NCBI GenBank assembly: GCA_947505105.1
Contig: CANNKG010000029.1
Location: 1 to 38,977, forward strand
Reading direction: 5' to 3'
Source: Methylococcaceae bacterium
GTDB taxonomy: Bacteria; Pseudomonadota; Gammaproteobacteria; Methylococcales; Methylomonadaceae
Length of the DNA: 38,977 nucleotides
The notes under the pieces were generated by a model that made no database searches, was not told the origin of the DNA, and was given only the letters and a program-made list of their open reading frames with translations. The position numbers and the translations under genes are program-made. How positions within the stretch are numbered: the first letter of the stretch is position 1; each line of letters opens with the position of its first letter. Positions 1 to 38,977 of the stretch are shown one piece after another.

Positions 1-108
1 CAAAAAGGCGTGAAGATGAGTAAAATGGCATTTAAAGCTATTAGCCATAGGATAGAAAGAGACGCATCCCTACCGAAATACTACATGACTATCCAGCCTC
101 AAATTTAA
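1..108 (+). CDS. Possible C-terminal tail of a gene entering from the left edge
   Basis: Frame 1 is open from the first base to a TAA at 106-108, giving about 35 residues that end in PKYYMTIQPQI. The arrangement (KGVK, then a basic helix, then Y-x-TI-x-PQ) loosely resembles the end of ISAzo13/Rhodopirellula-type transposases, which finish with a W-N-Y-T-I-like segment. That likeness is by eye and weak. The fragment is too short to assign, and the run could be open by chance. If real, it points toward ftsX, whose stop lies about 380 bases further on. Confidence 0.25.
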   Translation, partial: QKGVKMSKMAFKAISHRIERDASLPKYYMTIQPQI

Positions 109-487
109 ACAGAATTAATGGAGGTTATTTTTTGCGAGTTACCTAAGCTATAGCACCATTCACCCTACAACGCTCAACGGCAGATAGCGCATTGCTTATC
201 TGCCCTATGCTTTGTGATTTCATTATTAAAGTTGTTCAGTATCTATGTCTCTCTCAATCAATAACTTCGAATGGAGGATTGTCTAAAGCCAAATTCACTC
301 TACAACTTTGAAAAATATACGGTTTATCAAGAAAATAAACTAGCGTAACAGGCAAAAAATAAGTAGTCCAATAGGATGTGCTGAACAAAGTGAAGCGCAT
401 CAATCGCGTAACGATGCAACCCAAAACTCAAATGAGAACCCAAAAGTAATCGCGATATACCAAATTTACTTCAACGCATAATACTGG
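109..487. other. Gene-free stretch downstream of ftsX
   Basis: No convincing reading frame is seen on either strand between the tail ending at 108 and the ftsX stop codon at 488. It contains the hairpin at 179-204 and a weaker imperfect hairpin at about 396-417. The expected gammaproteobacterial neighbour of ftsX, rpoH, is not here. The stretch may be a junction left by rearrangement or an insertion. Confidence 0.5.
179..204. repeat. Perfect 8-bp inverted repeat
   Basis: GGCAGATA at 179-186 and TATCTGCC at 197-204 are exact reverse complements around a 10-base loop. No T-run follows on either strand, so a standard intrinsic terminator is unlikely. It could be a transcript-end hairpin or a structure near the end of a mobile element. 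Confidence 0.5.
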
Positions 488-1480
488 CTAATCAGGCCGC
501 AATTGCTTAAGTTGCGAGCCCAATACCAACCAAGCGCCCATAATCCCTAATCCCGCCGAGATCCCCAATAAAGCCAAACTTTCCAGATAATCTAAATATA
601 AAATTTTGAAATTTGACGCATAGGAGCTCGATAATTCTTCGACAGGTTCCTGCAAGATTAGCAATACAAAAATAACGATAAACCAAGCTAAAACCCCAGC
701 ACTAAAACCGAGCCAAAAGCCCGTATACAGAAAAGGCCGCCGGATAAAGGCATTGGTCGCGCCGACCAACTTAGCCACGATCACTTCATCTTGGCGCCCT
801 TGCAATTCCAGACGAATGGTATTGCTGGTCACTAACAGCACCGCTAATGCAAACAAGCCGCTTAACAACGCGACCCCTCGCCCAGCCAGCGTGACCAGCG
901 AATTTAAACGCTGCAACCATTCGGTATCCATCTGGGCCAAATCAACGCCGGGCATTTGTTCAAACTGTTTTAATAGTTGTTTTACTTGATCCAGTGCCTG
1001 GATCGAGTTTTTGGGCAGAACGACCAGCACGGGCGGCAAAGGATTCTGGTCCAAAGCATTCAAGGCATCGCCTAAACCGCTCCGTGCTTTAAATTCTTTC
1101 AAACCTTGTTCGGGGGTAATTAATTCCACCGTAGCGACTTTTGGATCGTTGACGAATTTGAGTCTTAGTTGTTCAATTTGAGGGGCTACCAGCTCTTTTT
1201 TCAGGTACACGGAAATTTGATTGGTGGATTCAAAAGTGCCGGTCAGTTGACGGAGATTTTTAACAAACACATAAAAACTCGCTGCCAAAGCCAAACTGAT
1301 CGCCAAGACCAAAACTGTCAAAGCAAAGCTGGTTGGGGTCCGGGTCAGGCGCCCCAGACTTGAAAATAAGGCATGGGCATGAATATCGAAGTAGGCTTGA
1401 ATGCGCGTGGCGATTCCAGGTTTAAGCATTTCGACTTGAGCGTTGGCCTTTTTGTGATGAGCGAAATCTTCTTTGATCAT
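488..1480 (-). CDS. ftsX: Cell division protein FtsX
   Basis: FtsX is the membrane subunit of the FtsEX complex, which couples ATP use at the divisome to activation of peptidoglycan hydrolases outside the membrane. The 330-residue product has a basic/His-containing cytoplasmic N-terminus, a first membrane helix at about residues 52-74, an extracytoplasmic domain (about 75-200) and three further membrane helices to the C-terminus, with the usual QGRQDEVIVAKLVGA-type loop between helices 2 and 3. The length fits gammaproteobacterial FtsX. The ATG lies three bases after the ftsE stop, so the two genes are translated from one message. It is the last gene of the run; rpoH, which commonly follows, is absent. 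Confidence 0.95.
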   Translation of the reverse strand: MIKEDFAHHKKANAQVEMLKPGIATRIQAYFDIHAHALFSSLGRLTRTPTSFALTVLVLAISLALAASFYVFVKNLRQLTGTFESTNQISVYLKKELVAPQIEQLRLKFVNDPKVATVELITPEQGLKEFKARSGLGDALNALDQNPLPPVLVVLPKNSIQALDQVKQLLKQFEQMPGVDLAQMDTEWLQRLNSLVTLAGRGVALLSGLFALAVLLVTSNTIRLELQGRQDEVIVAKLVGATNAFIRRPFLYTGFWLGFSAGVLAWFIVIFVLLILQEPVEELSSSYASNFKILYLDYLESLALLGISAGLGIMGAWLVLGSQLKQLRPD

Positions 1481-1483
1481 GAC

Positions 1484-2140
1484 TTAAGCGCTTACCAAGC
1501 GACCATGATCAAGTTTAATAACCCGCTGCCCCATGCGATTGATCAATTCAATATCATGCGTCGCCACTAACACGGTCACGCCCACCTGAGTAAATTGACT
1601 GAACAAGGTCATAATTTCACCGGAAAGTTCAGGATCGAGGTTACCGGTCGGTTCATCGGCTAGAATTAACGCCGGTTTGTTGACTACTGCCCGCGCAATA
1701 CCAACCCGCTGTTGCTCGCCGCCGGATAAGGCTAAGGGATTTTTATGTTCTTTGCCGAGCAGCCCGACCTTATCCAAGGCGGCCCTGACCCGCTTTGAAA
1801 TATCCTGATAACCAAAACCTGCCACAATCATCGGCAAGGCGACATTATCGAACACGGTTCGGTCATGCAGGAGTTTATAATCTTGAAAAATCAGGCCCAT
1901 CTTGCGCCTTAAGTAAGGCACTTGCGAATCTTTGACTTGATTCAAATTGATGCCATCGAACAACACGCGCCCCTGATTGGTTTTTTCAATGAGCGCACTG
2001 AGTTTTAAGACGGTACTTTTCCCGGCGCCGGAATGCCCGGTCAGAAAGGTCATTTCACCGGGCAACAATTCGAAACTGACGTCACTTAGGACCTCACCAC
2101 TGCCTAAATAACGTTTCGTTACGCGCTCAAATTGCAGCAT
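1484..2140 (-). CDS. ftsE: Cell division ATP-binding protein FtsE
   Basis: FtsE is the ATPase of the FtsEX divisome complex. The 218-residue protein has the full ABC set: Walker [10 protein letters not shown] near residue 35, Q-loop IFQDYKLL, signature LSGGEQQR, Walker [11 protein letters not shown] and the H-loop histidine in ATHD. It is a single nucleotide-binding domain with no extension, normal for FtsE. It lies six bases downstream of the ftsY part of the upstream gene and three bases upstream of ftsX, keeping the classical ftsY-ftsE-ftsX order even though ftsY is fused here. Confidence 0.97.
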
Positions 2141-2146
2141 GGGATG

Positions 2147-4123
2147 TTATTCATCTTTCACAAATAAGGCGTCGACAAAATTATGCGCGTCGAAATCCTG
2201 TAAATCATCAATGCTTTCGCCAATTCCGATATAGCGGATCGGTAGGCCGAATTGTTTAGCCAACGCAAACAAAATGCCGCCTTTAGCCGTTCCATCGAGT
2301 TTGGTCAAAACCAATCCGGTTAAGCTTACCGCCTCGTTGAACAAAGCGGTTTGCGAAATCGCATTCTGACCGGTTCCGGCATCAAGGACCAATAATACTT
2401 CATGCGGCGCCGTATCATCGAGTTTGGCCATGATGCGTTTGACTTTTTTCAATTCATCCATCAAATTGGATTTGGTATGCAATCGGCCCGCAGTGTCGGC
2501 GATCAAGACATCCACACCTTTTGCCATCGCCGACTGGATGCCATCATAGATCACCGACGCCGAGTCAGCGCCAGTATGCTGTGCCACCACATGAATTTTG
2601 TTACGCTCGCCCCACACCTGTAATTGCTCGACCGCCGCCGCACGGAAGGTATCGCCCGCCGCCAACATCACACTGTGACCCTGCGCTTGCAGCCGTTTCG
2701 CCATTTTACCGATCGTGGTAGTTTTACCAACACCGTTAATGCCGACCACCAGAATCACATAAGGCTTATCCTGCTTTGGAATTTTGAGTGGTTGGCTGCA
2801 CGGCTCCAACATCTCGAATAATTCTTGCTTAAGACCCGCTAATAAAACTTCGGGGTCATTCAATTGCGGGCGTTCCAGTTTGGCTTTTAATCGGTCGATA
2901 ATAGCGGTGGTCGCATCCATGCCCACGTCCGCCAGAATAAGACTGGTTTCAAGCTCTTCAAGTAAATCAGCACTGGCTTTATTTTGTCCAAAGCCTATCC
3001 CGGCAATGACCTGCCCCAATCCCGAGCGAGTTTTCTTCAACTGAGATTTAAGCCTCAGATAAAGCGATTCTGGTGCAGGCTCTACATAATCGGCTTTCGG
3101 CTCGATCACCTTTTCATATTCAGCTTCGAGCAGCACTTCAGCCAAGTCATGCTCATGTTCGAGATATTCGAAACGACTGAAAAACCGAAGCGCTAGTAGC
3201 GGCAACATTAACAGGCCGACCATTCCCGAATGCGCCATCACCAGCCAAAACGCCAAGCCGGTTTTTTCGGTCAAAATACCGGAAACCGACATTAATACGA
3301 TCAAAATCGCCAAACAAACAAAGGCAATACGAATGGCTGCTATTTGCCGGGTCAATAAACCATATACCACCCACATTATCATTAACCCGGCAGTACCGAT
3401 CGCCAGGATGTGATGCCACATTCTGATCAATAATGGCGCATCAGCGGTCAAAATAGGTACTTGACCATTAATATAAGCCCAAATATCATTGAACAGTTGG
3501 GAAACATTTAGCTTAGTCCACCACAGCGTCGCACAGTCGGCGATTTCAGGACAAGCAAGCCCTGCATTATTGACACTGGTCCAGACCCCGGAAACCAGCA
3601 CAATAAACACTAAGCCGCTGAACAAGGTCGAAAACAACAGCAACAAGATTTGCGGATGTTCTCTAATCCGTCGTGGTCTGGATTGAAGCATCATCCAAAA
3701 TGCGCCCCACACTAGCGCATATCCTAGCCACAAATGCACGACCGTAAGCAATCCTTGCGCATACTCCAGTTCTGCGCTCACCTGCGGGATCGGAAGCAAG
3801 CCCTGCAACTGATTCAATTCAGCACTCATATTGTCCAGTGTCAACTGAAGAGCCAATAGTGCAAGCATCATCACACTCGCCAATAATGCCGGACCATTGA
3901 TGGGTCTATGCCTTAGTGCCAGTATGAATGCAATCAAGACCAGCAAGCCCATTAATGCCAGACTCGCATAATGGACGACCAACCAGGATTGATTCGGATC
4001 GAACAAACTGCTGATAGTAAAACTTTGAATCGCTAACGAGGCATGTAACATTCGCTCGGCTTCACCCGAGATCAATGCCATCGACGCAAACAACACTGTT
4101 AACAATGATATATTTCTGAACAT
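2147..4123 (-). CDS. ftsY: Heme A synthase-like (CtaA/COX15) membrane domain fused to SRP receptor FtsY
   Basis: One uninterrupted frame of about 658 residues (ATG at 4123; an in-frame TTG at 4135 is the alternative). Residues 1-315 form about eight membrane helices with CtaA features: histidines near 51, 130, 237/238 and 298 at the four heme-ligand helix positions, and NNAGLACPEIADC, which matches the second-half cysteine pair of CtaA. The first half has lost its CP-x-x-C pair and the Glu and Arg next to the first His. Residues from about 350 are a complete FtsY NG domain: Walker A GINGVGKTTT near 461, DTAGR near 543, TKLDG near 607. CtaA ends in the cytoplasm, so the topology allows both parts to work. 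No in-frame ATG lies at the junction, but GTG codons there could start a free FtsY. It follows SURF1 and SCO-like genes and precedes ftsE. Confidence 0.88.
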   Translation of the reverse strand: MFRNISLLTVLFASMALISGEAERMLHASLAIQSFTISSLFDPNQSWLVVHYASLALMGLLVLIAFILALRHRPINGPALLASVMMLALLALQLTLDNMSAELNQLQGLLPIPQVSAELEYAQGLLTVVHLWLGYALVWGAFWMMLQSRPRRIREHPQILLLLFSTLFSGLVFIVLVSGVWTSVNNAGLACPEIADCATLWWTKLNVSQLFNDIWAYINGQVPILTADAPLLIRMWHHILAIGTAGLMIMWVVYGLLTRQIAAIRIAFVCLAILIVLMSVSGILTEKTGLAFWLVMAHSGMVGLLMLPLLALRFFSRFEYLEHEHDLAEVLLEAEYEKVIEPKADYVEPAPESLYLRLKSQLKKTRSGLGQVIAGIGFGQNKASADLLEELETSLILADVGMDATTAIIDRLKAKLERPQLNDPEVLLAGLKQELFEMLEPCSQPLKIPKQDKPYVILVVGINGVGKTTTIGKMAKRLQAQGHSVMLAAGDTFRAAAVEQLQVWGERNKIHVVAQHTGADSASVIYDGIQSAMAKGVDVLIADTAGRLHTKSNLMDELKKVKRIMAKLDDTAPHEVLLVLDAGTGQNAISQTALFNEAVSLTGLVLTKLDGTAKGGILFALAKQFGLPIRYIGIGESIDDLQDFDAHNFVDALFVKDE

Positions 4124-4135
4124 GGATAATTCCAA

Positions 4136-4732
4136 TTAACCTATTTGTGAAACCAGTAAAAGTTTTCTAAGATCATCCTTGACTTGATAAGGATCAAATC
4201 CGGACTCATATTGCATCATAATATTGCCTAGAGGGTCCATGATGAATAACATTCCGTCGGAAAGGCCGGAGGTTTTACGAGCATTAAGCTGTTGTTGTAA
4301 AACAGGATTTAATTTTAATCGCAGAAGCCGGGTATCGTCCTGCCACCAGGTGAGCGCACGCTGGGATTCAATGTCATTAAATAGCACTACCATCCGCCGC
4401 AACCGAGTTAAATCTTTATTCATCATCAACAATAGTTGCCGGGTTTTGTGCAAGGCATCCAGACAAACTGTCTGACAATCAGTTTGAGGAATCACATTGA
4501 CCAAAATCCAATGACCATTGAGCTCTTTAAGATTTTCGGTCGAAAACGAGTCGAAACCCTTAAAATCTTTGAGATCGGCACTAATCGGCGGAATAATCAA
4601 CTCACCGTGATTGGTATGCCCTTTCAACATGGTTGGATGATTGTTCAAATACCAAGCAATTAAAAAAGGAATAAATGACATCGCAAAAATGCTCAGAATT
4701 AAGCGTCGATTTTTCTTTTGTTGTGTATTCAT
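4136..4732 (-). CDS. SCO/thioredoxin-like membrane-anchored cytochrome oxidase assembly protein
   Basis: A 198-residue protein with one N-terminal membrane helix (about residues 12-28) and an exported domain. The motif DCQTVCLDA (near residue 84) is a C-x3-C pair like the copper site of SCO1/SenC proteins, and the GMLFIMDPLGNIMMQY segment is thioredoxin-fold-like. I do not see the distal histidine that completes the SCO copper site, so it may be a divergent SCO or a thiol protein for CuA maturation. Its ATG overlaps the SURF1 stop by four bases (ATGA), and its stop abuts the TTG codon upstream of the CtaA-FtsY start, so all are co-transcribed. Proteins of this kind commonly sit between SURF1 and CtaA in gammaproteobacterial cox clusters. 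Confidence 0.75.
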   Translation of the reverse strand: MNTQQKKNRRLILSIFAMSFIPFLIAWYLNNHPTMLKGHTNHGELIIPPISADLKDFKGFDSFSTENLKELNGHWILVNVIPQTDCQTVCLDALHKTRQLLLMMNKDLTRLRRMVVLFNDIESQRALTWWQDDTRLLRLKLNPVLQQQLNARKTSGLSDGMLFIMDPLGNIMMQYESGFDPYQVKDDLRKLLLVSQIG

Positions 4733-5454
4733 GTGTTCGTTTGTTTAAGTTGTAACCAAACAACCAAGAGTGTTAAGGCAATCGCCAAACCAAACCACTG
4801 GACGGCATAAGCGATATGTTTTTCGGGCGGCATAATATTTAAACCATGCCAGTTTCTCAAATAACCTTCCGGTTGCTCCGGGTCTAATTCAATTTGATAG
4901 CTATATAAAGCATAACCCATTTTCTTGCTCAGAATTTGGCTGTCCAAGACGCCAACCACCGAAGGCCATCCATCAGTCGGCTGATCGGCACCGGCTAATT
5001 TGATGCCCGGTTCCGGAAAAGAATTCACCCGACCACTTAAGGTCACTGAAGCGTTTTGAAGCATCACAGCGGGGAGTTGTTTGCGATCTACGTTTAAAGG
5101 TAACCACCCTCTATTGATCAATACGGCTTTATCACTGCCCTTAATCTTCAACGGTGTAAACACAAAATACCCGACTTTGCCGTTGACATGCTGATTATCT
5201 AATAGAATTTGTTGATTACTGTCATAATCGCCGCTAATTTTAACGCGCCGAAATTTTAATGCTTCAAGAGCTTCCGGCAAATTGTGATCCAGTTGCAGGG
5301 CTTCAGCACTCTGCATTTTTTGCTGGTTTTCGATAAATTCGCGTTTTTGGTCGGCGCGCCCCAATTGCCAGAAACCAAGACTGATCAGCAAAGCTAAAAC
5401 AACTAAGTAGCTGACTAGCGCCCATAAATTTATTTTTGTGAAAAATCGAGCCAT
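4729..5454 (-). CDS. SURF1 family cytochrome oxidase biogenesis protein
   Basis: SURF1 helps assemble aa3-type oxidase, probably by handing heme A to subunit I. The 241-residue sequence has the family layout: N-terminal membrane helix (about 10-27) containing LGFWQLGRADQK, a long extracytoplasmic domain with VLINRGWLP, and a C-terminal helix preceded by HIAYAVQWFGLA. The length is normal. It is first in a minus-strand run with the SCO-like gene, ctaA-ftsY, ftsE and ftsX, and is divergent from the DUF2909 gene across 165 bases. Confidence 0.93.
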   Translation of the reverse strand: MARFFTKINLWALVSYLVVLALLISLGFWQLGRADQKREFIENQQKMQSAEALQLDHNLPEALEALKFRRVKISGDYDSNQQILLDNQHVNGKVGYFVFTPLKIKGSDKAVLINRGWLPLNVDRKQLPAVMLQNASVTLSGRVNSFPEPGIKLAGADQPTDGWPSVVGVLDSQILSKKMGYALYSYQIELDPEQPEGYLRNWHGLNIMPPEKHIAYAVQWFGLAIALTLLVVWLQLKQTNT

Positions 5455-5619
5455 GATACGATTATGAATGCATTATTTGCTGGAGTTGACAAGCTGGAAC
5501 AAGTTATAAAGATTTTGAAATCAGTTTACCTGAAAAAAATAAATTCAAAACTCGCGAAGAAACCTTAAGCGTCATACAATCCTAATAACGCCCATTCATT
5601 TAATTATCCAAATACTTAT

Positions 5620-5865
5620 ATGCTCAAAATTATCATCGTCTTAGCCTTTCTATTGATTCTGGCAAGTTTGGCTTCTGCCTTGTATCATCTTATCAATTCA
5701 AAAGATCTGGAACATTCCAAAAAGACCGCACAAGCGTTGACCTTTCGCATCGGGCTTTCGTTACTGTTGTTTATCGCTGTATTTATTGCATTCAGCACTG
5801 GACTGATTCAGCCTCATGGCATCGGCGCCAACATTCAGAACGCGCATCTTAAAAAAGATAAATAA
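5620..5865 (+). CDS. DUF2909 twin-transmembrane protein
   Basis: A small 81-residue protein with two membrane helices (about 2-24 and 43-65) joined by a polar loop with SKDLEHSKKTAQALTFRIG, typical of DUF2909 proteins encoded beside SURF1 in cytochrome oxidase clusters. Its molecular role is not established; the location suggests oxidase assembly or stability. It is the only plus-strand gene in the cox region, divergent from SURF1 and convergent with coxC. Confidence 0.88.
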   Translation: MLKIIIVLAFLLILASLASALYHLINSKDLEHSKKTAQALTFRIGLSLLLFIAVFIAFSTGLIQPHGIGANIQNAHLKKDK

Positions 5866-5873
5866 ATTTTACG

Positions 5874-5901
5874 GGTGGTGATTCAAATGGAATCATCCAC
5901 C
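5874..5901 (+). terminator. Hairpin just downstream of the DUF2909 gene
   Basis: GGTGGTGATTC (5874-5884) pairs with GAATCATCCACC (5890-5901) with one bulged T and a five-base loop. It begins eight bases after the stop codon. No T-tract follows, so it may stabilise the transcript end rather than terminate alone. Confidence 0.45.
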
Positions 5902-5959
5902 GGGCGGCTTACACAATCGGCAAGTCCCCCTCATATTAATCTTCAGTCCATACAAACAA

Positions 5960-5990
5960 AAAAGGCGCGGACTTTTCGCCAGCGCCTTTT
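5960..5990. terminator. Bidirectional intrinsic terminator between the DUF2909 gene and coxC
   Basis: AAAAGGCGC (5960-5968) and GCGCCTTTT (5982-5990) form a nine-pair stem with an A-run on the left and a T-run on the right, so it can work on both strands. It lies between convergent stops at 5865 and 6010 and ends the coxBA-ctaG-coxC transcript, separating it from the SURF1-ftsX run. Confidence 0.85.
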
Positions 5991-6009
5991 AGTAAAGCGT
6001 GTTGCTCGA

Positions 6010-6879
6010 TTACATCATATACACGAAAATGAATAATCCCAACCAGACAACGTCAACAAAATGCCAATACCAAGCTGCCGCTTCAAATGCAAAGTGGTTT
6101 TCAGGTTTGAAGTGACCTTTGTAGCTACGGAATAAAATCACACTCAGGATGATTGCCCCGACGCAGACGTGGAAACCATGGAAACCGGTCAACATGAAGA
6201 ACGTTGAACCGTAAATACCGGAACCCAAAGTCAAGCCCATATCTGAATATGCTTCATGATATTCGAATGCTTGTAAGCAAACGAACAAGAAGCCCAAACC
6301 GACTGTTGCCATCAAGCCTTTAATCAATTGTTGACGATTTTGCGCGAGCAGACCATGGTGCGCCCAAGTGCAAGTGACGCCACTGCTTAACAGAATCAAG
6401 GTGTTGATAAACGGTACGCCCCAAGCGCCCATTGGCTCAAACTCACCGCCGACTTTACCAGGGCCGTTAGTTGGCCATACCGCTTCAAAAGCTGGCCATA
6501 AAATGTCATGAGTCGAACGACCAGGACCATCACCAATACCACCTAACCAGGATACTGACAAGTTACGCGTATAGTACAGCGTGCCGAAAAAGACAGCAAA
6601 AAACATGATTTCAGAAAAAATGAACCACATCATGCCCATGCGATAGGAAATACCAACCTTGGTATTATACATACCAGACTCGCTTTCTCCCGCTTGCAAG
6701 GTAAACCAACCGGCCAGCATGACGATGAAAATGGTCAACCCCAGCACCATCATGGTGGGACCGATCGAAGAACCGTTCAAATAATTCGCAAAACCCGCCA
6801 GCATCGTCATCAAGCCAGCCGTACCGATGACCGGCCAGGTCGCTTTATGCGGGATATAATAAGCGTTGTGTGTTGCCAT
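6010..6879 (-). CDS. coxC: Cytochrome c oxidase subunit III
   Basis: Subunit III of the proton-pumping aa3-type oxidase. The 289 residues form about seven membrane helices. Family marks include the N-terminal WP-x-x-G-x-x-G-L, the SEIMFFAVFFGTLYYTR glutamate helix, TCTWAHHGLL, YHEAYSDMGLTLGSGIYGSTFFMLTGFHGFHV spread over two helices, and the C-terminal AAAWYWHFVDVVWL. It starts 27 bases after the ctaG stop. It is the last gene of the oxidase operon. Confidence 0.97.
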   Translation of the reverse strand: MATHNAYYIPHKATWPVIGTAGLMTMLAGFANYLNGSSIGPTMMVLGLTIFIVMLAGWFTLQAGESESGMYNTKVGISYRMGMMWFIFSEIMFFAVFFGTLYYTRNLSVSWLGGIGDGPGRSTHDILWPAFEAVWPTNGPGKVGGEFEPMGAWGVPFINTLILLSSGVTCTWAHHGLLAQNRQQLIKGLMATVGLGFLFVCLQAFEYHEAYSDMGLTLGSGIYGSTFFMLTGFHGFHVCVGAIILSVILFRSYKGHFKPENHFAFEAAAWYWHFVDVVWLGLFIFVYMM

Positions 6880-6906
6880 AATTTTCCCCTAATAATTTAT
6901 TGGTAT

Positions 6907-7443
6907 TTAATCTTTATTGGTATTCAAAAAGGTAATTGCCAAAGCCAGATGATTACTCTGTTGCGCTATGCCTGGATTGACCACGAAACGCAACGGTAAA
7001 TTCTTGGCCTCACCTGCCTCTAAACGTAACGGCTCAAAGCAAAAACATTCGATAATTTTAAAATCTGCGGCCGCAACTCCTGGCGCCACACTCGGCACCG
7101 CCCGAATGGTCAAAGCCTTATCCGCTTGGTTATGTACGCGATAATTAACAACGTAAAACTGGCCCGGATGGATCTGCAAACTTTTAGTTTCAGTTTCGAC
7201 TATCAAAGGCGTTGCTTTACCCAGTGAAGTCACTAAGTCAAGCCCAAGATTTCGCTCCTTATCCACGACATAATTCAGCGTACTAGAATCAACTCGAGTG
7301 CCCACTTTGCCATTAATACCCGTCAACTCGCATAACACATCATAGAGAGGTATTAAGGCAAAACCAAAACCCGTCATGCCAAGCACCACGAGCAATAATT
7401 TCAAGGCTAGCCGTGAATTTTTTTGCTCGACATTCGAATTCAC
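6907..7443 (-). CDS. ctaG: Cytochrome c oxidase assembly protein CtaG (Cox11)
   Basis: CtaG delivers copper to the CuB site of subunit I. The protein has one N-terminal membrane helix (LLLVVLGMTGFGFALIPLYD) and a periplasmic immunoglobulin-like domain with the copper motif CFCFEP, then LPLRFVVNPGI. The longest open frame begins at 7482 but would overlap the small upstream gene by 43 bases. I chose the GTG at 7443, which overlaps the upstream stop as GTGA and gives the usual 178-residue length, with residues EQKNSRLALK just before the helix. Translation is therefore probably coupled to the small upstream gene. Confidence 0.93.
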   Translation of the reverse strand: MNSNVEQKNSRLALKLLLVVLGMTGFGFALIPLYDVLCELTGINGKVGTRVDSSTLNYVVDKERNLGLDLVTSLGKATPLIVETETKSLQIHPGQFYVVNYRVHNQADKALTIRAVPSVAPGVAAADFKIIECFCFEPLRLEAGEAKNLPLRFVVNPGIAQQSNHLALAITFLNTNKD

Positions 7444-7538
7444 TGAGACATGGCTCGCATAACGGCAAACACATAAATGCATAACGCAATTACGACCAAT
7501 ATGCAGACCGTCAAAATATTTTTCTTTTTAGTATCCAT
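7440..7538 (-). CDS. 32-residue cytochrome oxidase small assembly protein
   Basis: A short frame opens with ATG at 7538 and stops at 7440. It encodes 32 residues: a basic start (MDTKKKN), one hydrophobic helix (ILTVCILVVIALCIYVFAV) and a polar end. Tiny single-helix proteins of this design lie between coxA and ctaG in many proteobacterial oxidase operons, where they are annotated as cytochrome oxidase small assembly proteins. The stop overlaps the ctaG start (GTGA), supporting real translation. The function is inferred only from position and shape. Confidence 0.82.
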   Translation of the reverse strand: MDTKKKNILTVCILVVIALCIYVFAVMRAMSQ

Positions 7539-7602
7539 CGCTACGTTTTACCCGACCTGAATTGATCAGGTCGGGTCATTCCTCTTTAAATAATTACAAC
7601 TC

Positions 7603-9225
7603 TTAGATATGTTCGGTTGGAATAATCGTTGGAGGTGTTGTAAAAGAATGATAAGGAGGAGGTGAAGGCAAGGTCCATTCTAAACCATGCTTCGCCGCGT
7701 CTTCCCATACTTCATCCGTTACTTTCTCGCCAGTACCGCCTTTAATCGTATGAATCACGATATACAGGAACAATAACTGGCTAGCGCCAAAAATAAATCC
7801 ACCAATACTTGAAATCATATTCCAGTCCGCAAATTGCACGGCATAATCAGGAATTCTGCGTGGCATACCTGCAAGACCTAAAAAGTGCTGAGGGAAAAAC
7901 AGGATATTAACTGACACTGCAGACAACCAGAAATGTAATTTACCAATTTTTTCGTCATACATGTGTCCAGTCCATTTTGGTAACCAATAATAACCCGCTG
8001 CCATCAAGATGAATACAGAAGCAGGCACCAAAGTGTAATGGAAATGGGCTACGATGAAATAAGTATCATGATATTGGAAATCTAATGGCGCAACCGACAT
8101 CATCAAACCGGTTAAACCGCCCATGGTAAATAAAACTACAAAGGCAATTGAAAACAACATCGGTGTTTCAAAAGTCATCGAACCTTTCCACATGGTAGCA
8201 GTCCAGTTGAACACTTTCACACCGGTTGGAATCGCAATCAACATCGTGGCATACATGAAGTACAATTCGCCTGCCATTGGCAAACCGACAGTAAACATGT
8301 GGTGAGCCCATACGATAAATGAAAGGAACGCAATCGCCGCTGTTGCATAGACCATTGAGCTGTAACCGAATAATGGTTTGCGTGCAAACACCGGAATAAT
8401 GGTCGAAGCCACACCAAAAGTCGGCAGAATCATGACGTATACTTCAGGGTGACCGAAGAACCAGAAGATGTGCTGATATAAAACCGGATCACCGCCACCC
8501 GCTGCATCGAAGAAGCTGGTATCGAAGAAACGGTCCGTCAATAACATCGTTACCGCACCAGCAAATACTGGCATGATCGCAACCAATAAGAAACCCGTGA
8601 TTAACCAAGTCCATACGAACAATGGCATTTTCATTAAGGTCATACCAGGTGCGCGCATGTTAAAAATGGTTGCAATGATGTTGATAGCGCCCATAATTGA
8701 GGAGACCCCCAATAAGTGCACCGAAAATACCGCAAACGGTAACGCTTTTCCGGTTTGCAACACTAAAGGCGGATACAAAGTCCAACCTGATGCCGGAGCA
8801 CCGCCTTCCATAAACAATGTGCTAGCCAGTAACAGAACACCTGCTACCAACATCCAGAAGCTCATGTTGTTCATCCGTGGCAACGCCATATCCGGCGCAC
8901 CAATCATCATTGGAATCATCCAGTTGGCCAAACCAACAAAAGCTGGCATTACGGCCCCGAACACCATTACTAACGCGTGCATGGTGGTCATTGAATTAAA
9001 GAACTGCGGCTCAACAAATTGCATGCCCGGTTCAAATAACTCGGCACGAATCACCATAGCCATGGCTCCGCCTACGAAAAACATGACCAATGCAAACAAT
9101 AGATACAAAGTGCCAATATCTTTATGGTTGGTGGTAATGATCCACCTTAAAATACCCTTAGCTGGGCCATGATCATGATGATCATGTTCGTGATCATGCT
9201 CATGTTCGGCTACGACTGCAGACAT
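7603..9225 (-). CDS. coxA: Cytochrome c oxidase subunit I
   Basis: The catalytic subunit, carrying heme a and the heme a3-CuB centre. The 540 residues give about 12 membrane helices. Seen motifs are MTTMHALVMVFG (low-spin heme His), FWFFGHPEVYVMILP (CuB His and the cross-linked Tyr, with a K-channel glutamate), VWAHHMFTVG (two CuB His), and YFIVAHFHYTL (a3 and a heme ligands). The N-terminus is unusual: EHEHDHEHDHHDHG packs seven histidines into residues 8-19 before the first helix. The start ATG has GAGGT upstream at good spacing. Confidence 0.98.
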   Translation of the reverse strand: MSAVVAEHEHDHEHDHHDHGPAKGILRWIITTNHKDIGTLYLLFALVMFFVGGAMAMVIRAELFEPGMQFVEPQFFNSMTTMHALVMVFGAVMPAFVGLANWMIPMMIGAPDMALPRMNNMSFWMLVAGVLLLASTLFMEGGAPASGWTLYPPLVLQTGKALPFAVFSVHLLGVSSIMGAINIIATIFNMRAPGMTLMKMPLFVWTWLITGFLLVAIMPVFAGAVTMLLTDRFFDTSFFDAAGGGDPVLYQHIFWFFGHPEVYVMILPTFGVASTIIPVFARKPLFGYSSMVYATAAIAFLSFIVWAHHMFTVGLPMAGELYFMYATMLIAIPTGVKVFNWTATMWKGSMTFETPMLFSIAFVVLFTMGGLTGLMMSVAPLDFQYHDTYFIVAHFHYTLVPASVFILMAAGYYWLPKWTGHMYDEKIGKLHFWLSAVSVNILFFPQHFLGLAGMPRRIPDYAVQFADWNMISSIGGFIFGASQLLFLYIVIHTIKGGTGEKVTDEVWEDAAKHGLEWTLPSPPPYHSFTTPPTIIPTEHI

Positions 9226-9292
9226 ATTAATACCTCAAAAAAAAATAAATAAAGATCAGATTAACCGACTTAAACTTTTACAACACTCAGCG

Positions 9293-10795
9293 TTATTTCT
9301 TAGCAAGCAACGGCTGAACATCGGCAGGTTGAATCATATCGCCGACTTTGTTGCCCAACGCGTTACGCGTATAGGTGACAACTGCCGCGAAATCCACTGG
9401 ATTCAACATAGTTCCGAAAGCTGGCATCATCCCTTTACCGTTCGACATTAAAGCCACTTGATTTTTGATATCGCCAGTCACTAATTTGCTGCCGGTAATC
9501 GCAGGGAAAGTCCCCGCCATACCAGCTCCGTCTGCTTGATGGCAAGATGCACAGCTCGCGGCATAAACTTCCTTACCTTTCGCCAGTAACTCATCCTTAG
9601 ACAATTTGGCTTTTACATCAACTTTCGCGGCTTCTTTAGGCGCCTCTGCTGCTTTTGATTCTACAACAGCAGTTCCTCCCTGAAGAGCCTGAATGGCTTT
9701 AGGTTGGATTTCATCACCTTTTTTGTTACCCAATGCATTACGAGTATAGGTAATTACCTGCGCCAACTCGGTCGCATTCAACATTTTGCCGAAAGCCGGC
9801 ATCATGCCTTTACCGTTCAGAATTAAATTAGCCTGAGCATTGATGTCACCATTAACAAGCGCACTACCCGAAATTGCAGGGAATGCTCCAGGAACACCTT
9901 CGCCGCCCGGTAAATGGCAAGAAGAACAGTTTTTGGCATAAACTTCAGCGCCCTTAGCAACTAATTCGTCATGACTTAAATCACTGACATCATTTGCTTT
10001 GGCAAGTTCATCTTTAGTCTTTTTAACCCAAGCGTCGTAATCAGGTTTTTCCATCGCAATTACCACAATCGGCATGAAAGCATGGTCTTTACCGCAAAGC
10101 TCAGTACATTGACCGCGATAAGTGCCTGGTTTGTCAACAGAAGTCCATGCTTCATTTACATATCCAGGAATCGCATCTTTTTTCCAGCCCAAATCAGGAA
10201 CCCACCACGAGTGAATTACATCAGCAGCTGTATATAAGAAGCGAATTTTAGTTTTAACCGGAACCACTAATGGTTTATCAACATTTAATAAATAATGTGG
10301 CACCGAGCGAGGATCGACTCCTGAGCCAACTTGACGGGCTTTGTTACTCGCTTCGTCAAGGCTACTAAAAAAATGAATCCCATTATCAAGATATTCATAC
10401 TCCCATTTCCACTGCCATCCGGTGACTTTGATCGACATTTGGGCTTCTTTGACATCATCAAGCTCTAACATCGCCTTAGTTGCCGGAATCGCCATACCAA
10501 TCAAGATCAGCGTAGGAATGATGGTCCAGATAATTTCTATGGTAGTGTTTTCATGAAACTGTTCTGCGACATGTCCTTTCGATTTCCGATGATGGTAAAT
10601 CGAATAAAACATTACGCCAAATACACCAGCACCAATAAACACACAAATCCATAAAATCAGCATATGCAGATCATAAAGATCATTACTGACTTGTGTAACC
10701 CCTTGCATTAGATTCAGGGCATAATCTGCATGCGCCGAACCCAAGCCAATAGCCATTAGGGTCAGACATGCAATAAGTTGCTTGGTTTTCTTCAC
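9293..10795 (-). CDS. coxB: Cytochrome c oxidase subunit II with two C-terminal cytochrome c domains
   Basis: Subunit II accepts electrons from cytochrome c at its CuA centre. Layout of the 500 residues: signal peptide ending AHA near 23; two membrane helices (about 42-65 and 86-106); CuA domain with H195, C230, E232, C234, H238 and M241; a first cytochrome c domain (C290-S-S-C-H294, distal GKGMMPAFG); an Ala/Lys linker (about 380-400); and a second cytochrome c domain (C415-A-S-C-H419, again GKGMMPAFG). The two c domains are near repeats of each other. It starts with GTG behind a strong GAGGAGG site. It is the first gene of the oxidase operon. Confidence 0.97.
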   Translation of the reverse strand: MKKTKQLIACLTLMAIGLGSAHADYALNLMQGVTQVSNDLYDLHMLILWICVFIGAGVFGVMFYSIYHHRKSKGHVAEQFHENTTIEIIWTIIPTLILIGMAIPATKAMLELDDVKEAQMSIKVTGWQWKWEYEYLDNGIHFFSSLDEASNKARQVGSGVDPRSVPHYLLNVDKPLVVPVKTKIRFLYTAADVIHSWWVPDLGWKKDAIPGYVNEAWTSVDKPGTYRGQCTELCGKDHAFMPIVVIAMEKPDYDAWVKKTKDELAKANDVSDLSHDELVAKGAEVYAKNCSSCHLPGGEGVPGAFPAISGSALVNGDINAQANLILNGKGMMPAFGKMLNATELAQVITYTRNALGNKKGDEIQPKAIQALQGGTAVVESKAAEAPKEAAKVDVKAKLSKDELLAKGKEVYAASCASCHQADGAGMAGTFPAITGSKLVTGDIKNQVALMSNGKGMMPAFGTMLNPVDFAAVVTYTRNALGNKVGDMIQPADVQPLLAKK

Positions 10796-10884
10796 GGAGC
10801 AGCCTCCTCACTTTGTAGTTTAAAAACTCTATATGCACATAAAATTTCAAGGTAATCTAAAGCCCAGCTTGCTTATGGATCCTA

Positions 10885-10915
10885 AGAATTTTAATATTGT
10901 AAAAAATTAAGTCGT
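10885..10915 (-). promoter_or_regulatory. Possible promoter of the coxB operon
   Basis: Reading the minus strand, TTAAAA is followed after 17 bases by TACAAT, a five-of-six match to the sigma70 -10 box, roughly 90-100 bases before the coxB GTG. The -35 match is poor, so this is only a candidate; coordinates are approximate. Confidence 0.25.
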
Positions 10916-10972
10916 CGATTTTAACCTATGCAACGTTTTAACGCTAGGTTAGCGTATGGCTAATCATAAAAA

Positions 10973-11000
10973 AAGCCTGTGAAGTCTCCCTCACAGGCTT
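10973..11000 (-). terminator. Intrinsic terminator of the bacteriohemerythrin gene
   Basis: AAGCCTGTGA (10973-10982) and TCACAGGCTT (10991-11000) form a perfect ten-pair stem with an eight-base loop. On the minus strand it is followed by a run of T (complement of the A-run at about 10968-10974), 28 bases after the hemerythrin stop. It isolates this gene from the coxB promoter region. Confidence 0.9.
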
Positions 11001-11027
11001 ATAAAAAGCCAACTAGCGGAACTCAGA

Positions 11028-11423
11028 TTAACTGAGGACCACTGAATAACCTTTGTCAAAGTTAGGAATATGACTATCCAGCCAACCCTTGACCATTTGT
11101 CCAACTTCATCAGTGACTTCAGCTTCACCCGCATGGAATTTAGCTTGCAAACCGGCACAAATTCCCACTAATGCGTCATGCTCTGCTTTATGCGCAGGAT
11201 AATTAGCATAATTTTTCGCCTGCATTTCACGCTCTTCATGAGCAAAATGATCGACTACGTAAGCAATAAGATCATCTAATTGCTCACCGATAGCGGAACG
11301 TGCGGCACCGCCAGTAGCCAAATCATATAATTTATTCAACTTTCCAAATAAAACTTGATGTTCCTCATCAGCAAATCCGACATTCGTACCATATTGAGCA
11401 GCGGTCCAAGTAATTAATGCCAT
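11028..11423 (-). CDS. Bacteriohemerythrin (single-domain O2-binding protein)
   Basis: A 131-residue non-heme diiron oxygen-binding protein. All expected ligands are visible at canonical spacing: H22, H59, E63, H78, H82, H118 and D123. No signalling domain is attached, so it is a stand-alone cytoplasmic carrier. Such hemerythrins in methanotrophs have been linked to oxygen supply to particulate methane monooxygenase and respiratory membranes (family knowledge). Placement directly upstream of the cytochrome oxidase operon agrees with an oxygen-delivery role, which is inference. It has its own candidate promoter and a strong terminator, so it is probably monocistronic. A GAGG site precedes the ATG. 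Confidence 0.95.
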   Translation of the reverse strand: MALITWTAAQYGTNVGFADEEHQVLFGKLNKLYDLATGGAARSAIGEQLDDLIAYVVDHFAHEEREMQAKNYANYPAHKAEHDALVGICAGLQAKFHAGEAEVTDEVGQMVKGWLDSHIPNFDKGYSVVLS

Positions 11424-11476
11424 AATGTCTTTCCTCGTAATTATTTTTATTGAAGTTAAGTATTAACTGCATAAGT

Positions 11477-11505
11477 ATTATGGTTTAATTTTTTGACAAA
11501 AACAA
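11477..11505 (-). promoter_or_regulatory. Candidate sigma70 promoter for bacteriohemerythrin
   Basis: On the minus strand TTGTTT (11505-11500) is followed after exactly 17 bases by CATAAT (11482-11477), about 55 bases before the ATG. The -10 matches five of six consensus bases; the -35 keeps TTG only. Confidence 0.4.
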
Positions 11506-11513
11506 TAATTATT

Positions 11514-12170
11514 TTAAGGAAAAAAATTACCTGAACTTTCAACAAGAATACCTGATTGATAAGGAACAATCCCGAGCAAAGGACTTTCGAGGCTATTCTC
11601 AAGAAATGCGATATTTTCCTGTTCAAACGGCATATTCGGTTCGATACAAACCGCAATCCAGCCTGCACAAACCACTTCCGAGCGATTAATTGCCGACATA
11701 GCCAAGCGCCCCTGATTAATACATCCCAAACGAATCGGCACAACCAAAATAACCGGCAGGCCCAACATGACAGCCAAATCCGCATTGTCGAATGCAGGCG
11801 TTATCGGAGAATACCAACCTCCTGCACCCTCGACCAGCACCCAATCCGAATCATCAGCCAGTCGTTTAAAACAAGCTTGAATCACTTCTAAGCGCACTGG
11901 ATTTTCAGCACCCGCCAGATGGGGGGAAACCGGTAATTCGTAGGCATAAGGATTGATGATCTCATAAGGCAAAGCGACATTTGCATGTTGCAAAATCAAC
12001 AGTGCATCCTCATTTTGCAGATAGCCATCGCGCCAAACACAACCCGAGGCAACAGGCTTCATTCCAACCACTCGCTTTCCTTGTCGCTTGAAATAATCGA
12101 TTAATGCAATCGTCGTAGTGGTCTTGCCAACGCCGGTATCAGTTCCGGTAATAAAATAGCCACTAGCCAT
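11514..12170 (-). CDS. bioD: Dethiobiotin synthetase
   Basis: BioD closes the ureido ring of dethiobiotin from 7,8-diaminopelargonate, CO2 and ATP. The N-terminus carries the P-loop FITGTDTGVGKTTTT, followed by KPVASGC and, in mid-protein, VEGAGGWYSP. I use the ATG at 12170, one base after the bioC TAG stop; the open frame extends three codons further to a TTG inside bioC. The length (218 residues) is usual. It is the last gene of bioBFHCD. Confidence 0.96.
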   Translation of the reverse strand: MASGYFITGTDTGVGKTTTTIALIDYFKRQGKRVVGMKPVASGCVWRDGYLQNEDALLILQHANVALPYEIINPYAYELPVSPHLAGAENPVRLEVIQACFKRLADDSDWVLVEGAGGWYSPITPAFDNADLAVMLGLPVILVVPIRLGCINQGRLAMSAINRSEVVCAGWIAVCIEPNMPFEQENIAFLENSLESPLLGIVPYQSGILVESSGNFFP

Positions 12171-12171
12171 A

Positions 12172-12951
12172 CTAAGCAACCCTCGCGCTTACCCAAATAA
12201 CTTCATAACTGGCGCTTATCGAGTCCGAATGGCCTGAGCAAGGATAATGATTTTGTAATTGCTGTAGTTTGGATTTACCGGTTAAATGCTCAGTGCGTCC
12301 AACATGAACATAATTAGCCCCCAAGCCCTTCAGTTCACGCATTAGCATCCAGACACTCGAATATGCCAATTGATAAGTTTTATGCTCCACTTGAATATCA
12401 CGCCACCCGCCTTGGATTAAAAAGTGCTTTAACTGCTCAACCGAATAAAAATCATTGACGTGCCGATAATGATCGATTTTGGCCCACGCTTGCTTCAACT
12501 CAAATAAAGTTTCGGGCCCAAAAGTACTAAAGCACAAAGAGTGACCGGATTTTAAGACTCGCTGAAACTCCGCCAACACTTGAACGAGATTTCGACACCA
12601 CTGCACAGCAAGATTCGAAAACACATGATCGACAACTCCGTTTTGTAACGGTAGTAATTCCGCATCCGCACACAGATAAAGCACGTTACCCGGTAAGTTC
12701 TGTCGAGCTTTTTGCAACATCGGCAAGGCGAGATCCAATGCCAAAAGCTCCGTATCGACAGATAATTGCTGCAACATGCCGGTCAAAAACCCAGTTCCAC
12801 ATCCTACATCCAGCACGCGACCGGACAAAGTCTGTATATTGCTTAATTTTACCAACGCCTGCCCAGCCATGCGTTGCAGATGCGCAAAATCGTCATAATG
12901 CGACGAAGCATTACCGAAGGCATATCTAATGTGTTGTTTTTCAGTATCCAA
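12172..12951 (-). CDS. bioC: Malonyl-ACP O-methyltransferase BioC
   Basis: BioC methylates malonyl-ACP with S-adenosylmethionine so that fatty-acid enzymes can build the pimeloyl chain. The SAM site VLDVGCGTGFLTG (near residue 46), the AYS-x-x-WMLMRELKGLGA segment and the 259-residue length are typical. The start appears to be TTG at 12951: an in-frame stop lies just upstream, no ATG or GTG is available before the conserved N-terminus, and an AGAG site sits about seven bases ahead. The gene begins 22 bases after the bioH stop. Confidence 0.95.
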   Translation of the reverse strand: MDTEKQHIRYAFGNASSHYDDFAHLQRMAGQALVKLSNIQTLSGRVLDVGCGTGFLTGMLQQLSVDTELLALDLALPMLQKARQNLPGNVLYLCADAELLPLQNGVVDHVFSNLAVQWCRNLVQVLAEFQRVLKSGHSLCFSTFGPETLFELKQAWAKIDHYRHVNDFYSVEQLKHFLIQGGWRDIQVEHKTYQLAYSSVWMLMRELKGLGANYVHVGRTEHLTGKSKLQQLQNHYPCSGHSDSISASYEVIWVSARVA

Positions 12952-12973
12952 AAATGCTCTATTTACAGATTAG

Positions 12974-13744
12974 TTATAAATTAGGTACAAATGCCCGAAT
13001 CGTCCGGACAACCTCTTGAGGATGAGATAAAAAAGGCACATGACCCGCCTGAGGCAACACCTCGATATGACAATGCGGCAACAGGACAGCAAGATCTTTT
13101 GCCACGGTTTTCGGAACCAGGGTATCCAGACGACCATAAATGCCCAACACCGGACAGATCAGATTCGCAAAAACGTTTCTCAAATCCTGTTGTTGCAGAG
13201 CGGTTAAACCAGAGCGCAATACTTCAGGACTAGGTGGTGAACATTCCAATACTTGATGTTTAAGCACTTTCAACATGGGCGCCATCTCAGGCAGTCCATG
13301 TAATTGTAAAGCCAAAAAGCGCATCAAGGTTGCCGGCGCATTGGCGATCAAATTTTCAGCAAATGCCTCAAGCACTTCGAGATTCATGCCCGACCACTGT
13401 TCGCGTTCGACAAAGCATGGATTTGCTGCAATAAAAATCAAAGCGGAAACGCGTTCTGGAAACTGCTGAGCAATCTCCAACGCCACCAATCCGCCCATCG
13501 ACCAACCCAACCAACAGCAAGGAGATTCGCCGATTTCACCAACAATTTTCTTAGCGACAGCCGACAACTCAAACGCGTCAACCGAAAGACTTCGACCATG
13601 CCCCGGCAGATCAACACAAATCACTCGATAAAAGCGCGCAAGCTCCTCGGCAAATTGACGCCACACACCGCTATGCATTCCCCAGCCATGCAGCATGACA
13701 ATAGGGTGGCCTTCACCATAGATTTCTACATGAAGATCAGCCAT
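12974..13744 (-). CDS. bioH: Pimeloyl-ACP methyl ester carboxylesterase BioH
   Basis: BioH removes the methyl ester from pimeloyl-ACP methyl ester, ending chain growth. It is an alpha/beta hydrolase of 256 residues: oxyanion region [11 protein letters not shown], nucleophile Ser in GWSMGG, acidic residue in YGRLDTLVP and catalytic His in [10 protein letters not shown]. Its ATG overlaps the end of bioF by eight bases, so translation is coupled. The BioC-BioH pair shows that this strain uses the E. coli-type pimelate route. Confidence 0.95.
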
Positions 13745-14933
13745 CCACCTTACCTAAACATTCGGGAATATTCGAAAACGCCCGCTCCAAGGCGACCAGT
13801 AGTTGCTCAACATGCAGCGCAGAATGTTGCGTCGAGAATGTCACTCTAAGCCGAGCACTCCCCTGAGGCACAGTCGGCGGACGAATCGCACTCACCCAAA
13901 AACCCTGTTCAAATAAAGCGGCACTAATCAACATCGCTCGTTGATTATCGCCGACCAATATCGGCTGAATTGGGGTAGTTGAAGCCATCAAATTCAAACC
14001 TAGTTGACGCGCACCGTTTCGAAACTGCGTCACCAACTCTTGAAGCCGTTCACGACGCCAAGGTTCAGTTTTAATAAGCGCCAAACTGGTCCGGGTTGCC
14101 GCCGCAATCGCCGATGGTAAAGCGGTGGTATATATGAAGGTATGTGCTTTTTGAATCAGTGTCTCAATCAACAACTTGGAACCCGCTACAAACGCACCAC
14201 TCGTCCCCAAGGCCTTACCAAAAGTCCCGACCAACACCTGGACATCTTGACTTGATGCATCAAAATACTCTAATACGCCAGCGCCATGAGTGCCTAAAAC
14301 CCCCAGTCCATGGGCATCATCCACCATCAACCAAGCTTGATGCGCCTTGGCAAGTGCTGTCAAATCGGCAATCGGTGCAAGATCGCCATCCATACTGAAG
14401 ACTCCATCAGTAACAATCAACTGGTTACCCGATGCTGATTGCAACAGGTTATCCAAATGCCCCAGGTCGCCATGTCGATAACGCTTAAGCTCGGCACGAG
14501 ATAATAATCCACCGTCCACTAATGAAGCATGATTCAATCGATCCTCAAAGACCTTATCACCTTTTCCCAGTAATCCGCTAATGACGCCCAGATTGGCCAT
14601 ATAGCCGGTTGAAAACAGCAAAGCGCGCTCCCGACCGGTAAATGCAGCCAATTCTTCCTCAAGCGCATGATGCTCTTCACTGTGACCACACACCAGATGC
14701 GCAGCACCACTGCCGACCCCCCATTGCTCCGCTGCGTCCTTAAACCTGCGCTTCACTAGAGGATGGTTGGCAAGTCCGAGGTAATCGTTACTACAAAAAT
14801 TGATTTTAGACTCGCCATCAATGCGTATTTCTATGCCCTGCGGACTTTCAAGAATTCGCCGTTGCCGATACAAGCCTCGCTGCTTCAGAGTTTCAATTTG
14901 ATCCACCAGATGGGCAAACGACGGTTTCATCAT
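13737..14933 (-). CDS. bioF: 8-amino-7-oxononanoate synthase
   Basis: BioF is the PLP enzyme condensing pimeloyl-ACP with alanine. In 398 residues it shows [36 protein letters not shown] (split over a loop), [11 protein letters not shown] and the PLP lysine in [13 protein letters not shown]. The ATG directly follows the bioB TAA (TAAATG), and a second ATG is the next codon. Length and motifs are normal. Confidence 0.97.
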
Positions 14934-15917
14934 TTAAGCGTAACTTGAACCACCCGCATAAACACCAAGGCGCTGAAATAATCGCTGATCATGTTCAGTC
15001 ATAGGATTATCGGTCGTCAACAATTTGTCGCCGTAAAAAATTGAATTCGCCCCTGCCAAGAAACACAGCGCCTGTAATTCATCACTCATTGAAGTGCGAC
15101 CAGCCGATAGCCGAACCCGCGACCTTGGCAACATGATCCGGGCGACCGCAATCATGCGCACAAATAGCAATGGATCTAAATTGTCACTCCCCATCAGCGG
15201 CGTTCCCTCAACCTGCACCAGCATATTAATCGGCACACTTTCGGGATGTTTCGGTAAGTTAGCAAGCTGAATTAACAATTTGGCCCGATCTTGATCACTC
15301 TCCCCCATTCCGACAATACCGCCGCAACAAACATTGATTCCGGCATCTCTGACCCGCTCAAGGGTATCGAGTCGATCCTGATAAGTGCGCGTCGTAATCA
15401 CTTCAGAATAATAATCTTCAGAGGTATCCAGATTATGATTGTAATAATCCAGGCCACCCGCTTTAAGACGTTGAGTTTGCTGATCGGTGAGCATACCAAG
15501 CGTTACACAGGTTTCCATACCGAGGGCTTTTACTTCCTGAACCATTTCAACCACGCGCTCGATATCTTTGTCCTTGGGTTGGCGCCAAGCGGCTCCCATG
15601 CAAAATCTTGACGCACCTTGTGCCTGAGCGCGTTTAGCGGCCTGAATAACGTCAGACAAAGGTAATAATGCTTCAGGCTTTAAATCCGCATCATGATGGG
15701 CACTTTGCGGACAATAGCCGCAGTCTTCGGAACACGCGCCGGTCTTGATGCTGAGTAGGCTGCTAATCTGAATTTCGTTCGGATCAAAACTGTGTCGATG
15801 TATCGTCTGCGCCCTAAAAATCAGATCATTAAACGGCATCGCAAACAACGCCTGAACTTCGTCCAATTGCCAATCATGTCGTTCGACTGCACGTTCCACA
15901 TAAATGTTTTCAGACAT
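14934..15917 (-). CDS. bioB: Biotin synthase
   Basis: BioB inserts sulfur into dethiobiotin by radical-SAM chemistry. The radical-SAM cluster motif CSEDCGYC lies near residue 60, preceded by SLLSIKTGA; the conserved SAGRTSM segment carries the Arg ligand of the second cluster. The 327 residues are full length. It is the first gene of bioBFHCD. Upstream is an uninterrupted eight-G tract only one base from the ATG, in place of a standard ribosome site. I saw no BirA-type operator palindrome upstream. Confidence 0.97.
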
Positions 15918-15918
15918 T

Positions 15919-15926
15919 CCCCCCCC
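15919..15926 (-). repeat. Homopolymeric G8 tract at the bioB ribosome-binding site
   Basis: On the coding strand eight consecutive G residues end one base before the bioB ATG and act as the only Shine-Dalgarno-like sequence. Tracts like this can slip during replication, so length could vary between cells. Confidence 0.6.
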
Positions 15927-16098
15927 AAACTTTAAAAAATACTAGAATAATCATTTAATATCAATGCAGCCACCGTTGGCCCTCATGATAAAATAATGCA
16001 AAATAACCTTAATCGTCACCCCCTAAAAACTCCAAATTACCCAAGACTACCAAGCTCTTCGCATTTTTACGGGAACAATTTAACTCACTGGTCAACTA

Positions 16099-16812
16099 AT
16101 GAGTTTCGAATTAGTAAACAACTGGAAAAATATTATACAGGATTTTTGGCTACCACCTACCTGCATATTGTGCGAGTATCCGGGAGCTAATCACCTAGAT
16201 CTGTGTTTGGACTGTTTTGAAAATTTACCTCGACATGACAAGCGCTGCTTACAATGCGCGGCTCACATGCCTGAAGCTAACGAGTTCGGAGTGATATGTG
16301 GCGAGTGCCAAATCAGAGCGCCCGCATTTGATAGAACGTTGGCATTTTATGACTACCGAGATAGCATGCGCTATCTAATTTCACAATTAAAGTTTCACCG
16401 ACAGTATAAAATCGCCCGATTACTCGGTTCACTCATTGCCGAGGAACTAGCCAAGCAACACGAACTTCCGGAAGCGATCATCCCGGTCCCACTCCATCCC
16501 AAACGTTATCGGGAGCGCCATTTTAATCAAAGTTTTGAAATTGCCAAAACCATTTCAGCGCAATTGAAGCTTCCCTTACTCACTGATTATTGTATTCGGC
16601 AGCGTAATACCGTTCACCAAACGCAACTCAGCAAAAATGAACGCCTTAAAAATATGCGCGATGCTTTTGGGATTACCACGACCATACCGGCACAACATGT
16701 TGCCATTCTGGATGATGTGATGACCACCGGATCCACCCTGCATGAACTTGCAGCAGTGCTGAAAAAATCAGGCATTCAACGTGTTGATGCCTGGGTTTGT
16801 GCGAGAGCGTAA
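16099..16812 (+). CDS. comF: ComF family phosphoribosyltransferase-like protein
   Basis: A 237-residue ComF/GntX-type protein. The N-terminal part holds a zinc-finger-like cysteine set (CILC, LCLDC, CLQC, CGEC) between about residues 19 and 75. The C-terminal half has the phosphoribosyltransferase signature VAILDDVMTTGSTLHEL. Relatives take part in DNA uptake or use of foreign DNA and are often placed next to bioB in gammaproteobacteria. The ribosome site before the ATG is weak. It is divergent from bioB across about 180 bases. Confidence 0.92.
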   Translation: MSFELVNNWKNIIQDFWLPPTCILCEYPGANHLDLCLDCFENLPRHDKRCLQCAAHMPEANEFGVICGECQIRAPAFDRTLAFYDYRDSMRYLISQLKFHRQYKIARLLGSLIAEELAKQHELPEAIIPVPLHPKRYRERHFNQSFEIAKTISAQLKLPLLTDYCIRQRNTVHQTQLSKNERLKNMRDAFGITTTIPAQHVAILDDVMTTGSTLHELAAVLKKSGIQRVDAWVCARA

Positions 16813-16878
16813 TCGTCTTCGTCATCGACGATCAATTCAGCAAACTTCAGCTGCTACTTAGAATTATCTAAACAGCAG
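16812..16878. terminator. Two hairpins between convergent comF and the receiver-PAS gene
   Basis: ATCGTC (16812-16817) pairs with GACGAT (16827-16832) immediately at the comF stop. CTGCT-TTAGA (16851-16862) pairs with TCTAA-AGCAG (16867-16878) around a four-base loop with one internal mismatch pair. Neither has a clear T-tract, so termination is plausible but not certain. Confidence 0.4.
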
Positions 16879-16899
16879 AGGGATGTGTTCCGCCCCTAA

Positions 16900-17667
16900 T
16901 TAGATCCTTGCAATATCAATCGCTATGCCTTGCATCGCAATAACTTTACCCTCAGGATTTTTAACCGCCGATAACCTAAGGTCAAGGTGGCTTCTATGGC
17001 TATTCTTTCCGACAATTTGCAGATCCAGATTTTCACACTCGGATTCGCCCTGAATAATTCGTTGATTAGCCGCATCGAAATGCTCTCGATCATGCTCATC
17101 AATCAATGACAGCGGATCAACTTGTTTGAGTTCTTCTACGTTTTCACATTCAAAAATACGACGACCTGGTCGATTGATATATAGCCATTGCCGATTAAGC
17201 GATAACACAAAGATCGCCAACGGCAAATTCTCAATCATGCTGAACAAAAAGGCGAGATTCTGCTGCAGATTTTTTTGGGTACGCGCAAGCTGAATATGGG
17301 TTCTAACCCGTAACTCGGTGGCAAGTTTATTAATCGGTTTACTAATATAGTCAACCGCCCCGAGCATCAAACTTTCGCCTTCGGATTTTGCCCCAGCTGC
17401 AGTCACAAAAATAACCGGAATGTCCTGGGTTTTTGGACTCATCTTAAGCTGCCGACAAACTTCAAAACCATCCAGACCCGGCATCATGATATCCAGTAAG
17501 ATTAAATCAGGTTGAGGTTCACGCCGAGCAATATCAAGCGCCATCAGACCACTACTCGCGACTTTTACTTGATATTCCCGACTGAGCAGCGTCGCCAAAA
17601 CTTCGATGTTAATGGGTTCATCATCAACAACTAGCACCGTGGCCTTATTCGTAGAAGAAAAAATCAC
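16900..17667 (-). CDS. Response regulator: receiver plus PAS domain
   Basis: A 255-residue protein with a receiver domain (D15-D16, phosphoacceptor D59 in [15 protein letters not shown], Thr in FVTA, K110 in YISKP) and a C-terminal PAS domain (about 135-255) with [22 protein letters not shown]. There is no DNA-binding, cyclase or kinase output, so it may work as a phosphate-dependent adaptor or partner for another kinase. Its ATG overlaps the hybrid-kinase stop by four bases (ATGA), making it the probable partner of that kinase. Confidence 0.9.
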
Positions 17668-20600
17668 CTTGGCTCCATGATTCGTTTTAATAGATCGACT
17701 AATATTTCTCTTGCTTGCGGATAATTATAATGCTTAATATTATCAATCATCATTGAAAATTGGGGTGTTTTATAATTTCCGATGACATTACTTATATTCT
17801 CCAACAACTCACCGCTGACATAATCATCATCAATTAATAGTCTATCGAGCTCAAGTAACAATTCTTTCAGTTTTTCCGGGGAATGTGACTGATCATTTTC
17901 ATTTTCCAAAGGAACTTGTCTTAAAAAATCATTAATAATTTGCATTGATTTAGCATAAACCTTATCCCATGCCTGCCAGGTTGATGCCTCAAAGACGCCG
18001 TCTTTAAGTTGCCTATCGAATGTGCTCGATAGATTAAACAATTCCAGCGCACCAATATTACCGGCAACTCCTTTTACTTGATGCAGTTTATGTTCGGCAG
18101 CGATCAGATTCCCTTGATCTAAATCTGCCGCTATCTCATTCCTGATATTGGAAAAATCTTCCCTAAACATTGAAAAAACATTAGCCAGTTTAGCCTGATC
18201 TCCCCCAAAAAATAATAACAACTGAGTCAAATCAAAACCGGGCAACTGAATTTGGGGCACATCAACGTTCTTAGCGAAATGCTCAGACTTGGATAACTCA
18301 TGATTTTTTGGCTTGATCCACTGCACCAGAGTTTCAATGAGCTTCACAGAATTAAGCGGCTTTGCTAAATGATCATTCATGCCTGCGTTTAGACAAGCCT
18401 CTTTTTCATGCTGCATAGCGGCTGAGGTCATCGCGATAATCGGCAGATTCTTTCCCTGTGGCAATTCCCGAATACGCCGAGTCGCATCGTAACCATTCAT
18501 GATTGGCATCTGCAAATCCATCAAGATCGCATCGAAGGATAACTTAGTGACCCAATCCACCGCCATGCCACCATGGTCAGCAATAACCACTTCAAGACCC
18601 GCCTTTTGAAGAAACTCTTTGGCAATTTGTTGATTCAACAAAATATCGTCCACCAGTAACACCCGAGCACCTTTGATCGGCCTAGCCAGTTCAAGCAAAC
18701 TCCGTTCCGGATTATCGGGCAAGTCATCAAGTAGAGGCTCTAACAAATACACACTCCTGATAGTTTTCTGCAATCGTGAGCGTAACACTGGTTTCTTTAG
18801 TAAAGCTTTGGGAACCAAATGATGCGTTAATAGTTGCTGCGGGAGAGATTCCTGATATCGACTATCAACGAGCAGAATAATAGGGGGAATTATGCCGGAG
18901 AATTGATTCAAACAGGTATCGGTTTGTAATAATTTCCAATCGAGTAGCAGAATATCAAAAAGGTGGTCAGTCACCTCAGCCTGCTCCAGTTCAAAAACTG
19001 CTTGCGGTAATGACTGCGCGATCACTAGCTGCCCCCGCCATTCGCTCAAGTAATTCTCTATAATTCTACCAAAGCGCAAATTTGCATTAATTACTAAAAT
19101 TTTCAGTCCCAAAACAGGACTCACCTCACAAGGCATATCGTCAGAACCTAGCTCACTCAAGACCACCGTAAATTCAAAGCTACTCCCCCGATTCAATTCG
19201 CTAACCACGCTAATTGACCCACCCATTAAACCGACAAGTCGCTGACAAATAGCCAAACCAAGGCCAGTTCCGCCAAATTTACGGGTAATCGAAACATCCG
19301 CCTGAGTAAATGCATGAAACAGCTTCTCTAAAGCTTCCGTTGAAATTCCTATTCCGGTATCACGAACGGTAAAGCGTATTTTAAAATGGTGCTCGAGTTG
19401 TGCGTCAAAATTAACCAAGACTTCAATCTCACCTTGCTCAGTAAACTTAACAGCATTCCCAATCAAATTAATCAATACCTGCCGAAGCCGCTGCTCATCG
19501 CCTTTAAGCTTAAACGGAATCATCGGATCAATATTAATCAATAACTCCAGTTGTTTATTTTCAATTTTACTCACAAACATATCGGCAACAGTCTGGAGTA
19601 CCATTTCGATTGAAAACTCATTTTGTTCCAGTTCAATTTTACCAGCTTCAATTTTGGAAAAATCCAGAATATCGTTCACAATCAGCAGCAAAGCCTGACA
19701 GGCCTGCTGAATATAAGTTAAATAGGTTCGATGTCCCTCAGAATGAGTTCCATCTTGAGCCAATTCAGTAAAGCCGATAATTGCATTTAACGGCGTCCGT
19801 ATCTCATGACTCATATTTGCCAAAAATGCACTTTTCGCATAATTAGCTTGTTCCGCTTGATCTTTTGCTTCAATTAACAATTGTTCTGCAATTTTTAATT
19901 TATCGGCGGTCAATAACATTTGTTCAACGGTGGATTTGAATTCTTTGACTTTAAAAATCGGAATTGTCGGTTTAAAATTCCCATCCCCAATTTCAATCGC
20001 CATTTTTTGGATCCCTTCCAATGGCACAGCAATATCAAGACTCAAACGCTTTGCACGCTGATAAAGGAAGGCAAAAAATAATAAATAGAAAAAGCACAAC
20101 CCAGCAAGTAAATACCAACCTATCCTCGTCAATCGATCAGCAAGCAGTTTGGCAGGTTCAAAGATGGCATTTTCAGGAACCAAAAACACCAAGCGCCACC
20201 CCGTCGAAGTTAAGGGTTTACTTGCAACCAGATAAGGTTCTGAAAAATTGACGTGCGCCGTCGCATGCTCTGAGCCATCCAGCGCCTTGTTCAATTCTTG
20301 CATATCAGGGCGAAGCTTGATATTAAAAGTATCCGGCTTAAAAGTTTCTTGCCGAATCGCTTGGTTATAGTGATGGGTGGTAAGCTCATGCAACCCGAAT
20401 AAAGTCTCGGCGCGTTCGGGTAACGCCAAAAGCATGCCCTCCTTATTGATCAATATTGCAAAACCTTGCCAGGGAATCGGCAGTGCAAGCACCTGTTTGA
20501 TAATTTCATCGAGAGTAACATCCAAACCCACCACCCCCTCAAGAAAATCTCCTCGATAGACGGGCGCAATCGATGAAACCATCCAACCCTGGCCAGCCGG

Positions 20601-21278
20601 ATCCAGATATGCATCAATCCAAACTGGTTGTCGACTCGGATTGTGTTGAGCATCCGCTTCATAATAAAAGTTAAAACTCGGAATATCCATCTGCGGCGAA
20701 TATTGAGTCAAAACATCGAAATAGGGCCATATCCTGTTCAATGAATCATAGGTATTAAAGTAAGCTTGAACTACCAAAGGATTAATATCGACGATACGCT
20801 GCAAAGTAGGATCGAGACGCGCTGTTTGCGAAATTTTATGTCGCTTTGAGGCATCGATTTTGGCAATACCACTAAAAAAAACCGCGGCTTTACCATCATT
20901 GGTTCTTGTATAGACCATACCATCTTTAGAAGTCGCGTAACGATCTGGCGACTCCAGAGAAACATCAATCGGAAGCTCTAGCACTGCTTTCGTTTCCTGT
21001 CTCAACAACTCGGTCAAGTGACTGACGCCGATCAACTGATGTTCTATCGTTTCCGCGTGGATTTCAACCGAACGCAATAACTCCTGATTCGCGAGAGATT
21101 GCACCATTGAAATATTCTCGATTCTGGACCAGCTATGTGAAAACATATACACTCCCAACAATGCTAATTCCACAAACAACAAGGGAATCAATGCTGCACG
21201 TAAATAGGCAAACCATACCCATTGATGCAATGAAACATCAGCGACTGATTTTTTGAAATTGCGATACTTACTCAACAT
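17664..21278 (-). CDS. BarA-type hybrid sensor histidine kinase (CACHE-HAMP-HisKA-HATPase-REC-REC-HPt)
   Basis: A 1204-residue membrane kinase. Domain order: TM1 (about 22-45), periplasmic double-CACHE-like sensor (about 50-380, with [10 protein letters not shown]), TM2 (386-406), HAMP-like region (408-460), HisKA with H491 in [14 protein letters not shown], HATPase (N607, DTGIGIS, GGTGLGL), a first receiver (about 726-845), a second receiver (phosphoacceptor D921) and HPt with H1066 in [15 protein letters not shown]. The first receiver has INAN where the acidic pair belongs, though D780 and K829 remain, so it is probably a pseudo-receiver. The C-terminal tail of about 70 residues is helical. 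The signal sensed is unknown. Confidence 0.93.
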
Positions 21279-21562
21279 AATGCCTTATGGCGGAGATATA
21301 GTTAATGTCCGATAAAAATCTAACGATCGTAACAAACGCATTGTTTAACCATCCTAATTTCAGCCAGTTTAGGCTCAACATTCTGGAATCTCACTTAAAA
21401 ACCGAACCCTCAACTAACAGAATTAACTCCATTTTTTCAAAAAGCCGGATGAGATAACATCAATTCACTACTTTAATTCTTCGTATAGAGCGATCCATCA
21501 AGCTCCCCCTAGAACGATTGACTACTTACCTCTAAGCTGCGCTTACGCGCAGAAATACCAAC

Positions 21563-21576
21563 TTTAAGCGCTTAAA
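21563..21576. promoter_or_regulatory. 14-bp perfect palindrome
   Basis: TTTAAGCGCTTAAA is its own reverse complement. It lies between the divergent hybrid kinase and outer-membrane protein genes and could be a dimeric regulator site. The bound protein is unknown. Confidence 0.35.
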
Positions 21577-21661
21577 AGTCTAAAATGAAAATATAAAAAT
21601 AGCAGAATTTTGAACAGTTACAACGACATCTCTAAAAACTTTCTTGATAGAAAAATATTGC

Positions 21662-21682
21662 AAATATTAAATATTAAATATC
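21662..21682. repeat. Three tandem AAATATT-type heptamers
   Basis: AAATATT-AAATATT-AAATATC stands about 165 bases before the outer-membrane protein ATG. A related triple GAATATT array lies upstream of the HD-GYP gene at 24072-24092. Confidence 0.45.
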
Positions 21683-21846
21683 AAATGAAATTTAATTTAA
21701 TACTTCTCTAACAATTCCTTGACTATCTTGTTAAAGCCGCTACAGTTATAAAATAATTATCCCACTAATTTTACAATAGTTATTTTAGATTAACGCCAAT
21801 TCATCCGAATGAGTTGATTACATTTTCATTTTATCTATTAAATATT

Positions 21847-22728
21847 ATGCATTCATTTCTTAAAATAATTCGCAAGTATTCAAGATTTATGCTAATTTTT
21901 ACAATGACAATTTCGGCACAAACTGCACTCGCAACTGAAGGCGGTGGCAGCAATTATCTTCCGGGTTTTTATGGCGACTTTGCGATGGCAGCTTTTCCTG
22001 AGCCAGGCACCTATTTCAATAATTTTTTTGCGGCCTATCAGGATACAACGTCCCAAACCGGAACACTATTAGAAATGCCCGGTGTTATGCACGTCACTAA
22101 CCAAAAATTTTTAGAGGGGCAATTTATCGTTGGATTTTTTCCAGCGTTAATGATCAGCAAAGACCACAGCGGAACAAATAGCAATGCGCGAGTAGGATTG
22201 GGCGATTTTTATCTCGTGCCCGGCGGGTTGAGTTGGAATCTGGATAATTTTAGCGCCCTACTCTTTGAAGGCATCGTGATGCCAACGGGCTACTATCATC
22301 AAGGCGATTTTAATACAGGCCGAAATTACTGGACCTTTGACCATAACCTATTAACGACTTTTAAAATACCCGGAGATAACGAACTATCAATAGGCATCGG
22401 TTATATGAATAATTTAAGAAATCCTGCAACCGACTATCAAAGTGGCGATGAGTTTCACTTTGATTACACCGTTGGCCATTATTTCACGAGCATGATTAGC
22501 TTCGGTATCACCGGCTCATACTACCAACAAGTAACAAAAGACCAAGCACCTGCGGAAATAATCACCTCCCCGCCCGGAGAAGCGGCAAGCATAGGCCCGG
22601 TTGTTATGTACGCCCCTCGAATTAATAATCAGGATATTGCGATTTCACTGAAATGGCTACGTGAATTCAACGCCACAGGCAGAACTGAACAGGAATACAT
22701 AATATGTAGAATTTTCTTGCCATTTTGA
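21847..22728 (+). CDS. Outer-membrane channel-like protein of the phenol meta-pathway (MetA/SphA-like) family
   Basis: About 293 residues. From the ATG at 21847 there is a clear signal peptide with a basic start, hydrophobic stretch FMLIFTMTI and a likely cleavage after ALA (near residue 29). The open frame also allows a TTG start 11 codons earlier. The mature part begins EGGGSNYLPGFYGDFAMA and continues as alternating polar/hydrophobic strands with many Gly and aromatic residues, ending in phenylalanine as expected of an outer-membrane beta-barrel. The pattern matches the putative phenol meta-degradation pathway transporter family (PF13557 type). The substrate is not known. It is divergent from the hybrid kinase. 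Confidence 0.75.
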   Translation: MHSFLKIIRKYSRFMLIFTMTISAQTALATEGGGSNYLPGFYGDFAMAAFPEPGTYFNNFFAAYQDTTSQTGTLLEMPGVMHVTNQKFLEGQFIVGFFPALMISKDHSGTNSNARVGLGDFYLVPGGLSWNLDNFSALLFEGIVMPTGYYHQGDFNTGRNYWTFDHNLLTTFKIPGDNELSIGIGYMNNLRNPATDYQSGDEFHFDYTVGHYFTSMISFGITGSYYQQVTKDQAPAEIITSPPGEAASIGPVVMYAPRINNQDIAISLKWLREFNATGRTEQEYIICRIFLPF

Positions 22729-22813
22729 CTAAAAAACTGAAGGGAGTTGAACAGACAAAAGCTAATTTGAGATTGAAGGTTGTTTCGAGTCTAGCATAAA
22801 CCGTTCTGTTAAT

Positions 22814-22839
22814 GGGACTTAAGCTTTAGCTAAAGCCCC
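22814..22839. terminator. Hairpin between convergent genes
   Basis: The segment contains a perfect 14-bp palindrome GCTTTAGCTAAAGC (22823-22836). It can also fold as a longer hairpin with GGG and CCC at its ends. It lies between convergent stops at 22728 and 22858. No strong T-run follows. Confidence 0.45.
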
Positions 22840-22857
22840 AATCAATAGAATTCTTAA

Positions 22858-23526
22858 TCAAGCAACATCCGCAACATCCTCATTCGATACCGCCTCTTCT
22901 CTCGAAACGGCTAAGTTCAACGAGTTGGCATGCTGATAAAGGATAGTCTCAACAGTCTTGAAAGGAATGGGTTTAGGCAATACCATCAAACCTTCTGGCA
23001 ATGTACCTAGCTTCATTATATCTCGTGTTTCAAGACCTGTTACAGCAATCACCTTGGTATCTTTCAACCCTGGCAATTTATGAATTTCTTTAATCATTTG
23101 CAGACCGTCAATATGCGGCATTTTTAAATCGGTAAATATCAGATGTGGCTGATGTTTACCAATCATCATTAATCCCTGATAGGCATTAGTTGCCAGGAAC
23201 AATTGATGAGGCACACTAAACTGAGAAAAATGCAATTCACACAAACGTAAAATATTGTAATCATCTTCGACCACAAGTACACGCAAGATGCCGGAATCAT
23301 GATTAGCATCATAAGCAGCCGGTGTTAACAGAGATCTACTAGTAGGCTCCAACCCCTGAAGCTCAAGAAAGACTCTTACATCTTCTTTATTTAGACGACG
23401 ATGGCCACCAACCGTACGAGATGATTTCAATTTACCATCATCAACCCAATTCTGCACTGTGCGTTGGCTCACTCCCAACAATAGAGCGACGTCTTTCGTA
23501 CTTAACCATGAGTGCTCTGCAATCAT
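22858..23526 (-). CDS. Regulator with MerR/excisionase-type HTH fused to a receiver domain
   Basis: A 222-residue protein. Residues 8-55 form a MerR/excisionase-type helix-turn-helix (STKDVALLLGVSQRTVQNW, then the wing GGHRRLNKEDV). A linker leads to a receiver domain (about 81-200) with E87-D88, phosphoacceptor D133 in IFTDLKMPHIDG, T163 and K185. DNA-binding first and receiver last is the reverse of most response regulators. No kinase gene adjoins it directly, but three signalling loci lie within 5 kb. A palindrome just upstream may be its own operator. Confidence 0.9.
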   Translation of the reverse strand: MIAEHSWLSTKDVALLLGVSQRTVQNWVDDGKLKSSRTVGGHRRLNKEDVRVFLELQGLEPTSRSLLTPAAYDANHDSGILRVLVVEDDYNILRLCELHFSQFSVPHQLFLATNAYQGLMMIGKHQPHLIFTDLKMPHIDGLQMIKEIHKLPGLKDTKVIAVTGLETRDIMKLGTLPEGLMVLPKPIPFKTVETILYQHANSLNLAVSREEAVSNEDVADVA

Positions 23527-23564
23527 ACCCTATCCTCTTAGTATTTGTAGTTGAATTGAGTACA

Positions 23565-23577
23565 TTGTAACGTACAA
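23565..23577. promoter_or_regulatory. Palindrome upstream of the HTH-receiver gene
   Basis: TTGTA-ACG-TACAA is a 5-3-5 perfect inverted repeat centred about 45 bases before the start codon at 23526. It is a candidate site for autoregulation by the encoded MerR-like domain. Confidence 0.35.
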
Positions 23578-24071
23578 AATTACATCAACACAATCTAAAT
23601 TTCTGTTATTTTGCAGAAATTTTCCTCTTTGGTTTTCGACAAGGGGAATCAATAATTAAAATATACTTCTGTTTATACAAAAAGTTAAAGGAAATATAAA
23701 ACCAAACACCAACTATAAACATATTCAATTTTAGAAAATACTGATTCAGTATAGTATATTTTTTCACTTTATGAAATAATTTAATTCTATATTTATAGGC
23801 AAATATTTTTACCATAGATTGTAAAAATATAATAAAAAAGTGGTAAATACTTCATATTTCTTATTGACAAATAAACCAGAAAACTTTCCCTTTAACGCAT
23901 GCTCCCATATTTTTTCCTCATCCAAACCTTTAGCCTAATAATTTTTTTATTAAGAACAATTTATTACGAATATTTAAAAATACAAATTAGCAACTCATTT
24001 AGCTTTAAGCCAGTTAAAATTCCATAAACGCAAAATTTCAGACCTCAGTCAATACAATTCATGACCAGACA

Positions 24072-24092
24072 GAATATTGAATATTGAATATT
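24072..24092. repeat. Three tandem GAATATT heptamers
   Basis: GAATATT occurs three times without spacing, about 165 bases upstream of the HD-GYP ATG. The spacing to the gene is close to that of the AAATATT array before the outer-membrane protein gene. Confidence 0.5.
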
Positions 24093-24257
24093 TACAATTT
24101 AAACCTATACTAAATTCACAGGAAATACTGCTTTATTATCCAGAAATAATTTCAATATTTGCGTATTTTTCAGGCATCAATCCCACCTTTTGTCGAGCAA
24201 CCACAACATATAAACTACGCTCCTGATGGAACTTTACTTATTTATTGAGTTAATAAT

Positions 24258-24968
24258 ATGAACACAAAAATTATTTCAATATTTTCAGAGAATCCAAATT
24301 GTGACACTACCGTATCCTATGAAAAATATAATGAACTTATACAAGATGTTGCAATTCTAATGCTAACCTCATTAACCGAAATGCCTGAAATAGAAACCAA
24401 CAAGCATATTTCTAAAACCCAGCATTACATTAAATTGCTAGCAGAACAGGTTCAAAACAAACCCCACTTCTCTAATATATCTACCACAAGCCCAGAATTA
24501 CTATTTAAATCCGCTCCACTTCACGACATAGGAAAAGCAGGCATACCGACTTACATTCTAAACAAACGTACCCCATTAACCTCATCCGAAGCCGAAATTA
24601 TGAAAACCCATACCATACTGGGATGTATAGCAATTGAAAATGCACAAAAACAACTGAATCTATCTTTTCCATTTTTAGAACTCGCCAAGGAAATGGCTTT
24701 ATGGCATCACGAACGCTGGGATGGCAGAGGCTATCCCCATGGCTTATCAGAACTGGAAATTCCAGATTCAGCGCGATTAATGGCAGTAGTAGATACTTAT
24801 GATGCCTTAACAACCACTCAGAGGCACCAAGGCGTCATGACTCATCTGCAAGCATTAAATGAAATTAAGAAAGGTAGCGGTAGTCACTTCGATCCGATAG
24901 CCGTTGAAGCACTTTTAGCAGTAGAACAAAAATTTAATAAAATCGCACTGCAAAATACTGTAATTTAG
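24258..24968 (+). CDS. Stand-alone HD-GYP domain protein (putative cyclic-di-GMP phosphodiesterase)
   Basis: A 236-residue cytoplasmic protein. The HD-GYP set looks complete: H89-D90 in APLHDIGKAGIP, H118 in MKTHT, H150-H151 in LWHHERWDGRGYPHGL with the GYP at 158-160, and D179 in VVDTYDALTT. The first 80 residues are helical and contain no receiver, unlike the commonest RpfG-type members, so it must be controlled by transcription or by a partner. The family hydrolyses cyclic-di-GMP; activity here is inferred. It is isolated by long AT-rich gaps on both sides. Confidence 0.9.
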   Translation: MNTKIISIFSENPNCDTTVSYEKYNELIQDVAILMLTSLTEMPEIETNKHISKTQHYIKLLAEQVQNKPHFSNISTTSPELLFKSAPLHDIGKAGIPTYILNKRTPLTSSEAEIMKTHTILGCIAIENAQKQLNLSFPFLELAKEMALWHHERWDGRGYPHGLSELEIPDSARLMAVVDTYDALTTTQRHQGVMTHLQALNEIKKGSGSHFDPIAVEALLAVEQKFNKIALQNTVI

Positions 24969-25578
24969 ACCGAATGAAAGCCGCTTGATATTGAAATATG
25001 CAAAAAACTAATATGATTCTGCATTCTAATTCTGCTTTGTTAGATTGTATGTAACTGTTTGAATATTAAATAATTTACAAAAAGACTAATTTATATAAAA
25101 CTTAATAAAAACATGATGTTGCACTTTAATTTAACAAAGTAGTACTAAACATCCCAACTATTTGCCGCGATTAAGTATGAGGAAAATGGAACCTCCCATA
25201 CCATAAATTTGTTGGCAATGCAGGCATACTATGTATTAACTTGTGCTTTATTATATTCTGTTTTTAGTAGGTAATACGGACACTGTTAGGCCAGAAATCA
25301 TGATTGAAATTTTTAATCTTAGGCTTGTGCTAAACTTTAAGCTTTACGGCACACTAAAGCAGCATTAAAGCAAGCAGCATAAAAAGTAAACAATAACAGA
25401 ATTCGTATTTTACTATATATTTAATTTTAAATTGGCATAAGTGAATTTTGCAATAATCTGAACTTACTTTCCCATAATGTGTGAATGATTAATAATCACA
25501 ACGTTGTTACGACCCCACCTTTTGGCATAAATCAGCCGGAAGATCGTCGCTTACCTTACAGATTTGGTAGTTAACTCT
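24969..25578. other. AT-rich gap between the HD-GYP and PAS-kinase genes
   Basis: About 610 bases without a supported gene. It includes a 9-bp direct repeat AAGCAGCAT (25357-25365 and 25372-25380) and one GAATATT heptamer at 25061-25067. A small RNA or long leader is possible but nothing decisive is seen. Confidence 0.45.
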
Positions 25579-27855
25579 ATGCCTGAGCCATCCAAACAAG
25601 ACAAGGGCTTAAATAATTACTTAACGCCCACCTCATTACATGAGGTCTTAAGTTCTGAAGTTGTATTAAATTCACTCAAGGAAGTGATCTTCGCTCTGGA
25701 TCACAATCACTGCTTCACTTACCTGACTGTTGCTTGGCAAAATTATTTAGCTCATGACCTAAAGAGCACGCTTGGACAACCTCTACAGCACTTCATTTCT
25801 GCACAAGATTATCTAAAATTAGCCCTCCAGTGGGGTCAACCGATCATCCGAGAACAAATCCATTTTACAAATACCGACGCTCACGAAATTTACTTTGAAT
25901 TTTTTGTGTCAAAAATTGACTCTGGTTACTGTGGCACACTGACTTACCTTGAAAATCATCCGCTCGACACTATCCATTCTCAAATCAGCACTGAAAAATA
26001 TCGTTCAATCGTTGAAAACACTCCTGAAATCCTGATTCAATTGGATAATCAGTTTCGAATTTTCTATGCGAATCCTTCATGGTTACAAATTACGGGTTAC
26101 ACCGAAGCTGAAACTTTCGGTAAAACGTTAAATGACTTCATTGCCCCAGAAGATCGTGAAGCTTGCCAAGACTTCTGGATTGTAGAAAATATTGACAACC
26201 AATCTTGCCGTAAAGAATTTCGATTGCATTGTGCCAATGGACAATATCGCTGGATATCCATGATGATGAAATTTGCGCCAACATCAGCCGATCGGTCCAA
26301 CTTTATTGTCACCGCCGCAATCCTCGACATTACCGACCGAAAAGAGACGGAAGAGGCATTACGTCGAAGCGAAGCTCGTTATGCAATACTAGCGTCCTCA
26401 ACAACTGATGGCATCTGGGATTGGGATCTAAGCACCGATCAAGTCTATTTTTCGCCTCGCTGGAAAGCAATGCTGGGCTACTCGGAAGATGAAATCGAAA
26501 ATAATTTCTCCGGTTGGTACCAACGTGTCCACCCTGAAGATATTAAAACAGCAATGACCGAAATTACTGCCTGCCTTGAAAATCGCCAACCCGTTTATGA
26601 AAATATTCACCGCCTGCACCATAAAGACGGAAGTTGGCGCTGGATTCTCGATCGAGGTATCGTATTGCGAGATAACAATGATCAACCTTACCGAATGATC
26701 GGTTCACATTCTGACGTGACCTCAATGAAGAAAACCGAAGAAGCATTGCAACAACGCGAGCGCGAACTTCAAGCCATTTTCAGCATTAGCCCCGATGGTA
26801 TCATCACCGTCACTCAACAAGGCCGAATCCAGTCAGTCAATCCGGCGTTTCTCGAAATGACCGGATTTGACCCAGCGCTACTGATTGGCTTATCGGAACA
26901 AGAACTGAATCAATATCTTCAGCAAATCAGTGACCATAACGGTCATCGCAAAACCCGACTAAAACAGGATAACCAGACCTACTATCTGGATCTGCTGCAA
27001 TTACGTAATCATCGCTTGCACAAGAAAATGCTCAAGAACGAAAAAATCGTGCCAACACACACGCAAAAACTTCGCGTCATCACCCGGACTGAACGACATC
27101 TTGAGCATCACGATATTGCCAAAGTCCTATATTTTCGAGACATTAGTATCGAGAGCGAGGTTGATCAAATGAAAAGTGAATTCTTGTCCACTGCCGCTCA
27201 CGAATTGCGCACACCAATGGCAAGTGTATATGGCTTCTCGGAACTCCTACTATCCCGCAGTTTCGACCAGGAAACAACCCAGGAAATACTGAAAACCATC
27301 CATCAACAATCAGCAAGCCTCGTTAACATGCTTAATCAATTGCTGGATCTGGCACGCATCGAATCTCGCATGGGCATGGATTTCTACTTTGTCCAGCAAC
27401 CGCTGATACCTATTATCCAACGCGCAATTAACGAATTATTAATTCCAGGCGATCAACGACAGGTCCACTTCGGTTATCAAAACCGCGATTTTCAAGTATT
27501 GGTCGATGCCGATAAATTACGGCAAGTCATAATTAATGTTCTCAGCAATGCCTATAAATACTCGCCGCAAGGTGGCAATATCGACCTCAAACTGCTGCAA
27601 CATACAACCGCAGAAAATCAGAAGGAGATTGGGATTAGTATTCGTGATCATGGCTTAGGCATGGATCGCAAACAACTCAGTCATATTTTTGAACGCTTCT
27701 GGCGTGCAGATAATACCGGAGAAATTCCCGGCACAGGCCTTGGCATGTCCTTGGTTAAAGAGATAATGGAAATCCATCAAGGTCACATCGAAATTAATAG
27801 TCGTCCCGGCGAAGGTACTACGGTCATTTTGTGGCTAAATCAAATTGATGAGTAA
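25579..27855 (+). CDS. Soluble multi-PAS sensor histidine kinase
   Basis: A 758-residue kinase without membrane helices, so it senses a cytoplasmic signal. Domains: PAS1 (about 27-120), PAS2 (139-253, FYANPSWLQITGYT), PAS3 (264-386, FSPRWKAMLGYSEDE, followed by a PAC region), PAS4 (394-525, with an inserted basic stretch), HisKA with H541 in FLSTAAHELRTPMASV, and HATPase with NVLSNAYKYSPQGG, RDHGLGMD, IFERFWRA and GTGLGMSLV. There is no receiver, so it must phosphorylate a separate regulator; the nearby HTH-receiver or receiver-PAS proteins are candidates. The ATG at 25579 is preferred over a TTG five codons earlier; neither has a strong ribosome site. Confidence 0.93.
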   Translation: MPEPSKQDKGLNNYLTPTSLHEVLSSEVVLNSLKEVIFALDHNHCFTYLTVAWQNYLAHDLKSTLGQPLQHFISAQDYLKLALQWGQPIIREQIHFTNTDAHEIYFEFFVSKIDSGYCGTLTYLENHPLDTIHSQISTEKYRSIVENTPEILIQLDNQFRIFYANPSWLQITGYTEAETFGKTLNDFIAPEDREACQDFWIVENIDNQSCRKEFRLHCANGQYRWISMMMKFAPTSADRSNFIVTAAILDITDRKETEEALRRSEARYAILASSTTDGIWDWDLSTDQVYFSPRWKAMLGYSEDEIENNFSGWYQRVHPEDIKTAMTEITACLENRQPVYENIHRLHHKDGSWRWILDRGIVLRDNNDQPYRMIGSHSDVTSMKKTEEALQQRERELQAIFSISPDGIITVTQQGRIQSVNPAFLEMTGFDPALLIGLSEQELNQYLQQISDHNGHRKTRLKQDNQTYYLDLLQLRNHRLHKKMLKNEKIVPTHTQKLRVITRTERHLEHHDIAKVLYFRDISIESEVDQMKSEFLSTAAHELRTPMASVYGFSELLLSRSFDQETTQEILKTIHQQSASLVNMLNQLLDLARIESRMGMDFYFVQQPLIPIIQRAINELLIPGDQRQVHFGYQNRDFQVLVDADKLRQVIINVLSNAYKYSPQGGNIDLKLLQHTTAENQKEIGISIRDHGLGMDRKQLSHIFERFWRADNTGEIPGTGLGMSLVKEIMEIHQGHIEINSRPGEGTTVILWLNQIDE

Positions 27856-27925
27856 GGATTTCCTCCGCATCAGCTTATTGAGTAAGTAAGTTATTTAATT
27901 TGAAAAATTATTTGCCATCCAATCT

Positions 27926-28825
27926 TTACTCTACCGTTACCCGACCCTCGTACCCCTCCCCACCCTCATGCACTTGACCAATCATCCTTCCCTGTATATC
28001 AATGGTTTTCGAGGCGACGCGCCAACGAAATCCAAAACCTTTGGGTAATTGAAGATGCAGACTATGGGTGATGTATTCGTTCGGTCTAAAGTTCATAAGC
28101 TCTATTCCGCATTGCACAGGATTTAAAATTCCGTACGGCTTACCTTGATCGTCCAGAATATCCAGACAATATTGGTTATCCAAACCTCGTTTGATCCATT
28201 GAATAAGTTGATAATTTGACTGATAACCAGCTATTGGAGAAGTTCCTCGGCGAGATCCGGTAAACGGAAACGTTTCATCGTGAAGATAGGTTTTAACTTT
28301 TGAGAGTTGCTGGGAGATTCCGATATGGCCGTTTTTAATCTGATCATTTGAAAGCTCGAATTCATAAGCGATTAAAACGGTATTACGGGTGCTCAAACAT
28401 TGGTAGCGAGCATTTTCATAGCCACAGTAAACAGGAACGCTTCTAACACCTTGATTTAGATATAATTGACCTGTAGCAACCAATATGCCGTTTAAGGTTG
28501 CAGGCATTTGGTCAATCAACAAGTTATCCGTAAACAAATTATCGCCTAATCGATGCGTAATCAACCAATGTCCCGTCAATAATTTGATATCGGGACTTTC
28601 TAAAGTATTAGAAACAACTTGAGAGAGTTGCTGAGCAGCTACAATGGTGCTAAAAGTGGTGTTAGTAAACAGTCTGTCCAGAAGATCGGGGCGGTTTGCA
28701 GGTAGTATGAGGTTACTCGACAAATCAACCATTTCTTTCGAAGAATGCTGGCTTAAAAGATACATGCTTAAGATTATTACTGACAAGCTCACACCCACCA
28801 GGATATTTCTGTGATTCATAAACAT
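27926..28825 (-). CDS. Uncharacterised membrane-anchored extracytoplasmic protein
   Basis: I do not recognise this 299-residue protein. It starts with MFMNHRN and one hydrophobic segment (ILVGVSLSVIILSMYLLS), which is a signal anchor or uncleaved signal, followed by a soluble region of mixed helix and strand. Four cysteines (in VYCGYENARYQC, QYCLDI and VQCGIE) could form two disulfides outside the membrane. The C-terminus is Gly/Glu-rich. It is divergent from the AXE1-type esterase and convergent with the PAS kinase. A second ATG two codons in could be the real start. Confidence 0.65.
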   Translation of the reverse strand: MFMNHRNILVGVSLSVIILSMYLLSQHSSKEMVDLSSNLILPANRPDLLDRLFTNTTFSTIVAAQQLSQVVSNTLESPDIKLLTGHWLITHRLGDNLFTDNLLIDQMPATLNGILVATGQLYLNQGVRSVPVYCGYENARYQCLSTRNTVLIAYEFELSNDQIKNGHIGISQQLSKVKTYLHDETFPFTGSRRGTSPIAGYQSNYQLIQWIKRGLDNQYCLDILDDQGKPYGILNPVQCGIELMNFRPNEYITHSLHLQLPKGFGFRWRVASKTIDIQGRMIGQVHEGGEGYEGRVTVE

Positions 28826-28967
28826 TAAGCCATTTTTTAATCAGTGATTATAGCGTGTTATGAAGTCTAACAAGTCAAACCCCTTTACTCAATAATATCT
28901 TAAAACTGATTTTATAAACATAAACCCAATTACCAATCATTTCTTTTACGCTATTCGAGATTAACCA

Positions 28968-29948
28968 ATGATAGAACAACCCGATATTCAACTGGATGCC
29001 AGCGCTTATGATTTTGACCCGAGTTACGGCTATTCGCTCTCGCAATTACTTAGCATCGTCCCACCTCGACCGCCAGCAGGCTACCAAGAATTCTGGCACT
29101 CCTGCTATAAAGCAGCTTTAGCTATGCAGCCTCAATTGCAACTTTATCAAGTCGCAACAACCGATGACTGGCGTGTTTTCGAGATCAGCTATATTTCCAC
29201 TGACCAACTCACTATTCGGGGTTGGTTATTATTGCCGACGAGACATGATGTCAAACGCGGCTTTATTGTCAGCCACGGTTATGGTGGACGCACCGCACCG
29301 GATCTCGGTTTGCCGTTCAAAGATGCCGCAATTTTGTTTCCGTGCTGCCGAGGCCTACCGATGAGCACCCAAACAGGGATTGCTTCCGATGCTTATGGTC
29401 ATGTGTTACACGGCATAGAACATAAGGATAGCTATATTTTGAAAGGCTGTATTGAAGATATCTGGCTCGCAGTCAGCGCCCTGCTGAATTTTTTACCTCA
29501 ACTCACAGGACACCTGGGTTATCTCGGCACCAGCTTTGGCGGCGGCATAGGCGCTTTGGCACTAGCCTTTGAACCACGTATTGCCAGGGCGCATCTCAAT
29601 GTGCCTTCGTTTGGTCATCATAGTCTGCGCATGCGCTTGCCAACCTGGGGGAGTGCTCATAGTGTCCAGCAATATTATCTGAAACATAGAAAAGCTACGC
29701 TTAAAGTTCTTAAATTTTATGATGCCGCTATCGCCGCGCAGTTTTTGATCCAACCGACACACTGTGCTTGCGCGTTATTTGATCCTTGCGTTGCCCCCCC
29801 CGGTCAATTTGCAATTTATAACGCCATTCCAGGCCGCAAACAGCTTTATATCCTTCAAGCAGGTCACCACGATTATCCCGAACAAGCGCACCAACAAGCG
29901 GAACTTAACGCTGAATTACAAAGTTTTTTCGCACCGCTCTGCGGTTAG
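28968..29948 (+). CDS. AXE1-family acetyl esterase / alpha-beta hydrolase
   Basis: A 326-residue serine hydrolase resembling the acetyl xylan esterase/cephalosporin C deacetylase family. Visible marks are the RGWLLLP and SHGYGGR (oxyanion side) segments, nucleophile Ser in LGTSFGGG, acidic residue in LFDPCVAPPGQFAIYNAI and His in AGHHDYPEQA. No signal peptide is seen, so it is cytoplasmic. It is convergent with the AlkB-like gene (32 bases apart) and so may belong functionally with the adjoining carbamoyltransferase/HDO/AlkB set, for example by removing acyl groups. That link is inference from position only. Confidence 0.85.
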   Translation: MIEQPDIQLDASAYDFDPSYGYSLSQLLSIVPPRPPAGYQEFWHSCYKAALAMQPQLQLYQVATTDDWRVFEISYISTDQLTIRGWLLLPTRHDVKRGFIVSHGYGGRTAPDLGLPFKDAAILFPCCRGLPMSTQTGIASDAYGHVLHGIEHKDSYILKGCIEDIWLAVSALLNFLPQLTGHLGYLGTSFGGGIGALALAFEPRIARAHLNVPSFGHHSLRMRLPTWGSAHSVQQYYLKHRKATLKVLKFYDAAIAAQFLIQPTHCACALFDPCVAPPGQFAIYNAIPGRKQLYILQAGHHDYPEQAHQQAELNAELQSFFAPLCG

Positions 29949-29980
29949 AACAACCTTGAGCCAAACCTAAAAACTCGATG

Positions 29981-31051
29981 TCAATTACTCGCCTGCTGCA
30001 ACCGAAACTGCTCAAGTTGCTGCAAAGCCATTTGTTGATAAGAGACATTATCCAGTTTCGCCCATAGATTCATTACAAAATAGCCATAGGGCATCAACGG
30101 TCCCTGGTTAGAATATGGAATTTCGTAAAATGGCACACTACCATCTCGATGATGTCCGATATGATGCGAAAGACTGATAAAGCAATATTTGGTAATCCAG
30201 GAGTCGCAGACCCAGCCGTAACTATTACCGAAATCCCCCTCCTGCAAGCCCCAGTGTTGAATATAGTTCACCGCTTCGATAATTCGCACCGCGGCCAGCG
30301 CTTGATATAAAAACACCACCGCAGCAAGCCAGCCAAACCAGTAACCGCCAAGAATGACAATTGCCAGCTCAATTAACGCGCCATGGAGCATCTGATGTTT
30401 CAGGATTCGGAGATTTTTCCAATCCAAACCGTTAATATGCAAGCGTTCAAGTTCAGATTGCCAAACATAGCGGAGATGTCCTGGTGCCACTCGTTGCCAG
30501 TAATGCTGAAAACTTTCGCCCAACCTTGCACCCGCTATGTCGTCGGAACTATTTGGTTCTGCATGGTGACCACGTAGGTGGGTAATCGTAAAGTGCTCAA
30601 AACATAGGGTACACAACAATAACCGCCCGAGACTTTGTAACCAGACCTGAGGACGATGCAATAGTTCGTGCGCAACCACTCCGGCGGTGCTGGAACTAAC
30701 TCCGAGGAGAAACCTGAGTACCAACAAATTGATGACCCCCGTCAACACTGCACTCGTTGAATCCCACGTCATCTGGCTGACATAAACAAACAACAAACCG
30801 ATATTGACAAACTGCAGAAGTGCCAAGATAAACATAAGCCAATGGTACAGGCGATGTGACGTATCATCGTCAACTATTGGCTCCAGTGACTCTGGTTTAA
30901 ATTTCGGCCCCTTCCAGTCGAGCAACAACACAATCCAAAATGGAATAGTCCAGGCCAAAGCAGCTAAGATAGTATGCGGTCCGGTGATTAATAAGCCGAA
31001 ACTTGTTAAAGGAAATATAAAACACGCCAAATGGCTTAATATTATTATCAT
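29981..31051 (-). CDS. AlkB-type membrane diiron hydroxylase (alkane monooxygenase/desaturase superfamily)
   Basis: A 356-residue membrane protein with about six hydrophobic helices and the complete His set of alkane/xylene monooxygenases: H128-E-L-L-H132-R, H158-L-R-G-H162-H163, N262-Y-I-Q-H266-WG and L294-S-H-H-I-G-H-H301. The NYIQHWGL box separates AlkB/XylM-like hydroxylases from ordinary fatty-acid desaturases. Such enzymes need rubredoxin or ferredoxin; none is encoded nearby. The gene starts 65 bases after the tandem HDO gene, probably in the same transcript. The substrate may be an alkyl chain or a lipid, but cannot be read from sequence. Confidence 0.88.
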   Translation of the reverse strand: MIIILSHLACFIFPLTSFGLLITGPHTILAALAWTIPFWIVLLLDWKGPKFKPESLEPIVDDDTSHRLYHWLMFILALLQFVNIGLLFVYVSQMTWDSTSAVLTGVINLLVLRFLLGVSSSTAGVVAHELLHRPQVWLQSLGRLLLCTLCFEHFTITHLRGHHAEPNSSDDIAGARLGESFQHYWQRVAPGHLRYVWQSELERLHINGLDWKNLRILKHQMLHGALIELAIVILGGYWFGWLAAVVFLYQALAAVRIIEAVNYIQHWGLQEGDFGNSYGWVCDSWITKYCFISLSHHIGHHRDGSVPFYEIPYSNQGPLMPYGYFVMNLWAKLDNVSYQQMALQQLEQFRLQQASN

Positions 31052-31116
31052 GAATTAATGCACTACCCCAAAATACCAGAACAACTAAAAGACTCTCGAC
31101 TCATAGCGCATGCACG

Positions 31117-33249
31117 CTAATTGCGTTTTTTTAACCAGTATTGCGTCGCTAACGCCAGCGCAAACCTTAAACTTGCAGTCTCGAGGGATTTATAACCCCA
31201 ATAAACACGCCGCCAGTGCCGCTGCATCTCTTCATTACCATGACCCATCAATACTGCATCCAAATAGCGCTGAATCACTTCTTTAGCAAGTGCCGCATGT
31301 CCCGAGGCAAGATTGTCAATGCTAATGTGTAGGTTGACGATAGCGGGATCAATCCCCCAATAGCGCAACGCCTGAGCCAAGCGCATATAGCTTCGCCCTA
31401 AACCGCTTAATTCAATCGCCATATTCAAGCCCAGCAATTCAGGCAGAAACGCATTCGGAAAGTGAGATATCGCCATCAAATAAATCGGGATATCAAAAGC
31501 GCTGTTCAGGAACCCAGAATGATTGGCAAATTTCCGAGTATGCACCGGCGGTAAATTCAGATCGACACTTTGGAGTAGCTGTGAATAAATAAACGGATGG
31601 TTTTGGTGAAGCATCCCGGCACCCACTTCATCCACATAAATTTTACGCAGCCCTGAGCCAAGCTCCTGAAGCAGAGCGACATTGGGTTGCCGAATATGTT
31701 GCAGCCAGCAGCCATCGGTCAGGATTGTCGGGGCAAACTGTTCGATCCCCCACAGATAAGTTGATTTGGATAATTTCGGTGGCAATTCCAAAGGCTGATG
31801 AGCTGCAACTTCGCGTTGATATAGATGCTGAATGAACTGCTCAAAAACTTCAGGTTGATAGTGCTTAAAGGGTAATTGATGCGTCCAACGCGACCAGCGT
31901 AATATTTGCTCAACGTGTTTTCTGGCGACTGGCAAAATTTCGGGATACAGTTCGCTGTTGACCAGCGTGTGGAACAAAGTTCGATGATCCGGTTTTTTAT
32001 GCAAAGTAGCGGAGGAACAATGGGTCGGTGGCGATTCAGATTCAAGGTTGATCTTTGGCGTTGTTATGCTGGAATCTGCCAAATTTCCCAACCAAGCACG
32101 CAATACTGAAATTTCGTGCACGTCGAACACCCCAAACATTGGCCCGTTAAAATCAAATAACTTCAATAATCGACTGTTTAACGGATTATATTGATCGACC
32201 CAGTGAGATTGCCGTAAAGCTTCCAAAAATGCAGCACTTTCGAATGACGGCTCGTTAAACCAAGCGTCAAGCGATTTCCCGGCCAGTTCAATATTATGAT
32301 GATGTCCGAATGCAATCTGCGCTTTTTGAGCGATAATTCGACTTAAGTGTTCCTCGGGCGAAACAATGTTATTCACTTGCCGAGTCAATTCATCAAAACT
32401 CGTTTTAAATTGATGTCGATACAACAGGATACCACTTTGGATACGTCGCCAACACGCTTGCGACTGATCTGCAAACTGGTCCAGATAATGCTGAATCAGG
32501 CTCTCAAACTCGGAAAGTTCAGCCGAGAGCATTCGCCGACGAATGACTGAAAAATCAAGGTCGCCCACATAATCATCAGGCACCTGCCATAAATCCGCCT
32601 GACAATACGCCCAAGTAAAGCCCAATAATTCCGGAAAAAATACCCGTGGAAATTGCGCCAACGACAATTGAAGCGCGGCAAATTCAAACATGCTCTCAGG
32701 TATTGCAGGAGATGCCGAGTAAGCGAGACTATGAACGGCAGGCAATCGAATTCCCTCGAGTAAAAGTGCAGCATCATAATGCTCTCGAACCGTGTGTTCA
32801 ATAAATCTCAAATGGATCGCCATCAAAGCAATCGCCAAAGGTTCCTGACTGGTAGCCGCTTGAGAAACCGCGGGCAACCAACAAGCATCGGTCAACATCA
32901 GCGGTGAAATTCCCGTCAACCAACAACATCGTTGCGCTTTATCCAAAGTCGGCGCCACATAGAGTAAAGAAACTTTCTGAAGTTGCGCACTGAAATCGCC
33001 GAGCTGAAACGTGTCGATAAATTGATCGGCATACAATTCAGAAATAGACTGCAGACGGCGCTGCAAAAACCAATAGACTTCGGCCAGCGTTGCGGGATTT
33101 TCATGAATGTGCATTAAACGATAAAACAGTCGACGAGGCTTAAACGGCGCAGTTTGCGCTTTCGCGCACAGAGCCTCAGAAAATTCCGGTTTGAGCTTTG
33201 GGTCAAAAGGATGCGCTAGGTCAAACATTGAAAGGTTTTTGAATGACAT
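31117..33249 (-). CDS. Tandem heme-oxygenase-like diiron oxidase (iron-containing redox enzyme family)
   Basis: A 710-residue protein made of two related halves. Both share LTD-A/G-CWL (120-125 and 511-516), PELLG (206-210 and 603-607) and a WRR helix (267-269 and 679-681). The C-terminal half has a full HDO iron set: E541, H551 (E-x9-H), E604, then H641-x3-D645-x5-H651. The N-terminal half keeps only E207; the other positions are Val, Arg, Ile or Leu. It is therefore probably one active domain plus a structural pseudo-domain. HDO enzymes perform N-oxygenation, desaturation or C-C cleavage. The ATG at 33249 overlaps the carbamoyltransferase gene by 29 bases; an ATG at 33228 is an alternative. 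Confidence 0.85.
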   Translation of the reverse strand: MSFKNLSMFDLAHPFDPKLKPEFSEALCAKAQTAPFKPRRLFYRLMHIHENPATLAEVYWFLQRRLQSISELYADQFIDTFQLGDFSAQLQKVSLLYVAPTLDKAQRCCWLTGISPLMLTDACWLPAVSQAATSQEPLAIALMAIHLRFIEHTVREHYDAALLLEGIRLPAVHSLAYSASPAIPESMFEFAALQLSLAQFPRVFFPELLGFTWAYCQADLWQVPDDYVGDLDFSVIRRRMLSAELSEFESLIQHYLDQFADQSQACWRRIQSGILLYRHQFKTSFDELTRQVNNIVSPEEHLSRIIAQKAQIAFGHHHNIELAGKSLDAWFNEPSFESAAFLEALRQSHWVDQYNPLNSRLLKLFDFNGPMFGVFDVHEISVLRAWLGNLADSSITTPKINLESESPPTHCSSATLHKKPDHRTLFHTLVNSELYPEILPVARKHVEQILRWSRWTHQLPFKHYQPEVFEQFIQHLYQREVAAHQPLELPPKLSKSTYLWGIEQFAPTILTDGCWLQHIRQPNVALLQELGSGLRKIYVDEVGAGMLHQNHPFIYSQLLQSVDLNLPPVHTRKFANHSGFLNSAFDIPIYLMAISHFPNAFLPELLGLNMAIELSGLGRSYMRLAQALRYWGIDPAIVNLHISIDNLASGHAALAKEVIQRYLDAVLMGHGNEEMQRHWRRVYWGYKSLETASLRFALALATQYWLKKRN

Positions 33250-34972
33250 AATCGTTAATCACCAATACGTCCAAGCCGCAGGTCAGAAAGACCGCAAGTG
33301 CATCCTCCAAGGAATGCACCAATGGTTTCCCCATCACGTTGAAACTTGTATTCAACAATACCGGCACATCGGTTAAGGTATGAAAGCTCTGCAACAGACT
33401 GTAAAATTTTGGATTCCAAGCTTGTTTGACCGACTGTACGCGCCCCGTTCCATCGACATGACAGACCGCCGCAATTTTCGAACGCATCGCTTCTCGAATG
33501 ACCAGGGTTTTATCCATATATGGCGATTCCTGATAATTTTCAAAATAAACATCGCCGAATTCATGCAAAATCGACGGCGCAAACGGGCGAAACATTTCTC
33601 TGAATTTGATATTTTGATTGATCAAGTCCTGAGTCGCCGCTGAACGCGGATCGGCCAAAATCGAACGATTGCCGAGTGCGCGTGGACCATATTCGGCACG
33701 CCCCTGAATCCAGCCCACCAATTTGCCGTCAGCGAGCAATTGCGCAGTAATTTGCGTAACCCGTTCCGGGGCATGCTCAATGATCAGGGCGCGATTAAAT
33801 TTAAGCAGACGCTCTATTGCACGGCCAGAAATTTCCGCACCGAGATACGGCGACAACAGACGCGGCGCCTGCCGTTGTTTCGGATGCGATTGATGCCATG
33901 CCAACCAAGCCGCGCCGAGCGCACAGCCATCATCGGCAGGGGCCGGGGGAATATGTACCTGCTTGAAAGCGGTACGTTCGGTAATTTGACCGTTGAAGGC
34001 AGAATTCAGGGCACAACCACCAGCCAAAGTCAGATAATCGCTTTGGGTCACTTGATACAAGTGATTTAATAATTGACTTAACTTTTCGGCGAAAAAATAT
34101 TGGCCGGTATACGCTAAATCTGCCGAAGCCAAATTATCCTGCGCCGGCGTTTGCTTGAAACGCTCCATCTCATCGAGTGCTTCAAAAAAGGCTTTAGAGG
34201 GATGTTTACACTCGAAACCGGTTACATTGATAATCTTCGAGAATATGGCATACAGTTCGGGATCGAATTGACCATAAGCAGCCAATCCCATCACCTTCCA
34301 TTCTTCACCTTGTAACCAATCAAAACCGCACAGTTCAGTTAGCCTCATATAGAACAGCCCCAGACTGCTCATCCTTAAACCTTTTGCCTCATACACCCTG
34401 CTCAATTCACCCTGCTGATAGCGAAAGAATGCCATTGCGCCTTGCTCACCATAAGAATCGATCACAGCGCAAGCCGCGTCTTCAAACGGACTGCTATAGC
34501 AGGCCATCGCAGCATGAGTCAGGTGGTGATCATAGTCTCTGAAATAAAGTCGGCAGTCAGGATAGTGTTCACGAATAATGCGCACCAAATTAATTCCGGC
34601 ATCTTGCACACGGCTGCGTTGACTTGCCATCATGTGATGCAATTGATAGTTTTCAAGCGGCGCACGCAGACGCTTAATTCCGGTATGGAGCAACCCAGGC
34701 GCCGACAAGAACCCCAATCGGCCGACCACGGTTTCATACCACGGACGTTGTTTCCGCCAGTTAAACGCCAAAGTTATCGAGCTCGGTTCAGGACAATGTT
34801 CAGCTAATAATTTTGCAACATAAAATAATGGATCAGCCGCACAATGCAGCGCCCGCTTGTGTTGCAGATAACGTTCCGTCGCTTCGGCGAACAATACCGC
34901 GCCGGATTCATTCAGAATCGCAATGGCGGGATCGTGGTAAGTGACTGACAAGCCTATAAAGTAGTGATTCAT
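33221..34972 (-). CDS. NodU/CmcH/TobZ-type carbamoyltransferase
   Basis: These enzymes make carbamoyl-AMP from carbamoyl phosphate and ATP and move the carbamoyl group to a hydroxyl (or amine) of a natural product. The 583 residues contain the N-terminal Kae1-like domain with the metal-binding D-H149-H150-L-T-H153-A motif, VIDSYGEQGAMAFFRY, GGCALNSAFNG and PAPADDGCALGAAW. The C-terminal YrdC-like domain has GRAEYGPRALGNRSILADP, FRPFAPS and DGTGRVQSV. Length is normal. It is the first gene of a run with the tandem HDO and AlkB-like genes. An AGG site precedes the ATG. Confidence 0.92.
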   Translation of the reverse strand: MNHYFIGLSVTYHDPAIAILNESGAVLFAEATERYLQHKRALHCAADPLFYVAKLLAEHCPEPSSITLAFNWRKQRPWYETVVGRLGFLSAPGLLHTGIKRLRAPLENYQLHHMMASQRSRVQDAGINLVRIIREHYPDCRLYFRDYDHHLTHAAMACYSSPFEDAACAVIDSYGEQGAMAFFRYQQGELSRVYEAKGLRMSSLGLFYMRLTELCGFDWLQGEEWKVMGLAAYGQFDPELYAIFSKIINVTGFECKHPSKAFFEALDEMERFKQTPAQDNLASADLAYTGQYFFAEKLSQLLNHLYQVTQSDYLTLAGGCALNSAFNGQITERTAFKQVHIPPAPADDGCALGAAWLAWHQSHPKQRQAPRLLSPYLGAEISGRAIERLLKFNRALIIEHAPERVTQITAQLLADGKLVGWIQGRAEYGPRALGNRSILADPRSAATQDLINQNIKFREMFRPFAPSILHEFGDVYFENYQESPYMDKTLVIREAMRSKIAAVCHVDGTGRVQSVKQAWNPKFYSLLQSFHTLTDVPVLLNTSFNVMGKPLVHSLEDALAVFLTCGLDVLVINDYVIQKPFNV

Positions 34973-35015
34973 CGCCTGAACCGAAAAATGGGTATATCTT
35001 TTAAATATATCGCAG

Positions 35016-35040
35016 ATCGACCAGATTCAAAATGGTCGAT
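35016..35040. promoter_or_regulatory. Inverted repeat upstream of the carbamoyltransferase operon
   Basis: ATCGACCA (35016-35023) and TGGTCGAT (35033-35040) are perfect complements around nine bases, about 45-70 bases before the ATG. On the minus strand a weak TTGAAT, 17-base spacer, TATTTA promoter overlaps it, so it may be an operator. Confidence 0.4.
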
Positions 35041-35180
35041 AACAAAAAAGCAGTAGCGCTCTATTGGGAAGCGTCAGGAACAATTGTTTGGCACATAATA
35101 TCGGAAGCGGAACCGCTGAAGATCTGATCCGTGAAGGAAAAAGGTTGAGAGAATTTTGGAGAGGTTTACTGAGAGCTGTG

Positions 35181-35205
35181 TTCCTGGCGATTCAATCGCC
35201 AGGAA
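35181..35205. terminator. Strong 11-pair hairpin downstream of the pbpG-like gene
   Basis: TTCCTGGCGAT (35181-35191) pairs perfectly with ATCGCCAGGAA (35195-35205) around a three-base loop, about 50 bases past the stop of the D-Ala-D-Ala endopeptidase gene. No T-run follows on the minus strand. It may be a terminator or an RNA-stability element. Confidence 0.5.
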
Positions 35206-35255
35206 TAACGAGATCGTTTTTAAAACAAGAGTGAGCCCATAAAATTTTAGACTAA

Positions 35256-36086
35256 TCAGCTACGTCTAAACGAACCGCTGTCGATCCACTTCTTGATTCT
35301 GTTTGAATCGCCAACCGGCGTGTAATGTCCCCAAGAGTCGAGTAACACAATGACCGTTGGACGATTATTGATCCAGGTTTGCATCACCAGACACTTGCCG
35401 GATTCATTAATGTAGCCAGTTTTAGAAACATCAATTTTCCAACTGCCGTTTTTGACCAGCGCGTTGGTATTATTGAACTTCAAGGTACGACGGCCGACTT
35501 GTTGCTCGTAGGTTTGAGTAGTGGTCATTTCACGGATCAATGGATAATCCGCTGCCGCTACGACCATTTTGGCCAAATCGCGCGCACTGGAAACATTAGC
35601 GGTGTTTAAACCGGTAGGATCAAGAAAATGGGTGTTTCTAAGCGCTAATTTACGCGCTTTAGCATTCATGGCTCTGACAAACGCGGGCTTCCCTCCCGGA
35701 TAATGACGAGATAGCGCCGAAGCCGCTCGATTTTCCGAGGACATCAATGCCAGTCTTAACATTTCTTCAACCGATAGATCGGTGCCAACCGGAAGTCTTG
35801 AGTGACTATTGCGCAAGGTGTCAACATCTTCATCTGCAATTTCGATTTGATCGCTCAAATCCGGATTGGAATCGAGCAACACCATAGCAGTCATGAGTTT
35901 AGTAATTGATGCGATTGGCAAACGCTCATGAGATTTTTTTTCGTACAGAATAGCCCCGGTAGGTTTATCCATTACAATCGCAGCCGATGATTCCAGATGC
36001 AGATTCGGGTTTTCTGCGAAAGCATTACTTAATATCGAAAATAAAATAAAGCCTAATAATAAATGCGAGTGACGTAAGGTATTCAT
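35256..36086 (-). CDS. pbpG: D-alanyl-D-alanine endopeptidase, PbpG (PBP7)-like
   Basis: A 276-residue periplasmic serine peptidase that cleaves peptidoglycan cross-links. It has a signal peptide ending NAFA (about residue 24) and the three penicillin-binding motifs: S60-I-T-K63, SEN in LALMSSENRAASAL, and KTG in DVSKTGYINESGKC. The length fits PBP7 rather than larger DacA-type carboxypeptidases, and no C-terminal membrane amphipathic extension is seen. It stands alone, with gmk 169 bases upstream on the same strand. Confidence 0.9.
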   Translation of the reverse strand: MNTLRHSHLLLGFILFSILSNAFAENPNLHLESSAAIVMDKPTGAILYEKKSHERLPIASITKLMTAMVLLDSNPDLSDQIEIADEDVDTLRNSHSRLPVGTDLSVEEMLRLALMSSENRAASALSRHYPGGKPAFVRAMNAKARKLALRNTHFLDPTGLNTANVSSARDLAKMVVAAADYPLIREMTTTQTYEQQVGRRTLKFNNTNALVKNGSWKIDVSKTGYINESGKCLVMQTWINNRPTVIVLLDSWGHYTPVGDSNRIKKWIDSGSFRRS

Positions 36087-36168
36087 AAGCTAAACTTCTA
36101 AGATTGGTATATTCAACTTGTTAATTGGTAAGATATAGTTATACATAATGTTTTATTTACGTATTTGG

Positions 36169-36240
36169 GGTTGGAAAAGAAAAGCCTCTGCGATTTACAT
36201 CGCCAAACTCAGTCCCAACCTCATAATTAACAATTATGAG
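36169..36240. repeat. Composite inverted-repeat element between pbpG and gmk
   Basis: GGTTGG (36169-36174) pairs with CCAACC (36215-36220). Inside it GCGAT (36190-36194) pairs with ATCGC (36199-36203). Right beside it CTCATAATT (36220-36228) and AATTATGAG (36232-36240) form a perfect nine-pair palindrome. The layout recalls REP or MITE-like elements or the gmk transcript end. No second copy was seen in the window. Confidence 0.35.
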
Positions 36241-36255
36241 CAATACTAATATCTG

Positions 36256-36870
36256 TTAGGTCAGAAGATTATTTAACAGTAATGTAAGTTTTGCACTTTG
36301 TCTGCTTTGTTGCAGACGATAAGTCGTAACAATGCTTTTAAGTTCCTGTAAAGCCTGTTCAAAAACATCATTCACAATTAAATAATCAAATTCTTGATAG
36401 TGATTCATCTCCAAAATAGCATCGCGCATGCGACGGTTAATGATGTCTTGACTATCCTGTCCCCGCGAGGTTAAACGCTGCTCTAAAACCGAAATTGACG
36501 GCGGTAGAATAAAAATAGCGACGCTTTCTGGTAAGAGTTGTTTTATTTGCTGCGCCCCCTGCCAATCAATCTCCAAGATGACATCCATGCCTTTGACAAG
36601 GTATTCTTTAACTTTAGCTTCGGACGTTCCGTAAAAGTTATCAAAAACTTGTGCATATTCAAGAAAATCCTGTTGTTCGATCATTGCAGTAAATTCTGCA
36701 ACAGAAATAAAGAAATAATCCTGAGCATGCTTTTCACCAGGACGAATTGCACGAGTTGTATGTGAAATAGATACCATTAACTCATTCATTTCAGCGACCA
36801 ATCTTTTTACTAAACTGGTTTTACCTGCGCCCGATGGCGCGGAAATGATAAACAATTTACCTGTGTTCAT
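36256..36870 (-). CDS. gmk: Guanylate kinase
   Basis: Converts GMP and ATP to GDP and ADP. The 204 residues show the P-loop ISAPSGAGKTSLVKRL, SISHTTRAIRPGE, DYFFIS, FLEYAQVFDNFYGTS and LEIDWQGAQQI, all standard. In many gammaproteobacteria gmk is followed by rpoZ and spoT; here the next gene on the strand is the PbpG-like peptidase, so gmk appears to be alone. Confidence 0.97.
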   Translation of the reverse strand: MNTGKLFIISAPSGAGKTSLVKRLVAEMNELMVSISHTTRAIRPGEKHAQDYFFISVAEFTAMIEQQDFLEYAQVFDNFYGTSEAKVKEYLVKGMDVILEIDWQGAQQIKQLLPESVAIFILPPSISVLEQRLTSRGQDSQDIINRRMRDAILEMNHYQEFDYLIVNDVFEQALQELKSIVTTYRLQQSRQSAKLTLLLNNLLT

Positions 36871-37281
36871 AATTGTAGTCGAATATTAATAGTTAATGTA
36901 GATTATTAAGTTTATTTTTTTACCTACTGTAATTTCAATCAAAATGTCATATTTGAAAAATTTACATAAAAATGGATTAGATTCTACCTTACAAAGTATT
37001 AATTGAAAATAAGCAAATCCAAAGTAGCTTGACACCTCTCTGCCTCTGTCTCTATCTGATTCAGGCCATCCAAATCAAAAAGCCGAAGCGATTTCAAGCT
37101 CTTATGTTGAACTGACTTCTCCTGCCATTTACTAAATATTTACCGTTACCTTGTCTTTCGAGGTGTTTTCGATTAAGGTTTAAGCTTTTATAACTAAACG
37201 TCAGATCAAATGCATGCTGATCAAACTAAGCGTTCGACGATGCTACGTTTATAATTTTACTCTCGAGAACATTAGCCAGCC
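36871..37281. other. Divergent promoter region between gmk and dcd
   Basis: About 410 bases with no supported gene. It includes a perfect TATAAT at 37250-37255, about 27 bases before the dcd ATG, and a consensus TTGACA at about 37029-37034 with no good -10 partner. Confidence 0.45.
37250..37255 (+). promoter_or_regulatory. Candidate -10 box for dcd
   Basis: TATAAT matches the sigma70 -10 consensus fully and lies about 27 bases before the ATG. I see no good -35 at 16-18 bases, so it may depend on an activator or be chance. Confidence 0.35.
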
Positions 37282-37848
37282 ATGAGCATTAAGTCAGATA
37301 AATGGATACGCCGTATGGCGCAAGAACACGAAATGATCAGTCCCTTTGAAGCCGGACAGGTAAGAGAATCGACCGAAGGTCGGGTAATCTCTTATGGAAC
37401 ATCCAGCTATGGCTACGATGTTCGCTGTTCCGACGAATTCAAGATTTTTACCAATATTAACTCAGCGATTGTCGACCCCAAGAATTTTGATGACCAAAGT
37501 TTTGTGGATATCAAAGCCAAGGTCTGCATTATCCCGCCAAATTCCTTTGCGCTAGCCAGAACGGTCGAGTATTTCAAAATTCCTCGCGATGTCCTGACGA
37601 TTTGCTTGGGTAAATCGACTTACGCCCGTTGCGGCATTATTGTCAACGTAACGCCTTTAGAGCCTGAGTGGGAGGGTCACGTTACCCTTGAGTTTTCGAA
37701 TACAACGCCGCTACCGGCAAAAATTTATGCCAACGAAGGCGTTGCGCAAATGTTGTTCTTCGGCGGCGACGAGATCTGTGAAACCTCTTATCGAGATCGC
37801 GGTGGCAAATACCAAGGACAAATCGGCGTTACACTCCCCAAAACCTGA
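37282..37848 (+). CDS. dcd: dCTP deaminase
   Basis: Deaminates dCTP to dUTP for thymidylate synthesis. The 188 residues match the trimeric family: [14 protein letters not shown], the STYARCGI segment carrying the conserved Ser/Arg, [18 protein letters not shown] with the catalytic Glu, and the C-terminal [13 protein letters not shown]. Its TGA directly abuts the stop of the convergent ycgL gene, with no space for a terminator. Confidence 0.97.
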
Positions 37849-38106
37849 TCATTGCAAGCTTGAAGGTGCATTGAATATAACTGGCGGAAGTTGAATGAAA
37901 TAACCTTTGTCCTGCAGATTTTTAAGCACTTTATTGCTATCTTCGCGGGCCAGTTTACGCTCGGGCGTCAATTCCAAGCTCATGACAAATTCCAAGGGTT
38001 TAACTGCGTCAATACAGGATTCTGGAAGATCACTAAAATCGTCTTTTTTAGTGAGATAGAGATAAAGCTCGGTTTTTTTTAAGCTTTTATAAATGAAACA
38101 TTGCAT
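37849..38106 (-). CDS. ycgL: YcgL domain-containing protein
   Basis: An 85-residue small protein. CFIYKSLKKTELYLYLTKKDDFSDLP at the start (split by strands) and GYFIQLPP near the end match the YcgL family, which is widespread in gammaproteobacteria and has no settled function. Length is normal. It is convergent with dcd and shares the palindrome TGATCA formed by the two adjacent stop codons. Confidence 0.92.
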   Translation of the reverse strand: MQCFIYKSLKKTELYLYLTKKDDFSDLPESCIDAVKPLEFVMSLELTPERKLAREDSNKVLKNLQDKGYFIQLPPVIFNAPSSLQ

Positions 38107-38267
38107 GGCGTCTGTATATTAAATTAATGTGAGTAGTTGACAATTGTACCAAGATCATCAGGATTTCTTCATACATCTCCCGACAAAAACTTTAGTGCGC
38201 TATAAAACGAGCTATAGTTTTGTTTTTTATAAACAATTACGTAGCTACAGTTAAACATTTCAATTAT

Positions 38268-38906
38268 ATGACTCATTCATCTTCTGAAAATTTCTTCAAA
38301 TCGGCGTGTATTTTCGAAGCTTCATTATTGTTGGTTGCTTTTGGTCTCGGGTGGATTGCCGATATCAACCCGTTCGGCGATCTACAATTTTCTGAAACAG
38401 CTATTCTTTATGGCGTCATTGGCACCCTACCACTGATCTTCTTGTTTCTGAGCATGCAGCATTTGAATTACCATTGCGTTGAAGTTGTCCGTAAACTCTT
38501 GATGGAAACCTTGGCCAGTCGCTTGCATACTTTACACTGGAGCGATCTCCTAATTTTGTCGGCAATCGCCGGCCTATCAGAGGAAGTTTTATTTCGCGGA
38601 GTCGTTCAACCTTGGTTAGAACAGGTTTGGGGACTGAATGCGGGTCTTTTGGTCAGTAGCATTCTATTTGGTTTGGTTCACGCCATTACCCCCTTATACG
38701 CAATACTTGCTGCGTTGGTGAGTATTTATCTCGGCTGGAGCCTGAGCTATGGCGAAACGCGTAACTTATTAACTCCGGTGGTAATTCACACACTCTATGA
38801 TTTCTTTGCCTTTTTAATGATAATTCGAAGGGCGGATTCAACTCCGAAGTGCAATCCTAGTTGTCATGCGGCCTTCGGCAAAGATTCTGCAAAAAAGACT
38901 GAATGA
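38268..38906 (+). CDS. CPBP family intramembrane metalloprotease-like protein
   Basis: About 212 residues with several membrane helices. The CPBP (CAAX protease and bacteriocin-processing) motifs are present: EE-x3-R in LSEEVLFRGVV, FGLVHAIT and a C-terminal HTLYDFFAFLMI. Family members cleave or process membrane-linked proteins; some are bacteriocin self-immunity factors. No bacteriocin gene is visible here. I prefer the ATG at 38268, which gives a normal start (MTHSSSENFF); an upstream TTG at 38220 would add 16 residues of poor character. The last 70 bases of the window contain no recognisable gene. Confidence 0.85.
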   Translation: MTHSSSENFFKSACIFEASLLLVAFGLGWIADINPFGDLQFSETAILYGVIGTLPLIFLFLSMQHLNYHCVEVVRKLLMETLASRLHTLHWSDLLILSAIAGLSEEVLFRGVVQPWLEQVWGLNAGLLVSSILFGLVHAITPLYAILAALVSIYLGWSLSYGETRNLLTPVVIHTLYDFFAFLMIIRRADSTPKCNPSCHAAFGKDSAKKTE

Positions 38907-38977
38907 GGTGTTTTATAGTTAAGGCTTTTCCGTGGTCGATGGTTAAGTTTTTTCATCACCTCCTCGACATCCTTATC

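Follow-up and report, generated by a model that had tools for sequence, protein, structure and literature searches.

Organization of the locus

The analysed window, a 38,977-nucleotide stretch of DNA from a Methylococcaceae bacterium, carries on its minus strand three consecutive enzyme genes, here called CTF, HDO and ALKB. The features considered below are:

33221..34972, minus strand: CTF, a NodU/CmcH-type carbamoyltransferase, first gene, 583 aa, with Carbam_trans_N and Carbam_trans_C domains
31117..33249, minus strand: HDO, a haem-oxygenase-like protein of tandem build, 710 aa if translated from the first ATG, with Met8 at 33228 as the likely start
32206..33165, minus strand: HDO N-domain (residues 29-348), in which a metal site is likely absent, as its ligand positions are changed
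31117..32013, minus strand: HDO C-domain, residues 413-710, likely catalytic, going by its ligand-type residues, a structural model and the nearest structures
29981..31051, minus strand: ALKB, an AlkB-type membrane non-haem diiron hydroxylase, third gene, 356 aa, with an FA_desaturase domain
34973..35255, minus strand: gap of 283 bases upstream of CTF, presumed promoter region

All three reading frames are uninterrupted in the window, in agreement with the preliminary description, which had placed three enzyme genes in one minus-strand run. HDO and ALKB are separated by 65 bases. The 29-base overlap that had been given for CTF and HDO holds if the first ATG of HDO is used; Met8 of the HDO frame is, however, invariant in an alignment of 17 relatives and is therefore the more likely start, in which case the overlap would shrink to 8 bases.

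The 283-base gap 5' of CTF presumably serves as the promoter region of the cassette. Scanning the region for promoters returned 9 matches against 9.0 in shuffled sequences, and for terminators 2 against 7.2, in neither case an excess; since no promoter-like site exceeds the shuffled expectation, we can only infer this role for the gap. The genes further out at the window encode a D-Ala carboxypeptidase, a guanylate kinase, a dCTP deaminase, an esterase (28968-29948) and an unknown protein (27926-28825). A larger cluster was considered and rejected, since these outer neighbours are not retained beside the cassette in relatives. Guanylate kinase lies near the cassette in one relative locus, L045. 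A gene for pMMO/AMO subunit A is present in the window genome.

Carbamoyltransferase and membrane hydroxylase

CTF belongs to the carbamoyltransferase family by both of its Pfam domains, Carbam_trans_N (1.7e-30, 107.1 bits against a cut-off of 24) and Carbam_trans_C (1.2e-68, 230.4 bits against a cut-off of 27). Among solved structures, NovN (9s2t, 9e-71) is the closest to it in sequence, with the carbamoyltransferase 7xb6, GdmN (1e-62 to 1e-61) and TobZ (about 1e-57) as further solved relatives. Residues H149, H153, D172 and D347 are kept in 64 of 64 aligned relatives; they form an H-x3-H motif with two Asp, which we take to be the metal-site pattern of TobZ. Judged from this alignment, CTF keeps its catalytic residues. 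The likeness to NovN, GdmN and TobZ thus extends over both Pfam domains, the H-x3-H motif and the two Asp. The acceptors of those three enzymes are antibiotic sugars or macrocycles, and CTF differs from them in that the conserved cassette set holds no sugar or polyketide gene.

ALKB matches FA_desaturase in Pfam (1.1e-23), and its closest solved relative is AlkB (8f6t, 1.3e-19, over residues 25-329). Nine His (128, 132, 158, 162, 163, 266, 297, 300 and 301) are kept in 45 of 45 sequences and are in register with those of 8f6t where the two align, so that the nine-His pattern of the family is present and ALKB, by alignment, keeps its catalytic residues. ALKB resembles AlkB alkane 1-monooxygenase in these nine His, in being a membrane protein, in its length class and in being alignable over residues 25-329, but it is far from solved AlkB in sequence, has no rubredoxin or alkane genes nearby and is linked instead to CTF and HDO. 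The window genome (G000) has three rubredoxin genes, none of them in the cassette. The enzyme classes originally assigned to the three genes are thus borne out by the Pfam domains of CTF, HDO and ALKB and by AlkB as best solved relative.

A tandem HDO with one putatively active domain

In Pfam, Haem_oxygenas_2 matches HDO at residues 503-682 only (2.9e-13, 50.4 bits against a cut-off of 28.9). The first half is homologous to the second (BLAST 4e-12, hhalign probability 100), and the term "tandem", as first applied to this protein, is justified by that match. The C-domain is assigned to the haem-oxygenase-like fold by its Pfam, Foldseek and VIA matches to HDOs.

Residues E541, H551, E604, E613, H641, D645 and H651 of the C-domain are invariant across all 71 sequences compared, even the distant ones, their ligand role being assigned by analogy. 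At the corresponding positions the N-domain has R148, F149, V154, E207, Y227, L231 and E244, of which only E207 is retained (the equivalences of Y227, L231 and E244 rest on a gapped stretch of the alignment). Three His with three to four carboxylates are consequently found in the C-domain and not in the N-domain. Within the N-domain, 70 of 71 sequences share E207 and H317. With most ligand positions lost and only E207 kept, the N-domain is probably a metal-free partner, and the C-domain is likely the catalytic one. The initial assignment of HDO as a diiron enzyme therefore fits the C-domain, which retains the ligand-type residues throughout, but not the N-domain. A tandem HDO that joins an active domain to a degenerate one, as predicted here, is a new architecture in the superfamily. 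A scan of viral_contigs for HDO relatives found none.

Fold of the C-domain and proposed reaction

The model of the C-domain, built on six sequences, reached a pLDDT of 75 and a pTM of 0.81, whereas the other four of five versions stayed at pLDDT 40-65; model residues 219-237 (631-649 of HDO, including H641 and D645) lie below a pLDDT of 50. A full-length HDO model was unusable (pLDDT 38.8). By fold comparison the C-domain model is closest to RohS (Z 18.3), SznF (17.6) and HrmI (17.6), with the other HDOs FlcD (14.3), BesC (11.5) and UndA (10.6) ranking lower. Foldseek with the same model returned RohS at 4e-5 and SznF at 5e-4. A profile of 19 C-domains matched RohS (0.0026), SznF (0.037) and HrmI (0.27), scores that are weak, that of SznF being no better than the chance match to an unrelated protein at 0.03 in the same list. 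That a fold family is missing from the VIA list was not counted as evidence.

RohS, SznF and HrmI are N-oxygenases (PMC10654658, PMC13108848). Since these are the nearest solved structures of the C-domain, oxidation of nitrogen is our best guess for HDO. It refines the preliminary description, which had HDO as an oxidase in general: N-oxidation would be the better guess. Likeness of fold is no proof of N-oxygenation, as the same fold also performs C-C cleavage and desaturation.

Besides the fold, HDO shares with RohS an E-x9-H motif inside a DE-x-G-x-G-x4-H stretch, and, like RohS, SznF and HrmI, it has His and carboxylates in sufficient number for a diiron site of the 3H/3C or 3H/4C type, two ligand sets named in PMC13108848. 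It differs from all three by the ligand-poor second HDO domain fused in front and by adjoining a carbamoyltransferase and an AlkB; SznF, unlike the cassette HDO, bears a C-terminal cupin (PMC13108848).

Conservation within the family

Within the window's family, which we take to be Methylomonadaceae, HDO occurs in 54 of 201 genomes (16 of 29 genera) and ALKB, at E <= 1e-30, in 53 (17 of 29 genera); 51 genomes have both (Fisher p = 2e-41, kinship ignored). Named relatives are 'Candidatus Methylobacter favarea' and a 'Methylococcaceae bacterium' MAG.

The order CTF-HDO-ALKB on one strand is found in 43 of 55 fetched family loci; three of the 43 (L054, L055 and L071) carry one gene only in part. 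Among the 12 loci without the full set, five are cut by contig ends (L030, L065, L069, L070 and L086), CTF lies elsewhere in L066-L068 and is absent in L076, L084 is decayed, and L082 and L083 are second HDO copies. In G030, G054 and G075, CTF is found on another contig beside a radical-SAM gene, with HDO and ALKB still together; G097 lacks CTF.

This radical-SAM gene precedes the cassette in 16 of the 43 co-directional loci, and the window genome lacks it. The three-gene set of the preliminary description consequently holds for CTF, HDO and ALKB as linked genes, but in part of the family it has a fourth member. The encoded protein combines Radical_SAM (under the cut-off) with DUF4070 and falls into no named NCBIfam family, HpnJ, HpnR and the others all scoring far under their cut-offs. 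Other neighbours of the cassette differ from genus to genus. As had been stated at the outset, no assembly-line synthase is found among the conserved neighbours.

Over the 47 loci that have all three proteins within length limits, distances taken from the three gene trees agree closely, with matrix correlations of 0.952, 0.958 and 0.965, and none of 999 permutations gave a value as high in any comparison. The three genes evolve in step.

Layouts and relatives outside the family

In a second family, that of G336, which we take to be Methylococcaceae and to include Methylococcus, ALKB is present in 33 of 38 genomes and in 30 of the 31 of good quality. Here ALKB is divergent from CTF at less than 400 bp in 28 of 31 genomes having both; the exceptions are G575, with ALKB 4 kb off, and G621 and G628, with ALKB and CTF on different contigs. 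An order-wide search for CTF at E <= 1e-100 gave matches in 72 of 151 genomes, although some of these matches, with E near 1e-105, represent another, distant NodU-like protein. Of 20 loci outside the window's family, hand-picked from the order-wide and class-wide matches rather than random, 13 have ALKB divergent from CTF-HDO (some 4 kb away in L113) and seven are without that layout (L105, L106, L107, L108, L120, L121 and L123).

Since ALKB is divergent from CTF-HDO outside the family and co-directional within it, the linkage of the cassette survived a rearrangement. The gene-neighbourhood check thus shows co-occurrence across many genera and adjacency in two layouts, so that the case in which the three genes never co-occur is excluded. 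This supports CTF, HDO and ALKB as one functional unit.

A strong tandem HDO (E < 1e-100) was found in six of 369 genomes sampled across the class, with two further weak matches, and PF02461 (pMMO/AMO) in 11 of the 369. Five of the six strong-HDO genomes have PF02461 (p 5e-8), G265 being the one without it, and six of the 11 PF02461 genomes have no such HDO match. With the window genome among the five by choice and several genomes related, the association of the tandem HDO with pMMO/AMO is a hint only.

More distantly, CTF and a tandem HDO are adjacent or one gene apart in records of Agrobacterium vitis, Acinetobacter baumannii and Photobacterium, at 31-36% (CTF) and 27-29% (tandem HDO) identity to those of the cassette. 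The neighbours of these pairs are of amino-acid type and include, in some of them, a LysE-type exporter, a protein of the SGNH type, an aminotransferase or a SidA-type N-hydroxylase (gene names for Acinetobacter baumannii and Photobacterium are our own reading, backed by clusters in common with the annotated Agrobacterium vitis record), and no ALKB match lies near any of the three. Because the pair manages without AlkB outside Methylococcales, AlkB may come in at a later step or work on another portion of the product. For the tandem HDOs on Streptomyces and Sinorhizobium plasmids, the flanking 9 kb to each side contains no CTF.

Proposed pathway and alternative readings

The reading we favour, and consider modestly probable, is that of a self-standing biosynthetic cassette in Methylococcales methanotrophs whose product is a single small molecule or small lipid, oxidised and carbamoylated with no assembly-line enzyme involved. 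In such a pathway, ALKB would hydroxylate a hydrophobic chain or ring in the membrane, drawing on rubredoxin from elsewhere in the genome. The diiron centre of the HDO C-domain would N-oxygenate the nitrogen of an amine, an amide or a carbamoyl group, taking it to the N-OH, nitroso or nitro level, with the dead N-domain as a scaffold or lid. CTF would activate carbamoyl phosphate with ATP and carbamoylate a hydroxyl, either the new alcohol or the N-OH, and in some genera the B12/radical-SAM enzyme may add a further step, perhaps a C-methylation. That no activation or condensation enzyme is found among the conserved neighbours suggests a substrate from primary or lipid metabolism.

A more specific form of this proposal seems to us quite improbable: a metal-binding amphiphile of a new kind. 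HDO would here convert the carbamoyl nitrogen, or one next to it, to N-OH, yielding a chelator of the N-hydroxycarbamate or N-hydroxyurea-like type borne on a tail that AlkB has hydroxylated. If true, it would be a copper or iron carrier that needs neither a peptide synthase nor a ribosomal peptide, in bacteria reliant on membrane copper monooxygenases. The class-wide association of the tandem HDO with pMMO/AMO is a hint in this direction and no more.

Several alternatives compete with the favoured pathway. The same cassette could employ HDO as a C-C cleaving or desaturating enzyme of the UndA, BesC or PolF kind, forming an olefin or modified amino acid that AlkB then hydroxylates and CTF carbamoylates. 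According to PMC13108848, the substrates of characterised HDOs are mainly fatty and amino acids, and the same ligand set leads to different outcomes; UndA and BesC also appear in the fold list of the C-domain, but their Z scores (10.6 and 11.5) are well below the 17.6-18.3 of the N-oxygenases, and we regard this reading as unlikely, if deserving of attention. Ranked just behind it, and likewise unlikely, is the tailoring of a membrane lipid, with AlkB hydroxylating a polycyclic or acyl lipid such as a hopanoid side chain, CTF carbamoylating it and HDO acting at an amine end. In its favour are the membrane location of AlkB and, in nine loci, a CDP-alcohol phosphatidyltransferase downstream of the cassette; methanotrophs also produce amine-bearing bacteriohopanepolyols and tentative methylcarbamate forms of them, as reported in PMC5100885. 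Squalene-hopene cyclase, in turn, is present in 199 of 201 family genomes, but with or without the cassette, and so cannot discriminate; a hopanoid may still be the substrate. Methylcarbamate bacteriohopanepolyols themselves, attractive for being carbamate lipids that methanotrophs make, were rejected as the product, since their carbamate is N-linked with a methyl ester, the wrong linkage for an O-carbamoyltransferase, and since they are reported as not found in Methylococcus capsulatus (PMC5100885), though the second family nearly always has ALKB.

The two remaining readings abandon the pathway altogether. A protective or stress enzyme set, in which HDO is an oxidative-stress factor instead of a biosynthetic enzyme, could appeal to DtpC of Acinetobacter baumannii, which guards against desiccation according to PMC13232832; DtpC is a different HDO, however, and the tight link to a carbamoyltransferase and AlkB would be left unexplained, so that we hold this to be quite improbable, about as much so as the amphiphile. 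Short conserved gene strings can also stem from shared descent, and the three genes might be neighbours through chance or position only, without a common pathway; against the two layouts, the changing outer neighbours, the agreement of the trees and the co-loss of the genes, we give this next to no credence.

Known systems and significance

The polyoxin cluster resembles the cassette in holding a carbamoyltransferase, which we take to be PolO, together with an HDO, PolF. It differs in that PolF makes an azetidine amino acid, in its many other genes and in having no AlkB. The open-licence literature yielded no published description of a set of CTF, tandem HDO and AlkB, subscription papers being mostly outside its scope; the set is conserved and apparently undescribed as a set, each enzyme being of a known kind. 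A heme oxygenase gene highlighted in a Methylomonas LW13 transcriptome (PMC11072679) could not be linked to the cassette HDO.

The set is kept by about a quarter of the window's family (54/201) and, going by ALKB, by 30/31 good-quality genomes of the second, and given this wide conservation the cassette should make something these methane-oxidisers need. As it comprises three genes only, deletion or expression of the whole is feasible, and a methanotroph metabolite becomes directly testable. The predicted pairing of one active with one degenerate domain further offers a new architecture to study in the HDO superfamily, where functional validation extends to about a dozen members only, according to PMC13108848.

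Variation of the cassette among relatives

A B12-binding/radical-SAM gene lies directly upstream of the carbamoyltransferase gene (CTF) at 16 four-gene loci and is a fourth cassette member in part of the family; the window genome lacks this gene.

L064 12500-14164: B12-binding/radical-SAM protein with a DUF4070 domain; relatives elsewhere

At three loci from which CTF has moved elsewhere (L066, L067 and L068), the gene of the tandem haem-oxygenase-like diiron protein (HDO) is immediately preceded by that of a repeat protein, which in L067 is built from many S-x-V-x-K-Y-L-like repeats and has counterparts in the other two.

L067 481-2019 (locus coordinates, as oriented for neighbour comparison): repeat protein, about 513 aa

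Locus L084 (contig C205 of genome G112) carries in-frame stops in both CTF and HDO and is devoid of the AlkB-type hydroxylase gene (ALKB). This locus is a cassette in decay, the expected outcome if the cassette genes are lost together.

Related genes outside the cassette

In two genomes a further tandem HDO occurs, which shares 31-32% identity with the window HDO and has neither CTF nor ALKB as a neighbour.

L082 (G009) 8629-10506: second tandem-HDO copy
L083 (G036) 1533-3683: second tandem-HDO copy

Outside methanotrophs, an Acinetobacter baumannii record contains a related four-gene set, which a transposase-like frame adjoins.

L088 7917-13651: four consecutive genes, namely HDO, LysE-type, CTF and SGNH-type

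Other features of the window

Within a run of cytochrome oxidase and ftsE/ftsX-like genes, a COX15/CtaA-like membrane domain (residues 60-311) and the SRP receptor FtsY (residues 383-658) are encoded together in a single uninterrupted frame. An FtsY with a fused haem-synthase-like domain is unusual. A cytochrome oxidase subunit II ends in two cytochrome c domains.

2147-4135, minus strand: COX15/CtaA-like and FtsY joined frame, 662 aa
9293-10795, minus strand: cytochrome oxidase subunit II (pair of cytochrome c domains at its C-terminal end)
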